Part shown: positions 1 through 64,000 of the stretch, in pieces
Position numbering within the stretch: position 1 is the stretch's first letter
How the letters are laid out: every line of letters begins with the position of its first letter
Assembly (NCBI GenBank): GCA_937923575.1
Contig: CALDUL010000028.1
Coordinates: 1-64,000 of the forward strand
DNA length: 64,000 nucleotides
Source of the DNA: an uncultured Algimonas sp.
GTDB lineage: Bacteria > Pseudomonadota > Alphaproteobacteria > Caulobacterales > Maricaulaceae
Reading direction: 5' to 3'
The notes under the pieces: model-generated
Told to the model about the DNA's origin: nothing
The model's database searches: none
Seen by the model: the letters and a program-made list of their open reading frames with translations, nothing else
Position numbers and translations under genes: made by a program

Positions 1-72
1 CGGGCCACCCGCCATGGCGGGCGCGGCAAAGGCGAGGCTGGCCCCAGCCATCAGAAGTGCGCGTTTGGTCAT
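1..72 (-). CDS. N-terminal fragment of an exported protein, cut by the window edge
   Basis: A minus-strand reading frame starts with ATG at 72-70 and runs off the left edge. The 24 visible residues begin MTKRALLMAGASLAFA and continue to an APAMAG stretch. This is a classic Sec signal peptide: a basic start, a hydrophobic core and an AMA-type signal peptidase I site. The mature protein is outside the window, so no function can be given. A GGAAAGC stretch just upstream on the coding strand is a weak ribosome-binding candidate. Confidence 0.6.
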   Translation of the reverse strand, partial: MTKRALLMAGASLAFAAPAMAGGP

Positions 73-133
73 CGGAAAGCTCCGTTGAAGGGACGTGAAA
101 AAGACATTACCGGAGTGCACTGCAAGAACCGTG

Positions 134-490
134 CTAGTTTGGGGCCACGCGCCTCCGGATGAATGACAGCACCGCCGCGGCGAGCAAAGCGCCCAGCGTA
201 TTGGCGATCCCGTCGGCGACCGACGGTGTGCGCCCGGCGGTGAACAATCCTTGCGCGATCTCTACCCCCACGCCGAACAGCACGGCGATCAGAACCACGC
301 GCAACAGCGGCATGCGCCACCAGCCCAGCCCGATCAGCCCCGCCAGCCCGCCATAGGCAATCAGATGCAGCAGCTTGTCGGCGTGCGGAATGGATTGCAT
401 GCCCCCGGTCGGCTGCAGGGACGCGATTGCGATGACCAGCGCGCAGAGCAGCGCGGCCAGCTTGAACAGATGCGAGAGCGAGGTCGGCAT
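134..490 (-). CDS. VanZ-like family membrane protein
   Basis: A small integral membrane protein of about 118 residues with three to four hydrophobic segments. It carries the pattern of VanZ-like proteins: a HADKLLHLIAYGGLAGLIGL stretch in the first half and a VGVEIAQGLFTAGRTPSVAD stretch in the second. The family is named after the teicoplanin-resistance gene vanZ, but most bacterial members have no proven function and are not evidence of resistance. I chose the ATG at 490. A GTG at 520 would add ten residues (ending VTGVA) that do not look like family sequence. It is convergent with the truncated gene's strand neighbours and divergent from the dehydratase gene at 674. Confidence 0.75.
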   Translation of the reverse strand: MPTSLSHLFKLAALLCALVIAIASLQPTGGMQSIPHADKLLHLIAYGGLAGLIGLGWWRMPLLRVVLIAVLFGVGVEIAQGLFTAGRTPSVADGIANTLGALLAAAVLSFIRRRVAPN

Positions 491-673
491 GGCCACGCCT
501 GTGACGCGACAAGCGTGCACCGCAAAGGCGAAAATGCGCTGTTCCGATATTCAATTGTCTGACTCCCACAGCCGTCCCTATGGTTAAGCCGTGGTAAATA
601 TGGCCGCTTTGTGGCAACTCCTGCGAAAATCGTGCGATGGTTCTTCGGACGATGAGCTTGGGCGGAGGCGACC

Positions 674-973
674 ATGTCGCAGGAATTGATCGTTTTGGAC
701 CCGAAAGAGGTTGCGCAAGAGCTGTCCGGCTGGACCGGCGGACCGGACTTTATCACCAAAGTTTACCGCTTCGAGGATTTCGCCGAAGCCTTCGGATGGA
801 TGAGCCGTATTGCCATCATCGCCGAGAAGATGGATCACCATCCGGAGTGGTTCAACGTCTATAACCGCGTGGACGTGACGCTAACGACCCATGACGCGGG
901 CGGTGTCACTGCACGCGACGTCGCGCTGGCGGAGGCGATGGAAAAGGCCGCGGGCAATAGTGCGAACGGGTGA
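674..973 (+). CDS. phhB: 4a-hydroxytetrahydrobiopterin dehydratase (pterin-4a-carbinolamine dehydratase)
   Basis: A 99-residue protein, the usual length of the PCD/DCoH family. The family motif HHPEW is at residues 55-59, with a further conserved histidine at about 73 in TTHD. Members dehydrate 4a-hydroxytetrahydropterin during cofactor recycling for phenylalanine hydroxylase. Many bacteria carry the gene without a hydroxylase, and some members take part in molybdopterin metabolism. No phhA is visible here. The start is supported by a GGAGG ribosome-binding site about six bases upstream (GGCGGAGGCGACCATG). Confidence 0.9.
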
Positions 974-989
974 GCCGCAGTCCGAGCCC

Positions 990-1033
990 CTGTCTGAGCC
1001 CTGCCTGAGCCCTGGCTGGGCCCTGGCTGGGCC
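990..1033 (+). repeat. Four imperfect 11-bp tandem repeats
   Basis: Four consecutive 11-bp units (CTGTCTGAGCC, CTGCCTGAGCC, then CTGGCTGGGCC twice) lie between the dehydratase stop and the DUF885 start. The last two units are identical. Position and size suggest a slipped-strand microduplication; no function is evident. Confidence 0.7.
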
Positions 1034-1085
1034 AGCGTGGTCAGCTCGCTTGCTCTTGGCTGAATAGACGCGCAAAAGCCCATCC

Positions 1086-2951
1086 ATGCAATATTTGACA
1101 CGACTGGCCGGTCTGGCCTCCACCGCTCTCGTCCTCGCCGCACCGGTCCATGCGCAGGACGTGGCCGTGAGCCAGGAGGCCATGGACCGCATGGCCCTGA
1201 GCTGTCCCGAAGGTCGCGTGGCCATTGTCGACGATGCGCCGGCTTGCGAGATGATCGACTCGCTGGATCGACTGATCGCCGATTTCGAGCGGCTCGAGCT
1301 GGCGGGCGATCCCATCGGTGCCGGAGAGCGCGGGGACCGTGACGCGCTGCGCCGCCTGCCCGACGTCGGACCCGAAACACGCGAGGGCGCGAGCGCCTTT
1401 ATCGCGGCCATGTCGCGCCGCCACGCATCGCTGGCCGGCCGTCCCGGCTTTGCACAGCTGTCCGAATCCGAGCGACTGAACTACGATCTGCTCGGCTTTG
1501 TGCTGGAACAGCGCGCGCGCCTGCTGCCGTTCGATCAGGACCGCCTGCCCTTTACGAATGACTCCGGCTTTCACACGCTGATGTCCTATGTGTCGCGTCA
1601 GACGACGTTTTCCACGGCCGACGACTATGCCGCCTATGCCGCGCGATTGACGCAGCTGCCGCGCTATTTCGCCGGTCAGCGTGCCAATATGCAGCGCGGC
1701 GTAGAGACGGGCTTCACCGCCTCGGCCGCTATCCTACCCGGTGTGATCGACAGCGTGCGGACCCTGTCCAAGAGCGCGCCGCTGGACCATCCGCTCTACG
1801 CGCCGTTTCTCGACATGCCGGAGAAGATCTCGCGCTCGGAACAGTCACGACTGCGCGCCATGGGCGAAGCGGCGATAGTGACGTCGGTCCTGCCCGCCTA
1901 TCGGGACCTGCTGGAATTCTTCGAAAATGACTACGCACCGGCCGCGCGCGACAGCGTCGGTATCGGCACAACCGATGAGGGGCGCCAATATTACACTGCG
2001 CTGGTCAAGCATTTTACCACGCTCGATCTCACGCCGGACGAGGTCCACGAGCTGGGTCTGAGCGAGGTCGCGCGCATCCGTTCCGAGATGGACGACGTCA
2101 TTCGCGAGGCGGGCTTTCCGGGCAGCTTTGCGGAATTCCTGCGTTTCCTGCGGACCGACCCGCAATTCTACGCCAAAACCGAGGATGAGCTGCTGGAACG
2201 TGCCGCCCGTCTGGCCAAGGATATCGACGGGCAGATGCCGGCCTTCTTTCGCACCATGCCGCGCTTGCCCTACGGGGTGAAGAAGGTCCCGGACGAGATT
2301 GCGCCGAGCTACACGACGGGCCGCTACTGGGGCGGATCGCCAGAGGCCGGACGCGCGGGCTATTATGTGGTCAACACCTATAACCTACCGTCTCGCCCGC
2401 TCTATAATCTGCCCGCGCTGACCGCCCATGAAGGCGTGCCGGGCCATCACCACCAGATCGCATTGGGCCAGGAGCTGACCGATCTACCGGAGTTCCGCCG
2501 CTCGCTCTACCCGACGGCGTTCGGGGAAGGCTGGGGGCTTTATTCGGAAAAGCTCGCGGGCGAGATGGGGCTCTACACCACGCCCTATGAGCGCTTTGGC
2601 CAGCTGTCCTATGAGATGTGGCGTGCCTGCCGACTGGTCGTCGACACGGGCATGCATTGGAAAGGCTGGACGCAGGAGCGCGCCGAGGCCTGTTTCCTGG
2701 AGAATTCCGCCCTATCGGAGGGCAATATCAAATCTGAGGTCGAGCGCTATATCTCGTGGCCAGGCCAGGCGCTGGCTTACAAGATCGGCGAGCTGAAGAT
2801 TCTCGAACTGCGCGCGCGGGCCGAAGAGGCGCTGGGCGATCGTTTCGATATTCGTGATTTCCACGACGCCGTTCTGATTCGGGGCGGCCTGCCGCTGTCG
2901 GTTCTGGAACAGCGTATCGATGCGTGGATCGCGGAGCAGCAGGCCCGCTAG
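1086..2951 (+). CDS. DUF885 family protein, probable exported metallo-hydrolase
   Basis: A 621-residue protein with an N-terminal signal peptide (MQYLTRLAGLASTALVLAA, then VHAQ as the likely cleavage site). It belongs to the DUF885 family, many of whose exported members are thought to be zinc peptidase-like. The HEGVPGHH motif at residues 448-455 is the family's putative metal site, resembling the HExxH-type motif of M32-like carboxypeptidases, and the following GEGWGLYSEKL stretch is also characteristic. The substrate is unknown. No good Shine-Dalgarno sequence precedes the ATG, but the signal peptide fixes the start. Inverted repeats follow the stop (2964-3071). Confidence 0.85.
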   Translation: MQYLTRLAGLASTALVLAAPVHAQDVAVSQEAMDRMALSCPEGRVAIVDDAPACEMIDSLDRLIADFERLELAGDPIGAGERGDRDALRRLPDVGPETREGASAFIAAMSRRHASLAGRPGFAQLSESERLNYDLLGFVLEQRARLLPFDQDRLPFTNDSGFHTLMSYVSRQTTFSTADDYAAYAARLTQLPRYFAGQRANMQRGVETGFTASAAILPGVIDSVRTLSKSAPLDHPLYAPFLDMPEKISRSEQSRLRAMGEAAIVTSVLPAYRDLLEFFENDYAPAARDSVGIGTTDEGRQYYTALVKHFTTLDLTPDEVHELGLSEVARIRSEMDDVIREAGFPGSFAEFLRFLRTDPQFYAKTEDELLERAARLAKDIDGQMPAFFRTMPRLPYGVKKVPDEIAPSYTTGRYWGGSPEAGRAGYYVVNTYNLPSRPLYNLPALTAHEGVPGHHHQIALGQELTDLPEFRRSLYPTAFGEGWGLYSEKLAGEMGLYTTPYERFGQLSYEMWRACRLVVDTGMHWKGWTQERAEACFLENSALSEGNIKSEVERYISWPGQALAYKIGELKILELRARAEEALGDRFDIRDFHDAVLIRGGLPLSVLEQRIDAWIAEQQAR

Positions 2952-2963
2952 CCCAAACAAAAA

Positions 2964-3071
2964 CCCCTGAAAAGTCCGACCCGACGCGCGCAGCTCGCGC
3001 TCTTGGGGCCGGCCCTTTCAGGGGCTATATTGGCGCCTCCCGGTCGGCCCATATCGGTGCGGACCGGGAGG
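2964..3071. terminator. Two inverted repeats between convergent genes, likely terminators
   Basis: Two hairpin-forming inverted repeats lie between the convergent DUF885 and lipoprotein genes. The first pairs CCCCTGAAA (2964-2972) with TTTCAGGGG (3016-3024) across a long loop. The second pairs CCTCCCGGTC (3036-3045) with GACCGGGAGG (3062-3071), a perfect 10-bp stem with a 16-base loop. Neither has a long T tract, so only the position argues for a terminator role. Confidence 0.5.
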
Positions 3072-3083
3072 TACTTTGTATGG

Positions 3084-3938
3084 CTAGAAGCGGTAGCGGC
3101 CGCGCAGCATGAGCGGGACCGTCACCCGGCCGTCGCCATTGTTGACGCCCGCGATCGGCGTACCCGCGGCCAGCACCGAGTTGTTGCTGTCCAGCGCGCC
3201 TTGGTAGCGCACGCCCGTTTCCAGAGCGATGGTGCTGTAGCGCGTCAGCGGCGTCTCGATACCGACGAGACCTGCGGCCGAACCGACCCAGCTATTGTCG
3301 TAGAACGGGACCGTTCCGGCGTTGAAGGCGTCGCCAGCCAGCGTCGCGTTCTCGATGTTGATATCCTCGACATAGGAAGCGCCGAGGCGGCCTTCGACAT
3401 AGGGGCGAACCGTCTTGACGATCGGCGCGCGGCTCGGTGCGAAATATTTGCGCAAGCCCAACTCGGCACCATAGGACTCATAGTCCGACAGGCTGCCGGA
3501 GAGGGCGTCGTCATTGATCGTACCCCAGTCTAGCACGCCGGCGCTTTCGGCTTTTTCGTAAAAGCCCATGGCCGTGACCTTGGTGTTGGGGTTCAGTGCA
3601 TAGGAGCCGCCGAGCTCGCCGCGAATGCCTTCATCATAGGCCGTGTCCCAAGAGATATTGCGCACGACGCCGCCGGAGCCGTCATTCGTGCCGTCGCCCG
3701 AGACGACATCACCGCCGACGATGAAGGCCGGACCGATGCCGCCTTCGAAGTTCCAGCGTGCGAGGCATTGCTGCGAGTTGCACGGCTTTGGCGCGGCCTG
3801 GACGGGCTGGGCGCCGTAATAGCTGCTGGTGCGGTCATAGCTGCGGTAGTCGTCGTGCCCACCTATGCCGAGAAAAGAGCAGCCCGACAGAGCGGCCGTG
3901 GCGGTCAGGGCAGTCGCACCCAGAAAAAGCTTACGCAT
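3084..3938 (-). CDS. Lipoprotein with predicted outer-membrane beta-barrel, paralog 1
   Basis: A 284-residue protein starting MRKLFLGATALTATAALSGC, a lipoprotein signal peptide with lipobox LSGC. A short spacer with a CxxxxC pair follows, then alternating beta-strand-like segments to a C-terminal aromatic residue (LRGRYRF), as expected of outer-membrane barrels. It is the shortest of three tandem paralogs (with 4208-5611 and 5805-7226) that share the lipobox, a variable linker and an LRG-x-F-type C-terminus. The frame extends 59 codons upstream, but I chose the ATG at 3938 because of the signal peptide and a GAGGACG ribosome-binding site. The function is not known. Confidence 0.75.
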   Translation of the reverse strand: MRKLFLGATALTATAALSGCSFLGIGGHDDYRSYDRTSSYYGAQPVQAAPKPCNSQQCLARWNFEGGIGPAFIVGGDVVSGDGTNDGSGGVVRNISWDTAYDEGIRGELGGSYALNPNTKVTAMGFYEKAESAGVLDWGTINDDALSGSLSDYESYGAELGLRKYFAPSRAPIVKTVRPYVEGRLGASYVEDINIENATLAGDAFNAGTVPFYDNSWVGSAAGLVGIETPLTRYSTIALETGVRYQGALDSNNSVLAAGTPIAGVNNGDGRVTVPLMLRGRYRF

Positions 3939-4123
3939 GAGTTCGTCCTCATCACATTCGTCCCGCTTCGGAACAGCGATCGTCGCTGGGCCGGGAGGCG
4001 GGGGTTGTATGTGGGACGTCTTGCAATGGGTGTGCCAAACCGAATCACTGGAAAAAGGGTTAGCAATTCGTATCTGGCCTGATTTGCGGCGGATTTTGGG
4101 GATTATAGCTAACACAATGCAAA

Positions 4124-4154
4124 CACCCCGGCCTGCTGGGGGCAGACCGGGGTG
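4124..4154 (-). terminator. Stem-loop downstream of paralog 2
   Basis: CACCCCGG (4124-4131) pairs with CCGGGGTG (4147-4154) around a 15-base loop. On the minus strand it follows the stop of the 4208-5611 gene and is trailed by TTTG. It is a likely rho-independent terminator with a weak T tract. Confidence 0.6.
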
Positions 4155-4207
4155 CGGTATTTTTCGATGTGATCGGGCGCGAGAGGCCCGACTGACGCGT
4201 CAGCTGA

Positions 4208-5611
4208 CTAGAATGCGAGGCGACCGCGCAGTTTCAGCGGGATGCTGATCCGGTCGTCGGAGTCAGCCTGCGTATCGAAGCTATCCTGCCAGCGGATGCC
4301 GGATTCGATGCCGATGGCGGCACGCTGACCAACGGCCATTTCGGCGCCGACCACAGCCGCTGCGGTCGGGTTCCAGCCGCTTTGGATGAACTGCTGCTCG
4401 CTGAACACTTCGCCAGTGTCGGCGTAATTCTGCGTCAGGGTCACGTCATTGTTGTGGGTGAAGCCAGCCGTTGCGCCGACATAGGGGCGAAGCGATGGGT
4501 TGTAGCCGACATATTGACGAACGCCGCCTTCCAGCGTGGTTGTCTTCAGATCGGAGAAGGTACCAGTGATGTCACGCTCTGCGCTGCCGACGGATGGGAC
4601 GAAGCTGTCGCCATTGTATGAACCAGGCTGGAAGGAGCCGCGGTCCACGGTCTGACCGGAGGCCTCGCCGTAGCGGACTGTGCCGAGCACGGTCGTGTTG
4701 CGGGACACGTCATAGCCGAGCGTTCCACCAATCGTCTTGGCGTTGCCAAAGGCATCATTATAGGAGACCGCATCAAACTCACCGGCTTCGCCGCCGGCTG
4801 CGCCGCTGTCGCCGACATCGGACGGACCGCGTGATTTTGCGCCGAAGATATCGCCATCGACGTCAAACGCCGTGCCACCGTCGACTTCGAAACCGAATGG
4901 CAACGCCGCGCCGGCAAAGCCGCCGCGCAGTTGCGGAACGCCGTAAGGGGCCGCGTAGGGTTGCGGGACATAGACCGGAGCGCCGACGACTGTCTGGACG
5001 CCTTGGCCGTTCACGAATTGACCGTTGGCAAATTGCGTACCGACGACATTGGTGCCAAAGGCGGAGCCGAAGCCTGCGCCAGCGCCGAGTGTCGTGGCCT
5101 GGAAGCCGTTCGCGCCGTAGACGCCTGCACCGGAACCGCTAAAGCCTGTACCGCCGTAGCCAGCACCTGCGAATTGGCCGACGCCGTTCGCGGCGAGACC
5201 TGCCCCGACGCCTTGGCCATATCCGCCTGCACCGTATGCGCCCGCGCCATAACCTTGTGCACCAAAGCCACCTGCGCCTGCACCGTAACCTGCACCGCCG
5301 AAGCCGCCGGCACCAAAGCCCGCGCCTTGGCCGTAGCCTTGTGCGCCGTAGCCAGCGCCGTAACCTTGTGCGCCATAACCTTGAGCACCGTAGCCCGCGC
5401 CGCCATAGCCGGCACCTTGGACACCGTAAGCTCCGCCGACGCAACCTGCACCGCCCGCCGTACCGTATCCGGCCTGCTGATAGCCGTGGCCGTAGCCGCC
5501 GACTGCGCCTGGTACGCAGTTCGCGCTACCGTAGCCGCCGGAACCGGCGCCCATCGAGCACCCAGAAATTGCCAGCGCTGACGCCGAAATTGCAAACATT
5601 GCGAGCCGCAT
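4208..5611 (-). CDS. Lipoprotein with Gly/Tyr-rich repeat linker and C-terminal beta-barrel, paralog 2
   Basis: A 467-residue protein starting MRLAMFAISASALAISGCSM, a lipoprotein signal peptide with lipobox ISGC. Residues of roughly 20-190 are a low-complexity region of GYGAQG, GYGAG and GAGGFG units. The C-terminal 200 or so residues read as beta strands and end LKLRGRLAF, an outer-membrane barrel signature shared with both neighbours. Conserved cysteines (NCVPG, GCVGG) resemble those of the third paralog. The ATG at 5611 is preferred over an upstream in-frame start because the signal peptide begins there. The function is unknown; an adhesive or matrix-like surface role for the Gly/Tyr linker is only a guess. 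Confidence 0.7.
   Translation of the reverse strand: MRLAMFAISASALAISGCSMGAGSGGYGSANCVPGAVGGYGHGYQQAGYGTAGGAGCVGGAYGVQGAGYGGAGYGAQGYGAQGYGAGYGAQGYGQGAGFGAGGFGGAGYGAGAGGFGAQGYGAGAYGAGGYGQGVGAGLAANGVGQFAGAGYGGTGFSGSGAGVYGANGFQATTLGAGAGFGSAFGTNVVGTQFANGQFVNGQGVQTVVGAPVYVPQPYAAPYGVPQLRGGFAGAALPFGFEVDGGTAFDVDGDIFGAKSRGPSDVGDSGAAGGEAGEFDAVSYNDAFGNAKTIGGTLGYDVSRNTTVLGTVRYGEASGQTVDRGSFQPGSYNGDSFVPSVGSAERDITGTFSDLKTTTLEGGVRQYVGYNPSLRPYVGATAGFTHNNDVTLTQNYADTGEVFSEQQFIQSGWNPTAAAVVGAEMAVGQRAAIGIESGIRWQDSFDTQADSDDRISIPLKLRGRLAF
5140..5520 (-). repeat. Degenerate tandem repeats encoding GYG/GAG-rich linker
   Basis: Inside the paralog 2 gene the DNA repeats short units reading (on the plus strand) GCCGTAGCC, GCACCGTA and GCACCAAAGCC. 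They encode GYGAQG- and GAGFG-type peptides. The repeat is translated and in frame throughout. Such tracts usually change length by slippage or recombination. Confidence 0.7.
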
Positions 5612-5804
5612 GGTCGGCCTCCCTCTTGCGTTAGGAACGTCCACCGTTATCGGCGTGCCGTTCTGTCCTAATATGGTTCGCTTTAACCATGGTGGGCTTA
5701 AGAAACCGTTTTCAAAATGTGATCAAACCCTTAACAACGTTGGGTTTTTCCCTGCTGCCAAAGTTTACTGGGGCCGGACCACACGACCCTGGAATACAAG
5801 CGTC

Positions 5805-7226
5805 CTAGAAGTTGAAGCTGCCGCGCAGAGTGACCGGAACGCTCACATTGCTGGAGCCCTTGTTGCCGTTTGAATATTCGCGCTTGCCGTCGACCTTGAC
5901 GCCCGTCTCGAAAGCCAGCGCGGTGCGAGGCGTGACCTGCCATTCCGCGCCGACGGCCAAGCGGCCCGTGGGGACCCATTGGGAATCGTAGAGCTGCGTC
6001 GTCGGGTCGTCACCCAAAGCCGGGTTCCGTGTCACGCGGTAGAGCTCCGGCTCTCCTTCAAACGCCGACCCGTATGACAGTTGCGTCTGGTTCGTCTTGA
6101 AGGTGACTGCGTTGTAGTGCGAGGCGCCAGCGGACGCACTCACAAATGGGGTGACGGTGCGCCCGGAAGCACGGCCCGCAATCGGATCGATGTAAAGGCG
6201 GCCGCCTGCCTCTAGGTCAAGACGGCGCATGTCGGAAAAGTCATAGCCGAAGGTGGCAAACGTCGTCTGATCCGGCAAAAAGGATTGGGTCACGACGGGG
6301 GCGCCGATCGGGTCGCCAAGCTCATCATATTCCTGCGCCGAGACTTCTTGGTAAACTGTACCGCTTATGCTTGCGGCGGCACCGTTGCGGCCTTCGGCCA
6401 TTGCATAGCCGACACGTCCAAACACGGTTGCCCGGTTGTTGAGGATGTATTCACCGGACAAGCCGACCGTCGCAGGGGTGGACCAGACATCGTCAAAGGA
6501 GATTGTCGGTGTATTGACGACATCGTAAGGGGCCAACGCGTCGAAACTCTGCACGTTCGGGTCGACGATGAACGCGCCGGGATTGGCCGGATCAGGGACG
6601 AGAAACTCCGAACCGTCCGAGGCACGCCGACGACGCGTAGCTTCGCGGCTGTCGCCAAAGAAACGCGTGGATATCAGTGTTCCACTGACTGTCTCTCCCT
6701 CGTCCCGGCCTTCGGTATAAACATAAGGATTGTAGTTGGCCGTTGGGTCGGCAACGCCCGACGTCGAATAATCCAGCAGAGTTCCGCCGACGCTGCGTTC
6801 GACACCGAGATCGAGCGCGCCGCGGAAACGTGGCTTGCGCTTGCGTTGGACTTTGGCACCGCGCAGGCCGGGACGTCCCTGCACATCGGCGTGGGAGCCG
6901 TAATGGCCTGTCGCGAGCTCGGCACCAAATTGAGCCGGCGCGCCGAATTGCGGAGTCTGGGCGAACCCGCCGGCAAAATTGGCACCGCCAGCGGTCGGGA
7001 CGCCGATGCTGACCTGGGATGGATGGCAGCCTTGCGGAACGGCGGCCTGGGCGTGGGCGATCTGGCACGGATCGGCAAAGCCGTTCGCCGCGCCTGCCGG
7101 ACCACCGTAGCGCGGACCATAGGCATTAGCGCCGTTTCCGTGTCCCGCGTAGCCTCCGGATCCTGCTCCGACGAAGGAACAACCCGACAGCAACGCCGCG
7201 CTCAATGCCAATCCCAAAAGACGCAT
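5805..7226 (-). CDS. Lipoprotein with predicted outer-membrane beta-barrel, paralog 3
   Basis: A 473-residue protein starting MRLLGLALSAALLSGCSFVG, a lipoprotein signal peptide with lipobox LSGC, then a Gly/Asn/Pro-rich spacer with two cysteines (DPCQIAH, GCHPSQ). From about residue 120 it reads as alternating beta strands, including recognisable barrel hairpins such as TVFGRVGYAMAEGRNG. It ends VTLRGSFNF, matching the other two paralogs. It is first in transcription order of the three minus-strand genes. The 193-bp gap before the next one suggests separate promoters rather than one tight operon. The function is unknown. Confidence 0.75.
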   Translation of the reverse strand: MRLLGLALSAALLSGCSFVGAGSGGYAGHGNGANAYGPRYGGPAGAANGFADPCQIAHAQAAVPQGCHPSQVSIGVPTAGGANFAGGFAQTPQFGAPAQFGAELATGHYGSHADVQGRPGLRGAKVQRKRKPRFRGALDLGVERSVGGTLLDYSTSGVADPTANYNPYVYTEGRDEGETVSGTLISTRFFGDSREATRRRRASDGSEFLVPDPANPGAFIVDPNVQSFDALAPYDVVNTPTISFDDVWSTPATVGLSGEYILNNRATVFGRVGYAMAEGRNGAAASISGTVYQEVSAQEYDELGDPIGAPVVTQSFLPDQTTFATFGYDFSDMRRLDLEAGGRLYIDPIAGRASGRTVTPFVSASAGASHYNAVTFKTNQTQLSYGSAFEGEPELYRVTRNPALGDDPTTQLYDSQWVPTGRLAVGAEWQVTPRTALAFETGVKVDGKREYSNGNKGSSNVSVPVTLRGSFNF

Positions 7227-7387
7227 TACGTCCCCCGCACAATATCTCGGTGCAGCAACGGGTTGCGCACCATGGTTAACCGCTCATGGCGTGCGAGGGT
7301 AAAGAAGAGGTTATGCGCAGGGAAAATCCTGCCGATTGCCGTATGGCAGCGGTGGGCGAGCGTGCTCCAACCTGCTAGCGCGCGCCT

Positions 7388-8227
7388 ATGCGTGTGCTGC
7401 TGATGTCCTCCTTCTGTGCCGCGAGCCATGTCGGCTCGGTCGCGTCGAGCTTCGTTCTGCGCCGTCTTGGCGTGGATGTTTGCGTCCTGCCGACGACGCA
7501 GTTCGGCCGCCACCCCGGCTGGGGCGCGCCGGGCGGCGGTGTCACCGCGCCGGACACGCTGCGCTCCATGTGGGACGGCGTGCGCGCGCAGACGGTCGAG
7601 CGCGGCATGACCTTCGACGCCGTGATGACGGGCTATATGGGCGCAACGGACCATGTGAGCCTGGCGGCAGAGATCATCGATGCGCTCGCCCCCGCCCATG
7701 TGCTGGTCGATCCCGTGATGGGCGACTGGGGCGACACGGGCGCTCCGGGCGCGCTCTATATCCCGCAGGAGCGGGCCGAAGCGATCTGCGACCTGCTGGT
7801 CCCACGCGCCAATATCGTCACCCCCAATGGTTGGGAATGGCGCTATATCACCGGTAGCTTGGACGAGCCGCGCGATGCTCTGCCGCGCCCACTGGCCGGC
7901 ATGCGCGAAACGCTGGTGACCTCTGTGATGGAGGGAGAGCGGATCGGCGCCATCTTATTTGCCCACGGGCAGACCCACCGCGTCATGCACGCGCGGTTCG
8001 AGGGCATGCCCAATGGCGGCGGGGATGCGCTGGCGGCGGACTATCTCGCACGACGCCTGCTGGGTGTCGCGCCGGGCGAGGCACTGCAGCGCTCTGTCGG
8101 CGAAGTCTTCGCGCTGATGCGCCGCGCCGACGAGTTGGACGCCGGAGAGCTACCTTTGGCCCGCGCCCAGGATGTATTCGACCAGTCCGAGCGGCTCGAG
8201 CTGGTGAGCGAGGAGACCGAGCTATGA
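7388..8227 (+). CDS. pdxY: Pyridoxal kinase
   Basis: A 279-residue ribokinase-fold protein that phosphorylates pyridoxal to PLP in the salvage pathway. It carries the N-terminal SSFCAASHVGSVAS stretch, the FGRHPGWG motif (family TQFSxHxGY-like), the TPNGWEW segment and the anion-hole/catalytic motif GGGDALAADY at residues 210-219 (usual form GTGD; D213 is the expected base). Length matches PdxY/PdxK. The start lacks a clear Shine-Dalgarno sequence. The stop overlaps the next start by four bases (ATGA), making it the first gene of a four-gene operon. Confidence 0.85.
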   Translation: MRVLLMSSFCAASHVGSVASSFVLRRLGVDVCVLPTTQFGRHPGWGAPGGGVTAPDTLRSMWDGVRAQTVERGMTFDAVMTGYMGATDHVSLAAEIIDALAPAHVLVDPVMGDWGDTGAPGALYIPQERAEAICDLLVPRANIVTPNGWEWRYITGSLDEPRDALPRPLAGMRETLVTSVMEGERIGAILFAHGQTHRVMHARFEGMPNGGGDALAADYLARRLLGVAPGEALQRSVGEVFALMRRADELDAGELPLARAQDVFDQSERLELVSEETEL

Positions 8228-9363
8228 GTGTGCCTATTCAGGGTCTTGTTGCGCCTGGCTTTGAGGCTGTGCGCGACGCCGTGCTGGCGAACTTCGAAAC
8301 GCGCGACGAGCTTGGCGCGCAGGTCGCGATCTACAAGCGTGGCGAGCCGCTGGTACAGCTGAGCGCGGGCTGGGCGGACCGCAAGAAGACGGTGCCGGTC
8401 GCGGACGACACGCTATTTTCCGTCTATAGCTGCGGCAAGGCGATGGCCGCTCTGGTCATCGCGCATCTGGTCGAGACGCGGCGGATTTCCTATGATCTCC
8501 GTGTCGCGGATATCTGGCCCGCCTTTGCGCGCTTCGGCAAACAGGATCTGTCTGTCGCACAGGTCATGAGCCATCAGGCGGGACTGTCGGGCATCACCGA
8601 CCCGGAGTTCGATCCGCAGGATTGGATCGACTTCGACCGCGTCATTTCCGTTCTCGAAGATCAGGAACCGCTTTTTCCGCCCGGCTCGCGCTCAGGCTAT
8701 CATCCCGTGACCTTCGGCTTTCTGGCGGGCGAGATCGCGCGGCGGGTCGACCCGGAGCATCGCCGGCTCGGCCTGATATTGCGCGAAGACATCGCCGCAC
8801 CGACTGAAGCCGACGTGTATATCGGCATGGACCCAGCGGACCACGCGCGTGTTGCCCAGACCGTCAAACCGCGCGCGCCAGCCGACCTCGGCGAAATCAC
8901 AGACGCCACACGCGCCGCCTTTCTTCAGCCCTGGAGCAGTCCGGGCCGCATCTCGGCGGAAGCCTGGCGCGAGGCCGAGATGGCGGGCTCCAATTGTCAG
9001 GCGAGCGCCTTTGGCATCGGGGCGCTGATGGGGGCGTTTGTGGACGGCATGGTCGGTCGGCGCGCTGTGCTGTCAGAGCCCACACGGGCCGAGGCGATCC
9101 GCTCGCGCATTCACGGCCCCGACGCCGTGCTGCCTTTCACCATCGACTTCGCAGCCGGCGTGATGATCAATGGAGACAATCGCTTCTTCGGACCACGACC
9201 CAACACCTTGGGCCATCCTGGATGGGGCGGCTCGACCGTATTCGCAGACCCGCAGACCGGACTTCACGGCGCCTATGTGATGAACCGCCAGCAGCCCTAT
9301 CTGGCCGGCGATCCGCGCGCGGTTTCCGTCATCACCGCCGCTTTCGAGAGCCTTCCCGCATGA
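8224..9363 (+). CDS. EstB-type serine hydrolase (class C beta-lactamase fold)
   Basis: A 379-residue protein of the beta-lactamase/transpeptidase-like superfamily without a signal peptide, so probably cytoplasmic. The SxxK nucleophile motif is SCGK at residues 69-72. A GYHPVTFGFLAGE segment stands where family VIII carboxylesterases have Y-x-x-x-T-x-G, and GHPGWGGS is the third (HxG-like) motif. This combination is typical of EstB-type esterases rather than true beta-lactamases. It overlaps pdxY by four bases and is followed ten bases later by a thioesterase. The natural substrate cannot be read from the sequence. Confidence 0.8.
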   Translation: MSVPIQGLVAPGFEAVRDAVLANFETRDELGAQVAIYKRGEPLVQLSAGWADRKKTVPVADDTLFSVYSCGKAMAALVIAHLVETRRISYDLRVADIWPAFARFGKQDLSVAQVMSHQAGLSGITDPEFDPQDWIDFDRVISVLEDQEPLFPPGSRSGYHPVTFGFLAGEIARRVDPEHRRLGLILREDIAAPTEADVYIGMDPADHARVAQTVKPRAPADLGEITDATRAAFLQPWSSPGRISAEAWREAEMAGSNCQASAFGIGALMGAFVDGMVGRRAVLSEPTRAEAIRSRIHGPDAVLPFTIDFAAGVMINGDNRFFGPRPNTLGHPGWGGSTVFADPQTGLHGAYVMNRQQPYLAGDPRAVSVITAAFESLPA

Positions 9364-9373
9364 GCCCTGCACA

Positions 9374-9895
9374 ATGATCATGGACGAAAAACTAAAACTC
9401 TTCTGGGAGATCGGCGAAAAGATGCTCTCCGCCACGCCCCACGCGTCCGAGCTGGGCATGCGCTTTGTTGCCGTTGGCCCTGCGACCGCGACGCTGTCGC
9501 TGCCCTATGCCGATCAGCTGATAGGCGACACGGGCACAGGCGTCGTGCATGGCGGAGCCGTAACCACGCTGCTCGATCAGGCCTGCGGGCTCGCCGCCTT
9601 CACCGGGTTTGAAACCTTGGGCGCGCTCGCGACGCTGTCCTTGCGCATCGACTATCAGCGCGCGGCCAAGCCTGGCGAGACCATCATCGCCACGGCCGAA
9701 TGCTACAAGACGACCAAACACGTCGCCTTCCTGCGGGCGGTCGCCCATGACGGCAACGAATCCGATCCCGTCGCCACCGCGCAGGCCGCCTTTATGAGCA
9801 CGGGCCCGCGCATGTCCTTCGAGGATGCCATAGCGCAGAGACTGGCACGGAAGAACAAGGCCCAACAGGACAAGAAGACGGGAGACGCGGCATGA
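9374..9895 (+). CDS. PaaI-family hotdog thioesterase 1
   Basis: A 173-residue hotdog-fold protein. The segment GTGVVHGGAVTTLLDQACG is the PaaI/YbgC-like active-site region, where a Gly-rich HGG turn precedes the long helix and the acidic residue activates water. Members hydrolyse acyl-CoA thioesters. The substrate range cannot be read from the sequence. It is ten bases after the EstB-type gene and overlaps the next thioesterase by four bases, so co-translation is likely. The start may be either ATG of the MIMDEK beginning. Confidence 0.85.
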   Translation: MIMDEKLKLFWEIGEKMLSATPHASELGMRFVAVGPATATLSLPYADQLIGDTGTGVVHGGAVTTLLDQACGLAAFTGFETLGALATLSLRIDYQRAAKPGETIIATAECYKTTKHVAFLRAVAHDGNESDPVATAQAAFMSTGPRMSFEDAIAQRLARKNKAQQDKKTGDAA

Positions 9896-10317
9896 GCGAC
9901 ACTGACCTCCAGTCCCGCGTCGAGGCCATGCTGGCCGACATTCCCTATGCCCAGACACTCGGCGTCCGCCCGTCCTTCATGGGCGAGGAGTTCACGCTCG
10001 TGCTGCCCTTTGCCCAGTCCAATATCGGCAACGCCACCCTGCCCGCGCTGCACGGCGGCGGCATTGGCGGGCTGATGGAAACCTGCGCCATCGTCCAGCT
10101 CCTGCTCGCCAATCCCGGCCGGGCACTGCCCAAGCCGATCGGGATCAACATCGACTACCTCCGGCGCGGCAAGCCCGTGGACACCTTTGCCCGGGCGCAG
10201 ATCTTCAAGCAGGGTTCGCGGGTGGCGAATGTGCGCGTCCGGGCTTGGCAGGATCGGTTTGACACGCCGATCAGTGCGCTATCAGGCCAGTTCTTGCTGG
10301 GACGAACTTCCGACTAG
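9892..10317 (+). CDS. PaaI-family hotdog thioesterase 2
   Basis: A 141-residue hotdog-fold protein paralogous to the gene just upstream. The active-site segment reads LPALHGGGIGGLMETCAIVQ, with E in the place of the D of the first protein. The later ININ-like strand (IGINIDYLRRGKP) is a conserved hotdog feature. The two thioesterases may form a heteromer or act on different acyl-CoAs; this is inference. It is the last gene of the pdxY operon and is followed directly by the structured repeat copy at 10334. Confidence 0.85.
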   Translation: MSDTDLQSRVEAMLADIPYAQTLGVRPSFMGEEFTLVLPFAQSNIGNATLPALHGGGIGGLMETCAIVQLLLANPGRALPKPIGINIDYLRRGKPVDTFARAQIFKQGSRVANVRVRAWQDRFDTPISALSGQFLLGRTSD

Positions 10318-10333
10318 GCGCTCCCCGCGACAA

Positions 10334-10469
10334 AACAGAAACACCCGCTCCGAAGGCGTAGCCGCAGGGGCTGTAGTGGTGTTTCTGTTAGCATCCGACG
10401 CAGGAGGACCGCGGCGCGAAGCGGCGACCCCGCCTTATGAGGCGGGACGAGCGCGTAGCGGTCGCGCTC
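10334..10469 (+). repeat. Structured 3'-UTR repeat element, copy A
   Basis: It starts 16 bases after the second thioesterase stop and lies on its coding strand. The outer stem is AACAGAAACACC (10334-10345) with GGTGTTTCTGTT (10378-10389), a perfect 12-bp pair. It encloses CGCTCC...GGGGCTGTAG with a small GGC/GCC hairpin. After it come TTAGCATCCGACGCAGGAGGACC, a CGGCGC/GCGGCG stem, CCGCC-TTATGA-GGCGG and GAGCGCG/CGCGCTC. Copies B and C keep the layout with different stem sequences. It is not coding in any convincing frame. Confidence 0.75.
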
Positions 10470-10551
10470 TCACATGACGGCTTCTATCTGCCCCAACGAT
10501 GATCGCCCTTCACCCTCAAGAGACAAAGCCACCCATCTCGCGAGCAACAAA
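10470..10551. other. Spacer between two inward-facing repeat copies
   Basis: Together with copies A and B this fills the 375-bp gap between convergent genes. No gene is visible. A 25-base stretch at 10501-10525 (ATCGCCCTTC..CCCTCAAG) matches the complement of 25745-25769 downstream of copy C at about 21 of 25 positions, so a second repeated motif may accompany the element. Confidence 0.5.
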
Positions 10552-10668
10552 AAAGCCGGGCGTTAGCCCGGCTTTCTGACGTTCGAGCTGCGCTCGACGG
10601 TCCTGACGGACGCTAACAGAAATACCACTACAGCCCCTTCGCTGCGCTACGGAGCGGGTATTTCTGTT
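10552..10668 (-). repeat. Structured 3'-UTR repeat element, copy B, ending in an intrinsic terminator
   Basis: Read on the minus strand, it lies just after the sapC-like stop. The outer stem AACAGAAATACC/GGTATTTCTGTT (10657-10668 with 10615-10626) is perfect. It encloses CGCTCCG...GGGGCTGTAG, and is followed by TTAGCGTCCGTCAGGACC, a TCGAGC/GCTCGA stem and AAAGCCGGGC-TAAC-GCCCGGCTTT. The last hairpin is followed by T residues on the minus strand, so it should work as a rho-independent terminator for the gene at 10693-11466. Confidence 0.75.
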
Positions 10669-10692
10669 GTACGAGAGTCCCTCGCCCAGCCG

Positions 10693-11466
10693 TTAGGCCT
10701 GAGCGGCTTGGGCGTTCCGCAGCGTCATATTTACCAGACGCTGCCAGTTGCCCAGGCTCACCAGGTGAGCGTGTGCGACGGCGAGGAAGCCGCGGTCGTG
10801 CAGATCCTTGATCTTCTTGGCGGGCAGTTCGCGCATCTTGGCTTCGGAGATTGCGAAGTAGTCGGCGATCTTCTGCTGCGGGGCGGGTGTGCCGTCGGCG
10901 TTCTGTCCCTGGAAGTTCATTTCCTTGGCTTCGAACAGATCCAGCGTCTTGAACTCTTCGACCATGGCGGAGGTCGCCTGGCGGTCGCGCTCATAGGATT
11001 GCAGGAATTCGAACGCCTCGGTCGTGAAGGCCGATGTGTCGGAGCCATCGAAGAATTTCTGCTGCGGAGCCTTGTCCGTCACACATTCGGCGGCTTCATC
11101 GACGCAGACCACGAAACGGTCATTGGCCTGATCGCCGGCCAGAACGAAGGGATAGCGGCGCGCGAAGGACGGCATGTAGAAGTCCTGGGCGAATTGGCCT
11201 TCGGTCACGAAGAGGTTTTCCTTCTGGCGGATACCCATGACGGCAAGCGGCGTGCGCTCTTCGCCGGCGAAGATAATCGGGTAGGACGCGGCGGCTGCGC
11301 CGAATTCCGGAGCGGTCAGCGGCAGAAAGTGCTGGTCGGCCATGAATTCGAACGGCTTGTCCACGGCCTTCACGCCGTGCTTGGCGTGGGCTTCGCGGTT
11401 CAGCGGCACGGGCTTTTCATAGAACATGACATTGCCGGAAACGGAGATTGGATTTTCGTCAGCCAT
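10693..11466 (-). CDS. SapC family protein
   Basis: A 257-residue protein of the SapC family, first described beside S-layer genes in Campylobacter and common in Caulobacterales and Sphingomonadales. Family features visible are the early FEFMADQHFLPLTAPEFGAAA segment, the central FAGEERTPLAVMGI and RRYPFVLAG stretches, and a C-terminal DRGFLAVAHAHLVSLGNWQRL helix. No signal peptide is seen, and the molecular function is not established for the family. The ATG at 11466 is chosen over the longer frame because of a GGACGCCTC ribosome-binding region and the natural N-terminus MADENPISV. Its transcript would end in repeat copy B. Confidence 0.8.
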   Translation of the reverse strand: MADENPISVSGNVMFYEKPVPLNREAHAKHGVKAVDKPFEFMADQHFLPLTAPEFGAAAASYPIIFAGEERTPLAVMGIRQKENLFVTEGQFAQDFYMPSFARRYPFVLAGDQANDRFVVCVDEAAECVTDKAPQQKFFDGSDTSAFTTEAFEFLQSYERDRQATSAMVEEFKTLDLFEAKEMNFQGQNADGTPAPQQKIADYFAISEAKMRELPAKKIKDLHDRGFLAVAHAHLVSLGNWQRLVNMTLRNAQAAQA

Positions 11467-11558
11467 GAGGCGTCCTTTGTAATACTGTTCGGGGACGTCG
11501 ATAAAAGCGGGCAGACGCGTCCCCACGCGCACCCGCCTTATTGTGGCGAGCGCCATAA

Positions 11559-11608
11559 CGGACGCATGCGCGTCCGTCCACCACCCCGATGCAGACGGGG
11601 TAGTGGAC
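11559..11608 (-). terminator. Tandem stem-loops after the prolyl oligopeptidase gene
   Basis: CGGACG/CGTCCG (11559-11564 with 11571-11576) and GTCCACCACCCC/GGGGTAGTGGAC (11576-11587 with 11597-11608, 11 of 12 paired) form adjacent hairpins. They lie between the oligopeptidase stop and the SapC start on the same strand. They probably insulate the two genes. No T tract is present. Confidence 0.5.
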
Positions 11609-11624
11609 GGCCCGCTGGATCGGA

Positions 11625-13859
11625 TCAGTCGGCGAGTTGCTGCATCAGATAGACATGCTGCAGCGCGAGCCGGTTGGCGGTTTCCTTCAGGTTCGCTGCC
11701 GCGCTGTGGCCGCCGTCGATATTCTCGTAGTATAGGAAATCGTGGCCCTGATCTTCCATGCGGGCGGCGAATTTGCGCGCGTGGCCCGGGTGAACCCGGT
11801 CATCCTTGGTCGAGGTGATCAGGAAGACTTCGGGGTAGTCGGCCTCCTTACGCAGATTGTGATAGGGCGAGATCTGGCGTAGGAACTTGCCTTCGACGGG
11901 GTCGTCCGGGTCGCCATATTCACCCATCCAGGAGGCCCCTGCCAGCAGGGTGTGGAAGCGCTGCATATCGAGCAGCGGCACGGCGATGATGGCCGCGTTG
12001 ATCAGGTCAGGACGCTGCGTCGTCATTACGCCCGTCAGCAGGCCGCCGTTCGAGCCGCCCTCGACACCCAGATGCTCCGGCGACGTCACGCCGCGTTCGA
12101 TCAGGTCTTCGGCGACCGCGATGAAGTCGTCATAGATGCGCTGGCGCTCGGTCTTCAGCCCGGCCTGGTGCCAGTTCGGACCATACTCGCCGCCGCCCCG
12201 GATATTGGACAGCACATAGACGCCGCCCTGTTCCAGCCAGAGTTTGCCGCGGGTGGCAGAGTAGGACGGGTTCAGCGAAATCTCGAACCCGCCATAGCCA
12301 TAGAGCAGCGTCGGGTTGGTCCCGTCCATGGCCGTGTCCTTCGCGCGGACAACGAAATAGGGGACCTTGGTGCCGTCCTTGGAGGTGGCGAAGAACTGCT
12401 CGCTCACCATGTTGGTCGCATCGAACCAGTCCGGCAGCGACTGCATGGCCTTGGGCGTGAGGTCCGCCTTGGATGTGTCCAGCGTGTAGAGCGTGTCGGG
12501 CGTCAGGAAGTCCTCGGCCTGAACGAAAGCAACATCGGAATAGCGCGTCGTGCCGCCGACACTGGCCGCGCCGTTTTCCGGCAGCGCCACGCGCTCGGAC
12601 GTCCATTTGGAGCCGTCCCAGTCATAGGCGTGGACTGCGCCCTTCACGTCGGTCGCGGTCGCCATCAGCACTTTGGATTTGGTCATGCCCATGCCGTTGA
12701 AGGATGACTTGGCATCTGGCGCATAGACGGTCGTGATCGCACCGATCTTTCCGTCATCCGCGAAGTCGGAAAACGGGAAGGACACGACGGCGCCGGACTT
12801 GGCACCTTTCCAGTCCTCGTTGAGCTGCACCAGCACTTGGCCCTTGAACTCGCCCATCATGCTGGATTTTTCGGGAATGGGGAAACGCACCAGTTCGCCG
12901 ACCGAGCCGTCCGCCTGGCGCGGAGCGTGATAGATCTCGCTGTCGTAGAATGTCTTGGAGCGGGACAGGATGATCTCGCGGCGGCCATCCGAGAGCTCGA
13001 ACACGCCGGGCCAATAGCCGACGTCTGTCGCCTCGCCGAAGCCGATGCGCGGCGCGTCCTCGATTTTCGTGCCGCGTTTCCACAAACGCGCTTCGCGGGG
13101 ATAGCCGCTATCCGTCAGGCTCGACGCTTTGGTACCGTCGTAGTCCTGCTCGCCGAAGTCGATGCCGACGACCACCGTGTCGGCATCCACCCAGTCGATC
13201 GTGCCTTTGCTCTCGGGTGTTATGAACCCGTCGTTCACCCACTGCTTGGTGCGGGCGTTGAACTCTCGGCGCACGACGGCGTCCTTACCGCCATCGGACA
13301 GGTTCACGATGCAAAGCTCATAATCCGGCGCGAGGCAGGAGACGCCCTTATACACCCAGTTCTTGTCTTCCGCCTTGGACAGCGCATCGAAGTCGATGAC
13401 CGTTTCCCAATCGGGCGAACCCGCCAGATAGCTATCCAACGAGGCCCGCCGCCACAGGCCGCGCACATTCGTTTCGTCCTGCCAGAAATTATAGGCGTGC
13501 TCGCCGCGGATGGCCGCATATTGGATGCGGTCCTTTGACTGCAGGATCTCCAGCGCGTCGTCGTAGAATTGCTGATAGCGCGGGTCCGCTTTCAGCCGCG
13601 ACAGCGTGGCTTCGTTCCACTCTTTCACCTGGGTCAGCGCACGTTCGCCCTCGACCTCTTCAAGATAGAGATGATCGTCGTCGCGCTGTCCCTCGATCTC
13701 GTAAGCGACGGGCGTGTAGAGGTCGGGTGTCATGTCGGCGGGTACAGTCACGTTGGTGAGATCCTTATTGGCGGATTGGGTCGACTCTGCCGTCTCCGCA
13801 TTGGAGCAGGCGACGAGCAGCGGGATGAGAGTGGAAACGAGAAGGGCACGTTTGAACAT
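11625..13859 (-). CDS. Prolyl oligopeptidase family lipoprotein (S9A serine peptidase)
   Basis: A 744-residue S9A peptidase. It begins MFKRALLVSTLIPLLVACS, a lipoprotein signal with lipobox LVAC, so it is membrane-anchored in the periplasm or outer membrane. Roughly residues 50-450 form the beta-propeller lid and the C-terminal third is the alpha/beta hydrolase. The catalytic serine is S603 in GGSNGG, the acid lies in the TKDDRVHPG motif and the histidine is H718 in DGGHSAA. Family members cut short peptides after proline. The upstream in-frame extension (22 codons) lacks signal character, so the ATG at 13859 is preferred. Confidence 0.9.
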   Translation of the reverse strand: MFKRALLVSTLIPLLVACSNAETAESTQSANKDLTNVTVPADMTPDLYTPVAYEIEGQRDDDHLYLEEVEGERALTQVKEWNEATLSRLKADPRYQQFYDDALEILQSKDRIQYAAIRGEHAYNFWQDETNVRGLWRRASLDSYLAGSPDWETVIDFDALSKAEDKNWVYKGVSCLAPDYELCIVNLSDGGKDAVVRREFNARTKQWVNDGFITPESKGTIDWVDADTVVVGIDFGEQDYDGTKASSLTDSGYPREARLWKRGTKIEDAPRIGFGEATDVGYWPGVFELSDGRREIILSRSKTFYDSEIYHAPRQADGSVGELVRFPIPEKSSMMGEFKGQVLVQLNEDWKGAKSGAVVSFPFSDFADDGKIGAITTVYAPDAKSSFNGMGMTKSKVLMATATDVKGAVHAYDWDGSKWTSERVALPENGAASVGGTTRYSDVAFVQAEDFLTPDTLYTLDTSKADLTPKAMQSLPDWFDATNMVSEQFFATSKDGTKVPYFVVRAKDTAMDGTNPTLLYGYGGFEISLNPSYSATRGKLWLEQGGVYVLSNIRGGGEYGPNWHQAGLKTERQRIYDDFIAVAEDLIERGVTSPEHLGVEGGSNGGLLTGVMTTQRPDLINAAIIAVPLLDMQRFHTLLAGASWMGEYGDPDDPVEGKFLRQISPYHNLRKEADYPEVFLITSTKDDRVHPGHARKFAARMEDQGHDFLYYENIDGGHSAAANLKETANRLALQHVYLMQQLAD

Positions 13860-13964
13860 GTCGGAGGGCCTTTGCTGGGATGGCGTTGGACCCGGACTAG
13901 CGCGCCGGCACCCGGCCTCCAACACTATTTCAGCGCGACTATTCAGGGCGACTATTCAGGACGA

Positions 13965-15293
13965 CTATTCTGGCGGTGCGCCGTCATCGAGCAGGTCGGT
14001 ATGGCTGGACTGCTCGCGCTCCTCGGTCACACGCTCGACAAGGGTCAGCTCGGCATCGGTGTTCAGCGAGGCTTGGAGCGCCTCGACGGGTGTGGGCAGA
14101 GGCGCGGGCTTGGCGGCGGACGTCGCGGGCGACGCGCTCGTAACCGCCTTGCTGGTCACGGTCGTATCCATCTTCACGCGGTAGATCGGCTCCGGCAGGG
14201 AGAAGCCGCCCGCCTCCAGCGCGTCCTGCACGTCGCGAATGCACTGGCTCCGCGCCGCGCCAAAATCCGTCTCGCGCTGGTCGATCCAGGCGGTGTAGCG
14301 GATCTCGATCGAGCTATCGCCGATATCGACGATGCGCCCGCCGGGCGGTGGGTCAGTCAAGATGAAGTCATGCCCCGCGATCGCCTCCACGCCTGTCGTG
14401 ATCGCATCGACCGGGTCGTCCGCGCTGTCCACGCCGACGGAAAAGCCGAAGCGGCGCTGCGGATTGGTGGTGTAATTGAGAATATCGGCCTTGAAGACCT
14501 TGGCATTGGGGATGCGCAGGTGGTTGCCGTCCAGCGTCATCAGGATCGTGGCGCGGGTGTTGAGCCGGACCACGATGCCTTCCTTGTCGTCGATCACGAC
14601 ATGATCCTGCGCGCGAAACGGTTGGCGGATGGAGAGCAACAGGCTCGCCACATAGTTCTCCACCGTGTCGCGAATGCCAAAGCCCAGCGCGATGCCGATG
14701 ATCCCCGCCCCGCCGAGCACGGTCCCGATCAGCGCCGTTGCGCCCAATATGTTCAGCGCCACGATCAGCCCGATGACGAAGAAGACGATGCGCACGGCCG
14801 TCGCGGCCAGCTCCACCAGAAACGGGTTCCGGGCAAAGCGCTTCACCAGCGAACCACGCTTGGCAATGAAGCGACCGAGCATTGTGATGGCAAAGAGCGA
14901 CAGCAGCGCCAGCCCGATCAGCGGCAGGGCGCGGATGAAGTCGGACCCAAAGCCCAGCATGTCCGCCAGCACCGGACTGATATTGTCAGAAACCGCCAAT
15001 GTGCGCGTGATGTCATCGCGCACGGCGACGACGCCCTCGACCCGGTTGGCAATAGAGACGGCCTCTTCCGCATCGACTTCATTGGCGACCTGGCCGGTCA
15101 GGATGACGACGGAATTGGACACATCCGCATCGACACCCGCGAGATCCGGCAGCGTGTCCAGCACGGCGTTGAGCCGCGCTTCGATCTGTGCATCGCTGGG
15201 CCCGGCGCCGACAGATATGGGCGTGTCCTGCGCGCGGGCGGGCGCGGCAAGCAGGAGCAGCAGGGCAGCGAAGACAATCAGGAAAGCGCGCAT
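13965..15293 (-). CDS. Mechanosensitive channel of the MscS family with N-terminal BON domain
   Basis: A 442-residue protein with a cleavable signal peptide (MRAFLIVFAALLLLLAAPARAQ). Next is a BON domain at about residues 33-100 (NSVVILTGQVANEVDAEEAVSIAN). Three or so membrane helices follow (about 115-245), including the pore helix rich in Gly/Ala (GTVLGGAGIIGIALGFGIRD). The MscS beta domain has the RPFRAQDHVVI motif. MscS channels release solutes during hypo-osmotic shock. The BON module is thought to bind phospholipid or peptidoglycan-associated partners. The C-terminal 60 residues are low-complexity. The start is fixed by the signal peptide. Confidence 0.88.
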   Translation of the reverse strand: MRAFLIVFAALLLLLAAPARAQDTPISVGAGPSDAQIEARLNAVLDTLPDLAGVDADVSNSVVILTGQVANEVDAEEAVSIANRVEGVVAVRDDITRTLAVSDNISPVLADMLGFGSDFIRALPLIGLALLSLFAITMLGRFIAKRGSLVKRFARNPFLVELAATAVRIVFFVIGLIVALNILGATALIGTVLGGAGIIGIALGFGIRDTVENYVASLLLSIRQPFRAQDHVVIDDKEGIVVRLNTRATILMTLDGNHLRIPNAKVFKADILNYTTNPQRRFGFSVGVDSADDPVDAITTGVEAIAGHDFILTDPPPGGRIVDIGDSSIEIRYTAWIDQRETDFGAARSQCIRDVQDALEAGGFSLPEPIYRVKMDTTVTSKAVTSASPATSAAKPAPLPTPVEALQASLNTDAELTLVERVTEEREQSSHTDLLDDGAPPE

Positions 15294-15353
15294 ATCCGTT
15301 CAACGGTCAAAGGCGCGTTTCGTTCATGCGGAATCTATGCGAGACGCGACGCA

Positions 15354-16601
15354 ATGAACCGACGGACGACATTGCAGGGCATGGGGGCTGCGGGAGCGAC
15401 GTACCTCGTCGGTTGCGGCGAGAGCCCGAATGATGAGGTTGCGCGCGCGCCGCAGGCTGATCCACTTTCACGCTGTCAGCCTGTGACGACGCGCCTCTAT
15501 TCGCCCCCCGGCCGGGCGAAGATGGCCTATTGCCGAGGGGACCTGTTTCCCGACGGGGGCGAGCGGCGCATCTTCACGCCGTTGAGCCCTTTCCGCGTCG
15601 CCTCGGTCTCCAAAGTCGTCACGGCCGAGCTCGCCCGCCGTTTGGACGCCGCGGGACGGGTGGGGCTCGACGTCGATGTTGCCCAGGTTCTCGGGGTTGA
15701 TTTCGCCCACCCCGAACATTCCGCAACACCGATCACCCTGCGACAGCTTCTGATTCACCAGAGCGGGATCATCGACCCCGATGTCTATTGGATGGCTGCG
15801 CCGGGCAATATCCGCGAGCTGTTCGTGCCCGACATGTGGGAGCCAGGCGCCGTGCCAGGACAGAGTTTTCGCTACAGCAATCTGAACTACGGCATCGCCG
15901 CGACCGTCATGGAAGCCGTCACGGGGCAGCGCTTCGACCGGCTCGTGTCAGAATACATCGCCGAACCCATGTCGCTGGACATCGGTTTCAACTGGTCGGG
16001 CGTCAGTGCGCGCCGACGGACCGCGGGCTTTCCCGGCATGCGCGGATCGAATGGAGACTGGGACGTTCAGGTGGACGGCCCGGAAACACTCACGCAGACT
16101 GAGCCCGCCATTCTCAAGGAGCCGGGCTTCGATCTGGACGACTACGTTCCCGGCACGAATGGCACGCTGTTTTCGCCGCAAGGGGGTCTTCGCGCGAGTC
16201 TCCATGACCTGGTGCGCATTGGCCGGAACGTCATCCTGCCGCAGACGCGCTTGCATGAACCAAGTTGGGTCTGGGACGGACAGGACTCCGGCGCGCAAGC
16301 CGAGCTTGACGGTTCGGAAGACGGCCACTTCGTTGCATTTGGTGAAGGCCTCTATATCTACCCCGACGACGAGCCTTTCGGCGCACCAGCCATCGGTCAT
16401 CACGGCGAGGCCTACGGTATTTATTGCGGGCTCTTCGTCATGCCATCGACGGACGAAGTATTCGCCTATGCTCAACTGGCAAGCCCGCCGGACGGCGCGC
16501 CCTATATGGGTACCGATTATAGGCCGGGATGGCCCAATCTATCCCAACCCGCAGCGGACGCCATAGACTGGTTCCGAGCCCAAAGAATGGAAAGCCGCTG
16601 A
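15354..16601 (+). CDS. Serine hydrolase, beta-lactamase/DD-peptidase family, Tat-like lipoprotein
   Basis: A 415-residue protein starting MNRRTTLQGMGAAGATYLVGC. It has twin arginines followed by a hydrophobic core, then a lipobox LVGC, so Tat export with lipidation is plausible. The class C-like catalytic motifs are SVSK (in FRVASVSKVVTAEL), YSN (in FRYSNLNYGIA) and HHG (in GHHGEAYG). It probably cleaves an ester or peptidoglycan-type amide; real beta-lactamase activity cannot be inferred. The frame is open far upstream, but that region is antisense to two genes and the signal peptide fixes the start. The stop overlaps the dapF start (TGATG). Confidence 0.82.
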   Translation: MNRRTTLQGMGAAGATYLVGCGESPNDEVARAPQADPLSRCQPVTTRLYSPPGRAKMAYCRGDLFPDGGERRIFTPLSPFRVASVSKVVTAELARRLDAAGRVGLDVDVAQVLGVDFAHPEHSATPITLRQLLIHQSGIIDPDVYWMAAPGNIRELFVPDMWEPGAVPGQSFRYSNLNYGIAATVMEAVTGQRFDRLVSEYIAEPMSLDIGFNWSGVSARRRTAGFPGMRGSNGDWDVQVDGPETLTQTEPAILKEPGFDLDDYVPGTNGTLFSPQGGLRASLHDLVRIGRNVILPQTRLHEPSWVWDGQDSGAQAELDGSEDGHFVAFGEGLYIYPDDEPFGAPAIGHHGEAYGIYCGLFVMPSTDEVFAYAQLASPPDGAPYMGTDYRPGWPNLSQPAADAIDWFRAQRMESR

Positions 16602-17431
16602 TGGAATTCCTGATCATGAACGGCGCGGGCAATCGCTTTGCCGTATTCGACGCGCGCACCACACCGGGCTTTGCGCTCACGGATGCGCAGGTGAAGGCCA
16701 TTTGCGAGCCGGGGTCTGCGGCCATGGGACCGCTGGGCGCGGATCAGCTGATCGTGCTGCGCGACACGCCCGACGCCGATGTCTTCATGGAAATCCGCAA
16801 TCGCGCGGGCTTCGCGGTCGGAGCCTGCGGGAACGCAACCCGCTGCGCGGCCTGGCTGATCATGGAGGAGCGCGGGTCTGACACTGCGTCTGTCCAGACC
16901 GAGGCCGACGTGCTCCACTGCACCCGCGCGGGCGATTATCGCGTGGCCGTCGACATGGGCGAACCCAGACTCGAGTGGCAGCAGATCCCGCTGAAAGAGG
17001 CGATGCACACCCATCATATCGATGTGAAACTCGGCCCCATCGACAACCCCGTGCTGCACAACCCGGGCGCGGTCAGCATGGGCAATCCGCATTGCGTCTT
17101 CTTTGTCGAAGACTTCGAAACGGTGAAGCCGCATCTGGCCGGGCCGATGATCGAATTCCACCCGCTCTTCCCGGAGCAAGTCAATGTCGGCTTCGCCAAG
17201 GTGGAGGCTGATGATCGTATCCGGCTGAAGGTCTGGGAGCGCGGCGTCGGCATGACGCTCGCCTGCGGGACGGGGGCCTGCGCCGCCGTCGTCGCGGCGC
17301 ACCGTCAAAAGCGCACGGGCCGCAGGGCCGTCGTGGAAGTCGATGGCGGCGAGCTGCTGATCGACTGGTTGGACAATAATCACGTCATCATGACCGGCCC
17401 CGTCGAGTTGGAAGGCCGCGGCACAGTGTGA
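16601..17431 (+). CDS. dapF: Diaminopimelate epimerase
   Basis: A 276-residue enzyme that interconverts LL- and meso-diaminopimelate for lysine and peptidoglycan synthesis. The two catalytic cysteines are C76 in GACGNATRC and C222 in LACGTGACA. The start MEFLIMNGAGN matches the family's N-terminal beta strand with the N-x-G-N substrate motif. The start codon overlaps the stop of the serine hydrolase by one base, so translation is probably coupled. The other lysine gene in the window is dapB at 30323. Confidence 0.95.
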   Translation: MEFLIMNGAGNRFAVFDARTTPGFALTDAQVKAICEPGSAAMGPLGADQLIVLRDTPDADVFMEIRNRAGFAVGACGNATRCAAWLIMEERGSDTASVQTEADVLHCTRAGDYRVAVDMGEPRLEWQQIPLKEAMHTHHIDVKLGPIDNPVLHNPGAVSMGNPHCVFFVEDFETVKPHLAGPMIEFHPLFPEQVNVGFAKVEADDRIRLKVWERGVGMTLACGTGACAAVVAAHRQKRTGRRAVVEVDGGELLIDWLDNNHVIMTGPVELEGRGTV

Positions 17432-17456
17432 TAGTACCACCCTAGGGAGGTCCATC

Positions 17457-18287
17457 ATGCGTCATACACTCTTATTGCTGCTGGCTGGAGCGTTCGCCGC
17501 CTGCCAGCCCGTCCCAGAGAATGAAATCGAGCGCGACGAGATCAAGACGCTGGCCGTGACCGGCGTCGGCGAGGTCGAGGTCGATCCCGACCGCTTCGTT
17601 CTGTCCGGCGCGATCATCAAGCGCGCGCCGCAATCCGGGGGCAATGCCGCGCGCGAGGCGATGAATGCGGTGGCCGATGTCGTCAACGCCATGCAGGGCG
17701 CGGTCGCGGCGGACACGGACCTCACCGCGTCCGACTTCAAATTTGCGTCTGTCCAGACCGTCGGCGTCAAGGACCCCGAATGTCTGCTGTTCAACCGCGA
17801 GGCCGACCGCACCAATGCCACATTGCGTGAGGGCGAGCGCCGGGTGCGCAAGCGTGTCTGCGAAGACGAGGCGCAGCAGGCGTCGCTGACGTTCACCTTC
17901 ACCGGCGGCCCGCCCGACGCGGCCGGGCGCGCGCTGGCGGCGTTCAGCTCAAGTGGTGCCATCCGGCTGCGGCTGGACGGCTACCGCATCGACGATATCG
18001 ACGCAGTCGAGCTGCAGGCCGGAGAGCGCGCGATCGCCAATGCGCGCGAGAAAGCCGAGCGGCTCGCCGAAGCGGGCGGCGCGCGCATCACCGGTGTACT
18101 GGACCTCAACGCCTATAACGCGACCTATGATCAGCGGAACGCGCGACCACCCAGCGTGAGCACAGGCGGCGCGGGTGAGAGCGTATCACTGATCGAGAGC
18201 GCGCCGGTCGATGTGACCGAGATGAACCTGGAGGCGGGTAAGCAGGTGGTCAGCGCCGCCGTGCGGCTCGAGTTCATTTATGAATAG
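17457..18287 (+). CDS. SIMPL domain lipoprotein 1
   Basis: A 276-residue protein with lipobox AAC (MRHTLLLLLAGAFAAC), anchored in the envelope. From about residue 30 it is a SIMPL (DUF541) domain, recognisable from TLAVTGVGEVEVDPDRFVLS at the start and from the REKAERLAEAGGARITGVLDL helix and strand near the end. Members form ring oligomers, some periplasmic, with no settled function. A good AGGGAGG ribosome-binding site precedes the ATG. It overlaps the next SIMPL gene by eight bases, so the two are co-expressed. Confidence 0.85.
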   Translation: MRHTLLLLLAGAFAACQPVPENEIERDEIKTLAVTGVGEVEVDPDRFVLSGAIIKRAPQSGGNAAREAMNAVADVVNAMQGAVAADTDLTASDFKFASVQTVGVKDPECLLFNREADRTNATLREGERRVRKRVCEDEAQQASLTFTFTGGPPDAAGRALAAFSSSGAIRLRLDGYRIDDIDAVELQAGERAIANAREKAERLAEAGGARITGVLDLNAYNATYDQRNARPPSVSTGGAGESVSLIESAPVDVTEMNLEAGKQVVSAAVRLEFIYE

Positions 18288-19569
18288 GGTCACGCTGCTC
18301 GCGACCCTGTGTCTTTCCGCCTGCGCGCCTGCCTCGCAGGCACCCGAGATCGCGCTTGGTGATCTGGAGGACTATGCCGATTTCCTGGATGAGCTCGGCG
18401 AGACACCCGAGCCGGAGCCGTTCGAGGCCGAGCCGCTGGTCGTGACCGCCACGGGAGAGGTCCGGGCCAAGCCAGACATCGCCGTCATCACCGCGACCAT
18501 CCGCGCGGAGGACGAAAACGAGAGCGCGGCGGTCGACGCCATGGGCGACACGATCAATGCGGTGCAGGCCGCGTTGGAGGGCTTCGCGGTCGAGACAGGT
18601 TTCACCGGCGTGCGCAGCTCCCCGCAATTTGACGAGGCCTGCCTGCAGGAGATGGAGGCGTCGGTGCAGCGCCACGCCGAGATCACAAGCGACTATTATT
18701 TTAACCAGCGGCTGGACCGGGCGGGCGATACGGAAACCCGCCGCCGCCCGCCGCGCCCACGCATCAACCAGCCCGTCTGCCGCGCGCAGGAAATCCGTGT
18801 CGAGACCGCCATGGTGATCCGGGTCGAGCCGGCAGATGCGGCCGGAGCGGTGCTGGCCGCGCTGGGCGATGCCGAAGTCTTCCGCGCCGAGCTCTTCGGC
18901 TATGACCATTCCGACTATGACGCGCTCTATCAGGACGCGGCCGCACGCGCCGTGAACCTCGCGCGCGCCAAGGCCGACGCTGTCGCGAGCGGCGCGGGCG
19001 GGACGCTGGACGAGCTAATCCAGATGAGCGTTAGCGCGCCTGACCGGGTCGGACGTTTTGGTCCGCAACCCGCCGTCATCCGCTCGCCCACACCCTATGC
19101 GGGACAGAGTGGCTCGGCCCTGGGGCGGCACATGGCGGGGCAGGACAACCGGCGCGGAAGAAGCCCGCAATACTCCGTACCGCCGCCGCCCGTGCCGGTT
19201 CAGTCCTTCTCGTATGGCGGCGGCTTTGCGGAAGATAGTGCCATGCAGACCGTCAGCGAGACCTTCGTCGTGCAGGAAGCCAGCGTGGAGCTGGTCACGG
19301 TTCCCGCGCAATATGAGACCGTCTATGAGAACGGCCGCGCGCGAAGAGTCGTCAAGACACCGGCCAGCGTGCAGGAACGCGCCATCCCCGCGGTCACCAA
19401 GACCGAGACTGTGCGCGTCGGCGGCGACCGCTCACCCGCGCCCATGTCCAACGCGCTCGCCATGAGCCTGAGTTCGGGCCCGCAGACGATCAGCGCGACT
19501 GCGACGCTGTCCTATAGCTACGACACGCCGCTGACGGGCAAGGTCATCGTCGAGCCGGATGACAAATGA
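18280..19569 (+). CDS. SIMPL domain lipoprotein 2, with inserted Pro/Arg-rich region
   Basis: A 429-residue lipoprotein (MNRVTLLATLCLSAC). The SIMPL start PLVVTATGEVRAKPDIAVIT is at about residue 48, and the NLARAKADAVASGAGGTLDELI helix marks the latter part of the domain. About 140 residues of Pro/Arg-rich sequence then intervene, including a PAQYETVYENGRARRVVKTP segment, before the final strand SATATLSYSYDTPL. It is longer than paralog 1 by this insertion. The overlap with 17457-18287 suggests a functional pair. Function unknown. A terminator follows directly. Confidence 0.8.
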   Translation: MNRVTLLATLCLSACAPASQAPEIALGDLEDYADFLDELGETPEPEPFEAEPLVVTATGEVRAKPDIAVITATIRAEDENESAAVDAMGDTINAVQAALEGFAVETGFTGVRSSPQFDEACLQEMEASVQRHAEITSDYYFNQRLDRAGDTETRRRPPRPRINQPVCRAQEIRVETAMVIRVEPADAAGAVLAALGDAEVFRAELFGYDHSDYDALYQDAAARAVNLARAKADAVASGAGGTLDELIQMSVSAPDRVGRFGPQPAVIRSPTPYAGQSGSALGRHMAGQDNRRGRSPQYSVPPPPVPVQSFSYGGGFAEDSAMQTVSETFVVQEASVELVTVPAQYETVYENGRARRVVKTPASVQERAIPAVTKTETVRVGGDRSPAPMSNALAMSLSSGPQTISATATLSYSYDTPLTGKVIVEPDDK

Positions 19570-19571
19570 AA

Positions 19572-19601
19572 AAGGCCGCCCTCCGTCCGGAGAGCGGCCT
19601 T
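19572..19601. terminator. Bidirectional stem-loop terminator
   Basis: AAGGCCGC (19572-19579) pairs with GCGGCCTT (19594-19601) around a 14-base loop, flanked by an A-run on the left. It sits between the convergent SIMPL and CC0125-like lipoprotein genes and can serve both. Confidence 0.75.
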
Positions 19602-19623
19602 ATCTGTTTCGTGCTTTCGCGAC

Positions 19624-20304
19624 TTACGCGTCCGGCAGTTCGATCGTTCCGCGCAGATTGTCGATCACGGAGCGCGCATCAAAGGCCCGGTCCGCGCCGG
19701 CGGGCTTGGGACCGTTGCCGAAGCGGACTTCGGCCGACGCGCGGTATTTGGTGATCTCGCGCACGTCGAAATCGTTGAAGAACGGATCGCGGTAATCGTT
19801 GAAAAATCCGCTGCGCCCAAACCCGAGGCGCGAGCCACGACCGCCGACGACCACGGGACGCCCGAACCGGTCACGCCTGACTGTGCCGTAGGGTGAGAAT
19901 CCACCAAAGCGCGAATAGGCATAGCGGTTCGACCAGCCAAAGCGCGGGCGGTAGAAGCTATAGCCGAAATAGGGATCGAACCGGTTGGCGAACGGATCCT
20001 GGCTCACGCGCAGACGACTCTGCTTTTCCGTATCCTGCTCTTGCAGTTCGAACCAGTCGTATCCGCGTTCCAGCGCAGTCTCGGCGGCGCGGAACAGCAT
20101 GTAGTTTTCCACCGTGTCGCGCTTGGTCAGCGAATTGCCGCCAAAGGTGATGCGCGCGCGGTCCGCTTCCAACATGGTCTGCGAGAAACCGTCGAACCCG
20201 CCCGGCTCGGACGCGGGCTGATAGGGTGTCGCGGTGGCACAGGCGGCCAGAACGGCGGCGGATGCGCAGACAAGCAGTGTGCGCAATGGCTTGAAAATAG
20301 TCAT
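19624..20304 (-). CDS. CC0125/CC1285-like family lipoprotein
   Basis: A 226-residue lipoprotein (MTIFKPLRTLLVCASAAVLAAC, lipobox LAAC). It matches my recollection of the Caulobacterales CC0125/CC1285 group: YQPA...GGFDGFSQT followed by RARITFGGNSLTKRDTVENYMLFRAAETALERGYDWFEL. The C-terminal half is rich in Arg, Tyr, Phe and Gly. No function is known. The ATG at 20304 has a GGAGACATGAC upstream region and gives the signal peptide; a longer in-frame start adds 16 unlikely residues. Confidence 0.7.
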   Translation of the reverse strand: MTIFKPLRTLLVCASAAVLAACATATPYQPASEPGGFDGFSQTMLEADRARITFGGNSLTKRDTVENYMLFRAAETALERGYDWFELQEQDTEKQSRLRVSQDPFANRFDPYFGYSFYRPRFGWSNRYAYSRFGGFSPYGTVRRDRFGRPVVVGGRGSRLGFGRSGFFNDYRDPFFNDFDVREITKYRASAEVRFGNGPKPAGADRAFDARSVIDNLRGTIELPDA

Positions 20305-20406
20305 GTCATGTCTCCTCATTTGCGCAGGGCATAGGATTTTATACCTGAACACGCGCTGAGCCGATCCTTGCCATTAATTTAGGCACGCGAGACGGTGCTT
20401 GTCCAA

Positions 20407-20889
20407 TCAACGAGGCGTCACGCTTTCGGGTTCCCGCGCGTGATCGGGCGCGCGCCAGAGCTGCACCAGCGAGGCGGCCGCCCAGAGCGACAGCAGCGTG
20501 GACAGCAGCAGCGCCAGCCATCCCACCCAGCCCGGCAGCGGCGCGCGGGACAGCACGACAATGGACAGCAGGGTCCACGGGACCATCATCACCAGCGTCC
20601 AGAGGCCGTCAATCCTTCGAAAGCCCCTACGCCAGGCGCCCATGGACAGCCGCAGCGCGACGGCGCTTGGGATGATCGCGAAGGCGCCCAGCCCCATGGA
20701 CAACAAAAAGGCCGAACTGCTCGCCCGGAATTCCGTGTCGTTTTCCAGAAAGCCCGCGAGGAACCAGACCGTGCCCGCGATGGACAGCAGCAGGGCCAGC
20801 GCCGCGATAATGGCCGCGACCCGGTCCACGGGACGGACCGAGACTGGGCGAACGAGTGGAGAGTCATTTGGTATAATGGGAGGCACCAT
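20407..20889 (-). CDS. Small four-helix membrane protein of unknown function
   Basis: A 160-residue protein with four hydrophobic segments at about residues 23-47, 58-80, 92-112 and 118-140, a basic turn (GAWRRGFRRI) and a short charged tail. I do not recognise a family. The open frame continues upstream to 21063, but this would run into the 5' end of the divergent EF-hand gene. The starts at 20889 and 20931 are the realistic choices. Confidence 0.55.
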   Translation of the reverse strand: MVPPIIPNDSPLVRPVSVRPVDRVAAIIAALALLLSIAGTVWFLAGFLENDTEFRASSSAFLLSMGLGAFAIIPSAVALRLSMGAWRRGFRRIDGLWTLVMMVPWTLLSIVVLSRAPLPGWVGWLALLLSTLLSLWAAASLVQLWRAPDHAREPESVTPR

Positions 20890-21053
20890 ATGCCCGTCTT
20901 GGCCCGACCGCGTGGCGGGAACAAGGCGCATGGTGATCGCCGCAGACGCGTCGCCAAAGCGCGCACGGACAGCGCCAACCGCCCGTACGGACAGTGTTGC
21001 GCTTGCATCCTTGCCGCTTTCCGCGCTTTCTGGCTCCGTCACAGGAGGCCATG

Positions 21054-21803
21054 ATGAGCACACATCCCGAGAAGAAGAGCGAGCGCATGGAGGTCCGGCT
21101 GGCCTATTCCGAGAAGCAGGCCTTCGTCGAAGCCTGCGACGTGCAGGGTGATACGCCGTCGGGCGCAGTGCGGCGGTTCATTTCGGGCTATACGCGGCGC
21201 TCAACCGACGACGTCATGGGCGAGGCGAACCGCAGGCTGTGGCGGCGCTACGGGATGGGCGCGGGGATTTTCGCGGGCGTGGCGGCTGCGTTTGTCGTGG
21301 CGGCAACGATCTGGCCTCTGGGCGGCGTCCGGAGCGCGCCGGATGCGGAGGCCGTGTTTGTCGCGCGCGATCTGGACGGCGATGGTCTATTGAGCAAGGC
21401 GGAGCTGAAACGGCCCGAAGGCGCAGACCGCATTCTGCGCGTGCTGGACCTCGACAGCTCTGGCACGATCGATCGCGCGGAGTTCGTCCCCACCGGACAT
21501 ATGGCCTATCAGGTGATGGACGCGGAGCGCGCCGCACAGGCCAAGGCCGCGGGCGTTGCCGATCCGCGCATGAGCGTGGTGCGCTTTACCATGCTCGAAG
21601 ACCATACAGAGCTGAGCAGATATGACGGCGCGGTCATCAATGCAGGCGGGCTGGACAGGCTGGTCGTCTGGGACGTGCACGGCGTGCCGACCGTATTGAA
21701 CGGCAATGTCACTATCAGGTCCGACAAGGATATGGAGCTGCAGGCCGACAGTGCTTTCGTCGGAAAGCCCATGACGTTGAAAATGGCTGCCCCCGCGGAA
21801 TGA
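21054..21803 (+). CDS. Membrane-anchored EF-hand protein with N-terminal ribbon-helix-helix-like segment
   Basis: A 249-residue protein. Residues 1-49 (ERMEVRLAYSEKQAFVEACD, then GAVRRFISGYTRR) resemble a ribbon-helix-helix antitoxin or repressor N-domain. A single membrane helix is at about 68-88. Two consecutive calcium-binding loops follow: D106-L-D108-G-D110 to E117 and D132-L-D134-S-S136 to E143. The last 100 residues are unassigned. Topology would place RHH in the cytoplasm and EF-hands outside, suggesting Ca2+ sensing; this is inference. The AGGAGG at 21043-21048 fits the second of two adjacent ATGs (21054). A hairpin terminator follows. Confidence 0.7.
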   Translation: MSTHPEKKSERMEVRLAYSEKQAFVEACDVQGDTPSGAVRRFISGYTRRSTDDVMGEANRRLWRRYGMGAGIFAGVAAAFVVAATIWPLGGVRSAPDAEAVFVARDLDGDGLLSKAELKRPEGADRILRVLDLDSSGTIDRAEFVPTGHMAYQVMDAERAAQAKAAGVADPRMSVVRFTMLEDHTELSRYDGAVINAGGLDRLVVWDVHGVPTVLNGNVTIRSDKDMELQADSAFVGKPMTLKMAAPAE

Positions 21804-21807
21804 AAAA

Positions 21808-21830
21808 AGGCCGCCCGGTTGGGGCGGCCT
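21808..21830. terminator. Bidirectional stem-loop terminator
   Basis: AGGCCGCC (21808-21815) pairs with GGCGGCCT (21823-21830) around a seven-base loop, preceded by A6. It lies between the convergent EF-hand and hppA genes. Confidence 0.8.
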
Positions 21831-21854
21831 CGTGTTTCGCAGCTGGCGCTATGA

Positions 21855-23978
21855 TCAGTGCGCGATCACGGCGAGCAGCAGCAGGGCGATGATGTTGGTG
21901 ATCTTGATCATCGGGTTCACGGCCGGACCCGCCGTGTCCTTATAGGGATCGCCGACCGTGTCGCCGGTGACAGAGGCCTTGTGAGCCTCACTGCCTTTGC
22001 CGCCGTGGTGGCCGTCCTCGATATATTTCTTGGCGTTATCCCACGCGCCGCCACCGGCGGTCATGGACAGAGCCAGGAAGAGGCCGGTCACGATCACGCC
22101 CATCAGCATAGCACCCAGCGCGGCCAGAGCCTCGCTGGTGCCCGCGATGAAATAGACCACGAAATAGGTCACGATCGGAGCGAAGATCGGCAGCAGGGAC
22201 GGCTTGATCATTTCCTTGATCGCCGCGCCCGTGAGCAGGTCGACAGCCTTGGCATAATCAGGGCGCGATGTGCCCGCCATGATACCGGGGTCCGAGCGGA
22301 ACTGACGCCGCACTTCCTCGACGATGGCCGTCGCTGCGCGTCCCACGGACTGCATGGCCCAGGCTCCGAAGAGATAGGGCAGCAAGCCGCCGACGAACAG
22401 GCCGACGATCACGTAAGGGTTGGTCAGGCTGAAATCGACGGAGACGCCGGACAGCGGATTGCCGGGCTTGCCGCTGAAATACAGGATGTCCTGATAATAG
22501 GCGGCGAAGAGCACCAGCGCGCCCAGACCGGCGGAGCCGATGGCATAGCCCTTGGTCACGGCCTTGGTGGTGTTGCCCACCGCGTCCAGCGTGTCGGTCG
22601 TGTTGCGCACTTCCGGATCCAGATTGGCCATCTCCGCGATGCCGCCCGCATTGTCGGTCACGGGACCGAAGGCGTCGAGCGCGACGATCATACCCGCCAC
22701 GCCCAGCATGGCGGTCACGGCGACGGCGATGCCGTAGAGCCCCGCGAGGCCGAACGTCACGATGATGCCGAAGACGATGATCAGCGCCGGAATGGCCGTC
22801 GCTTCCATCGACACGGCGAGACCCGCGATGACGTTGGTGCCGTGGCCGGACTCGGACGCGGCGGCAACGGAACGGACCGGACGGTATTTCGTGCCGGTAT
22901 AGTATTCCGTGATCATCACGATCAGCCCGGTGATGACGAGACCGACGACGGCGCACAGGAACAGGTCCATGCCGGTCGAGGTCACCGCCGTGCCATCCGC
23001 GAGGATGCGTCCGGCTTCGTCGACAGCGCCCATGCCGTTGTCCAGCACGAGGCTGGTCACGAGATAGATCGCCGCAACGGACAGCACGCCCGTCGCGATC
23101 AGGCCCTTGTAGAGCGCGCCCATGACATTGGTCGAACCCTTGCCGAGACGCACGAAGAAGGTGCCGATGATCGACGTCACGATGCAGGCTCCGCCAATGG
23201 CCATCGGGTAGAGGACGAGGTCGAGCGCGCCCGGGAACAGGATCGAGCCGAGGATCATGGTGGCCGCGATGGTCACGACATAGGTTTCGAACAGATCGGC
23301 CGCCATGCCCGCGCAGTCGCCGACATTGTCGCCGACATTGTCGGCGATCGTGGCCGGGTTGCGCGGATCGTCTTCGGGAATGCCCGCTTCGACCTTGCCG
23401 ACGAGATCGCCGCCGACATCCGCACCCTTGGTGAAAATGCCGCCGCCGAGACGTGCGAAGACCGAGATCAGCGAGGCGCCGAGCGAGAGGCTGACCAGCC
23501 CGTCGATCACGCCGCGCTCATCCGCACCCATCGGGCCCGTCAGGATCATGTAATAGACAGCGAGGCCCAGCAGGGCGAGGCCCGCGACGAGCATGCCGGT
23601 GATGGCGCCCGCCTTGAAAGCGACGTTGAGGCCCGCGCCGAGCGAGCTGCGCGAGGCTTCCGTCGTGCGCACATTGGCCTGCACCGATACCAGCATGCCG
23701 ATATAGCCGGCAATGCCCGACAAGACGGCGCCGATGACGAAGCCCACAGGCGCGATGGCGTTCTGGAACAGCAGGGCGAGAATGATCGCGACCGGCACGC
23801 CGACAATGGCGATGGCCTTGTACTGCTTGGCGAGATAGGCCTTTGCGCCTTCCTGGATGGCGCCGGCTATTTCGTTCATGCGCTCATTGCCGGTACTGGC
23901 TTTCATAAGGCTGGCACGGGCCCAGATACCGTAGAGGACAGCGAGCAAGGCCGCCCCGATGATAAGATAAAGTGTCAT
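21855..23978 (-). CDS. hppA: Membrane-bound proton-translocating pyrophosphatase, K+-independent type
   Basis: A 707-residue, multi-spanning (about 16 helices) V-type H+-PPase. It couples hydrolysis of pyrophosphate to proton export. The cytoplasmic active-site motifs are [20 protein letters not shown] and [20 protein letters not shown], with acidic residues that bind Mg-PPi, and a third near the C-terminus ([20 protein letters not shown]). In [10 protein letters not shown] the lysine stands at the position where K+-dependent enzymes have alanine, so a K+-independent proton pump is expected. It could energise the membrane and recycle biosynthetic PPi. It is convergent with the EF-hand gene. 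Confidence 0.95.
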
Positions 23979-24345
23979 GGATTATTGGCCCGACCCTTGG
24001 GATCGGGTCTCCCTCAGTTGGTTCTGAAGTTGGCCGCCGCCATTGCCCCTCCCAGAGCCTGCAGCGCTTCCCCTCGCGATGTATGAAGTTGGCCGCCCGC
24101 TCCCCGTTATTCGGAGTTATTCGCAGACGCTTCCCTTCGCGATGAAACGTGATTGACGGAATTTCCTATCGCTTTCAAGAGGTTTCCCGCTACGCCGCGA
24201 TCACACAGGGAATGCATCTTCACGAGGCTGTGACGCCGACACGCGCTTGCGGACATGGAACGAAGCGGCGCGCTGTGCTTTTAGACCGTCAGAGTTGGTC
24301 GCGTCTGACCACATCAAGTCTGACCACATCAATCAGGAGCGTCCC
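23979..24345. repeat. 367-bp divergent intergenic region with duplicated segments
   Basis: No gene is visible. The motif TGAAGTTGGCCGCC occurs at 24025-24038 and 24084-24097, and CGCTTCCC(C/T)TCGCGATG at 24065-24081 and 24128-24144, so an imperfect duplication of about 60 bp is present. A second, 15-base direct repeat (GTCTGACCACATCAA) lies at 24303-24317 and 24319-24333 (approximate limits) just before the sugar dehydrogenase start. Promoters of hppA (-) and the dehydrogenase (+) should be here, but I see no convincing -35/-10 pair. Confidence 0.55.
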
Positions 24346-25554
24346 ATGCGCCATTCGATTATCTCCCTGGCCCTTCTGTCAGCCATCCTGCCCGCCTGCG
24401 CGCTGGCTGGCACGGGCGACACCGAGACTGTGACCGGGACCAAGGGCACCACAGTTACCCTGACCGAGCTGGAGACCTTCGACGGGGCCTGGGCGATGAC
24501 CTTTCTGCCTGACGGTCGCGCGCTGGTAACCGAGCAAAGTGGCCGCCTCTGGCTGCTTGATCGCAACGGCGCCAAGGCTGGCGAGATCAAGGGCCTGCCC
24601 AAGGTCACCGAGCGCGGCCAGGGCGGGCTGGGCGACATCATCGTCGACCCGGATTTCACGCGCAATCGCCGCGTCTATCTCTCCTATGTCGAGCGCGACA
24701 AGGACGACAGCAAGCGCTCCGGCGCGGCGGTCGAAGTCGCGACGCTGAGCCTGTCGAATGCGGGCGGCGGACGACTGACGGGGCGCGAGGTCATCTGGCG
24801 GCAGTTTCCCAAGACGACCGGAAACGGTCACTATGGCCACCGCCTGGCCATCAGCCCTGACAATGCGGAAGGCGGCGGCGGCAAGCTGTTCATCACCTCG
24901 GGCGAGCGGCAGAAGTTCACGCCCAGCCAGAACATGGATATGAACCTCGGCAAGGTTGTGCGGCTTAACAAAGACGGTAGCATCCCGGACGACAATCCCT
25001 TTCACGGCCAAGGCGGGGTGACGGACGAGATCTGGACACTCGGCCACCGCAATCCGCTGGGCATCGACTTCGCGGCGGACGGCACGCTCTGGGTCCACGA
25101 GATGGGCCCGCGCCACGGCGATGAGCTAAATCGCATCGTGCGCTCCGAAAATTACGGCTACCCCGTCGTATCCAATGGCGACCATTACTCCGGCGTCGAA
25201 ATTCCTGACCACTCGACCAACCCTGTCTATGAGAATCCCGCTGCCTGGTGGGACCCCGCCATCAGCCCGGCCGGGTTCGTGATCTATGATGGCGACCTTT
25301 TCTCGGACTGGAGCGGCGACGGTTTCATCGGCGGGCTGAGCTCGCAGGCCTTGGTGCGCGTCGTGTTCGACAAGGACAAGATCGACAATGTCGGCGGCAG
25401 CCCGTCCAAGACCGACATGCGCGAGACGATCGCCACCGAAGCCGAGCGCTATGAGTGGGGCGCGCGTATCCGGGAAGTGGAACAGGGGCCGGATGGGGCG
25501 ATATATGTGCTGGAGGATGGTGAGGGCCGTCTCCTGAAACTCACGCCTGGGTAA
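24346..25554 (+). CDS. PQQ-dependent sugar dehydrogenase-like (soluble aldose dehydrogenase family) exported protein
   Basis: A 402-residue protein with a signal peptide (MRHSIISLALLSAILPACAL; LPAC could also be a lipobox). It is a six-bladed propeller of the Asd/YliI-like GDH-B family: GAWAMTFLPDGRALVTEQSG, GHYGHRLAISPD, GHRNPLGIDFAADG and WVHEMGPRHGDELNRI are the expected blade and PQQ-site motifs. It would oxidise sugars in the periplasm. No pqq synthesis gene is in the window. A GGAGCGTCCC region precedes the ATG. It is followed directly by repeat copy C. Confidence 0.85.
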   Translation: MRHSIISLALLSAILPACALAGTGDTETVTGTKGTTVTLTELETFDGAWAMTFLPDGRALVTEQSGRLWLLDRNGAKAGEIKGLPKVTERGQGGLGDIIVDPDFTRNRRVYLSYVERDKDDSKRSGAAVEVATLSLSNAGGGRLTGREVIWRQFPKTTGNGHYGHRLAISPDNAEGGGGKLFITSGERQKFTPSQNMDMNLGKVVRLNKDGSIPDDNPFHGQGGVTDEIWTLGHRNPLGIDFAADGTLWVHEMGPRHGDELNRIVRSENYGYPVVSNGDHYSGVEIPDHSTNPVYENPAAWWDPAISPAGFVIYDGDLFSDWSGDGFIGGLSSQALVRVVFDKDKIDNVGGSPSKTDMRETIATEAERYEWGARIREVEQGPDGAIYVLEDGEGRLLKLTPG

Positions 25555-25566
25555 CGCCCTTGAGAC

Positions 25567-25703
25567 AACGTTTTCACCCGCTCCGGAGCCGACGGCGTAG
25601 GGGCTGTAGCGGTTAAAACGTTAGCGTCCGACGCAAGGAGGACCCTCCAGCGACAGCTGGAACCCCGGCTTATGAGCCGGGAAGATCGCGCAGCGGTCGA
25701 ACT
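25567..25703 (+). repeat. Structured 3'-UTR repeat element, copy C
   Basis: It begins 12 bases after the sugar dehydrogenase stop and on its coding strand. The outer stem AACGTTTTCACC (25567-25578) with GGTTAAAACGTT (25611-25622) has one mismatch and differs from copies A and B in its central bases. It encloses CGCTCCGG..GGGGCTGTAG with a GCC/GGC hairpin, the reverse of copy A's GGC/GCC. Then follow TTAGCGTCCGACGCAAGGAG, a TCCAGC/GCTGGA stem and CCGGC-TTATGA-GCCGG. Confidence 0.75.
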
Positions 25704-25876
25704 CCGACATCTCGACCTACACAAGAATTAGAGACCATCGTCCCTCTCCCTTGAGGGAGAAGGGCGATGACGGGAAGCTCTGGAATATACCCAGTATTAG
25801 CTGCACCCGGCGCGCCACACCTCGGACCGCGCGCGGGGCTTCGCTGCAAAATGTCCCCCGGACATTTGTGCGGACG
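25704..25876. other. Non-coding spacer with two palindromes
   Basis: The rest of the 322-bp gap after the sugar dehydrogenase. CCCTTGAGGGAGAAGGG at about 25748-25764 is a loose palindrome that also resembles 10501-10525. AAATGTCC-CCC-GGACATTT (25849-25867) is a perfect 8-bp hairpin just past the thpR stop on the minus strand and may act as its terminator. No gene is visible. Confidence 0.5.
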
Positions 25877-26419
25877 CTACGCGCCCAACAGCGGATAGCT
25901 CGCCTCCACATCATACCGGTTCGGCCCGGCCTTCGTGCGGTGACTGCTCATCAGCACCATGCGGTCGATCAGGAATGGCCCGACCTCCAGCGCGGCGTGT
26001 TTCTGCTCCCACTTCGCGATCTTGAGCACATCCGGGAACGGTTTCAGATAGGCCAGCGTCAGATGCGGGATGAAGCCGCGCGCGTCCATGCTGATGCGGA
26101 GTTCCCGCGCCGATCGGCGGCAGTGTTGGTGCAGGCGCGACAGCCCCGTATCCTCGCGCAGCCGGCAGTGGAGCTGATGCGGCTCGGCCCGTCCGAAATG
26201 ACCGACACCATCGAGATAGAGCTCCAGCGCTGGCATGGGCTTTCGCGCCAGCTCCTCGTCGAGCTCTTCGGCCAAAGTGTCGGAGACTTCGCCGAAATAG
26301 CCGACCGTGATGTGGAGCTTCTCTGACGGGTGCCAGCGTGCGCCCGGGACGCCTTTCTGGATGCGGCGAACCGCCTTGGCGACACCGGGCGGAGGGAGGA
26401 GCGCAGCGAATAGGATCAT
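25877..26419 (-). CDS. thpR: RNA 2',3'-cyclic phosphodiesterase (2H phosphoesterase, LigT/ThpR family)
   Basis: A 180-residue 2H-family protein with two HxTx motifs, HITV at residues 36-39 and HLTL at 119-122, the catalytic pair. Length is typical for ThpR. Family members hydrolyse 2',3'-cyclic phosphates on RNA and can ligate 2'-5' junctions in vitro. The start MILFAALLPPP fits the family better than the longer frame, which adds 38 unlikely residues. It is 44 bases downstream of the aldo-keto reductase stop on the same strand and may be co-transcribed with it. Confidence 0.9.
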   Translation of the reverse strand: MILFAALLPPPGVAKAVRRIQKGVPGARWHPSEKLHITVGYFGEVSDTLAEELDEELARKPMPALELYLDGVGHFGRAEPHQLHCRLREDTGLSRLHQHCRRSARELRISMDARGFIPHLTLAYLKPFPDVLKIAKWEQKHAALEVGPFLIDRMVLMSSHRTKAGPNRYDVEASYPLLGA

Positions 26420-26463
26420 ATGATTTGGTGGCGCCTGTGCGCCTGTTGTGTTGAGCCCGCCGA

Positions 26464-27513
26464 TTAACGTCCGAGCGGGCAGCGATAGGTTTCTTGAATA
26501 CGCGTGGCCTGGGCTTCCATGGCATCGGTCCATTCGATGTCGTGGGCGTCGATGTTTTCAGCGAGCTGTTCCATCGACGTCGCACCGATGATGTTGGACG
26601 TCAGGAATTCACGGGACTCCACGAATTTCAGCGAGAACTGCACCGGCGTCAGGCCGAGATCGCGGGCGGTGTTGTTGCAGTCCATCCAGCAGTCGCGGTT
26701 CTTCAGATAGTTTTCCATGAAACCGGAGAACAGCGCCCCGCGCGAGCCGTCCGGGCGGTGGCCGTCATCATATTTTCCGGTGAATACGCCCATGCCGAGC
26801 GGGGAGTAGGCCAGCAGCCCGACCTGTTCGCGCATCGCGATTTCCGCGCGGTCATAATCGAACCGCCGCGCCATGAGGTTGTAGACGCACTGGTTGGAGA
26901 CGATGCGCGGCAGGCCGGCAGCCTCGCTCAGCGCGATATATTTCATCGTCGCCCAGGCGCTCTCATTGCTGATCCCGATATGGCGGATGCGGCCCGCCTC
27001 CACGTGACGCCCCAGCGCGCCGAGAATGTCCTCCAGCGCAACCATGTCCGACGTGTCGTAATCGTCGTAGCTGTGAAAGCCGAAGCCCGGCATGGGGCGG
27101 TCGGGCCAGTGCAGCTGGTAGAGATCGATATAGTCGGTTTTCAGGCGCTTGAGGCTGTGCTCCACCGCATAGTCTATCTGCGCGGGCGTGTGGCGGGTCA
27201 TGCCGACATCACCGCCGCGCGTCCAGGTCATGCCCGAGCGACCGACGACCTTGGTCGCGATGACGACATCGTCGCGCTTGCCGCGCTTTGCCAGCCACGA
27301 CCCGATATATTCTTCCGTGCGGCCCTGGGTTTTCGGATCGGCGGGGACGGGATACATCTCGGCGGCGTCGATGAAATTGATGCCGCGCCCGTCAATCGCG
27401 TAGTCCAGCTGCTCATGGGCTTCGGCCTCGGAATTCTGCTGCCCCCAGGTCATGGTGCCGAGACAGACGGAAGTCACATCGATGCCGGTGCGGCCGAGTT
27501 TACGCATGTCCAT
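26464..27513 (-). CDS. NADP(H)-dependent aldo-keto reductase (Tas-like)
   Basis: A 349-residue aldo-keto reductase with close resemblance to E. coli Tas. It carries the AEMYPVP segment (catalytic Asp-Tyr area), KVVGRS (Lys), YQLHWPDRP (His) and a C-terminal NADP-binding SNIIGATSMEQLAEN stretch. Substrates of Tas-like enzymes are small aldehydes or ketones. The ATG at 27513 has an AAGGA ribosome-binding site 11 bases upstream. A methionine two codons later is also possible. thpR follows on the same strand. Confidence 0.88.
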   Translation of the reverse strand: MDMRKLGRTGIDVTSVCLGTMTWGQQNSEAEAHEQLDYAIDGRGINFIDAAEMYPVPADPKTQGRTEEYIGSWLAKRGKRDDVVIATKVVGRSGMTWTRGGDVGMTRHTPAQIDYAVEHSLKRLKTDYIDLYQLHWPDRPMPGFGFHSYDDYDTSDMVALEDILGALGRHVEAGRIRHIGISNESAWATMKYIALSEAAGLPRIVSNQCVYNLMARRFDYDRAEIAMREQVGLLAYSPLGMGVFTGKYDDGHRPDGSRGALFSGFMENYLKNRDCWMDCNNTARDLGLTPVQFSLKFVESREFLTSNIIGATSMEQLAENIDAHDIEWTDAMEAQATRIQETYRCPLGR

Positions 27514-27644
27514 GGGCAGGAAGGTCCTTTGAAAGGGAAGATGAATGGCGGAAGAGCGTGTCATCTAGCGAAGCCTGCGACGGCGCGCACGTGATATTTA
27601 ATCGCGGCCCCGCGGCAACGCTTAACCCCACTGCCGCGTTATTC

Positions 27645-27674
27645 TTGGCAATGGCGTGCATTTGCGCCTATATA
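27645..27674 (+). promoter_or_regulatory. Candidate sigma-70 promoter of the BI-1 gene
   Basis: TTGGCA (27645-27650) and TATATA (27669-27674) are separated by 18 bases and lie 50 bp before the start codon. The -10 is weak relative to TATAAT and the position is based on inspection only. Confidence 0.4.
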
Positions 27675-27726
27675 CATCTCAAAGCCCCGCGACCCTCCGC
27701 GGGTGTGAACAGATACGGAGTTCATA

Positions 27727-28452
27727 ATGAACGATTTTAACAGAGGCGTGATCGGCGGCGGCGTCGAAACCGAAGTCGGCCTCAAGAGCTTCATGCTCGG
27801 CACCTATCGCTGGATGATGCTGGCGATGATCGTCACTGCCGGTGTGGCCTATGTCAGCGGCCAGGCCATCCTCGCAAATCCGGGCTTTGCGGCCCTGTTG
27901 GGTAGCCCCTTCGTACTGCTGGGCTTCGTGATCGCGATTCCCGTTCTGTTCGGTTCGGTCGCCGCCAAGCTGCCGCGCATGTCGATGGGCGGCGTGCTGA
28001 CCTTCCTGTTCGGCTTCGCCGCACTGATGGGTGTGTTCACCGGCGTCATCACCATCGCCTACCGCGCCGATGTGCTGCTGAAGGTCTTCTTCATGACCGT
28101 CGGCCTGTTCGCCGCGCTGTCCATGTTCGGCTACACGACCAAGACGGATTTGACGCCCTACCTGAAATTTGCGGCCATCGGATTTGCCGTCTTCGTGGCC
28201 TTTGCCGTGCTGGGCGCCTTCATCCCAGCCATCGCGCCGACGGGTACAGCGCAGCTGGTCATGTCCGGCGTCGGCCTCGTGCTGATCTCGGTCATCACGG
28301 CCGGCCAGACGCAGAAGCTCAAGAGCCTCTATTACGGCCTCGGCGGCGATCTGGAGATGATGAACAAATGGGCCGCCATGGGTGCCGCGTCGCTCCTGCT
28401 GTCCTTCATCAACATGTTCCAGTTCCTGCTGGCGATTTTCGGTCGCGACTAA
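27727..28452 (+). CDS. Bax inhibitor-1/YccA family membrane protein
   Basis: A 241-residue protein with seven hydrophobic segments, as in the BI-1/TMBIM family. The conserved features are the SFMLGTYRWMMLAMIVTAG first helix, the central SMFGYTTKTDL turn and the final acidic-plus-hydrophobic segment ending FLLAIFGRD. Bacterial members are pH-sensitive calcium-leak channels or interact with FtsH (YccA); no specific role can be assigned here. It has a candidate promoter upstream and a strong terminator (28483-28507) downstream, so it is probably transcribed alone. Confidence 0.9.
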   Translation: MNDFNRGVIGGGVETEVGLKSFMLGTYRWMMLAMIVTAGVAYVSGQAILANPGFAALLGSPFVLLGFVIAIPVLFGSVAAKLPRMSMGGVLTFLFGFAALMGVFTGVITIAYRADVLLKVFFMTVGLFAALSMFGYTTKTDLTPYLKFAAIGFAVFVAFAVLGAFIPAIAPTGTAQLVMSGVGLVLISVITAGQTQKLKSLYYGLGGDLEMMNKWAAMGAASLLLSFINMFQFLLAIFGRD

Positions 28453-28482
28453 GCGAACTCGGCTCACAGCCGCTGAATACAG

Positions 28483-28507
28483 AAGCCCCGCCAACCCGGC
28501 GGGGCTT
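28483..28507 (+). terminator. Rho-independent terminator of the BI-1 gene
   Basis: AAGCCCCGCC (28483-28492) pairs with GGCGGGGCTT (28498-28507) around a five-base loop and continues into TTTTT. The A-run on the other side makes a reverse function for nth possible as well. Confidence 0.9.
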
Positions 28508-28518
28508 TTTCTTTGTCT

Positions 28519-29214
28519 CTACTTCGGAGGCGGGGTCTTCTTCGCAAACCGACACAGATCCGCGATCCGGCAGTCATAGCATTTCGGCGTACGCGCCAGA
28601 CACACATAGCGCCCATGCAGCAGGATCCAATGATGCGCGCCGAGCCGAAATTCGTCCGGTGTCACGCGCAGCAGGTTCAGCTCCACGATCGTCGGGTCCT
28701 TGCCCGGCGCCATGCCGGTGCGGTTGGAGACTCGGAATATATGGGTGTCCACCGCCATGGTCGGCTGGCCGAAGGCTTCGTTCAGCACGACATTGGCGGT
28801 CTTGCGGCCCACGCCGGGCAATTTGATCAAGCTCTCCCGGTCTTGGGGCACTTCGCCCCCGAAATCGTCCAGGATCATGCGCGACAGGGCGACCACATTC
28901 TTGGCCTTGTTGCGGTAGAGGCCGATGGTCTTGATGTGATCGCGCACCGCCTCCTCGCCCAGATCAACCATGGCCTGGGGCGTCGGCGCGGCGGGGAACA
29001 GTCGGCGCGTCGCCTTGTTGACGCCGACGTCAGTGGCCTGGGCGGATAGCGCGACGGCCACCACCAGCTGATAGGGCGTAGCGTATTCCAGCTCTGTGAC
29101 CGGATCCGGGTTCTGATCGCGCAGTCGGCGGTAGATCTCCGCAATGTCCGCGCGGTTCATGCGCGGCCGTGGTAGCGTCTTGTAGAGCCGCTCTTTTTCG
29201 GACTTTTCTGGCAT
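28519..29214 (-). CDS. nth: Endonuclease III (DNA glycosylase/AP lyase)
   Basis: A 231-residue base-excision repair glycosylase that removes oxidised pyrimidines. The helix-hairpin-helix motif LPGVGRKTANVVL contains catalytic K138. D156 lies in VDTH. The four cysteines C205, C212, C215 and C221 form the C-x6-C-x2-C-x5-C [4Fe-4S] cluster. The start codon overlaps the stop of the FMN reductase gene by one base (TAATG), so the two are co-translated. Confidence 0.95.
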   Translation of the reverse strand: MPEKSEKERLYKTLPRPRMNRADIAEIYRRLRDQNPDPVTELEYATPYQLVVAVALSAQATDVGVNKATRRLFPAAPTPQAMVDLGEEAVRDHIKTIGLYRNKAKNVVALSRMILDDFGGEVPQDRESLIKLPGVGRKTANVVLNEAFGQPTMAVDTHIFRVSNRTGMAPGKDPTIVELNLLRVTPDEFRLGAHHWILLHGRYVCLARTPKCYDCRIADLCRFAKKTPPPK

Positions 29215-29783
29215 TAAGCGTTCGCCGCGAGTGCCGCCTTTTCCTGCGTGCGGCGAATGATGGCCTTCAGCATATTGTCGGCGAGGTCCGAGCTGGGCTG
29301 CGCCACCAGCGCGCCGTCATCGTCAAACGCCTTGGCCGCATTGCCGCAACCCACCTGGACCGGGATCACTTCGACGCCGAGCCGCGTGAGAATATATTGG
29401 ATCTGGCGCATGCACATGATGCCGCTCATCGGGCCCGGCGTGCAGGAGGCGATCCCCCAGACAGGCCCTGTGAAATGCGCGCGATCAAAGGTCGAGGTCC
29501 AGTCGATCATGTTCTTGAGCAGCGGCGGCAGCGAGCCGTTATATTCCGGGCTGACCACCACCACGCCGTCAAAGGTGGCGAGATGTTTCACCAGCGCCTT
29601 GGTCGTCTCCGGCATTTCCAGATCGCCGTGATAGAGCGGCATCTCATAGTCGGCCAGATCGACGCGCTCCGCCGTCGCGCCGTGCTCCTCGGCGCGCCTC
29701 ATCAGCGCGGTCTCCAGCTTGCGATTGATCGAGCCGGTCCGCAGCGAGCCGCAGAGGAAAGCAATTTTAACGTTAGATGACAT
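29214..29783 (-). CDS. NADPH-dependent FMN reductase-like flavodoxin-fold protein
   Basis: A 189-residue protein of the NADPH_dep_FMN_red family. The N-terminal FLCGSLRTGSINRKL is the FMN phosphate loop, and SPEYNGSLPPLLKNMIDW is the conserved flavin-side motif. Members reduce quinones, azo dyes or chromate, but the physiological acceptor is unknown. It is translationally coupled to nth. It starts 30 bases before the 5' end of a divergent membrane protein gene region. Confidence 0.85.
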   Translation of the reverse strand: MSSNVKIAFLCGSLRTGSINRKLETALMRRAEEHGATAERVDLADYEMPLYHGDLEMPETTKALVKHLATFDGVVVVSPEYNGSLPPLLKNMIDWTSTFDRAHFTGPVWGIASCTPGPMSGIMCMRQIQYILTRLGVEVIPVQVGCGNAAKAFDDDGALVAQPSSDLADNMLKAIIRRTQEKAALAANA

Positions 29784-29858
29784 GCGGCGCGACTATGGCA
29801 GGTCACGCCTGCGTGCAAGAACCTTGCGTGGCCAGCGCGCGCGCCCATATCGGGGGCC

Positions 29859-30326
29859 ATGGTTTATGGTGATCTCGTCCTCTGGCTGGTGTTCGGCCCG
29901 CTCGTCCTCGCGGCCGTGGCCTTCACCCTGCGCAGCATTATCGGCCTTGTCGGTCTGAGCGCCGAGGCGGAGCACGATTTCGAATATCGTCGGCGGCACG
30001 ACATGCTGCCGAGCGGCGTCGAGCATGATGACTTCGTGAGTGTCTATGTGCGCATCAACCGCCCGCGCGGTGCCATGCATGTCGCCGCCGCGCTCTGGGG
30101 TGCATTGCTGGCGACGCCGATTATCGCGATGGCGCTGGAGTTTCTGCTGGAGCTGTTGTGGCAGCTTTCCGGCCAGTCGCGCGTGTTTGAGCCGGGCTAT
30201 CTCGTCTGGGCGTTTTTCATCTTCTTCGGCCTGCTCGGCGCCTGGGCCGTGATCGGCTACGCTGTCGCGCGCCATTACCACCGCCGCACGCCGCGTTCGC
30301 TGGAAGACGAGCTGCGACTGCTCTAG
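29859..30326 (+). CDS. Hypothetical membrane protein with three predicted helices
   Basis: A 155-residue protein. Helices are at about residues 7-27, 73-95 and 112-135. A charged region of about 45 residues (EAEHDFEYRRRHDMLPSGVE) sits between the first two. I do not recognise a family. The stop overlaps the dapB stop by four bases (convergent), which leaves no room for a terminator between them. Confidence 0.6.
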   Translation: MVYGDLVLWLVFGPLVLAAVAFTLRSIIGLVGLSAEAEHDFEYRRRHDMLPSGVEHDDFVSVYVRINRPRGAMHVAAALWGALLATPIIAMALEFLLELLWQLSGQSRVFEPGYLVWAFFIFFGLLGAWAVIGYAVARHYHRRTPRSLEDELRLL

Positions 30327-31042
30327 CCGCCCAGCACATCGTCCATCGAATAGAGGCCGGGCTCTTTTCCAACGGCCCAGCGCAGCGCTGACAAGGCGCC
30401 GTCCGCGAAGACGTCTCGGTTTAGCGCAGAATGGCCGAGCGTGATCATTTCCGAGCCGCTGACCAGCCGCACGTCGTGGTCGCCGTAAACGCCGCCGCCG
30501 CGCAGCACCGCAAATCCGATATCGCCTGCCTTTCGCGCGCCGTTGCGGTCATGGGCTGCCACGGTATCGAGCACGACGCCGCGCCCATCTGCCACCGCCT
30601 CGCCCAGCATCAGCGCCGTGCCGGACGGTGCGTCGACCTTGTCCCGGTGGTGCATTTCCAGGATCTCGATATCCCAATCCGCGCCAAGGCTGCTCGCCGC
30701 CTGCCGCGCCAGCCGCATCAGCAGATTGATGCCGAGCGAGAAATTGCCCGAACGCAGCACGATGAGCCGTTTCGCCGCGTGTCGCAGCGCCGTCTCGACC
30801 GACGCCTCCACCCCGGTCGTGCCCGACACCAGCGCGCAGCCGTCCCGGAGGTGCGGCAGCGCGCTGGACAGCGCTGCACCCGACGAGAAGTCGATCACCC
30901 CGTCACACTCGGCCAGCGACGCGTAATCCGGCGCGTCCGCGCTCACGCGCGCGACGACCTCCACATCGTCATCGGCCGCCGCCAGGCGGTCCACCGCCTG
31001 CCCCATGCGGCCGTCTGCTCCGAGTAGTCCGAGTTTGATCAT
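30323..31042 (-). CDS. dapB: 4-hydroxy-tetrahydrodipicolinate reductase
   Basis: A 239-residue reductase that reduces the dehydratase product with NAD(P)H in diaminopimelate synthesis. The Rossmann loop LLGADGRMGQAV is at the N-terminus, and the family active-site segment EMHHRDKVDAPSGTA is at about residues 150-165. It is slightly shorter than the usual 265-275 residues but keeps both domains. It is convergent with the small membrane protein gene. Confidence 0.95.
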   Translation of the reverse strand: MIKLGLLGADGRMGQAVDRLAAADDDVEVVARVSADAPDYASLAECDGVIDFSSGAALSSALPHLRDGCALVSGTTGVEASVETALRHAAKRLIVLRSGNFSLGINLLMRLARQAASSLGADWDIEILEMHHRDKVDAPSGTALMLGEAVADGRGVVLDTVAAHDRNGARKAGDIGFAVLRGGGVYGDHDVRLVSGSEMITLGHSALNRDVFADGALSALRWAVGKEPGLYSMDDVLGG

Positions 31043-31141
31043 GCCCCGCGCCCTACAGCCTTTCGCAAATTTAAGGAAGATGAGCGTCGCCTGCGCGGAC
31101 TATTCAGTCGGAGTTCAATCGTTTTGCGCTAACTCCGGTCC

Positions 31142-31834
31142 ATGAAAACGATTCGCTCACTCCTGCTGACCGCTGCTGTGCTGGTTCCCACCGCTGCCGC
31201 CCTGCCCATTGTGGCGAGCGCGCAGGTGCGACCTGCCCAGTCTCAAAGTCAATTTGCGCCCGCGCAACTGCCGGCCTTTACCGAGCCGCAGAACGTGCCA
31301 GCCGATCTCGCGCGGCTGGATGCCGCGCTGAACGGTACGGCCAGCTTTTCGGGCCGTTTCGCGCAATACGGCGCGGATGGATCCTACGCGACCGGTACGA
31401 TCGAGCTGCAGCGTCCGGGCAAGGTCCGTTTCGAATATGACGATCCGAACCCGCTGCTGATCATCAGCGACGGCGTCACGCTCGCCTATCACGACCGCGC
31501 GCTCGACACGACGGACCGCGTGCCGTTGTCGGCCACGCCGCTGAACTATTTCCTGAAGGAGAACATTCGCCTGCAGGACGACACGGAGGTCGTGGCGCTG
31601 CAGAAGCTGCCGACCGAGTGGCGGATGAGCGCGCGTGACGGCTCCGGCAATCTGGACGGGACGATCACCATGGTGTTCGAGCCGCAGACGCTGGCACTGA
31701 AACAATGGATCATCAGCGACGAGTTCGGCGGTCAGACGACCGTGCAGCTGTCCGATCTGCGCTATAACGAGCGTGTCGACCCGCGTCGCTTCATCCTGCG
31801 CGATGCGGACCGCCGAGACCGCCGACGCCGGTAG
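31142..31834 (+). CDS. lolA: Outer-membrane lipoprotein carrier protein LolA-like
   Basis: A 230-residue periplasmic protein with a signal peptide (MKTIRSLLLTAAVLVPTAAA, SAQ cleavage site). The LolA fold is seen in FSGRFAQYGADGSYATGTIELQRPGKVRFEYDDPNPLLII and later TMVFEPQTLALKQWIISDEFGG. It shuttles lipoproteins to the outer membrane. This matters here because the window encodes many lipoproteins. In other alphaproteobacteria lolA is often next to xth, which here is 7 kb away, so the usual pair is split. Confidence 0.9.
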   Translation: MKTIRSLLLTAAVLVPTAAALPIVASAQVRPAQSQSQFAPAQLPAFTEPQNVPADLARLDAALNGTASFSGRFAQYGADGSYATGTIELQRPGKVRFEYDDPNPLLIISDGVTLAYHDRALDTTDRVPLSATPLNYFLKENIRLQDDTEVVALQKLPTEWRMSARDGSGNLDGTITMVFEPQTLALKQWIISDEFGGQTTVQLSDLRYNERVDPRRFILRDADRRDRRRR

Positions 31835-31909
31835 ATTTTGCCTCACCTGCGCCTCGCTCAAGCCAAGCGAGGTAGCAACCTTGCGCGTTCAAGCGCGTAG
31901 CAATCAGCC

Positions 31910-34900
31910 ATGGCTGATCCCGCCCACGTCGTGAGTCTACGTCCCGGCCTCTCCCGGTTGAACCCGGAAGATGAGGCCGAGGTTGTCTCGCGCGCGCTGG
32001 AACAGCTGCAATTCACGGATGCCGAGCGCGAGCGGATGCAGGCGCGGGCCAAGACCCTTGCCAGCCAAGCCCGCGCGCGTGCCGCCCGCGGCGGTCTGGT
32101 CGATCGCTTCCTGCAGCAATATGGTCTGTCCGACGAAGAAGGCGTCGCGCTGATGCGGCTCTGCGAGGCGTTGATCCGCACGCCGGATATCCGCACCTCC
32201 CGCCTGCTGGTTCGCGACAAGATTGGCGATGCCCGCTGGGGCCGCCATGTCGGGGAGAGCGACAGCGCGATCGTCAACATCGGCACGCGCGGCCTGCAGC
32301 TGACCCGCGCCTGGATCGAGGCGACAGGCGGGCAGACCGCGGATAATCTCGCGGCGCGGCTGGGCGACCGGGTGATGAACCAGGCCGTGCGCCAGGTCAT
32401 CGAGATGATGGGCGATCACTTTGTCATGGGCGCGACGATAGAGGACGCACAAACCCGCGCGCGCAAACTTGCCCGCGAACACGGCGAGGTATCCTATTCC
32501 TACGACATGCTGGGCGAAGCCGCGCATACGGCCGCGGACGCCGCGCGCTATTTCGCCGCCTATGCGAACGCCATTGACGCGCTGTCCCTCGATACGCCCG
32601 GGCAGACGACGCGCACGGCGGACGGCATTTCCGTCAAGCTGTCCGCCCTGCACCCGCGCTATGAACTATCCCAGGCGCAGCGCTGCGTAACGGAGCTGGC
32701 GGAGCGCGTCATCACGCTCTGCCGACAGGCGCAGCGCGGCGGCATCGGTCTGAGCCTGGACGCGGAAGAGGTAGAGCGGCTGGAGATGTCGCTCGACATT
32801 GTGGAGCGCATATTGGCGGAGCCGGGGCTGGCCGATTGGGACGGGCTGGGCGTGGTCGTGCAGGCCTACCAACGCCGCGCGCCTGCCGTGATTGATGCGG
32901 TCGCCCAGATGGCCCGCCGCGCAAACCGCCGCGTCAATGTCCGGCTGGTCAAGGGCGCCTATTGGGACCGCGAGGTCAAGCGCGCGCAAGTGCTCGGCCT
33001 GCCGGACTATCCCGTCTTCACCCGCAAGGTGAACACGGATGTGTCCTATCTCGCCTGCGCGCGTCAGCTGTTGGAGACGGACGAGCATATCTACCCGCGC
33101 TTCGCCACGCATAATGCGCACACGGTCGCCGCGATTGCGGAAATGGCGGGCCCGGATCAGCCCTATGAGTTCCAGCGGCTGCACGGCATGGGCGAGGCGC
33201 TGCACAGGACAGTCAGCGAGACGTCCAATCGGCGCTGCCGTGTCTATGCGCCCGTGGGCGCGCACCGCGATCTGCTGCCCTATCTGGTGAGGCGGCTTTT
33301 GGAGAACGGGGCGAATTCGTCCTTCGTCAATCAGCTGATGAACCCTGACGTGGCAATCGACGACATCGTGCGCGATCCGGTGGCGGAAGCCGCAGCGAAC
33401 GACCCCATCGCCAATCCGAAGATTCCCGCGCCGCGCGACCACTTGCGCGGAGAACGTCTGGCCGCGCTGGGCTATGATCTCGGCGATGTCGCGACTGCGC
33501 GCACTGTCCTGCAGATGACCGCGGAAGATGCGACCGCCCCGCTGCCGGACATCGTCCCTGACGAAGCCGTCGAGACGGCGTCAGCGTCCGATTGGCCCGC
33601 GACCCCTGCCCCGGAACGCGCCGATATCTTGCGCCGCGCCGCGGACCGTATGGACGCCGAGCCAGATGAGTTCCTCTCGCTCTGCATCCACGAGGCGAAG
33701 AAGACGCTGCCCGATGCTGTGGCGGAGCTGCGCGAGGCCGTCGACTTCTTGCGCTATTATGCGGAACAGGCCACGGACGAGCGTATGGATGGCCGCGAGC
33801 CGCTGGGCATCGTCTGCGCGATCTCGCCGTGGAATTTCCCGCTGGCCATTTTCATAGGCCAGGTCGCCGCCGCCCTCGCCGCGGGCAACACCGTCGTCGC
33901 CAAGCCCGCCGAGCAGACGCCTCTGATCGCGGCGCTGGCCGTGCGGTTGCTGCACGCTTCGGGTGTGCCGGAGACGGCGCTGCAGCTCGTCATCGGCGAC
34001 GGCGCGGTCGGCGCGGCGCTGGTCGAGAACAGCTCCGTATCCGGCGTGGTCTTCACCGGCTCTACCGCCACGGCCCGGCGCATCGCGAGCTCGCTGGCTG
34101 ACACCCACCGCGCCACGATCCCGCTGATTGCGGAGACGGGCGGCATCAACGCCATGATTATCGACAGCACGGCGCTTTTGGAACAGGCGGTGTCCGATGT
34201 CGTCGCCTCCGCCTTTCAGAGCGCGGGCCAGCGCTGTTCGACCTGCCGTATCGTCTGTGTTCAGGAAGAGGTGGCGGATGCATTCGAGACCATGCTGGCC
34301 GGGTCCATGGCCGAGCTGGTCGTGGGCAATGCGGCGCGCCTGTCCACCGATGTCGGGCCGATCATCGACGCGCCCGCCCGCAGCGCGTTGCAGGACTATG
34401 TCGACCACGCCCGCGCGCGCTTCCGCGTCATCGCGCAGAGCCCTGCGCCGGACGGTGAGTTTATCGCGCCTATCGCGCTGGCCGTGGACCGCGTGTCGGA
34501 TGTGACGCGCGAGGTCTTCGGCCCCGTCCTGCATGTCGTGCGCTTTGCGGCGGACGCGGTGGACGTCACCATCGACGCGATCAACGATCTGGACTTTGGC
34601 CTGACGATGGGACTGCACACCCGCATCGACGACCGGGCGGAGCGTGTGGCCGCGCGCGCCGAGGTCGGCAATCTCTACATCAATCGCAATCAGATCGGCG
34701 CGGTCGTGGGCGTGCAGCCCTTTGGCGGAGATCGTCTGTCGGGCACAGGACCCAAGGCGGGCGGGCCGCTCTATCTGCCGCGGCTGTCCCGGCGCGCGGG
34801 CGAGGTGTTCGTGCAAAGCGCGCCCGGCAAGCTGGGAGACGCCGCGCCATGCCGATCCGCACCATCCGCCGCAAACCAGCCCGACATCGCCGACCGATTG

Positions 34901-35407
34901 GAGCGCGCAGCCGTTGCGACGGGTGCGCAAGACCTCGCTCAAGCTGCGCTATGGAGCCGCGCGCATCCGGGCGTCGAGGTCGAACTGCCCGGCCCGACGG
35001 GCGAGCGCAACACATGGCGGTTGGAGCCGCGCGGCGTCGTGCTGATCGACGGCCTCGCCCCGACTGCCGATGTTCGCCAAGCCGCCATCACCGCGCTGGC
35101 GGCGGGCAACCGGGTCGTCGTCTTGGGCGGGACGCTCGACAGCCTGCCGGGTGAGCTCTCGCTGCCGGATGGCTGGCTGATATGCGATGCTGCCGAAAGC
35201 TTGCGCGCGTGGCTGGAGCACAGCGGCGACGCTGTGGTCTGCGACGGAGCGCGGCGCGGGGCAGTGGCCGATTATCTTGCGCGCGAAACGGGTCCGATCC
35301 GTCCGCTTCTTTCCGCCCATGATGCGCCGCACCGATATTGTGTCGAGCGCGTCGTGACCACGGACACGACGGCGGCGGGCGGCAATGCCAGCTTGCTTGC
35401 GCTGTAG
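31910..35407 (+). CDS. putA: Bifunctional proline dehydrogenase / L-glutamate-gamma-semialdehyde dehydrogenase
   Basis: An 1165-residue enzyme. Residues of about 150-440 are the FAD-dependent proline dehydrogenase barrel (VRLVKGAYWDREVKRAQ, RFATHNAHTVAAI). About 540-990 is the aldehyde dehydrogenase with E742 in LIAETGG and catalytic C776 in GQRCSTC. A C-terminal ALDH-like extension completes a type B PutA. It oxidises proline to glutamate with channelled P5C. There is no DNA-binding RHH domain at the N-terminus, so it should not self-regulate. The following Lrp-type gene is the likely regulator. Confidence 0.95.
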   Translation: MADPAHVVSLRPGLSRLNPEDEAEVVSRALEQLQFTDAERERMQARAKTLASQARARAARGGLVDRFLQQYGLSDEEGVALMRLCEALIRTPDIRTSRLLVRDKIGDARWGRHVGESDSAIVNIGTRGLQLTRAWIEATGGQTADNLAARLGDRVMNQAVRQVIEMMGDHFVMGATIEDAQTRARKLAREHGEVSYSYDMLGEAAHTAADAARYFAAYANAIDALSLDTPGQTTRTADGISVKLSALHPRYELSQAQRCVTELAERVITLCRQAQRGGIGLSLDAEEVERLEMSLDIVERILAEPGLADWDGLGVVVQAYQRRAPAVIDAVAQMARRANRRVNVRLVKGAYWDREVKRAQVLGLPDYPVFTRKVNTDVSYLACARQLLETDEHIYPRFATHNAHTVAAIAEMAGPDQPYEFQRLHGMGEALHRTVSETSNRRCRVYAPVGAHRDLLPYLVRRLLENGANSSFVNQLMNPDVAIDDIVRDPVAEAAANDPIANPKIPAPRDHLRGERLAALGYDLGDVATARTVLQMTAEDATAPLPDIVPDEAVETASASDWPATPAPERADILRRAADRMDAEPDEFLSLCIHEAKKTLPDAVAELREAVDFLRYYAEQATDERMDGREPLGIVCAISPWNFPLAIFIGQVAAALAAGNTVVAKPAEQTPLIAALAVRLLHASGVPETALQLVIGDGAVGAALVENSSVSGVVFTGSTATARRIASSLADTHRATIPLIAETGGINAMIIDSTALLEQAVSDVVASAFQSAGQRCSTCRIVCVQEEVADAFETMLAGSMAELVVGNAARLSTDVGPIIDAPARSALQDYVDHARARFRVIAQSPAPDGEFIAPIALAVDRVSDVTREVFGPVLHVVRFAADAVDVTIDAINDLDFGLTMGLHTRIDDRAERVAARAEVGNLYINRNQIGAVVGVQPFGGDRLSGTGPKAGGPLYLPRLSRRAGEVFVQSAPGKLGDAAPCRSAPSAANQPDIADRLERAAVATGAQDLAQAALWSRAHPGVEVELPGPTGERNTWRLEPRGVVLIDGLAPTADVRQAAITALAAGNRVVVLGGTLDSLPGELSLPDGWLICDAAESLRAWLEHSGDAVVCDGARRGAVADYLARETGPIRPLLSAHDAPHRYCVERVVTTDTTAAGGNASLLAL

Positions 35408-35427
35408 AGAGAGCACAGTCTGGCCCG

Positions 35428-35874
35428 ATGAGCCTGACGCCTGAAGACCTACGCATATTGAGCCAGCTGCAGGGCGATGCCTCGCTGTCGCGCGACCAGC
35501 TGGCCGATGCGGTGAGGCTCACCCCGAAACAACTCGCCGTGCGGATGGAGCATCTGCGCAAGGGTGGCTGGCTGGAGCGCATCGTCGCGCTGATCAGCAA
35601 TGAGCGCGTCGGCCTGCCGCTGACCGTGTTCTGTTTCGTGAGCACAGATGAGCGCGCGTTCGATGCGGTCGTCGCCGGCATCCCCGAAGCGGCCGAGGTC
35701 TATGAGTTGGGAGAGGAATACGTGATCAAGCTGATGGTCGCGGACAGTGCGCATTACGCAGGCATCGAAGCCGAGTTACGCGCACGCCTGCCGGGCGCCG
35801 ACATCCGCGCGCGTCCCGCCACACGCAAGGTCAAGTTCACAACCGAGTTACCTCTGCCCCGCGCCGCCGATTAG
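35428..35874 (+). CDS. Lrp/AsnC family transcriptional regulator, putative proline-responsive
   Basis: A 148-residue protein with an N-terminal winged helix (MSLTPEDLRILSQLQGDASLSRDQLADAV) and a C-terminal RAM ligand-binding domain. It starts 20 bases after putA stops, on the same strand. In many alphaproteobacteria an Lrp-type regulator (PutR) is next to putA, usually divergently; here it is downstream. The ATG at 35428 is preferred to the longer frame. That it senses proline is inferred from context. Confidence 0.82.
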   Translation: MSLTPEDLRILSQLQGDASLSRDQLADAVRLTPKQLAVRMEHLRKGGWLERIVALISNERVGLPLTVFCFVSTDERAFDAVVAGIPEAAEVYELGEEYVIKLMVADSAHYAGIEAELRARLPGADIRARPATRKVKFTTELPLPRAAD

Positions 35875-35912
35875 CCCTCGCGCTTTGGGTTTCGCCACGG
35901 CATGCATGCGCC

Positions 35913-37145
35913 ATGGTTGGGTTACTGGGTATCATCGTATTTCTGGGCGTGGCGTGGGCGGCGTCCGAGCGACGCGGGGCGATCCGATACGCGGATGCGG
36001 CGCGCACGCTGGCGCTGCAGATCGTCATTGCGGCCCTCGCGATACTGACGCCTATCGGGACCGCCGTATTGGGCTGGCTGAGCGCGGGCGTGAACCGGGC
36101 TATTCAATATGCCAATGACGGTATCGTCTTCATGTTCGGCCCACTCGCCGATCCGACCAATGGCGTGGTGTTGGCGTTCCAGGTCCTGCCCGTCATCATC
36201 TTCATTGCCGCGCTGTTTTCGATCCTGTTCCACCTCGGCGTGATGCGCTTTGTCATCCGCTATCTCGGCGGCGCGATCCGCTGGATCACGGGCGCGTCGC
36301 GACTGGAGGCAACCTGTTCGGCCGCCAACATCTTTGTCGGCATGGCCGAAGCACCGCTGACGATCCTGCCCTATCTCTCGCGTCTGTCGCGCGCGCAGCT
36401 GTTCACCGTGATGAGCCTGGGTCTGGCCAGCGTGTCGGGTTCCGTCCTCGCCGCCTATGCGGCGCTCGGCATGCGCACCGACCTGTTGCTGACGGCGGCC
36501 TTCATGGCCGCACCCGGAGGCCTGCTGATGGCGCGGCTGCTGATCCCGGAAACAGGTGATCCCATCGACGCCGCCGATATGGACCAAATGGACGCGCAGG
36601 ACACGGGCAAACGCGCGGCCTCGCTCATCGATGCGGTCACCACCGGCGCGCAGACGGGGCTGTCGATCATGCTGTCCGTCATCGCCGTGATGATCGCTTT
36701 CGTCGCGCTGATCGCGCTGGCCAACGGGATTGTCGGCGGTGTGGGTGGCTGGTTCGGCTATCCGGACGCGACGATCCAAGGCCTGCTGGGATATGTGTTT
36801 GCGCCCGTCGCCTGGTTGATCGGTGTGCCGTGGGAGGAAGCGGTGCGCGCCGGGCCCTATCTGTCGGAAAAAGTCATCGTCAACGAGTTCCTGGCCTATG
36901 CCAATTTCCGCGGCGAAATGGCGGAGTTCTCCGACGCCGGTCAGATCGCCATGATCGTCGCGCTCTGCGGTTTTGCGAACCTGACGGGGCTGGCGATCCT
37001 GATTGCGGGCTTGTCCACGGTCGTGCCGGAACGCCGCGGCGAAATCAGCAAGCTGGGACTGAAAACGGTGCTGGCCGGCACGCTGTCGAACTTTACCTCC
37101 GCCGCCATCGTCAGCGTCATGTTCGCGCTCCGCGGTCTGTTTTAG
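35913..37145 (+). CDS. NupC-family concentrative nucleoside transporter
   Basis: A 410-residue CNT-family symporter with about eight to ten helices. The nucleoside-binding motif area reads MAEAPLTILPYLSRLSRAQLF, and GSVLAAYAALG and the SEKVIVNEFLAYANFRGEM stretch are family hallmarks. It imports nucleosides driven by Na+ or H+. The stop overlaps the stop of purine nucleoside phosphorylase on the other strand. With that enzyme and the adenosine kinase nearby it forms a purine-salvage group. Confidence 0.92.
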   Translation: MVGLLGIIVFLGVAWAASERRGAIRYADAARTLALQIVIAALAILTPIGTAVLGWLSAGVNRAIQYANDGIVFMFGPLADPTNGVVLAFQVLPVIIFIAALFSILFHLGVMRFVIRYLGGAIRWITGASRLEATCSAANIFVGMAEAPLTILPYLSRLSRAQLFTVMSLGLASVSGSVLAAYAALGMRTDLLLTAAFMAAPGGLLMARLLIPETGDPIDAADMDQMDAQDTGKRAASLIDAVTTGAQTGLSIMLSVIAVMIAFVALIALANGIVGGVGGWFGYPDATIQGLLGYVFAPVAWLIGVPWEEAVRAGPYLSEKVIVNEFLAYANFRGEMAEFSDAGQIAMIVALCGFANLTGLAILIAGLSTVVPERRGEISKLGLKTVLAGTLSNFTSAAIVSVMFALRGLF

Positions 37146-37936
37146 AGCAGCGGCATAAGCCGTTCGATGAATGCGCCCATCTTTGGTGCGGTGGTCTGCA
37201 ATGTCTCCCATGCCTCCTCGGCCGTGGTGACATGTGGATCGTCCAGGCTGTGGACGCAGGCATTGCTGATCGCTGACACGGCGCAGACGCGCATAGCCAG
37301 TGCGCGCGCCACCATGACTTCGGGCACGGTGCTCATCCCCACCATGTCGCCGCCCAGCATGCGCATCATGCGCACTTCGGCGGGTGTCTCGAAGCTCGGC
37401 CCGGCAGCGTGGAAATAGGTGCCGCGCCGGGTGACGCCCGCTTTGCGCAGCGCGTCAAGCAGGGCTGCGTCATAGGCGCCGTTCATGGATACGAAGCGAT
37501 CGTCTGTCCCTCGCAGCGGATCGCCGCCCGCGAGATTGACGAGGCTGATATGGTCTTCGATCGCGACCAGCTCGCCGGGCGACAATTCCGGATCGAGCCC
37601 GCCCGCCGCATTGGTGATGATCAGCGTGCGCGCGCCCATCGCTGCCATCAGCCGCACAGGCGCGGTGGCTTGGCGCGCGTCGTGGCCCTCATACATATGC
37701 ACGCGGCCGCACATGGCGACAACGTCGCGCCCATGGAGTCGACCGATACGAAACTCCCCCGCATGGCTCTGCACAGTCGAGGCGACCAGCCCCGGTACAT
37801 CGGCGTAAGGGACGACCGCGCCGCCGCCATCGACCGTGACCGCATCGGCCACACCACTCATGCCGGAGCCGAGGATGAGGCCGATCTCGGGCTGCAGCGC
37901 CGTGCGTCCGCGGATGTGTTCGAGGGCCCGAGACAT
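37142..37936 (-). CDS. Purine-nucleoside phosphorylase (trimeric class)
   Basis: A 264-residue PNP that cleaves purine nucleosides with phosphate. Motifs are ILGSGMSGVADAV (phosphate loop), RVHMYEGHDARQATAPVRLM, NAAGGLDP and HAAGPSFETPAEVRMMR. The frame opens further upstream, but MSRALEHIRGR at 37936 is the natural start. It is five bases downstream of purU on the same strand, so co-transcription with it is likely. It is convergent with nupC and their stops overlap. Confidence 0.9.
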   Translation of the reverse strand: MSRALEHIRGRTALQPEIGLILGSGMSGVADAVTVDGGGAVVPYADVPGLVASTVQSHAGEFRIGRLHGRDVVAMCGRVHMYEGHDARQATAPVRLMAAMGARTLIITNAAGGLDPELSPGELVAIEDHISLVNLAGGDPLRGTDDRFVSMNGAYDAALLDALRKAGVTRRGTYFHAAGPSFETPAEVRMMRMLGGDMVGMSTVPEVMVARALAMRVCAVSAISNACVHSLDDPHVTTAEEAWETLQTTAPKMGAFIERLMPLL

Positions 37937-37940
37937 CGAT

Positions 37941-38789
37941 CTAGTCGAAGACGACCGTGCGCGCGCCGTTGGTGAAGACCCTGTCCTCGACAAGCGCGCG
38001 AACGGCCCGCGCCAGCACGCGCTGCTCGACCTCGCGTCCACGTGCGATCATGCGTTCGGGCGTGTCGGCATGGGTGATCCGTTCGACGCCTTGGGCGATG
38101 ATCGGGCCCTCATCCAGATCGGCGGTGACGAAATGCGCCGACGCGCCGATCATCTTCACGCCGCGCCGATGCGCCTGGTGATAGGGCCGCGCGCCCTTGA
38201 ACCCGGGCAGGAAGCTGTGGTGGATATTGACGCAGCGCCCGGCCAACGCCCGCGCCGCATCGTCGGACAGGATCTGCATATAGCGCGCGAGCACGACCAG
38301 CTCCGCGCCGGTTTCCTCGACAAGCGCCAGCAGCGCCGCTTCCGCCGCCGGCTTGGTCGCCTTGGTTACCGGGATGTGGTGGAAGGGAATGTCGCGCAGA
38401 TTCACGCCGGGCAGCGCGCTTCCGGGGTGATTGGAGACCACGCCCACGATCTCCATCTCCAGCTCGCCCGTCCGCGCGCGGTAGAGCAGATCAACGAGGC
38501 AGTGATCGAACTTGCTGACCATGATCAGCACACGCTTGGGCCGGTCCGCGCGGCGCATTCGGTAGCTCATGCCGTGGGTATGGGCGAGCGTAGCGAAGGC
38601 CTTTCGGAAGGGGTCCGCGTGCTCCATCTCGAACACCAGGCGCATGAAGAAGCGGTCGGTGTCGGCGTCGTTATATTGCTGCGCATCGACAATGTTGCCG
38701 CCGTGATCGGCGAGCGCTCCCGACACGGCCGCAACGAGACCGGGGCGGTCTTCACAGGATAGGGCGAGGATATGGCGCGGCGTCGTCAT
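37941..38789 (-). CDS. purU: Formyltetrahydrofolate deformylase
   Basis: A 282-residue protein with an N-terminal ACT domain (HILALSCEDRPGLVAAVSGALADHGGNIVDAQQ) and a C-terminal formyltransferase-fold domain (HHSFLPGFKGARPYHQAHRRGVK). It hydrolyses 10-formyl-THF to formate and THF, balancing one-carbon pools for purine synthesis. Start at MTTPRH (38789) rather than the longer frame. The neighbouring PNP gene adds to a purine theme. Confidence 0.93.
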   Translation of the reverse strand: MTTPRHILALSCEDRPGLVAAVSGALADHGGNIVDAQQYNDADTDRFFMRLVFEMEHADPFRKAFATLAHTHGMSYRMRRADRPKRVLIMVSKFDHCLVDLLYRARTGELEMEIVGVVSNHPGSALPGVNLRDIPFHHIPVTKATKPAAEAALLALVEETGAELVVLARYMQILSDDAARALAGRCVNIHHSFLPGFKGARPYHQAHRRGVKMIGASAHFVTADLDEGPIIAQGVERITHADTPERMIARGREVEQRVLARAVRALVEDRVFTNGARTVVFD

Positions 38790-38884
38790 GTTGCGCGCTC
38801 TCGCCATGCGGGACCACGCCGTCAAGTCACGCCTCCTCTCTTCGTCCACTGGCTGCGCTGCATCCCGACTGTTAGGGCGCAGGG

Positions 38885-39736
38885 ATGAAAGTCTCTATCG
38901 CCAGCTGGAACATCAACTCCGTGCGTCTGCGCGAGGCGCAGGTGCTGCGCTTCTTGGGAGAGCGCGCGCCCGACGTGCTGTGTCTGCAGGAGATCAAGTG
39001 CCAGACCGAGCAGTTCCCCACGCAGCCCTATATCGATGCGGGCTACCCGCATATCGAAGTGCTGGGCCAGAAGGGATATCACGGCGCGGCGATCGTATCG
39101 AAACTGCCGCTGGAACGCCTGCCCACCAGCTTCTGCCCGCTCGATCACGCCCGCCATGTCAGCGTGCGCGTGGTGGTGGATGCGTCAATGGGTGACGCCG
39201 GCGATTTCGAGCTGCACAATTTTTACATCCCTGCCGGCGGCGATACGCCCGACCGGGAGACGAATGACAAATTCGCGCACAAGCTCGACTTCATCGAGAC
39301 CATGCGTTGCTATTTCTCGGAGCGATTTGCGCAGGGCGATCAGCATCAGGTCATCGTCGGCGACTTCAATATCGCGCCGCACGAAAACGATGTCTGGAAC
39401 CACAAGCAGCTGTTGAAGGTCGTCAGCCACACGCCGCTGGAAGTCGGTATCCTCGAGGACTTGCGCGCGTCACACGATTTTATCGACACCGCGCGGCTGT
39501 TCCGAAGCGATGACGAGAAGCTCTACAGCTGGTGGAGCTACCGCGCGAAAGACGTGATGGCGTCCAACCGCGGTCGCCGCCTGGATCACATCTGGGTCAG
39601 CCCCGCGCTGAGGCCCGCCGTCGAAGCCCCGGGCCGCGACGGCTACGAAATTCACACAGCCTGCCGCGTCTGGGAAAAGCCATCCGACCACGTGCCGATC
39701 GTGCAGGTGATGGACCTCGGCGCGCTCGGCGGCTGA
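38885..39736 (+). CDS. xthA: Exodeoxyribonuclease III
   Basis: A 283-residue EEP-family AP endonuclease/3' exonuclease. Motifs are SWNINSVRLRE at the N-terminus, LCLQEIKCQ, GDFNIAPHENDV and the C-terminal SDHVPIV with the catalytic His. It repairs abasic sites, complementing nth (28519). It ends three bases before the convergent DAACS transporter stop. Confidence 0.95.
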   Translation: MKVSIASWNINSVRLREAQVLRFLGERAPDVLCLQEIKCQTEQFPTQPYIDAGYPHIEVLGQKGYHGAAIVSKLPLERLPTSFCPLDHARHVSVRVVVDASMGDAGDFELHNFYIPAGGDTPDRETNDKFAHKLDFIETMRCYFSERFAQGDQHQVIVGDFNIAPHENDVWNHKQLLKVVSHTPLEVGILEDLRASHDFIDTARLFRSDDEKLYSWWSYRAKDVMASNRGRRLDHIWVSPALRPAVEAPGRDGYEIHTACRVWEKPSDHVPIVQVMDLGALGG

Positions 39737-39739
39737 GCC

Positions 39740-40969
39740 CTACTCCTCCGCCAGCACAGCCGTCTTGCGGTGATAGAGCTTCAGCCCGTTGACCGTGCTC
39801 ATGGAGTCGGACTGCGTGTTCAGCGTCGTGCGCAGGCGGTCCAGGATGAGCGTGTCGATGGTGATGATCAGCCCGGTGACATAGGTCGCGTATTCGGCCG
39901 ACACGCCCTGGCTGACGAGGATCTCTTCGAGCAGCACGACGGAGGCGCTGGGCGTCCCGGCGGCGGCCGTGGCGAAAATCAGGCTCTGGAAGCCGACGAC
40001 CAGCGCGTCGGCGAGCTTCACCTCAATGCCGAAGGCGGCCATGGTGTAGAGCGACAACAGCAGCAGGCCGATCAGCGTACCGACCATATTGATGGTCGCG
40101 CCGATGGTGAAAAACGGCGTCGCCTCATCCCCGTCAGCATCCATGTCGTCGCAGGCCTGCTTGGTCGCGGTCAGCGTGGCGATGGAGCTGGATGTCGAGA
40201 AGGCGACCAGCGCCTGCGGCAGGATCGCTTTCAGGATGAAGGCAAGTCCCCGGCCCTGAATGGCGGAGGTGATGGCGACGATCACCAGCCAGGTCAGCAC
40301 CATGGCAAAGAGATAGGGCGCGAGCAGTCCGGCGAGATTGCCCAGCGTCTCCACACCGCCCGGACGGTTGAGCGCCAGCGTCACGGAGCCGAAGACGGCG
40401 AGCGGGATGGTGTATTGCAGGAATTTGCGAAAGCCCCGAATGAACAGATCGGAGATCGCATCGGCTTCCCGGCCGAGGCCGAGACGTTTCAGCGCCGCAC
40501 CGAACATAAGCCCGGTGTAAATACAGATCATGAGCGCGCTGGTCAGCACGCCATAGATCTTCACCGCAAAGGGCGCGGCCACGACATTACCGTCGCCTGC
40601 CCCGCCGGACGGGTCGGGCAGAATGGTCAAGCCGGAGAAGAGAAAATAGGCCGTGATGGCCAGCGCCATGCCGATCAGCGAAAACGTCACGAAGAAGATG
40701 AGCACGCGCGCGAACTTCGCCCCGACCCCGCCTGTGGAGATCGCAATCGAGCTGCCGATCGACAGGATGATCAGCGCATACATCAGAGGCTTGAGCGGCA
40801 CGAAGAGCGAGTCCTTGGCGAGACCCGCAATGGATTTCGCCAGCACGGTGTCGCCGATGCGGATCGGCTCCGCCAGCGCACTCGCGCCCAGCGCCCAGAA
40901 GCCGAACGCCGCCGCGGCCGCGACGACGACGAGCAGCAACAACGGAATGTCGTGAATGGTCTTGCGCAT
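39740..40969 (-). CDS. Dicarboxylate/amino acid:cation symporter (DAACS family)
   Basis: A 409-residue transporter with about eight helices and re-entrant loops. The family signatures are the serine-rich loop FSTSSSIATLTATKQ and the later TINMVGTLIG helix (NMDGT-like motif in GltPh) plus SASVVLLEEILV. It imports C4-dicarboxylates or acidic amino acids with protons or sodium; the exact substrate is unclear. The ATG at 40969 has a GGGAAC region upstream. It is convergent with xthA. Confidence 0.88.
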   Translation of the reverse strand: MRKTIHDIPLLLLVVVAAAAAFGFWALGASALAEPIRIGDTVLAKSIAGLAKDSLFVPLKPLMYALIILSIGSSIAISTGGVGAKFARVLIFFVTFSLIGMALAITAYFLFSGLTILPDPSGGAGDGNVVAAPFAVKIYGVLTSALMICIYTGLMFGAALKRLGLGREADAISDLFIRGFRKFLQYTIPLAVFGSVTLALNRPGGVETLGNLAGLLAPYLFAMVLTWLVIVAITSAIQGRGLAFILKAILPQALVAFSTSSSIATLTATKQACDDMDADGDEATPFFTIGATINMVGTLIGLLLLSLYTMAAFGIEVKLADALVVGFQSLIFATAAAGTPSASVVLLEEILVSQGVSAEYATYVTGLIITIDTLILDRLRTTLNTQSDSMSTVNGLKLYHRKTAVLAEE

Positions 40970-41059
40970 GATGTTCCCTTTGGGTGTCACCCAATTTCGC
41001 CCACCTTAGACGTCCGCGCCAACCCCGCAAGTCGCGCAGTGATCAAGCGTGCGCGGGCT

Positions 41060-42055
41060 TCAGCCCAGCGAGAGCGCGTAGTCGTGGACGGGCGTTTCGG
41101 GCCGCGGTCCGTAGTGGCTGATGACCTCGGCGGCGGCGACGCTTCCCAGATAGCCGGCATCTTCCCAGCCCAGCCCCATGGCCCGGCCCGCGAGCACGCC
41201 GGCCGCATATTGATCGCCCGCGCCAGTGGTATCGACGACCGTCACATCTGGCACGGCGGGGACGTGGTAGCGGCGCTTTCCGTCGCTGATGATCGAACCC
41301 TTGGCACCTCGCGTGACGCAGATGGCGAGGCCTTCGCGCTCTACGGAATCGAGCGCCGCGTCCAGCGAGTCTGCGCCCACCAGTGTCAGAAGCTCGTCCT
41401 CATTGGCGAAGACGATGTCGCATTGGTTGGCGACCAGCTGGGCGAAGCTGTCGCGGTGGCGGCTGACGCAGAAGGGATCCGAGAGCGTCAGCGCGACCTG
41501 GCGTCCGGCCGCGCGTGCGACTTCGGCGGCGTGTACAAAGGCGCGCTTGGCGGGTTCGGCATCGAACAGATAGCCTTCGAGATAGAGCGTCTCGCCCGCG
41601 CGCACAACATCGTCATCTACATCGCTGCGGTCGAATTCGACGGAGGCGCCGAGGAAAGTGTTCATCGTGCGCTCGCCGTCCGGCGTCACCGCGATCATGC
41701 TGCGCGCCGATGCCGTGCCGGAGTCGGTCGGCCTGGTCGTGAAGGCGACATTCGCGTCCGAGTAGCCTTGTGCGAGATCCTGGCCCGTCTGGTCGCGCCC
41801 GACCTTGCCGATATAGGCGGTGCTGACGCCGAGCTCTGCCAATCCAACCATGGTGTTGGCCGCCGATCCGCCCGCGAGCCGCACCGCGTCGCCGCCTTCG
41901 CGCAGCGCTTTGTCGAGTGTGAGCGCGCGGTCCTGATCGATCAGCGCCATCGTGCCCTTGTCCATGCCGAAACGGTCAAGCAGCGCATCATCGACAGGAG
42001 CGATGACGTCCATGATGGCATTGCCGAGTCCGACGACGTGATAGCGAGTTTTCAT
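41060..42055 (-). CDS. PfkB-family carbohydrate kinase, likely adenosine kinase
   Basis: A 331-residue ribokinase-fold enzyme: GGSAANTMVGLAELG near the N-terminus and the C-terminal anion-hole motif DTTGAGDQYAAGVLAG. The start GLGNAIMDVIAPVDD and the segment LSDPFCVSRHRDSF resemble the adenosine kinase-type PfkB proteins common in alphaproteobacteria. Salvage of adenosine to AMP fits the neighbouring nupC and PNP genes, but other sugars cannot be excluded. Confidence 0.83.
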   Translation of the reverse strand: MKTRYHVVGLGNAIMDVIAPVDDALLDRFGMDKGTMALIDQDRALTLDKALREGGDAVRLAGGSAANTMVGLAELGVSTAYIGKVGRDQTGQDLAQGYSDANVAFTTRPTDSGTASARSMIAVTPDGERTMNTFLGASVEFDRSDVDDDVVRAGETLYLEGYLFDAEPAKRAFVHAAEVARAAGRQVALTLSDPFCVSRHRDSFAQLVANQCDIVFANEDELLTLVGADSLDAALDSVEREGLAICVTRGAKGSIISDGKRRYHVPAVPDVTVVDTTGAGDQYAAGVLAGRAMGLGWEDAGYLGSVAAAEVISHYGPRPETPVHDYALSLG

Positions 42056-42162
42056 GACGATGTCCGAGATTGGCTGGCGGCGCGAGGACGCGCCATGTTG
42101 ACGGGTGCGCGCTAACCCAATAGCGGCGCGCGCACAACTCGCCCGCCCGCTGGAACATTGTC

Positions 42163-43065
42163 ATGAAGATCGCACTGCTCGTCTCCTCCAATATGATCCC
42201 AGGCGCGGACAATGCGCGCGACGATATCCATGAGTATGACGAGGAATTGGGTTCGCTGATCCCGGCTTTCGCCGCGCATGGCATGACGTTGGAACCCCTG
42301 CTCTGGGACAGCGCCGACACGGTCGCGGACGACTACGCGGCCATGTTGCCATTGATGGTCTGGGACTATTTCGAAGGCAATGAAGCGCGCTTTCTCGACG
42401 TCATGGAACGGGTGTCGGCCAAGACCGCGCTGTTCAATCCCGTGGAGACGTTGCGCTGGAATTCCGACAAATCCTATCTGGAGCGCCTTGCCGCAAAAGG
42501 CGCACCGACTATCCCGACACTGCGCGTGGACGCGGTCACCGAGGCGGTCGCCGACGCAGCCTTCGCGCGCTTCGGCACTGACCGCATCGTCATCAAGCCG
42601 CAGGTCGGCGGCGGTGCGTGGCGGCAGGCGCTGCACAGCAAGGGCGAGCCCTTCCCGGCGGCCGATCAACTCCCGCCTGCCGAAGCCCTGATCCAGCCTT
42701 TCCTGCCCAGCGTGCAGAGCGAGGGCGAATACACTTTCCTTTATTTCGACGGACAATTCAGCCACGCATGCGTGAAGAATGCCGTGCCCGGCGACTACCG
42801 CATCCAAAGCATCTATGGCGGCACGGAAACGACCTATCAGCCCAGCGCGGAGGAGCGCGCCGTGGCGCAGGCCGTGATCGATACGCTGGACGAGGTACCG
42901 CTCTACGCCCGCGTCGACCTGCTACGCGGGCTCGGTGGCAAGCTTGCGCTGATCGAGATCGAGATGATCGAGCCCTATCTCTATTTGCCGCATGCGGAGA
43001 TGTTGGGCGGGCTCAACCGTGGTGCGATGCGATTGGCCGGGGCGCTCAAGGCGCGGCTGGCCTAG
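42163..43065 (+). CDS. ATP-grasp family protein (RimK/DcsG-like)
   Basis: A 300-residue protein. The central VIKPQVGGGAWRQAL stretch is the ATP-grasp substrate/ATP clamp. ALIQPFLPSVQSEGEYTFLYFDGQ and GGKLALIEIEMIEPYLYL are the metal-binding and C-terminal motifs. It would ligate a carboxylate to an amine or thiol using ATP; the substrates are not visible. No other biosynthetic partner is adjacent, and its stop overlaps the convergent regulator stop by four bases. Confidence 0.8.
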   Translation: MKIALLVSSNMIPGADNARDDIHEYDEELGSLIPAFAAHGMTLEPLLWDSADTVADDYAAMLPLMVWDYFEGNEARFLDVMERVSAKTALFNPVETLRWNSDKSYLERLAAKGAPTIPTLRVDAVTEAVADAAFARFGTDRIVIKPQVGGGAWRQALHSKGEPFPAADQLPPAEALIQPFLPSVQSEGEYTFLYFDGQFSHACVKNAVPGDYRIQSIYGGTETTYQPSAEERAVAQAVIDTLDEVPLYARVDLLRGLGGKLALIEIEMIEPYLYLPHAEMLGGLNRGAMRLAGALKARLA

Positions 43066-43769
43066 CTCCGCGCGAGACTATACCCGCCGGCCTCGGTCAG
43101 CAGAATACTTGCCGTGCCTTTCACGGGTTCGATCTTCTGGCGCAGGCGGTAGACGTGAGTTTCCAGCGTGTGGGTCGTCACGCCGGAGTTGTAGCCCCAG
43201 ACCTCTTCGAGCAGTTCGTTGCGGCTGACGGGTTTGCCGCCGGCGCGGTAGAGATATTTCAGAATATTCGTTTCCTTCTCCGTCAGGCGAATGTCCCTTG
43301 GCGCGGGTCCGTCTTCGGGCGCAGGCGGTGTCAGGCGCTTGGCTGACGGCTTGAACGTATAGGGGCCAACGCGGAAGGTCGCGTCCTCGGATTGTTCGAA
43401 TGAGCGCAGGTGCGCGCGGATTCGGGCGATCAGAACGGACAGCCGAAACGGCTTGGTCACATAATCATTCGCGCCGGAATTCAGGCCGAGGATTTCGGAC
43501 GCTTCGCCCGTATTGCCCGTCAGCATGATGATCGGCGCGGCGACGCCCTGTTTGCGCATGACGGCGCAGGCGTCGGTTCCCTGCATGTCGGGCAGGTCCA
43601 CATCCAGCACGATGGCGTCGAATTCGCCGGCTTTCGCGGTCTCGATACCCTCCGTGGCGGTGGCGACGGCCGTCGTCTCGAACTCGTCGAAGAAGGCGAA
43701 TTGCGAGGTCAGCTCCTCTCGCAGCGCATCGTCGTCATCGATGATCAATATTCTCTTTTTCACACTCAT
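43062..43769 (-). CDS. OmpR-type two-component response regulator
   Basis: A 235-residue protein. The receiver domain has acidic residues D11-D14, phosphorylation site D56 (LDVDLPD), the MLTGNTG threonine and YVTKPF lysine. The C-terminal winged helix (TEKETNILKYLYRAGGKPVSRNELLEEVWGY) binds DNA. No histidine kinase is visible near it, so it is an orphan or pairs with a distant kinase. The gene faces the YkuD gene divergently and overlaps the ATP-grasp gene at its stop. Confidence 0.9.
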   Translation of the reverse strand: MSVKKRILIIDDDDALREELTSQFAFFDEFETTAVATATEGIETAKAGEFDAIVLDVDLPDMQGTDACAVMRKQGVAAPIIMLTGNTGEASEILGLNSGANDYVTKPFRLSVLIARIRAHLRSFEQSEDATFRVGPYTFKPSAKRLTPPAPEDGPAPRDIRLTEKETNILKYLYRAGGKPVSRNELLEEVWGYNSGVTTHTLETHVYRLRQKIEPVKGTASILLTEAGGYSLARS

Positions 43770-43826
43770 GGGCATTCCCTAGACCAGACGGTCCGAATAG
43801 GCCAATCATGAGCCTGTGAGGTCGGC

Positions 43827-44348
43827 GTGACACAGTGTGATATGGACGTGATCGTCTCCTGCGGGCGGGGCGAGTTGTCGCTTGGGGACTGGCGCGCAGC
43901 CGTGTCCACCGGGCGCGAAGGGGGCATTGCGGCGAGCCATGGCCGGGAAGGAGACGCCAAGACGCCGCTGGGTCGCTACACCCTGCGCTTTGGTTTCTAC
44001 CGCGCGGACCGCTTGGCCAGGCCCGTCACCGGACTGACGATGCATGCGTTATCGCCGGACGACGGTTGGTGCGACGACCCAGAACATGCTGCCTATAACC
44101 GCTGGATCACCCTGCCGTTTGCGGCCAGCCATGAACGGCTCTGGCGCGCGGACGGGGCCTATGATGTCGTTCTGGTCATGAGCCATAATGACAGCCCGCC
44201 AGTGCCGGGCCTTGGCTCCGCCGTCTTCATCCATATCCGCCAGCCGGATCACCGCCCGACGCTGGGCTGCGTTGCGCTCGCGCCGGCAGACATGCTAAAA
44301 CTGCTGCGCCGGGTGGGGCCGGGGACGATGTTGGATGTGCGGCCCTAG
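43827..44348 (+). CDS. L,D-transpeptidase-like protein (YkuD domain)
   Basis: A 173-residue protein that is nearly all YkuD catalytic domain. The motif AVFIHIRQPDHRPTLGCVAL gives the conserved H and the TxGC cysteine nucleophile. L,D-transpeptidases form 3-3 cross-links in peptidoglycan or attach lipoproteins to it. There is no signal peptide, which is unusual; the family includes cytoplasmic members of unknown role. The start is GTG at 43827, supported by GAGG five to six bases upstream, although an ATG at 43842 is possible. Confidence 0.82.
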   Translation: MTQCDMDVIVSCGRGELSLGDWRAAVSTGREGGIAASHGREGDAKTPLGRYTLRFGFYRADRLARPVTGLTMHALSPDDGWCDDPEHAAYNRWITLPFAASHERLWRADGAYDVVLVMSHNDSPPVPGLGSAVFIHIRQPDHRPTLGCVALAPADMLKLLRRVGPGTMLDVRP

Positions 44349-45016
44349 TCGTAATTCCGCGCGCCAAACAGCGCCGAGCCAACCCGCACCATGGTCGCAC
44401 CAAACGGCACCGCCACACCGTAATCCGCACTCATCCCCATAGAAAGCTCTTTCATCGCGTGCTCGCGCGCCAGCCGCTCCAGCAGGGCGAAGTGGATGGA
44501 GGCGGGCTCATCCACGGGCGGGATGCACATCAGGCCGTCCGGACGCAGGCTGTATTCGCTCTCGAGCCGGTCGAGAAAGCCGCCCAGCTCCGCCGCGAGC
44601 ACGCCCGCTTTCTGATCTTCCGCGCCCGTGTTCACCTGCGCCAGCAGGCGCGGCATGCGACCCACGGCGTCGGCGGCCTTCAGCAGAGCCTTGGCCAGCT
44701 TCTCCCGGTCCAATGTCTGGACGCAATCAAACAGCGCGACCGCGTCCTTGGCCTTGTTGGTCTGCAGCGGGCCGATCAGGTGAAGCTCGAGCCCATCTCG
44801 CCGATCCGCGAACCGTTCGCCCCAGCGGCCCTGCGCTTCCTGCACGCGGTTTTCGCCGAAGACCGTCTGGCCCGCGTCCAGCGCGGCGGCGATGCGCGCA
44901 TCCGGCTGCACTTTGGACACGGCGATCAGCATCGGTGCGGGCACGGCGGCGCGCGCGGCGGCCACACTCAGTTGTGACAGGATTTTCGCGCGGGCTTCGG
45001 CTATTCCGTGAGTCAT
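44345..45016 (-). CDS. yggS: YggS-family pyridoxal phosphate homeostasis protein
   Basis: A 223-residue fold-type III PLP-binding protein. The PLP lysine lies in LIAVSKVQP, followed by FGENRVQEAQ, LHLIGPLQTNKAK and MGMSADYGVAV (canonical MSMGMSxD). It keeps free PLP low. pdxY in the window is a related function. The ATG shares bases with the ATG of the divergent thiE-GNAT gene (CATG at 45014-45017). The stop overlaps that of the YkuD gene. Confidence 0.93.
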   Translation of the reverse strand: MTHGIAEARAKILSQLSVAAARAAVPAPMLIAVSKVQPDARIAAALDAGQTVFGENRVQEAQGRWGERFADRRDGLELHLIGPLQTNKAKDAVALFDCVQTLDREKLAKALLKAADAVGRMPRLLAQVNTGAEDQKAGVLAAELGGFLDRLESEYSLRPDGLMCIPPVDEPASIHFALLERLAREHAMKELSMGMSADYGVAVPFGATMVRVGSALFGARNYD

Positions 45017-45968
45017 GGCCGCGCCTTATGACAGCCCTTCGCCCCTGCAAAGCCTCGTCAGTGTCGCGCGCCAGCTGCGCCGGGATTATCTGGCGAGCGG
45101 AGCGCCGCCCTGCCCGCTGGCGCCGCTGGTGCTGATGAGTGACCGCGACCGCACCCCGGATCTGATCCAGCTCGCCGCGCGCATGCCGATCGGCTCGGCG
45201 CTGATCTACCGCGAGACGGTCGGAGCGCATGACGTTGCGCTGGCAAGAGAACTGCGGACCATCACACATGCGCGCGGTGTGCAGCTTTTGATCGGGGCAG
45301 ACGCTGAGTTGGCGCGAGAGATCGGCGCGGACGGTGTGCATCTGTCGCGCCGCGCCGAGGGAGATAGACCGACCGGACTGCGTATCATCAGCCGGGCCGG
45401 ATCGAAAAACGGCGCAGCGGATCGGACATCTTTCGCCGACGCCGTCTTCATCTCCGCCGTTTTTCCCAGCGACAGCCCATCGGCCGGAACGCCGATGGGG
45501 TTGGGTGCGTTCAGATCACGAGTGGCCAAGAGCCGCGTCAGCGTCTTTGCGCTGGGCGGGGTGACGGCCGAAACCGCGCCCGCGCTTCTCAGTACGGGCG
45601 CTGCGGGACTGGCCTCCATCGACGGCCTCGCCCGCGCTTTGAGAGAGGATGCCTCCATGACTGTCGCCAAACCGAAGAGCGCCGTGACCATATCCAAGAA
45701 TGAGGGCGGAGAGCTGATCACCTATATCGCGAGCGTGGAGGGCGAGAGCGCCACAGGCGAGCTGACCCTGCGCCGGGTCGCGGACGGTGTCTGGAATGCC
45801 AATCACACCGGGGTGCCCAAGGCCATCGGCGGCCGCGGCGTCGGCAAGGCGCTGGTCGAAGCCATGAGCGCGGATGCCCAAGCCCAAGGCTGGCGCATCA
45901 TTCCGGGCTGCCCATTCGTGGCCAAGCTGTTCGAGCGCAAGCCGGAGCTGGCCGTCGGAATTACCTAA
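45015..45968 (+). CDS. Fusion of a thiamine-phosphate-synthase-like (TENI) domain with a GNAT-type acyltransferase
   Basis: A 317-residue protein. Residues 1-210 form a TMP-TENI barrel (RDRTPDLIQLAARMPIGSAL, ADAVFISAVFPSDSPSAG, FALGGVTAETAP). This region resembles ThiE or TenI without proven synthase function. From about 213 (MTVAKPKSAVT) it is a small GNAT of the YjdJ/COG2388 type: VPKAIGGRGVGKALVEAM and IPGCPFVAKLFERKPEL. There is no stop between. A GAGAGAGGA before the internal ATG (45657) allows separate translation of the GNAT part. The start codon overlaps yggS. Confidence 0.75.
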   Translation: MAAPYDSPSPLQSLVSVARQLRRDYLASGAPPCPLAPLVLMSDRDRTPDLIQLAARMPIGSALIYRETVGAHDVALARELRTITHARGVQLLIGADAELAREIGADGVHLSRRAEGDRPTGLRIISRAGSKNGAADRTSFADAVFISAVFPSDSPSAGTPMGLGAFRSRVAKSRVSVFALGGVTAETAPALLSTGAAGLASIDGLARALREDASMTVAKPKSAVTISKNEGGELITYIASVEGESATGELTLRRVADGVWNANHTGVPKAIGGRGVGKALVEAMSADAQAQGWRIIPGCPFVAKLFERKPELAVGIT

Positions 45969-45980
45969 GAGCCTGGCTTG

Positions 45981-47783
45981 CTAGAACTTGATGCCGCCCT
46001 CGATGAAGATGGCGGTGGCCTTCTCCCCGCCGAGCGCGGCGATGCCGTCGACTTCGCGCAGGCTTTCGCGGTCGGAATATTGCACGCCTGCGCCGATTGT
46101 GACGCTGTCGTTCCAGTCATAGCTGACGCCGCCGGTAATCTGATCAGAGCTGAGCTGCACGAGATCGTCTGTCGCGTGGCCATAGTTCAGGGTGAAACCC
46201 AGCGGTCCGGGTTTGTACGTCACGCCGACATCATAGGCCGTGTAATCGCCCTCGAGCAGACCCTGGTTGGATTGCAGCCAGGAACCGCCGACGGTCCAGT
46301 CGGACAGACGCACTTCGACGCCCGCGCCGTAGCTTTCCAGATCGTCCAACCCGGCAAGGCCGGAAGCCTCCGATCCGCGCGCATAGGTGGCTGTGCCTTC
46401 GACCGACAGGCCGTTGGCGAATGTGCGGTCCAGCGACAGCCCCGCTTCGATGACGTCTTCGATATCCGGCGCGACCACGCCCGCAATGCCGTCCGGATCG
46501 ACGCAGTAGTCGACACCGCAGACATTGGCGTCCAGCGCATAGGAAACACCGAACTGCACGCCGACGCCGATGCGGTCGCCGAGCAGTCTCGGGCTGGTGT
46601 AGGTGATCTTTTCCGAGAAGCCTGATGCGTCGTTGACGGTCTTGACCGCGTCGAGACCGGTGTAGTCAACGGGCGAATTGGATGCCCCGACATTGAGCGT
46701 CGTCGGTGCGCCGAGGCTGAACAGATAGGCCGCGCCGTCATCGCGGCCGACGGTCACGTCACCATAGGCGCTACGCAGGAAGATATGGGCGGATTCCAAT
46801 GCGATCTGCGTGTCCTTCGCAGCGTCTGGGCCGAAGCTGTAGAATTGCGAAGTGTGACCACGCAGCGCGACGGGCGCGCCGTCGACAATGACAGAGGCGC
46901 AGCCGGCCAGCGTCGGCGGGCAATCGGGCAGACGCCGGGTGAAACCGCGTCGGCCGGGATCATATTGCGCGCGCGCGCCGATATTGAAGCCATATTCCAG
47001 ACCGCCGTCGGTGACCGCGCTAACATCCAGATCGATATCGGCATCGCCGACGAAAGCCTCTTCCCAGCCGTCATCTGTGGCAGAATCCAGCTTTCGTGCG
47101 GCGGCACCGCCGCGCAGCCCGCCGCGGATCAGCGTCGACAATGTGTCGAGGCCGAGACGCTGTTTCCATGTCCGCGGTCCCTGTTGTGTCCGCGGGCCCT
47201 GTTGTTGCGCAGACTGCGGGTAGGCAGCATTGCCATAGGTCTGGGCACCATAGGGCTGTGCCGGATAGCCTTGTGGGAACTGGGCCTGAGGTGACTGAGG
47301 TTGAGACGCCCGACCTTGATAGGCCTGATTTGTGTAACCCTGAGACGGCGCTGTCCCATAATCATAGCTCGGCTGCGGTTGGCCGTAGTTGGTCGGAGCG
47401 CCGTATTGGTTCTGCGGTGGCTGGCTGGTCGTTGGCCGGGTTGTGGGCTGGCTCGTTGGAGCCACACCGTAGTCTGCGCCCCATTGCGGCGCAGGCGCGG
47501 GATTGGTGCCGTAGGGTTGTGTCGCGGCAGGCTGGGCCGGATAGCTCGGAGCCGGATAGCCCTGGTTTGGATAGCTGGGCGCGGAATAGCTCGGGCGCGG
47601 TGGAGCAGGAGCTTGAGTCGGGGCCGGCGCGGGTGCAGGCGTCTGGACTTCCCACGCCTGTTTCGTCTTCTTGCTGGCAAAGGGGCTGTTGCTCTGCGCC
47701 GACGCGACCACACCGACGCCCATGACGAGCAGCAGCGTCGGTCCGGCAGACAATAGCAGGCGTTTTGTCGAATGGGCGCGCAT
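45981..47783 (-). CDS. Porin with long Pro/Gln/Tyr-rich N-terminal region
   Basis: A 600-residue exported protein. The signal peptide (LLLSAGPTLLLVMGVGVVASA) ends before QSNSPFAS. About residues 30-200 repeat PSYPA, QPYG, YGQPQ and similar units. From about 220 the sequence is a 16- to 18-stranded porin barrel of the alphaproteobacterial (DUF/Gram-negative porin) type with strands such as YEFNIGARAQY and ending IFIEGGIKF, with aromatic C-terminus. It likely forms a general diffusion channel. A GGAG region precedes the start at 47783. The linker is unusual for a porin and may cross-interact with the cell wall. Confidence 0.8.
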   Translation of the reverse strand: MRAHSTKRLLLSAGPTLLLVMGVGVVASAQSNSPFASKKTKQAWEVQTPAPAPAPTQAPAPPRPSYSAPSYPNQGYPAPSYPAQPAATQPYGTNPAPAPQWGADYGVAPTSQPTTRPTTSQPPQNQYGAPTNYGQPQPSYDYGTAPSQGYTNQAYQGRASQPQSPQAQFPQGYPAQPYGAQTYGNAAYPQSAQQQGPRTQQGPRTWKQRLGLDTLSTLIRGGLRGGAAARKLDSATDDGWEEAFVGDADIDLDVSAVTDGGLEYGFNIGARAQYDPGRRGFTRRLPDCPPTLAGCASVIVDGAPVALRGHTSQFYSFGPDAAKDTQIALESAHIFLRSAYGDVTVGRDDGAAYLFSLGAPTTLNVGASNSPVDYTGLDAVKTVNDASGFSEKITYTSPRLLGDRIGVGVQFGVSYALDANVCGVDYCVDPDGIAGVVAPDIEDVIEAGLSLDRTFANGLSVEGTATYARGSEASGLAGLDDLESYGAGVEVRLSDWTVGGSWLQSNQGLLEGDYTAYDVGVTYKPGPLGFTLNYGHATDDLVQLSSDQITGGVSYDWNDSVTIGAGVQYSDRESLREVDGIAALGGEKATAIFIEGGIKF

Positions 47784-47987
47784 GCGGCAGGCTCCGAGGG
47801 TCAAGCGGCGTGAACCTCACCTGTCGCCCTTGGCCGTGAAGATAGGGTTAACGCAGTCTTTACGACCCGGCCGCTAGAGCCTCGATAAGCCGTCATCATG
47901 GCAAACTGTTTATGAAACGCGCCCTTCCCCGCGCCCCTCGCGCCCGTTATAGCCGCGCTCGTCACTGATTTTCCGCCAGGTCTCCTC

Positions 47988-48449
47988 ATGTCTCACTTCC
48001 GTAATGCGGCCCGCCTCCTCACTGCTGCCAGTGCCTGTGCCATGCTCTCGGCCTGCGGCACGCTGGGCTTTGGCGAAAAGCAGTCCGAACAAGAGCGCGT
48101 ATCCCGCGCCGTGCGCAATGCACCGGCCAATGGGGTGAACTCCTATCTGTGGCGCGCCACACTCGAGACGATCGATTTCATGCCGCTCTCCCAGGTCGAC
48201 CCCTTCGGCGGCGTCATCATCACCGACTGGTTTGCCGACCCGGCCGCACCCAATGAGCGTATTCGCGCGACCGCCTATATCCTCGACACCAATCTGCGTG
48301 CCGACGCGCTGAAGGTCTCGGTCTTCAAACAGACACGCAGTGGCACAGGCTGGGAAGACGCGGCTGTCGATGCCGATACGGCCCGCCAAGTCGAGAACGC
48401 GATCCTGACCCGCGCCCGCCAGCTCTATATCGCAACGGTCGATAGCTAG
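47988..48449 (+). CDS. DUF3576 domain lipoprotein
   Basis: A 153-residue lipoprotein (MSHFRNAARLLTAASACAMLSAC). The rest, including AVRNAPANGVNSYLWRATLETIDFMPL and DPFGGVIITDWF, matches DUF3576, a family of alphaproteobacterial envelope proteins of unknown function. It is divergent from the porin. Confidence 0.9.
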   Translation: MSHFRNAARLLTAASACAMLSACGTLGFGEKQSEQERVSRAVRNAPANGVNSYLWRATLETIDFMPLSQVDPFGGVIITDWFADPAAPNERIRATAYILDTNLRADALKVSVFKQTRSGTGWEDAAVDADTARQVENAILTRARQLYIATVDS

Positions 48450-48516
48450 GCTCTGCCCGCGGGTCTCTGGTATCTCTTGAATATCTGGGGGGTCTCCACT
48501 CGCCCCCGATCTATTT

Positions 48517-48957
48517 CTACCCAAAGACGGGCTTCACGATCGCCAGCACGACGATCAGGACTGTCACCAGCGCCGGGACTTCATTGATCCGGCGAAAGAA
48601 CTTTTCCGATTTGGGACGGCCGCCGCCGAGGAACGCCTTGCGCGTCTTGGCGAGAAAGCCGTGATAGGCAATCAGCGAGAACGCCGCGAGCACCTTGACC
48701 CAGAGCCAGAGCTGTAGCCCCGCCGGACCGTTGCCCCAATTATAGCCGATCAGGATCAGCCCCAGGACAAAGGCCACGATCATGGCCGGGTTCATGATGA
48801 TACGCAGCAGCTTGGCTTCCGCCTCCTCCATCTTCGACTCCAGCTCGCCCCCGATGTCCGCGACCGAATGATAGACGAAGAGCCGCGGCAGATAGAGCAG
48901 CCCCGCCATCCAGAAAATGACCGCGCAGAGGTGGAAGGCTTTGATCCAAAGATACAT
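48517..48957 (-). CDS. hemJ: Protoporphyrinogen IX oxidase HemJ
   Basis: A 146-residue membrane protein with four helices. The conserved His of YLWIKAFHLCAVIFWMAGL, the LPRLFVYH stretch and the YHGFLAK motif are HemJ features. It oxidises protoporphyrinogen in heme synthesis. It lies 43 bases downstream of hemE, so the two heme genes are probably co-transcribed. Confidence 0.95.
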   Translation of the reverse strand: MYLWIKAFHLCAVIFWMAGLLYLPRLFVYHSVADIGGELESKMEEAEAKLLRIIMNPAMIVAFVLGLILIGYNWGNGPAGLQLWLWVKVLAAFSLIAYHGFLAKTRKAFLGGGRPKSEKFFRRINEVPALVTVLIVVLAIVKPVFG

Positions 48958-49000
48958 GGGGCGCGGTTAGCGGATGAAACGCGCTTGGGAAAGCGGCGCG

Positions 49001-50047
49001 CTAATCGAGACCGCGGACTCGGTTCACCACCGCATGCACGTCCTCGATCCGTACATCCGGGGTCACGCCGTGGCCGAGATTGAACACATGCGGTCCGCCA
49101 GCCGCGTCGCGCAGCACATCGTCGACGGCGCGCATCAGCGCTCGGCCACCTGTCCGGAGCGCCAGCGGATCGAGATTGCCCTGCACGCACATGCCGTCCG
49201 GGATGGTCGCGCGGAAGTCGTCCAGCGGCACGTCCGTGCCCGCACCGATGGCGGTGATCCCCGTGTCGTGCGCATAGCGCACGGCGTTCAGCCCGGCACC
49301 TCTTGGAAAGCCGATGATCGGTACGGTCACGCCGGCTGCGCGGACGCGCGCGACGATGTCGGCGGTTGGCCGCAGCACCAGCCGATCGAAGAGCTCGGGC
49401 GAGAGACCTTCGGCCCAGCTCTCGAAAATCTTCAGCGCCTGCGCGCCCGCTTTGGCTTGATGGATAAGATATTCGGCGGAAGAGACCACCAGCGCATGGA
49501 GCAGATCGGCCATGGCATCGGGATGTTCATAGGCGAAGCGCTTGGCGACTTCCTTGTTCGGCGAACCGCGGCCCTCCAGCATATAGGTCGCCACCGTCCA
49601 GGGTCCGCCGGCAAAGCCGATCAGCGCTGTGTCGTCATGATCCGCGTCGATCATGGCGCGGACCTTGGCGACAGTCTCATAGACGGACGCCACCCGGTCG
49701 GCAGCCCCGTCCACGGTCAGCGCACGGATGCCGTCCGCATCGATGGGGTCGAGCGTCGGGCCGATGCCTTTGACGAAATCCACCCGGCGACCCAGACCGA
49801 TCGGGATCAGCAATATGTCGGCGAAGAGAATGGCCGCGCTCATGCCGTAGCGGCGCAGCGGCTGGACGGTGACTTCGGCTGCCTTGTCTGGCGAGAAGCA
49901 GAACTCGATGAAGCTGCTCGTCGTGGCACGGACTTCCATATATTCCGGCAGGTGCCGACCCGCCTGGCGCATCATCCAGATAGGCGGCGTGGCGAGGGTC
50001 TCGCCCTGATAAGCCCGGATGATCGACGGTATAGATGTGCTGGCCAT
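49001..50047 (-). CDS. hemE: Uroporphyrinogen decarboxylase
   Basis: A 348-residue enzyme converting uroporphyrinogen III to coproporphyrinogen III. Motifs are PPIWMMRQAGRHLPEY at the N-terminus, FCFSPDKAAEVTVQPLRRY and GFAGGPWTVATYMLEG. The ATG at 50047 (MASTSIPS) is used; a longer frame has 16 odd residues. Transcription moves away from the presumed origin at 50048-50514, exactly the Caulobacter arrangement. Confidence 0.95.
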   Translation of the reverse strand: MASTSIPSIIRAYQGETLATPPIWMMRQAGRHLPEYMEVRATTSSFIEFCFSPDKAAEVTVQPLRRYGMSAAILFADILLIPIGLGRRVDFVKGIGPTLDPIDADGIRALTVDGAADRVASVYETVAKVRAMIDADHDDTALIGFAGGPWTVATYMLEGRGSPNKEVAKRFAYEHPDAMADLLHALVVSSAEYLIHQAKAGAQALKIFESWAEGLSPELFDRLVLRPTADIVARVRAAGVTVPIIGFPRGAGLNAVRYAHDTGITAIGAGTDVPLDDFRATIPDGMCVQGNLDPLALRTGGRALMRAVDDVLRDAAGGPHVFNLGHGVTPDVRIEDVHAVVNRVRGLD

Positions 50048-50514
50048 GGCAAGGTCTATACCCCGTTCTCTCCACGGATCGCCCCTCCCCTTCAAACTTA
50101 TTTTTTAAAGAAGTGGATGTAGTGGAGCCTGTGGAGTTGGGGAGAAGTGTTAGGGTTTTGGTAAGACCTCTTAACGGCCTCTCAATTTCTGTGGAGCGGT
50201 TTACGGCGCGTTATCCCTGTTCACATTTGGGGACGTTCACGCGCTTAGCCGGGGCTGTGCGGGCTCTGATTGATGTGGACAGTCTGGGGGTGAAAGCGGC
50301 CGACAGAACTTATCCCCGTCTTGCACGGGATTGCGGGTTAACGCGGGTGCGCCGTGGGCGAAATCGCGGGGTTTTCGGATTCGGTCCCCGACTCGACTCG
50401 GGGGCGTGACGACTCTCGGCTGCCCCTGTGAATCCCTGGGAACGGACTCCGCGCGATCTGGAATGGAATCCGGCACTTATTGACGCGCGCCATGCCATGT
50501 GGTCACAGGCGCGC
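50048..50514. other. Candidate chromosome replication origin (oriC), hemE-ppsR gap
   Basis: A 467-bp gap between two genes that diverge, as at Cori of Caulobacter. An AT-rich stretch (about 50091-50115, TTATTTTTTAAAG) could be the unwinding element. Degenerate DnaA box-like sites include TGTGGA cores at 50130-50135, 50190-50195 and 50274-50279, and TTATCCC at 50211 and 50310. TTAAC half sites (CtrA-type) lie at about 50171 and 50339, but no full TTAA-N7-TTAA was seen. No consensus TTATCCACA is present. The ppsR start could be as early as a GTG at 50428. Confidence 0.65.
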
Positions 50515-51432
50515 ATGACGGATGGGCTCGATCACGGCGCGAAGACAGGCGCACGGCCGCTGCGCAATTCCGCGATTTCCACCTGTTTTCATGTCCATCT
50601 GGTCAGCGACTCCACCGGCGAAACCTTGGTTGCGGTGATGAAGGCTTCGACGGCGCAGTTTCGTGCCGCCACGGCGCTGGAGCATCTCCACGCCATGGTG
50701 CGGTCGGACGCAGAGTTGAAGCGCGTGCTGGAGAGCATCGGCTCCAAGCCGGGAGTCGTGCTGCACACGCTGGTCGATCCGGACAAGCGCCGTCGGCTGG
50801 AGGAATTCTGCAGCCAGAACAATACGCCGGCGGTTTCCATTCTCGACCCGACGCTCGCCATGATCGGGCGCTATCTGGGTGTGACGACCACGGCCGAAGT
50901 CGGAGCGCAGCGCACGCTGGACGCGGCCTATTACAACCGTATCGCGTCGCTGGATTTCGCCATGGCCCATGATGACGGGCAGAATGTGCTGGGTCTGCGG
51001 GATGCCGATATCGTGCTACTGGGCGTGTCGCGCACATCCAAGACGCCGACCTGCATCTATCTGGCCAATAGGGGCTTCAAGGCGGGCAATATTCCGCTGG
51101 TCCCCACAGCCCCCCTGCCCCCGGTGGTCGAAGAGCTCGCGCCCAAGGGCGGCGACAAATTGGGTCCGCTGGTCGTCGGTCTCGTCGCGGCGCCCGACCG
51201 AATTGTCGAGATCCGCGAAGCGCGTCTGAAAGGGCTGTCGGCGACGGGTCAGAGCAATTACACCGACGCCGGGCAGGTCCGCGACGAGCTGCGCGAGGCC
51301 AAGCGGCTGTTCGCGCGCCGCGGCTATCCGATCATCGATGTGACGCGGCGATCCATTGAGGAGACCGCGGCGCAGATCATCAATCTCTACAAGATGCATC
51401 GTCCCGAGCGGGCGGCGCTGCACGTCCTATGA
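50515..51432 (+). CDS. ppsR: PpsR/PPSR-type pyruvate, phosphate dikinase regulatory protein (DUF299)
   Basis: A bifunctional kinase/phosphorylase controlling PEP synthase or pyruvate phosphate dikinase. The P-loop GVSRTSKTP is at about residues 170-178, and FHVHLVSDSTGETL is the conserved N-terminal strand. The start is uncertain: an ATG at 50515 gives 305 residues, and a GTG at 50428 gives 334. Neither has a strong ribosome-binding site. The gene is the ortholog next to the origin in Caulobacter and Rickettsia. It heads a five-gene chain in which maf, aroE and coaE start within 4-base overlaps. Confidence 0.85.
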   Translation: MTDGLDHGAKTGARPLRNSAISTCFHVHLVSDSTGETLVAVMKASTAQFRAATALEHLHAMVRSDAELKRVLESIGSKPGVVLHTLVDPDKRRRLEEFCSQNNTPAVSILDPTLAMIGRYLGVTTTAEVGAQRTLDAAYYNRIASLDFAMAHDDGQNVLGLRDADIVLLGVSRTSKTPTCIYLANRGFKAGNIPLVPTAPLPPVVEELAPKGGDKLGPLVVGLVAAPDRIVEIREARLKGLSATGQSNYTDAGQVRDELREAKRLFARRGYPIIDVTRRSIEETAAQIINLYKMHRPERAALHVL

Positions 51433-52040
51433 CCACTCCCATCATATTGGCATCCGGCTCCGCCATACGGCGTGAGATCATGGAGGGCGCGGGGCTCGAC
51501 TTCGACGTCCTGTCCAAGCCCGTCGACGAGGCGGCCATCAAGCACGCCATGCTTGATGATGGCGCTCGGCCGCGCGAGATCGCCGATGCGCTCGCCGAGG
51601 CCAAGGCGCTGCGGGTCTCCCGCTTCCTCGAAAGCCAGGGTCGGCGCGCGCTCGTCATCGGAGCGGATCAGGTCATGGTCATGGACGGGACGCTCTTCGA
51701 CAAGCCCGTGGACCGCGCTGAGGCGCGGGCCCGCCTGCTTTCCATGCGGGGTAAGCGGCACGAGCTGATCGGCGGCTTGGTCGTGGCCGAAGGCGGCGCG
51801 CCCGTCTGGCGGCACATGTCGGAGACGAAGCTGTGGGTGCGGGAGTTTAGCGAAGATTTCCTCGATGCCTATCTGGAGCGCGAGGGCGATCTGGTGACCC
51901 GGTCCGTAGGCGCCTACCGTTTCGAGGGTCCGGGCGCGCAACTCTTCTCCAAGGTCGAGGGAGATTTCTTTTCCATTCTTGGCCTCGCCCTGCTCCCGCT
52001 GCTGGATTATCTGCGCACGCGCGGAGTGATCCCATCATGA
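51429..52040 (+). CDS. maf: Maf-like nucleotide pyrophosphatase
   Basis: A 203-residue Maf/HAM1-like protein that hydrolyses non-canonical or modified NTPs. It starts IILASGSAIRREIMEGAGL, the Maf phosphate-binding motif, and later has ALVIGADQVMVMDGTLFDKP and ARLLSMRGKRHEL. It overlaps ppsR and aroE by four bases each, so it is translated from one message. Confidence 0.92.
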   Translation: MTTPIILASGSAIRREIMEGAGLDFDVLSKPVDEAAIKHAMLDDGARPREIADALAEAKALRVSRFLESQGRRALVIGADQVMVMDGTLFDKPVDRAEARARLLSMRGKRHELIGGLVVAEGGAPVWRHMSETKLWVREFSEDFLDAYLEREGDLVTRSVGAYRFEGPGAQLFSKVEGDFFSILGLALLPLLDYLRTRGVIPS

Positions 52041-52891
52041 GCGGAGCCGCCCTGCCGAAACTGGCTGGCGTCTGCGGCTGGCCGATCCACCACTCGCTCT
52101 CGCCCGTGCTGCACAGTCACTGGCTCCGGCAAGCGGGACTGCGCGGCGCTTATGTGCCTTTCATGGTCAAGCCGTGGGACGCGCGGCGGGCCTTCGAGAC
52201 GCTGAAACGCACGACGATTGCCGGCGTGAATGTCACCCTGCCGCTGAAGACCGACGCCTTTCTGGCTGCCGATGAAGCGACCGAGGATGCGCAGCGGATC
52301 GGGGCGGCCAACTGCCTCTATGTGCGCCGCGGTCGATTGATCGCGCATAATACAGATCTGGAGGGCTTCGCCGCGCCGCTGTTGACTCGCCGCACGCCGC
52401 AGCAGCTCTCGGGTGCCACGGTGCTGATCATCGGTGCGGGCGGCGCGGCGCGCGCTGTGGTCGGTGCGCTATTGAGCCTCGGTCTGCCGGAGATCGTGCT
52501 GACCAACCGCACGGATGCCAAGGCCGAAGAGCTCGTGCGGCAAGCGGGACTGCCGAGTTTCTACGCCCTGCCCTGGGCCGAACGACAGACCGCTGTGCGC
52601 CGCGCGGATATCATCATCAACGCCAGCTCGGCGGGAATGAGCGGCTATCCGGCGCTGGACGTTGATGCGCGCGAAGCCGAGGCGGGCGCATTGATCTATG
52701 ACCTGATCTATGTGCCCGAGGTGACACCGCTGATCGCGGATGCGCGGGATGCAGGCATCGAGACTCTCGGAGGGCTCGACATGTTAATCGCCCAAGCCCG
52801 ACCGAGCTTTCGTCTGTTCTTCGGGGCGGACGCGCCAAACGGTGGTGAGGCGGAGGTGCTGCGTGCCGCCCTCTCGAGCGGAACCCGATGA
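52037..52891 (+). CDS. aroE: Shikimate dehydrogenase
   Basis: A 284-residue NADPH enzyme reducing 3-dehydroshikimate. The N-terminal motif AGVCGWPIHHSLSPVLHSHWL is the shikimate site, with K in NVTLPLK. The Rossmann motif is IIGAGGAARAVVGALL, and ASSAGMSGYPALD follows. It overlaps maf and coaE by four bases. Confidence 0.95.
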   Translation: MSGAALPKLAGVCGWPIHHSLSPVLHSHWLRQAGLRGAYVPFMVKPWDARRAFETLKRTTIAGVNVTLPLKTDAFLAADEATEDAQRIGAANCLYVRRGRLIAHNTDLEGFAAPLLTRRTPQQLSGATVLIIGAGGAARAVVGALLSLGLPEIVLTNRTDAKAEELVRQAGLPSFYALPWAERQTAVRRADIIINASSAGMSGYPALDVDAREAEAGALIYDLIYVPEVTPLIADARDAGIETLGGLDMLIAQARPSFRLFFGADAPNGGEAEVLRAALSSGTR

Positions 52892-53481
52892 TCGTCATCG
52901 GCCTCACCGGTTCCATTGGTATGGGCAAGTCGACGACGGCGCAGATGTTCGCGGCGCGGGGTGTGCCGGTCTTTGACGCCGATGCGGCGGTGCACCAACT
53001 CTACGCGCCGGGCGGTCGTGCGGTGCCGCTGATCCGCGCGGTCTTTCCCGACGCGATCGGCCCGGACGGCGGCGTGAACCGCGCGCGACTGAGTGAGCAT
53101 ATGCGCGAAGATCCGCTGAACCTCGAAGTGCTGACCAGCTTCGTCCACCCTTGGGTTGGGGAGATGCGCGCCGAGTTCCTCGCGCGGGCTGTTGCAGACG
53201 GCGCGAAAGCTGTTCTGTTCGATGTCCCGCTGCTATTCGAGACCGGAGGCGACGCGCAGGTCGATGCGACAGTCGTCGTGACGGCCCCCGCTGATGTCCA
53301 GCGTGCGCGTGTCATGTCCCGGCCCGGCATGACGGCTGATTTGTTCGATACGCTGCTGTCACGACAAATGCCCGATGCGGAAAAACGAGAGCGCGCGGAT
53401 TTTATCATCTCGACCGCGGATGGAATGGAGTCGGCTCAAGCGCGGGTGGATGCCGTGCTCAAGGCGGTACTCGCGCGCTGA
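52888..53481 (+). CDS. coaE: Dephospho-CoA kinase
   Basis: A 197-residue kinase of CoA synthesis. The P-loop GSIGMGKS is at residues 8-15. The DVPLLFETGGDAQVDATVVV stretch, RLAMP-like substrate region and lid residues SRQMPDAEKRERADF are visible. It is the last gene of the overlapping ppsR-maf-aroE-coaE chain. Confidence 0.95.
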   Translation: MIVIGLTGSIGMGKSTTAQMFAARGVPVFDADAAVHQLYAPGGRAVPLIRAVFPDAIGPDGGVNRARLSEHMREDPLNLEVLTSFVHPWVGEMRAEFLARAVADGAKAVLFDVPLLFETGGDAQVDATVVVTAPADVQRARVMSRPGMTADLFDTLLSRQMPDAEKRERADFIISTADGMESAQARVDAVLKAVLAR

Positions 53482-53492
53482 CCGGATTTCCC

Positions 53493-53501
53493 TTGTCCAC
53501 A
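53493..53501 (+). promoter_or_regulatory. DnaA box-like sequence upstream of dnaQ
   Basis: TTGTCCACA matches the E. coli-type DnaA box TTATCCACA at 8 of 9 bases, better than any site found in the candidate origin. It lies in the 76-bp gap between coaE and dnaQ. It could regulate dnaQ by DnaA, but a single match this short may be chance. Confidence 0.35.
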
Positions 53502-53557
53502 GCATCACCCGCGCACCTCCCCTTCCCCATATCGCTTTCAGCCCCTAGCGTCATGCC

Positions 53558-54262
53558 ATGCGCGAGATCGTTTTCGATACCGAGACTACCGGCTTTGACA
53601 GCCAGGGCGCGGACCGCATTACAGAGCTTGGCTGTATCGAGCTGATCGACTGGCTGCCCACGGGTGAGCAATTTCACGCCTATCTTGATCCCGGTCGGGA
53701 CGTGCCGCCGAAGGTCGTCGAGATCACCGGGCTGACGACGGAGTTCCTGCGCGGCAAGCCGAAGTTCGACGAGCGAGCGGACGACTTTCTCGCCTTTATC
53801 GGGGATAGCCCGCTGATCGCCCACAATGCGCAATTCGACCGCGGCTTTATCAATGCCGAGCTGAGGCGCTCTGGCCGTGCGGAAATTCCGGGAGACCGCT
53901 TCATCGACACGCTGAAGATGGCGAATGAAAAATTCCCGGGTAGTCCGGCCTCGCTCGATGCGCTTTGCAAACGTTTTGGGGTCAGCCTGTCATCACGCGA
54001 CAAGCACGGTGCCATCATCGATAGTGAATTGTTGGCGGCGGTCTATCTGGAACTGAAGGGCGGCCGCGAACGGTCGCTCTCATTGGACCCGGTGGGGACC
54101 GTTGAGGCTTCCGTCGATTTTGTGTCTCCGACAGCGCGTCCCAGTCCCTTGCCGAGTTTATTGTCCGACGAGGAACGCGCAGCCCATGCGGCGTTTATTG
54201 AACAAATGGGCGGCAGCGAGTTATGGGAGCGCGTGCAGCGCCGGATGGATGGTCGGCGGTAG
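53558..54262 (+). CDS. dnaQ: DNA polymerase III epsilon subunit (3'-5' exonuclease)
   Basis: A 234-residue DnaQ. The Exo I motif is IVFDTETTGFD, Exo II is SPLIAHNAQFDRGF and Exo III is HGAIIDSELLAAVYL. It supplies proofreading to the replicase. The C-terminal tail of about 60 residues should bind the alpha subunit. It is convergent with parB across 59 bp. Confidence 0.95.
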   Translation: MREIVFDTETTGFDSQGADRITELGCIELIDWLPTGEQFHAYLDPGRDVPPKVVEITGLTTEFLRGKPKFDERADDFLAFIGDSPLIAHNAQFDRGFINAELRRSGRAEIPGDRFIDTLKMANEKFPGSPASLDALCKRFGVSLSSRDKHGAIIDSELLAAVYLELKGGRERSLSLDPVGTVEASVDFVSPTARPSPLPSLLSDEERAAHAAFIEQMGGSELWERVQRRMDGRR

Positions 54263-54321
54263 TGGCCTAAATACCGTTATCCCTGGAATTAACTATGCTA
54301 TATCATTGATATTGCTGTAAT

Positions 54322-55260
54322 TTATGCGCTTCCGAGCCGCCTCAGTAGATCTTCCATATCTTTCAGATCGCGATAGGCCAGCCTGATTTCTCCGCCTTTG
54401 CCCTTGTGACGAATATCGGCTTTGAACCCGGTTCGATCCTGGATCTTCTGTTCCAGCTCACGCAGGTCGGCAGATTTTTCCAATTTAGCCCGAGCGGGGG
54501 CGCGTTCCGGTTTGCCCTCGCGTCGAACCCAGTCTTCGGCCTGACGCACGCTATAATCTTCGCGCAATATCGCTTCGGTCAGCGCATCGGGATCGTCGGC
54601 AGCGAGAACGGCGCGGGCATGGCCGGCTGTGAGCTTGCCTTCGGCCACGAGTTCGCGCGCGCGGTTCGGGAGTTTCGTCAGCCGCACCATATTGGCGACA
54701 TGGGCGCGGCTCTTGCCGATCGTTGTGGCGATTTCCGTCTGGGTACGGCCGAACTCGGCGATCAGCTTGGCATAGGCGAGGGCTTCTTCCATGGGATTGA
54801 GATCGGCGCGCTGAACATTCTCGATCACGCCGATTTCCAGTACGTCGCGATCCGACAGTTTGCGGATGATAATGGGTACTGACGTGAGTCCCGCTTGCGT
54901 CGCGGCTTGCCAACGGCGCTCACCCGCGACGATCTGGAATTTCTTCATATCCGGCAGGGCGCGAACGAGAATGGGCTGGAGAACGCCCTTCTGCTGGATG
55001 GAGGCGACGAGGTCGTCCATGGCATCGCGGGCAAAACGTCGACGGGGCTGGTCGGGATTTCTGACCAGGCGGGAGATGGCGACATTGGACACGCCGGGCT
55101 GTTCCGCAGGACGATCTGGGGCAGGGGCATCGACGGGCGCGGTGAGCGCGTCCGACGTGGTTGGTTCCTCGACCGGTGCGTCCGCCTCGACCGCGCCGAG
55201 ATCGTTCATCAGCGCCGACAGGCCGCGTCCGAGCCCTCGGTCCTTTTTGCGTCCGGCCAT
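54322..55260 (-). CDS. parB: Chromosome partitioning protein ParB
   Basis: A 312-residue ParB. Order: N-terminal basic ParA-interacting patch (RGLGRGLSALM), acidic linker of about 45 residues, NTP-binding motifs including GERRWQA, central HTH (RTQTEIATTIGKSRAHVANMV) and C-terminal dimerization domain. CTPase ParB clamps load at parS, present three times nearby. It is last in the mnmE-mnmG-rsmG-parA-parB order and follows parA by 22 bases. Confidence 0.97.
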   Translation of the reverse strand: MAGRKKDRGLGRGLSALMNDLGAVEADAPVEEPTTSDALTAPVDAPAPDRPAEQPGVSNVAISRLVRNPDQPRRRFARDAMDDLVASIQQKGVLQPILVRALPDMKKFQIVAGERRWQAATQAGLTSVPIIIRKLSDRDVLEIGVIENVQRADLNPMEEALAYAKLIAEFGRTQTEIATTIGKSRAHVANMVRLTKLPNRARELVAEGKLTAGHARAVLAADDPDALTEAILREDYSVRQAEDWVRREGKPERAPARAKLEKSADLRELEQKIQDRTGFKADIRHKGKGGEIRLAYRDLKDMEDLLRRLGSA

Positions 55261-55282
55261 GTCTAAGCTCCTGTAATTACTG

Positions 55283-56065
55283 TTATTTCTTGCGCGACGC
55301 GTGTTTGCGAATGACTTCGCGCGCCAGACGCCGATAAGCCTTCGCTCCTTGGCTCGAAGGGTCGTAGGTCGTCACGGGTTCCGCAAAGCTCGGTGCTTCC
55401 GCGATGCGTACATTGCGCGGGATGACCGTCTCGAACACCGCCCGACCGAGGTGTTTGCGCACATCGTCCGCGACCTGCGCGGAGAGTCGATTGCGGCGGT
55501 CATACATGGTCAGCATGACGCCATCGATGGCGAGTGAGGGGTTGATCCCGGCTTTGGCCATTTCCACTGTCTTGAGCAGCTGGCTCAGTCCTTCGAGCGC
55601 GAAGAACTCGCATTGCAGGGGCACAATGACGGACCGGGCGGCTGCCAAGGCATTGAGCGTGAGCAGGTTGAGCGAAGGCGGGCAGTCGATCATGACATAG
55701 TCGAAGCCCGCGGTCCCCGCGTCCAGCGCGGATTTAAGCCGACGCGTTCGCCCGTCCCGGGTTCCGATCTCCAGCTCCGCGCCGGAGAGATCGGGATGGC
55801 TCGGCACAATATAGAGTCCGCGCACGCGCGTGGGCTGAATCGCGTCATCCAGCGCGATGTCTTCGGTCAGCACGCTATAGCTGGAGCGTTCGCGTGCATC
55901 GCGCGGGATGCCGAGGCCGGTCGATGCGTTACCCTGCGGGTCCATATCGATGAGCAGAACCCGCTGTTCGTGCTCAGCGAGGGCGGCGGAGAGATTGATG
56001 GCCGTGGTGGTTTTACCGACGCCGCCCTTCTGATTGACGATGGCCATGATGCGTTTGGGTGTCAC
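55283..56065 (-). CDS. parA: Chromosome partitioning ATPase ParA
   Basis: A 260-residue Walker-type ATPase. The deviant Walker A motif KGGVGKTT is at residues 13-20 and the DMDPQGN motif in the second strand. GTG at 56065 is the best start (MTPKRIMAIVNQKGG); the longer frame uses TTG at 56080. It drives segregation with parB. A parS site at 56131 and another at 56161 sit just upstream. Confidence 0.95.
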   Translation of the reverse strand: MTPKRIMAIVNQKGGVGKTTTAINLSAALAEHEQRVLLIDMDPQGNASTGLGIPRDARERSSYSVLTEDIALDDAIQPTRVRGLYIVPSHPDLSGAELEIGTRDGRTRRLKSALDAGTAGFDYVMIDCPPSLNLLTLNALAAARSVIVPLQCEFFALEGLSQLLKTVEMAKAGINPSLAIDGVMLTMYDRRNRLSAQVADDVRKHLGRAVFETVIPRNVRIAEAPSFAEPVTTYDPSSQGAKAYRRLAREVIRKHASRKK

Positions 56066-56130
56066 GGCGATGTCTTTCAAAGGCGGTTGCGGGCCTCCGG
56101 CATTAGTCTTTTGCGCCCATGACTGTCGAG

Positions 56131-56146
56131 TGTTTCACGTGAAACA
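56131..56146. promoter_or_regulatory. parS site 1
   Basis: The perfect 16-bp palindrome TGTTTCACGTGAAACA lies between parA and rsmG, matching the alphaproteobacterial parS consensus exactly. Confidence 0.97.
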
Positions 56147-56160
56147 TTACGGGACAAATA

Positions 56161-56176
56161 TGTTTCACGTGAAACA
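56161..56176. promoter_or_regulatory. parS site 2
   Basis: A second perfect TGTTTCACGTGAAACA palindrome starts 30 bp after the start of parS site 1 and ends just past the rsmG stop. Confidence 0.97.
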
Positions 56177-56177
56177 A

Positions 56178-56816
56178 TCAGCGCCGCCCAAGCCCCATAA
56201 AGGCGACGACGACACCGTCACTACCCGACAAACTCGCGGTCGTCTGACGCTCGTAAACCCAGTCCGATGCGACCGCGTCTTCCTCACTGGAAAGGTCCGC
56301 GCCCTTGAGCAGGATGAGCTGACCGCCGCCGCGGAGGTGGTGTTCCGCCATTGGGAACAGCCGCGAGAGCGGGGCAAAGGCGCGCGCGGTGATGACATCT
56401 GCGCCAAGCGGCTCCATCGCTTCGATACGCTGGCTGTGCACCGTTGCGGGGAGGTCGAGCTCCCGGATGACCGTGCGGATGAAGCTGGCTTTCTTGCCCG
56501 CCGATTCGATCAGGTGCACGTGCTGATCGCGGGAAGGATTGTGTTTGGCCTCGATCGCGATGGACAATCCCGGGAAACCCGCACCCGAGCCGAAATCCAC
56601 GATCGTGCGCGCCACGTCGGGGATGTGCGGGACGATCTGTGCGCTATCGAGCGCGTGTCGGATCCAGAAGTCGGGCAGAGTGCTGGGCGCGACGAGATTG
56701 ATCTTCGCATTCCATTTGCTGAGCAGCCTGCCCCAGCGGTCGTAGTCGCTCAGGCTTTCCGGCGAGATCGGCGCGCGAGAAACAAACTCATCGCGGCCGT
56801 GTGTTGGAGCGCTCAC
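56178..56816 (-). CDS. rsmG: 16S rRNA (guanine527-N7)-methyltransferase
   Basis: A 212-residue SAM-dependent enzyme (old name gidB). The N-terminal segment [24 protein letters not shown] is a family feature, and the SAM motif is [16 protein letters not shown]. It overlaps mnmG by four bases. parS sites 1 and 2 lie between this gene and parA. Confidence 0.95.
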
Positions 56817-58702
56817 GCCGCGTGCCGCCTGCGCACATAGGCCAGAACCGCCATGAGCGCGCCGGGCGTGACGCCTTCCAGTCGCGAAGCCTGGCCTAGC
56901 GTTTCGGGACGCGCCGCGATCAGTTTCTCGCGCACTTCATTGGAGATGCCGCCAATGGCCGCGTAGTCCAGCTGATCCGGCAGACGCAGGCCTTCGTCGC
57001 GTTGGAAGGCTTCGATGTCGCGCTGCTGGCGTTCGAGATAGCCCGCATAGATGGCGTGAATCTCTGCAAAGCGTTTGGCCCTCGGGGTGAGGGCGTCGAG
57101 TTCTGGAAAGACGGGCGCGAGCGTGTCGGCGTCGAAATCGGGATAGGCGAGCAGATCGGCGATCGTGCGCAGCTGGCCATCCTGATTGACCGACAGACCC
57201 GCGGCCTTGAGCGTCGTCGGGCTTGCGGTCGTGGTGGTGATCAATTCCCGAGCGGCTTCGAACTCGGAGTGTTTCACGTGAAACATTTTAGAGCGCTCAC
57301 GCCCGGCGAGACCTGTCTCGATGGCTTTTGGCGTCAGGCGCATGTCGGCATTGTCCGCGCGCAAGTGCAGGCGATATTCCGCGCGGCTGGTGAACATGCG
57401 ATAGGGCTCGGTCACGCCTGTACGCGTCAGGTCGTCGATCATCACGCCGATATAGGCTTCGCTACGGTCCAGCACGAGCGGCTCTCGGCCCTGGCTGGCG
57501 AGCGCGGCATTGGCGCCCGCGATCAGCCCCTGCGCTGCCGCTTCCTCATATCCGGTCGTGCCGTTGATCTGTCCCGCAAGGTAAAGACCGGGCAGAGCCT
57601 TGGTCTCCAGCGTCAGGCGCAGCTCGCGCGGATCGACATAGTCATATTCGATTGCATAGCCGTAGCGCTGCACCTCGACCTGCTCGAGGCCGGGAATAGT
57701 GCGCAGGAAGGCGTCCTGTACCTCGGCCGGCAGGCTGGAGCTAATGCCGTTGGGATAGACCGTGTCGCCGTCCGGATTACCGGGCAGGCCTTCGGGCTCC
57801 AGGAATATCTGATGGCGGTCACGATCGGCGAAGCGCACGACCTTGTCCTCGATCGATGGACAGTAGCGCGGGCCTTTCCCGGCGATACCGCCACCGTAAA
57901 CCGCTGATTTTTCGATATTTTTGGCGATCACAGCATGGGTGCGCGCATTGGTGTGGGTGATGCCGCACTCGATCTGCGGGACAGTGATGCGGTCCGTCAT
58001 GAAGGAGAAGGGCACCGGCTCGTCATCGGCGGGTTGCATGGCGAGACCCGACCAGTCGATGGAGGATAGCGTGAGCCGCGCGGGCGTGCCGGTCTTCAGC
58101 CGGCCCATGCGCAGGCCGAGCCCGTAGAGCCGCTCGGACAGGCCGATGCTCGGCGGCTCGTCCCATCGTCCGGCGGCGGTCTGCTCATGGCCGACATGGA
58201 TCACGCCCTTGAGGAAAGTGCCCGTGGTCAGCACCACACGCGCGGCCGCGAAGTCGCGTCCGTCCTCCGTCCGCACACCGCAGAGCCGGCTTCCGTCCAT
58301 GATCAGATCATGAGCGGACGCCTCGACGACGGTCAGATTGTCCTGGCCCGCGATCTCCGCCTGCATGGCGACTTTGTAGAGATGACGGTCGCTCTGCGTG
58401 CGCGGGCCCTGCACGGCTGGACCTTTGGAGCGGTTGAGCAGGCGAAACTGTATACCGGACGCGTCCGCGACCCGGCCCATCACTCCGCCCAGCGCGTCGA
58501 TCTCGCGCACGAGGTGACCCTTGCCCAGACCTCCAATCGCCGGATTGCAGCTCATCTCGCCGATCGTGTCCGCACGGTGAGTCAGCAACAGCGTGCTTGC
58601 CCCAAGCCGCGCCGACGCACAGGCCGCGTCGCAACCCGCATGGCCGCCGCCGATGACAATGACGTCGTAAGTCACATGAGTAGACCTGGCGGCAGTAGAC
58701 AT
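56813..58702 (-). CDS. mnmG: tRNA uridine-5-carboxymethylaminomethyl modification enzyme MnmG
   Basis: A 629-residue FAD protein (old name gidA), partner of MnmE. The FAD motif GGGHAG is at residues 18-23, and the [19 protein letters not shown] motif follows. A parS site lies within the gene and is read as MFHVKH. Start at MSTAARST (58702). rsmG starts inside its stop codon region and mnmE lies 96 bp upstream, so the operon order is mnmE-mnmG-rsmG-parA-parB. Confidence 0.96.
57270..57285. promoter_or_regulatory. parS site 3, inside mnmG
   Basis: A perfect TGTTTCACGTGAAACA palindrome inside the mnmG coding sequence. The codons encode MFHVKH. It lies about 1.1 kb from sites 1 and 2 and indicates selection for ParB binding in a coding region. 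Confidence 0.97.
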
Positions 58703-58798
58703 GGCGGCGATATAGGGCAGGTGAGGCCGCACCGCTAGCGTGCGCTGGAGTCGTTATGTTGTAACGTTTATCGCGCTTCGCCGCTCGTTCCCCGTCTC

Positions 58799-60079
58799 TT
58801 ACTTCCCGACACAGAACTGGCTGAAGATCCGGTCGAAGACCTCCTCGATGTCGGAGCGTCCGGCGAGCTCGTCAATGGAACGCAGCGCACGGCGAATGTC
58901 TTCGCTGGCGAATTCCGGAGCGACGCTGAGATGGCGCGCAGCAGCGCGCGTCGCGTCGAGCGCGTCCTGGGCGAGTCGCGTGTGGCGAGCGCGGGTGAGC
59001 CCCGCCGACTCCTGCCCGGCAAAGCGCGCGGTGATGATGTCCTCCAATCGGTGGAGTAGACCGTCCAGACCCGATCCGGTCTTGGCGTTGATCTCGCTAT
59101 CGCCCGCTCTGCCGTCGACATTGACGAGGCGGATGTCGCCTTCTTGTAGGGGTGGCTCGGCCGAACCGTCGCGCACGAGCCCGATCCGCAGCTCCGCCCG
59201 GTCGGCGCGGTCCAGCGCCCGGCGCACGCCCTCATGCTCCACGGCATCATCGGTTTCGCGCAAACCTGCTGTATCGGACAGGGTCACGGGCAGCCCGGCA
59301 ATGACCATTGGCACCTCCACCACGTCGCGCGTCGTCCCGGCGACGGGCGAGACGATGGCGGCGTCGCGGCCTGCGAGTTGGTTCAGCAGCGTAGACTTGC
59401 CTGCATTGGGCGCGCCGATGATGGCGATGTCGATGCCCGATCGCACCGCCTGCGCTCGGCTCGCGCGCTGCAGGGCCGCGTCGATCCGCGCCGCAACATC
59501 GGTCAGGATCGGATAGGCGGCATGGGACAGCGCATCGGGCACGTCGGCTTCGTCGGCAAAGTCGATCTCGCCCTCGATCTGGGCGAGCGCGTCGAGCAGC
59601 TCCGCCTTCCAGCCTTCGTAGCTCTGCCGCAGCGCGCCTTCCATCTGGGCGAGGGCCTGGCGGCGCTGGCCCTGGGTGCGCGCATCGATCAAATCCATCA
59701 GCCCCTCGGCCTCGGTCAAATCCATACGTCCGTTTTCCACCGCGCGGCGGGTGAAGGCGCCGGGTCCGGCAGGCGAGGCTCCGGCGGCGAGCAGCGCTTT
59801 CGAGACCGCGTCGATGACCGCAACTGAACCGTGGCATTGCAACTCCACCACGTCTTCACCGGTGAAACTGTTCGGTGCGGGGAAGTGGATCAGTACCGCC
59901 TCGTCGATGGGCTCGCCCTCCCAACGCAGCACCCGCAGCACGGCCCGGCGTGCGGGCAGGGCGCGCGGCCCGGCGAGCGCCTGTGCAATGCTCAGCGCAT
60001 CGGGTCCGGACAGCCGGATCACCGCCACGCCCGCGCGTCCCGGCGCACTGGCCAGGGCGAATATCGTTTCAACTCTCAC
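58799..60079 (-). CDS. mnmE: tRNA modification GTPase MnmE
   Basis: A 426-residue GTPase. N-terminal domain begins TIFALASAPGRAGVAVIRLSG. The G1 motif GAPNAGKS is at residues 222-229 and the C-terminus ends FCVGK, the C-x-G-K motif essential for modification. GTG at 60079 fits the family start; ATG at 60106 would overlap the start of the next gene. It works with MnmG. Confidence 0.95.
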   Translation of the reverse strand: MRVETIFALASAPGRAGVAVIRLSGPDALSIAQALAGPRALPARRAVLRVLRWEGEPIDEAVLIHFPAPNSFTGEDVVELQCHGSVAVIDAVSKALLAAGASPAGPGAFTRRAVENGRMDLTEAEGLMDLIDARTQGQRRQALAQMEGALRQSYEGWKAELLDALAQIEGEIDFADEADVPDALSHAAYPILTDVAARIDAALQRASRAQAVRSGIDIAIIGAPNAGKSTLLNQLAGRDAAIVSPVAGTTRDVVEVPMVIAGLPVTLSDTAGLRETDDAVEHEGVRRALDRADRAELRIGLVRDGSAEPPLQEGDIRLVNVDGRAGDSEINAKTGSGLDGLLHRLEDIITARFAGQESAGLTRARHTRLAQDALDATRAAARHLSVAPEFASEDIRRALRSIDELAGRSDIEEVFDRIFSQFCVGK

Positions 60080-60104
60080 GCCGGTCGCCTTATAGGCCGA
60101 CGCC

Positions 60105-60989
60105 ATGAGAACCAAGATGACAACGCTCACGCTGATGGCCGCCCTGCTCTGTTCCTGCGCGGACGCCAACGCACCCGACACGGCCGAGAGCACGCGTGTC
60201 GCAAACACCGCAACCGCCACGCCGGGTAGCGGCCTCGCCCCGATCCGAACCTTTCTCGACTGCCTGCCGGATGACGCCGCGCTGGTGGCGGCTCACCGTG
60301 GCACGGGGATGGGCATGGACGCACCGGAGAACTCGGTGTCGGGTCTCGAAGCGCTGATCGAGGCGGGCGTGATGATGGCGGAGATCGACATCGCCCGTAT
60401 CCGCGACGGTACGCTGATCAGCTTTCACGACGGCGTCTGGGAAGAGAAGTCGTCCGGGACGGGGCCCGTCGTCTCGACCCGCCGTGCCGATTTCGAACGC
60501 ATCCGGCTGCGCACGCGCGAGAACGGTCCCATCGGCGGTGAGCCTGTGCCCACGCTCGAGGCCATGCTCGATGCCGCGCGGGGGCGCATCTATCTGGAGC
60601 TGGACTTCAAGACATCCGCCGACATACCGCGTGTGGTCGATCTGGTGCGCGCGCGGGGTATGGAGGACGAGGTCATTCTCATCGCGACCGACGCGTCCGA
60701 GGCCAAGCAGCTCGCGCCTTACGCGGACGAGTTTCTGCTCTCGCTCGGCTATAACCAGCGCATGGCGGGTCATGGTGTCTGGGTTGGCGGGCGGTGGCGC
60801 GACGACGCGCAGGACAAGCTCGGCCAACGGCATTACCGGCTTGGCGCGCAGTGGCGACGCGACGCGCAGGAGCTGAACCGCGCGCGATCGCGGCTGGATC
60901 TGCTCGTGACCGACCAGATCATGCGCTACGCACCGATCGAGGGCCTGGACAACCGCCGCGCTTTCGATGCCTGCCTTGCGCGCGGGTGA
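60105..60989 (+). CDS. Glycerophosphodiester phosphodiesterase-like lipoprotein
   Basis: A 294-residue lipoprotein (MRTKMTTLTLMAALLCSCADA). The GDPD barrel motifs are VAAHRGTGMGMDAPENS, AEIDIARIRDGTLISFHD and YLELDFKT. Enzymes of this fold cleave glycerophosphodiesters; the C-terminal LDLLVTDQ segment fits the family. It is divergent from mnmE, with a possible start overlap if mnmE uses the upstream ATG. Confidence 0.85.
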   Translation: MRTKMTTLTLMAALLCSCADANAPDTAESTRVANTATATPGSGLAPIRTFLDCLPDDAALVAAHRGTGMGMDAPENSVSGLEALIEAGVMMAEIDIARIRDGTLISFHDGVWEEKSSGTGPVVSTRRADFERIRLRTRENGPIGGEPVPTLEAMLDAARGRIYLELDFKTSADIPRVVDLVRARGMEDEVILIATDASEAKQLAPYADEFLLSLGYNQRMAGHGVWVGGRWRDDAQDKLGQRHYRLGAQWRRDAQELNRARSRLDLLVTDQIMRYAPIEGLDNRRAFDACLARG

Positions 60990-61094
60990 TTGGCGAAAAA
61001 GGCGTAATCACAATTTCCGTTTGAACCCTTCCGGGGTCTTTCCTATCACAATCCCGTGACCTGCAGGGAAGACGCGGGGTTGAGGGGAAGCGTG

Positions 61095-64000
61095 ATGCGT
61101 AGATTTTTCGAAGACCGGCTGTCGCTCGAGCTGGGAACAGGCCTCGTCGGGCTGGACTTCGCCGATGGATTTCAGGCCGTGGACTTCCGCGCAGACTTTG
61201 CCGGAACAGATGGCCTTGCGCTCGCCAAACCCGTGCAGCCTGCCCGTATGGAAGCGGACGATCACGGCAATGACGCCGCCAGCGCGACCGTGCTGGAACA
61301 GGGCGTGTTCCAGTCGGCGATGCTGGAAACGGCGGATGACGAGGACTGGTTCTCGCTCCAGGTCACGGCCGGCACTGAAGTCGTCGTCACCACATCGCTG
61401 GAGCTGGGCGGCTTGACCGACGCCACCTACCGCATCGTGGACCAGGACGGCGTGGACGTGCCCTTCACGGCAACCGAGAACGACAATATGGAGACGCTCT
61501 CCACTGTCGCCATCGACTATGACGGCCTGCTCTTCATCGTCGCGGTGGCGAACGGGGCGGGCGATCTGCCCTATATGCTGAGCGCGCGCACGGCGCAGGA
61601 CGATTTCGGCGACACACCCGAAACGGCCGGAGCCCCTGACGCCAATGGCCTGATCGCGGGCGAGATCGAAGCGCAGGGCGATTCCGATTGGTTCGAGATC
61701 GAGGTGAGCGGCAGTGACAACACGCTGCTGGCGCTGTTCAACAATCCCGACTTCGAGCTGCAGCAAGTGACGCTGTCGCTCTATGACGCCAGCGGGCAGC
61801 AACTGTTCGCGACCGAGCTGGACACCTTCGTGCAGGACCCGACTCCCTTTGCCGATCTCGGCAATGGCACCTATTACCTCGGCGTGTCGGCCGGGTTCGG
61901 CGCGGGCAGCTACACGGTCCAGACGTCTTTTGCCACGGATGACTATGGCAGTTCGCTGGCCCAAGCGGAAAGCTTCGCCTTCGATACGCAATATAGCGGC
62001 ACGATCGACTATGCGGGCGACCGCGACGTTTTCACTTTCACCTTGCTGGAGTCCTCGCAGATCAGCTTCGATCTGGTCGAGAACGGCGTGCAGGATGTCT
62101 TCCTCGAAGTTCAGAACGTCGACACGCGCGAGACCAGTTCCGGCTCCAGCTCCTTCGTCGCCAGCCTCGCTGCGGGCACCTACACGATCAGCGCGCAGGG
62201 CTTTGACGGTACCGGCGAATACAGCTTCTCGGCCAGTGGCGGCGAGGCGGCGGCGGACGATACGCCGGGCAATGCGTCGACGACCCGCGTGGCAGAGGTC
62301 AACGGCGCGTCCGTGTCCGGCGTGATCGAGTTCGGGGGCGACGACGACTGGTTCCAGATCTCGACCGTGCAGGGCCAGACCTATGAGTTCAGCCTGCCGG
62401 ACAATGCGTTGGACGACCTCACCATCCAGGTCGTCGATGGTAATGGCAATGTCGTGGACGAGGCATTCGTCGAGGCGAGCTTCGACCTCACGGAGGTCTT
62501 TGTCGGCTTCGTCGCCTCGCAGACAGGCGATTATTTCCTCAGCATCTCGGAGGGCAATAGCGGCTTCTTCGAACCGATCTCCTATGATTTCACCATCGCG
62601 AGCGAGGCAGTCGCCGAGGACGACTTCGCGTCGGACACATCGACCACGGGCGTCGTCACGATCAATGCCGACGGCACTACCGGATCGCTCGGCGGTGTGC
62701 TGGAAGAGAGCGGGGATAGCGACTGGTTCGCCTTCGACGCCGTGGCCGGACAGACGCTGCAGTTCATCGGAACGACCGAGATCGTCTTCGAAATCTATGA
62801 CGCCAACGGCGTCCGGGTCACGGAGGGCGTGCGGCTGACGGGCGGGCAGATGGACCCGGGCAGCGCCGTGTTCGATGTCGCGGATAGCGGGCAGTATTTC
62901 GTCGCCGTGTCTCAGTCTTCGGGCGTTGCGCCGATCAACTACGGGGCGAGCTATGCCGTCGTCCCGAGCGATGAGACGGGACCGATCGATCCGGGCGACA
63001 CGGTGACGGTCTTTCTGTCCGACGCCCAGGACGTCGACGATTACACCATCACTCTGGAAGCCGGGACGGAATATTATTTTTCCGGCGGCGGCAATGCCTC
63101 GATGGTCGACCTGCTCGACAGTATCGAGAACTTTACAGCGGGATTTGACACGCAGCGCGTCTTCACGGTTTCGGAATCTGCCGACTATATCCTGCGCTTC
63201 ATGCTCGATGCGTTTTCGGTGCCGAGCGAGCTGTTCAACTTCCGCCTGATCGAAGTGCCGGATGACGAAGTCACGGTGTCCACAACCCAGGCCGCGCTGG
63301 AAGCGGGCGTGCTCTCCTTCTCCCACGGGCAGGACGATCTGGACGGCTATAGTTTCGATCTCAGCGGCTCGAGCTCGCGCGCTTTCCGCGTAATTTTCGA
63401 AGACGAGGATGCGGGCGTGGCGCTCGACAATTCCGTAACGGGCGCGGGTGGCCCGTCCACCGTGTCGGGCACGCTGGGCGGCGTTCTCACCGTCTATTTC
63501 GAAGACAGCCTCGGCGATACCGGAGAGCTGGTGCTGACAGGCGCGAGCGACGGCGAATATAAATTCCGTATCGAGGAGATCGAGGACGACTTCGTCAACT
63601 CTTCTGCTACGACCAGCACGCTGAGCATTGGCGACGATGGCACGGTCTCGGGCGATATCCAGTTCGCGGGCGATTCCGACTGGCACGCGATCACGGTGAG
63701 CGAAGCCGTGGCACTCCGCCTGTCGGCAGCCGGCACTCAGGGCGTTTTCTTCGCGACACCCGTCGATGCGCAGGGCAATGATCTGAATGTCGATCCATTT
63801 GCATCGGGAACCGATCCGCAGACGGTCGTGCTCGACGCGGGCGAGACGATCTATGTCGCCGTGAGCGGCGATAATCCCGATTTCGGCGCCTATAATCTGC
63901 GCGCGGACGTCATCCCCGACGATCACGCCAACGGCGCGGACGGCGCGACCGTCATCAATGTCGGCGACAGCGTGGTCGCGCGCACCGACTACCACACCGA
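61095..64000 (+). CDS. Giant protein with tandem PPC-like domains, C-terminally cut by the window end
   Basis: A reading frame without stop from the ATG at 61095 to the window end (968 codons visible). After about 50 residues (MRRFFEDRLSLELGTG...) it is built of about nine copies of a PPC-like (pre-peptidase C-terminal) unit of about 95-125 residues. Each has the pattern DD-x(n)-TA...G-x-SGxI...GDxDWFxI, e.g. DDEDWFSL, GDSDWFEI, DDDWFQI, GDSDWFAF and GDSDWHAI. There is no signal peptide, so type I secretion or a C-terminal signal beyond the window is possible. GAGGGGAAG precedes the start. Function unknown; a surface or secreted adhesin/enzyme is a guess. Confidence 0.8.
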   Translation, partial: MRRFFEDRLSLELGTGLVGLDFADGFQAVDFRADFAGTDGLALAKPVQPARMEADDHGNDAASATVLEQGVFQSAMLETADDEDWFSLQVTAGTEVVVTTSLELGGLTDATYRIVDQDGVDVPFTATENDNMETLSTVAIDYDGLLFIVAVANGAGDLPYMLSARTAQDDFGDTPETAGAPDANGLIAGEIEAQGDSDWFEIEVSGSDNTLLALFNNPDFELQQVTLSLYDASGQQLFATELDTFVQDPTPFADLGNGTYYLGVSAGFGAGSYTVQTSFATDDYGSSLAQAESFAFDTQYSGTIDYAGDRDVFTFTLLESSQISFDLVENGVQDVFLEVQNVDTRETSSGSSSFVASLAAGTYTISAQGFDGTGEYSFSASGGEAAADDTPGNASTTRVAEVNGASVSGVIEFGGDDDWFQISTVQGQTYEFSLPDNALDDLTIQVVDGNGNVVDEAFVEASFDLTEVFVGFVASQTGDYFLSISEGNSGFFEPISYDFTIASEAVAEDDFASDTSTTGVVTINADGTTGSLGGVLEESGDSDWFAFDAVAGQTLQFIGTTEIVFEIYDANGVRVTEGVRLTGGQMDPGSAVFDVADSGQYFVAVSQSSGVAPINYGASYAVVPSDETGPIDPGDTVTVFLSDAQDVDDYTITLEAGTEYYFSGGGNASMVDLLDSIENFTAGFDTQRVFTVSESADYILRFMLDAFSVPSELFNFRLIEVPDDEVTVSTTQAALEAGVLSFSHGQDDLDGYSFDLSGSSSRAFRVIFEDEDAGVALDNSVTGAGGPSTVSGTLGGVLTVYFEDSLGDTGELVLTGASDGEYKFRIEEIEDDFVNSSATTSTLSIGDDGTVSGDIQFAGDSDWHAITVSEAVALRLSAAGTQGVFFATPVDAQGNDLNVDPFASGTDPQTVVLDAGETIYVAVSGDNPDFGAYNLRADVIPDDHANGADGATVINVGDSVVARTDYHT

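Follow-up and report, generated by a model that had tools for sequence, protein, structure and literature searches.

Among described bacterial repeats, the CIRs (Caulobacter CerM-associated intergenic repeats) are ~110-bp alphaproteobacterial sequences made of several hairpin arms and a linker (PMC2229807). ERIC/IRU elements are palindromic, intergenic, transcribed and about 100-150 bp long, and ERIC affects mRNA stability (PMC2229807). The REP, BIME and REPIN repeats are intergenic palindromes, often located behind genes, in inverted pairs and mosaic in structure, which is also true of the element described here, a repeat of some marine alphaproteobacteria that is present as copies A, B and C in the window (the whole stretch of 64,000 nts that was analysed). 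However, this element occurs in far fewer copies, is 60-145 nts long and has stems that vary freely. It shares with the CIRs an alphaproteobacterial, intergenic setting and several hairpin arms but, CIRs being compared by description only, differs in its five hairpins, its sense placement at gene ends and the swapping of its modules. In addition, CIRs carry a conserved GANTC in a hairpin loop, which was absent from 37 of 39 elements examined and found once in each of the other two. ERIC/IRU and MITE-like repeats are similar in size, palindromic and intergenic; unlike them, the element is oriented relative to gene ends and lacks a terminal inverted repeat of the whole element. Its 5′ end is AC-A[AG]C and its 3′ end CGGTCG, and only P1, at one end, is palindromic, which sets it apart from MITEs. 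Searches of Rfam 15 gave no match at the gathering score (the best at E<=1 had 20-24 bits, versus gathering scores of 50 and 218), hence the element is not a known Rfam family, and no description of the repeat was found in the literature searched, which mostly excluded subscription papers.

Each copy can fold into P1, a bulged hairpin of 56-60 nts, and the three copies of the window, with their tails and upstream genes, are arranged as follows:

9892-10317, forward strand: gene upstream of copy A, hot-dog thioesterase/PaaI-like as read from its sequence, its TAG stop ending at 10317
10334-10389, forward strand: P1 (type a) of copy A, outer stem AACAGAAACACC/GGTGTTTCTGTT, inner stem GCTCC/GGGGC, bulge TGTA(G)T
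10393-10409, forward strand: P2 of copy A, long form
10412-10427, forward strand: P3 of copy A, CGGCGC type
10429-10446, forward strand: P4 of copy A, CCCGCC TTATG GGCGGG type
10448-10464, forward strand: P5 of copy A; the tail-only covariance model R3 matches 10391-10464
10548-10574, reverse strand: intrinsic terminator of sapC (AGCCGGGC TAAC GCCCGGCT TTTTTT), in place of P4-P5 of copy B
10581-10598, reverse strand: P3 of copy B, TCGAGC/GCTCGA
10600-10611, reverse strand: P2 of copy B, short form GTCCGTCAGGAC
10613-10668, reverse strand: P1 (type a) of copy B, AACAGAAATACC/GGTATTTCTGTT
10693-11556, reverse strand: sapC (PF07277), upstream of copy B
24346-25554, forward strand: glucose/sorbosone dehydrogenase (GSDH) family gene (PF07995), upstream of copy C
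25567-25622, forward strand: P1 (type a) of copy C, AACGTTTTCACC/GGTTAAAACGTT, one mismatch
25624-25699, forward strand: tail P2-P5 of copy C, with P3 TCCAGC/GCTGGA

The three copies reported in the initial annotation are real, with correct sequences, coordinates and constant parts, and each starts, as it had stated, within ~25 bp of a stop codon and in the orientation of that gene. P1 of copy A starts 16 nts past the TAG of the thioesterase-like gene, which has no Pfam match at 1e-8, and the whole element reaches 10464. P1 of copy B starts ~24 nts past the TAA of sapC, and this copy retains P1-P3, the position of P4-P5 being occupied by the intrinsic terminator (AGCCGGGCTAACGCCCGGCTTTTTT). 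P1 of copy C starts 12 nts past the TAA of the GSDH-family gene. The outer stems were also quoted correctly, except that the stem of copy C was taken to be fully paired. The tail-to-tail arrangement of A and B arises because the two genes are convergent and each has a copy of its own. Many copies are accompanied by a second palindromic repeat (of the CGCCCTCTCCCT..AGGGAGAGGGCG type), positioned between the element tails or behind them, as at 10495-10535 and 25730-25770 in the window.

In the genome of the window (G000; 2.58 Mb, 122 contigs, 85% complete) and in the sister MAG G011, both of them 'Hellea'-like, the full element consists of five successive hairpins, P1-P5, totalling 42 pairs. In P1 of type a, 12 pairs (A[AG]C-N6-ACC / GGT-N6-G[TC]T) form the outer stem, and the inner stem, GCTCC/GGGGC, includes a nearly invariant U-G pair. 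The bulge TGTA(G)T is one-sided and the apical loop is variable; four G011 copies carry a further hairpin of ~30 nts nested in this loop. Apical loops of both types of P1 were seen to contain the nested module (GCCGATCAAGTCGGCGGGTAAACTCCGCCG; L189:1550-2093, L188:262-349, L190:2501-2588, L332, L335 and L321). P1 is followed by AGC and then by P2 (GTCC/GGAC, with a short or a long loop), P3, of which there are five sequence types, P4, and P5, whose loops are often GNA or GNRA-like. A second type of P1, type b, precedes the same tail, and the constant flanks are AC-A[AG]C and G[TC]TAGCGTC. The element does not correspond to an intrinsic terminator, since P1 is followed by AGCGTCC and no U run. 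Furthermore, copies differ in the A/U polarity of their outer stem, which is reversed between A and C, and a separate terminator follows copy B.

Changes that preserve the stems, which the initial annotation had expected among further copies, were found in P1 of type a, in the tail hairpins and in P1 of type b. In 16 type a copies, 98.2% of the cells are paired (35-56% in the slid-alignment control) and 41 changes affect both sides of a pair, versus 11.5 after shuffling. A set of 58 distinct P1 rows, a few of them antisense matches, is 95.9% paired, with 146 both-side changes versus 34.9. For the full element, 22 distinct copies are 96.7% paired, and both-side changes occur in 17 pairs and 83 cells, versus 10.4 and 22.8 after shuffling. 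The outer stem of type b is 90.4% paired, with 14 both-side-changed cells versus 5.2. In the 16-, 58- and 22-copy sets, the observed covariation score was reached by none of 500 shuffles; these figures are not probabilities, because related copies are not independent, and the slide control, which keeps the relatedness, gave 28-62% paired across the three sets. In variable columns, G-U exceeds A-C by 21:10 and 22:11 (p ~0.04 each), a small excess in cells that are not independent. Together with the constant U-G, it is no more than suggestive of RNA rather than DNA, so that the helices may also be hairpins of DNA, and the U-G pair, the G-U excess and the GNA/GNRA-like loops of P5 point to the sense RNA strand. 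Hence the 'conserved RNA fold' of the initial annotation holds as far as the pairing is concerned, but the element is more mosaic and more mobile than the phrase suggests.

A covariance model built from 16 copies (R1) found 16 P1 copies in G000, with E-values from 4e-23 to 5e-10, and 17 copies in G011. In G000 the matches end in a clean gap between the weakest true copy (46 bits) and the next match (19.6 bits, antisense), and a chance origin of the P1 copies is excluded; the family found by the genome-wide covariance search, which the initial annotation had proposed, is larger than the three copies that it reported. A broader model (R2), run on 136 Robiginitomaculaceae genomes, detected P1 in 12 carriers from three genera, with 1-6 copies in each of the ten besides G000 and G011 and none in most of the family; the rest of the order gave a single weak match in 398 genomes. 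According to their named matches, G011 is 'Hellea sp. MAG-189' and other carriers are Algimonas, i.e., Robiginitomaculaceae. Because most congeners live without copies, the element is not essential. The tail model R3 matched 23 places in G000 and 21 in G011, and eleven further genomes gave no match; in G014, related P2-P3 are recognisable by eye despite the absence of an R3 match. About 10 of the R3 tails are preceded by P1 of type b where type a would stand. No blastn match indicated carriage by a plasmid or phage. A pattern scan of viral contigs returned 120 loose matches, which were dismissed as chance since none has GTTAGC.TCCG behind it, and pattern matches in Coriobacteriia and Synechococcaceae were also taken as chance.

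About 53 of the 63 P1 copies start at a gene end, or no more than about 35-60 nts past it, in sense orientation, and the ends concerned are those of protein genes, tRNA-Ser, tRNA-Leu and rnpB. In G000 and G011, 28 of the 33 type a copies follow a gene end in sense orientation, most of them 1-33 nts past the stop codon, which bears out the non-random placement and orientation anticipated in the initial annotation. For 42 of the 63 copies, an open frame of 70 codons or more ends alongside (a few of these frames running through a tRNA), versus 12.9% of random places for frames of at least 80 codons (P ~6e-23), and ~10 further copies lie behind tRNA, rnpB or contig-truncated gene ends. In many species, P1 directly adjoins the stop codon (-4 to +3 nts). 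Host genes confirmed by profiles include parE, hslV, msrA, aroC, infC, lepA, lptB, rho, sapC, GSDH, icd, ssb and the genes for H+-PPase, an S24 peptidase and a DUF937 protein, and the tRNA hosts are tRNA-Ser(CGA), tRNA-Ser(TGA) and tRNA-Leu(TAG, TAA); no functional theme unites the host genes. The exceptions are copies C61b, C16 and g259, with no gene in front, and copy C1 and a G014 pair, which lie antisense to xseA in its 5′ region. The two copies of this pair (L229:5217-5949, reverse strand) lie on the same strand, 670 bp apart and antisense to xseA, and G000 carries a single copy at the corresponding place.

Host sites are common to different species: infC (G011, G017), icd (G055, G017), lptB (G018, G017), hppA (G050, G052) and rnpB. 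The sites at tRNA-Ser CGA (G000, G013), tRNA-Leu TAG (G050, G053) and DUF937 (G005, G006) are also occupied in two genomes each. The H+-pyrophosphatase gene of the window (21855-23978, reverse strand) has no element; the orthologues of G050 and G052 carry one directly at the stop codon. Behind rnpB, P1 is present with different stems in G018, G050 and G055 and absent from seventeen other genomes read at the site, including the close relatives G051, G053 and G054. The rnpB site of G018 (L225:7256-7500) holds two tandem elements with different stems, each with a CGGAAAAGTGA...TTAGGGGACGA tail. That the same host genes recur across species and genera, and that the distribution is all-or-none, would fit an old, vertically inherited termination or processing signal at 3′ ends, all copies of which are lost together once a trans-acting factor is lost. 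We consider this quite improbable, because there are few copies per genome, because the rnpB sites of close relatives are empty and because a conventional terminator still stands behind copy B and several G011 copies.

Comparison of orthologous sites revealed a turnover of the element itself. In nine readable congeners, sapC is followed only by its terminator, ~25 nts past the stop and with no element, whereas in G000 P1-P3 lie between the stop and the terminator; the P1 at this site is of type a in G000 and of type b in G011. At eight sites orthologous between these two genomes, the flanks are 85-92% identical and the hairpin modules, even the P1 type, are swapped. The mean identity of the elements is 0.68 at the orthologous sites, a figure lowered by a nested insert and truncated copies, versus 0.73 between non-orthologous pairs, and that of P1 alone 0.76 versus 0.71. 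Since the gene flanks are alike but the elements resemble each other no more than unrelated copies do, sites persist and their occupants turn over. Whole hairpin modules are thus exchanged at conserved sites while pairing is kept. Empty sites exist in congeners, with flanks too diverged for base-exact junctions such as a target-site duplication.

Exchange of the P1 type at orthologous sites would also fit a single-stranded DNA site that folds and whose shape, as in an integron attC site, is recognised by a recombinase, the modules being cassettes exchanged at fixed gene ends. Like attC, the element keeps its structure with free sequence in the paired stems, has unequal bulges on one arm and constant flanks, and lies at the 3′ end of a gene in the orientation of that gene. 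However, its copies are scattered behind chromosomal genes, tRNAs and rnpB, and the attC boxes RYYYAAC ... GTTRRRY are replaced by CCACAAC and GTTAGCG or GCTAGCG. An integron-cassette arrangement was rejected in G014, where no clear gene lies between the two same-strand copies, and no gene cassettes in tandem array were observed. The G-U excess also favours RNA, and an attC-like site appears very unlikely.

Alternatively, the element could be a purely selfish mosaic repeat (MITE- or BIME-like), with module copying and quasipalindrome correction maintaining the palindromes and gene 3′ ends being the only harmless place for insertion. The patchy distribution, the modules swapped at fixed sites, the nested hairpin in apical loops, the further palindromes between paired copies and the recombinant copy C32, in which pairing is broken (AACGCAAG versus TCTAGGCT), all agree with this. 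Yet harmlessness leaves the sense orientation and the abutment to stop codons and to tRNA and rnpB ends unaccounted for, and palindrome correction would erase the bulge TGTA(G)T and the U-G pair, both of which survive the changes. A Y1 (PF01797) transposase or RAYT was found in none of 16 genomes with and without copies, several of them incomplete MAGs, control genomes being positive, and a REP/RAYT origin was therefore rejected. On balance, a purely selfish repeat is unlikely.

The interpretation of the initial annotation is supported, and the findings that it named as contrary did not appear. The best explanation, with about an even chance of being right, is a new dispersed family of CIR/BIME-like mosaic repeats in Robiginitomaculaceae, carried by sense 3′-tail transcripts, kept as RNA structure and probably acting as a 3′-end stabiliser. 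The element would be transcribed as the 3′ untranslated tail of its host gene, or as the trailer of a tRNA or rnpB, and its helices may be kept as RNA to protect or define the transcript 3′ end as a REP-like barrier to nucleases. This effect on stability is suggested by the position of the element and by what is known of REP and ERIC. The family may have arisen and spread as a non-autonomous mosaic repeat, its modules presumably shuffled by recombination between copies. Recombination moving both arms together could, however, keep the stems paired without selection at the RNA level. A dedicated system, unlike integrons, REPs and MITEs, that places and exchanges hairpin cassettes at gene 3′ ends, the cassettes being read by shape and folded in the transcript, is conceivable but quite improbable.

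Structured repeats of bacteria are usually treated as scattered debris. Here, two related genomes allow the precise sense placement behind stop codons, tRNA genes and the gene of RNase P RNA, the sharing of host genes across genera and the turnover of whole hairpins at fixed sites to be measured, and hence both the role of the element as a portable RNA element of 3′ ends and the cause of its placement at gene ends become testable.
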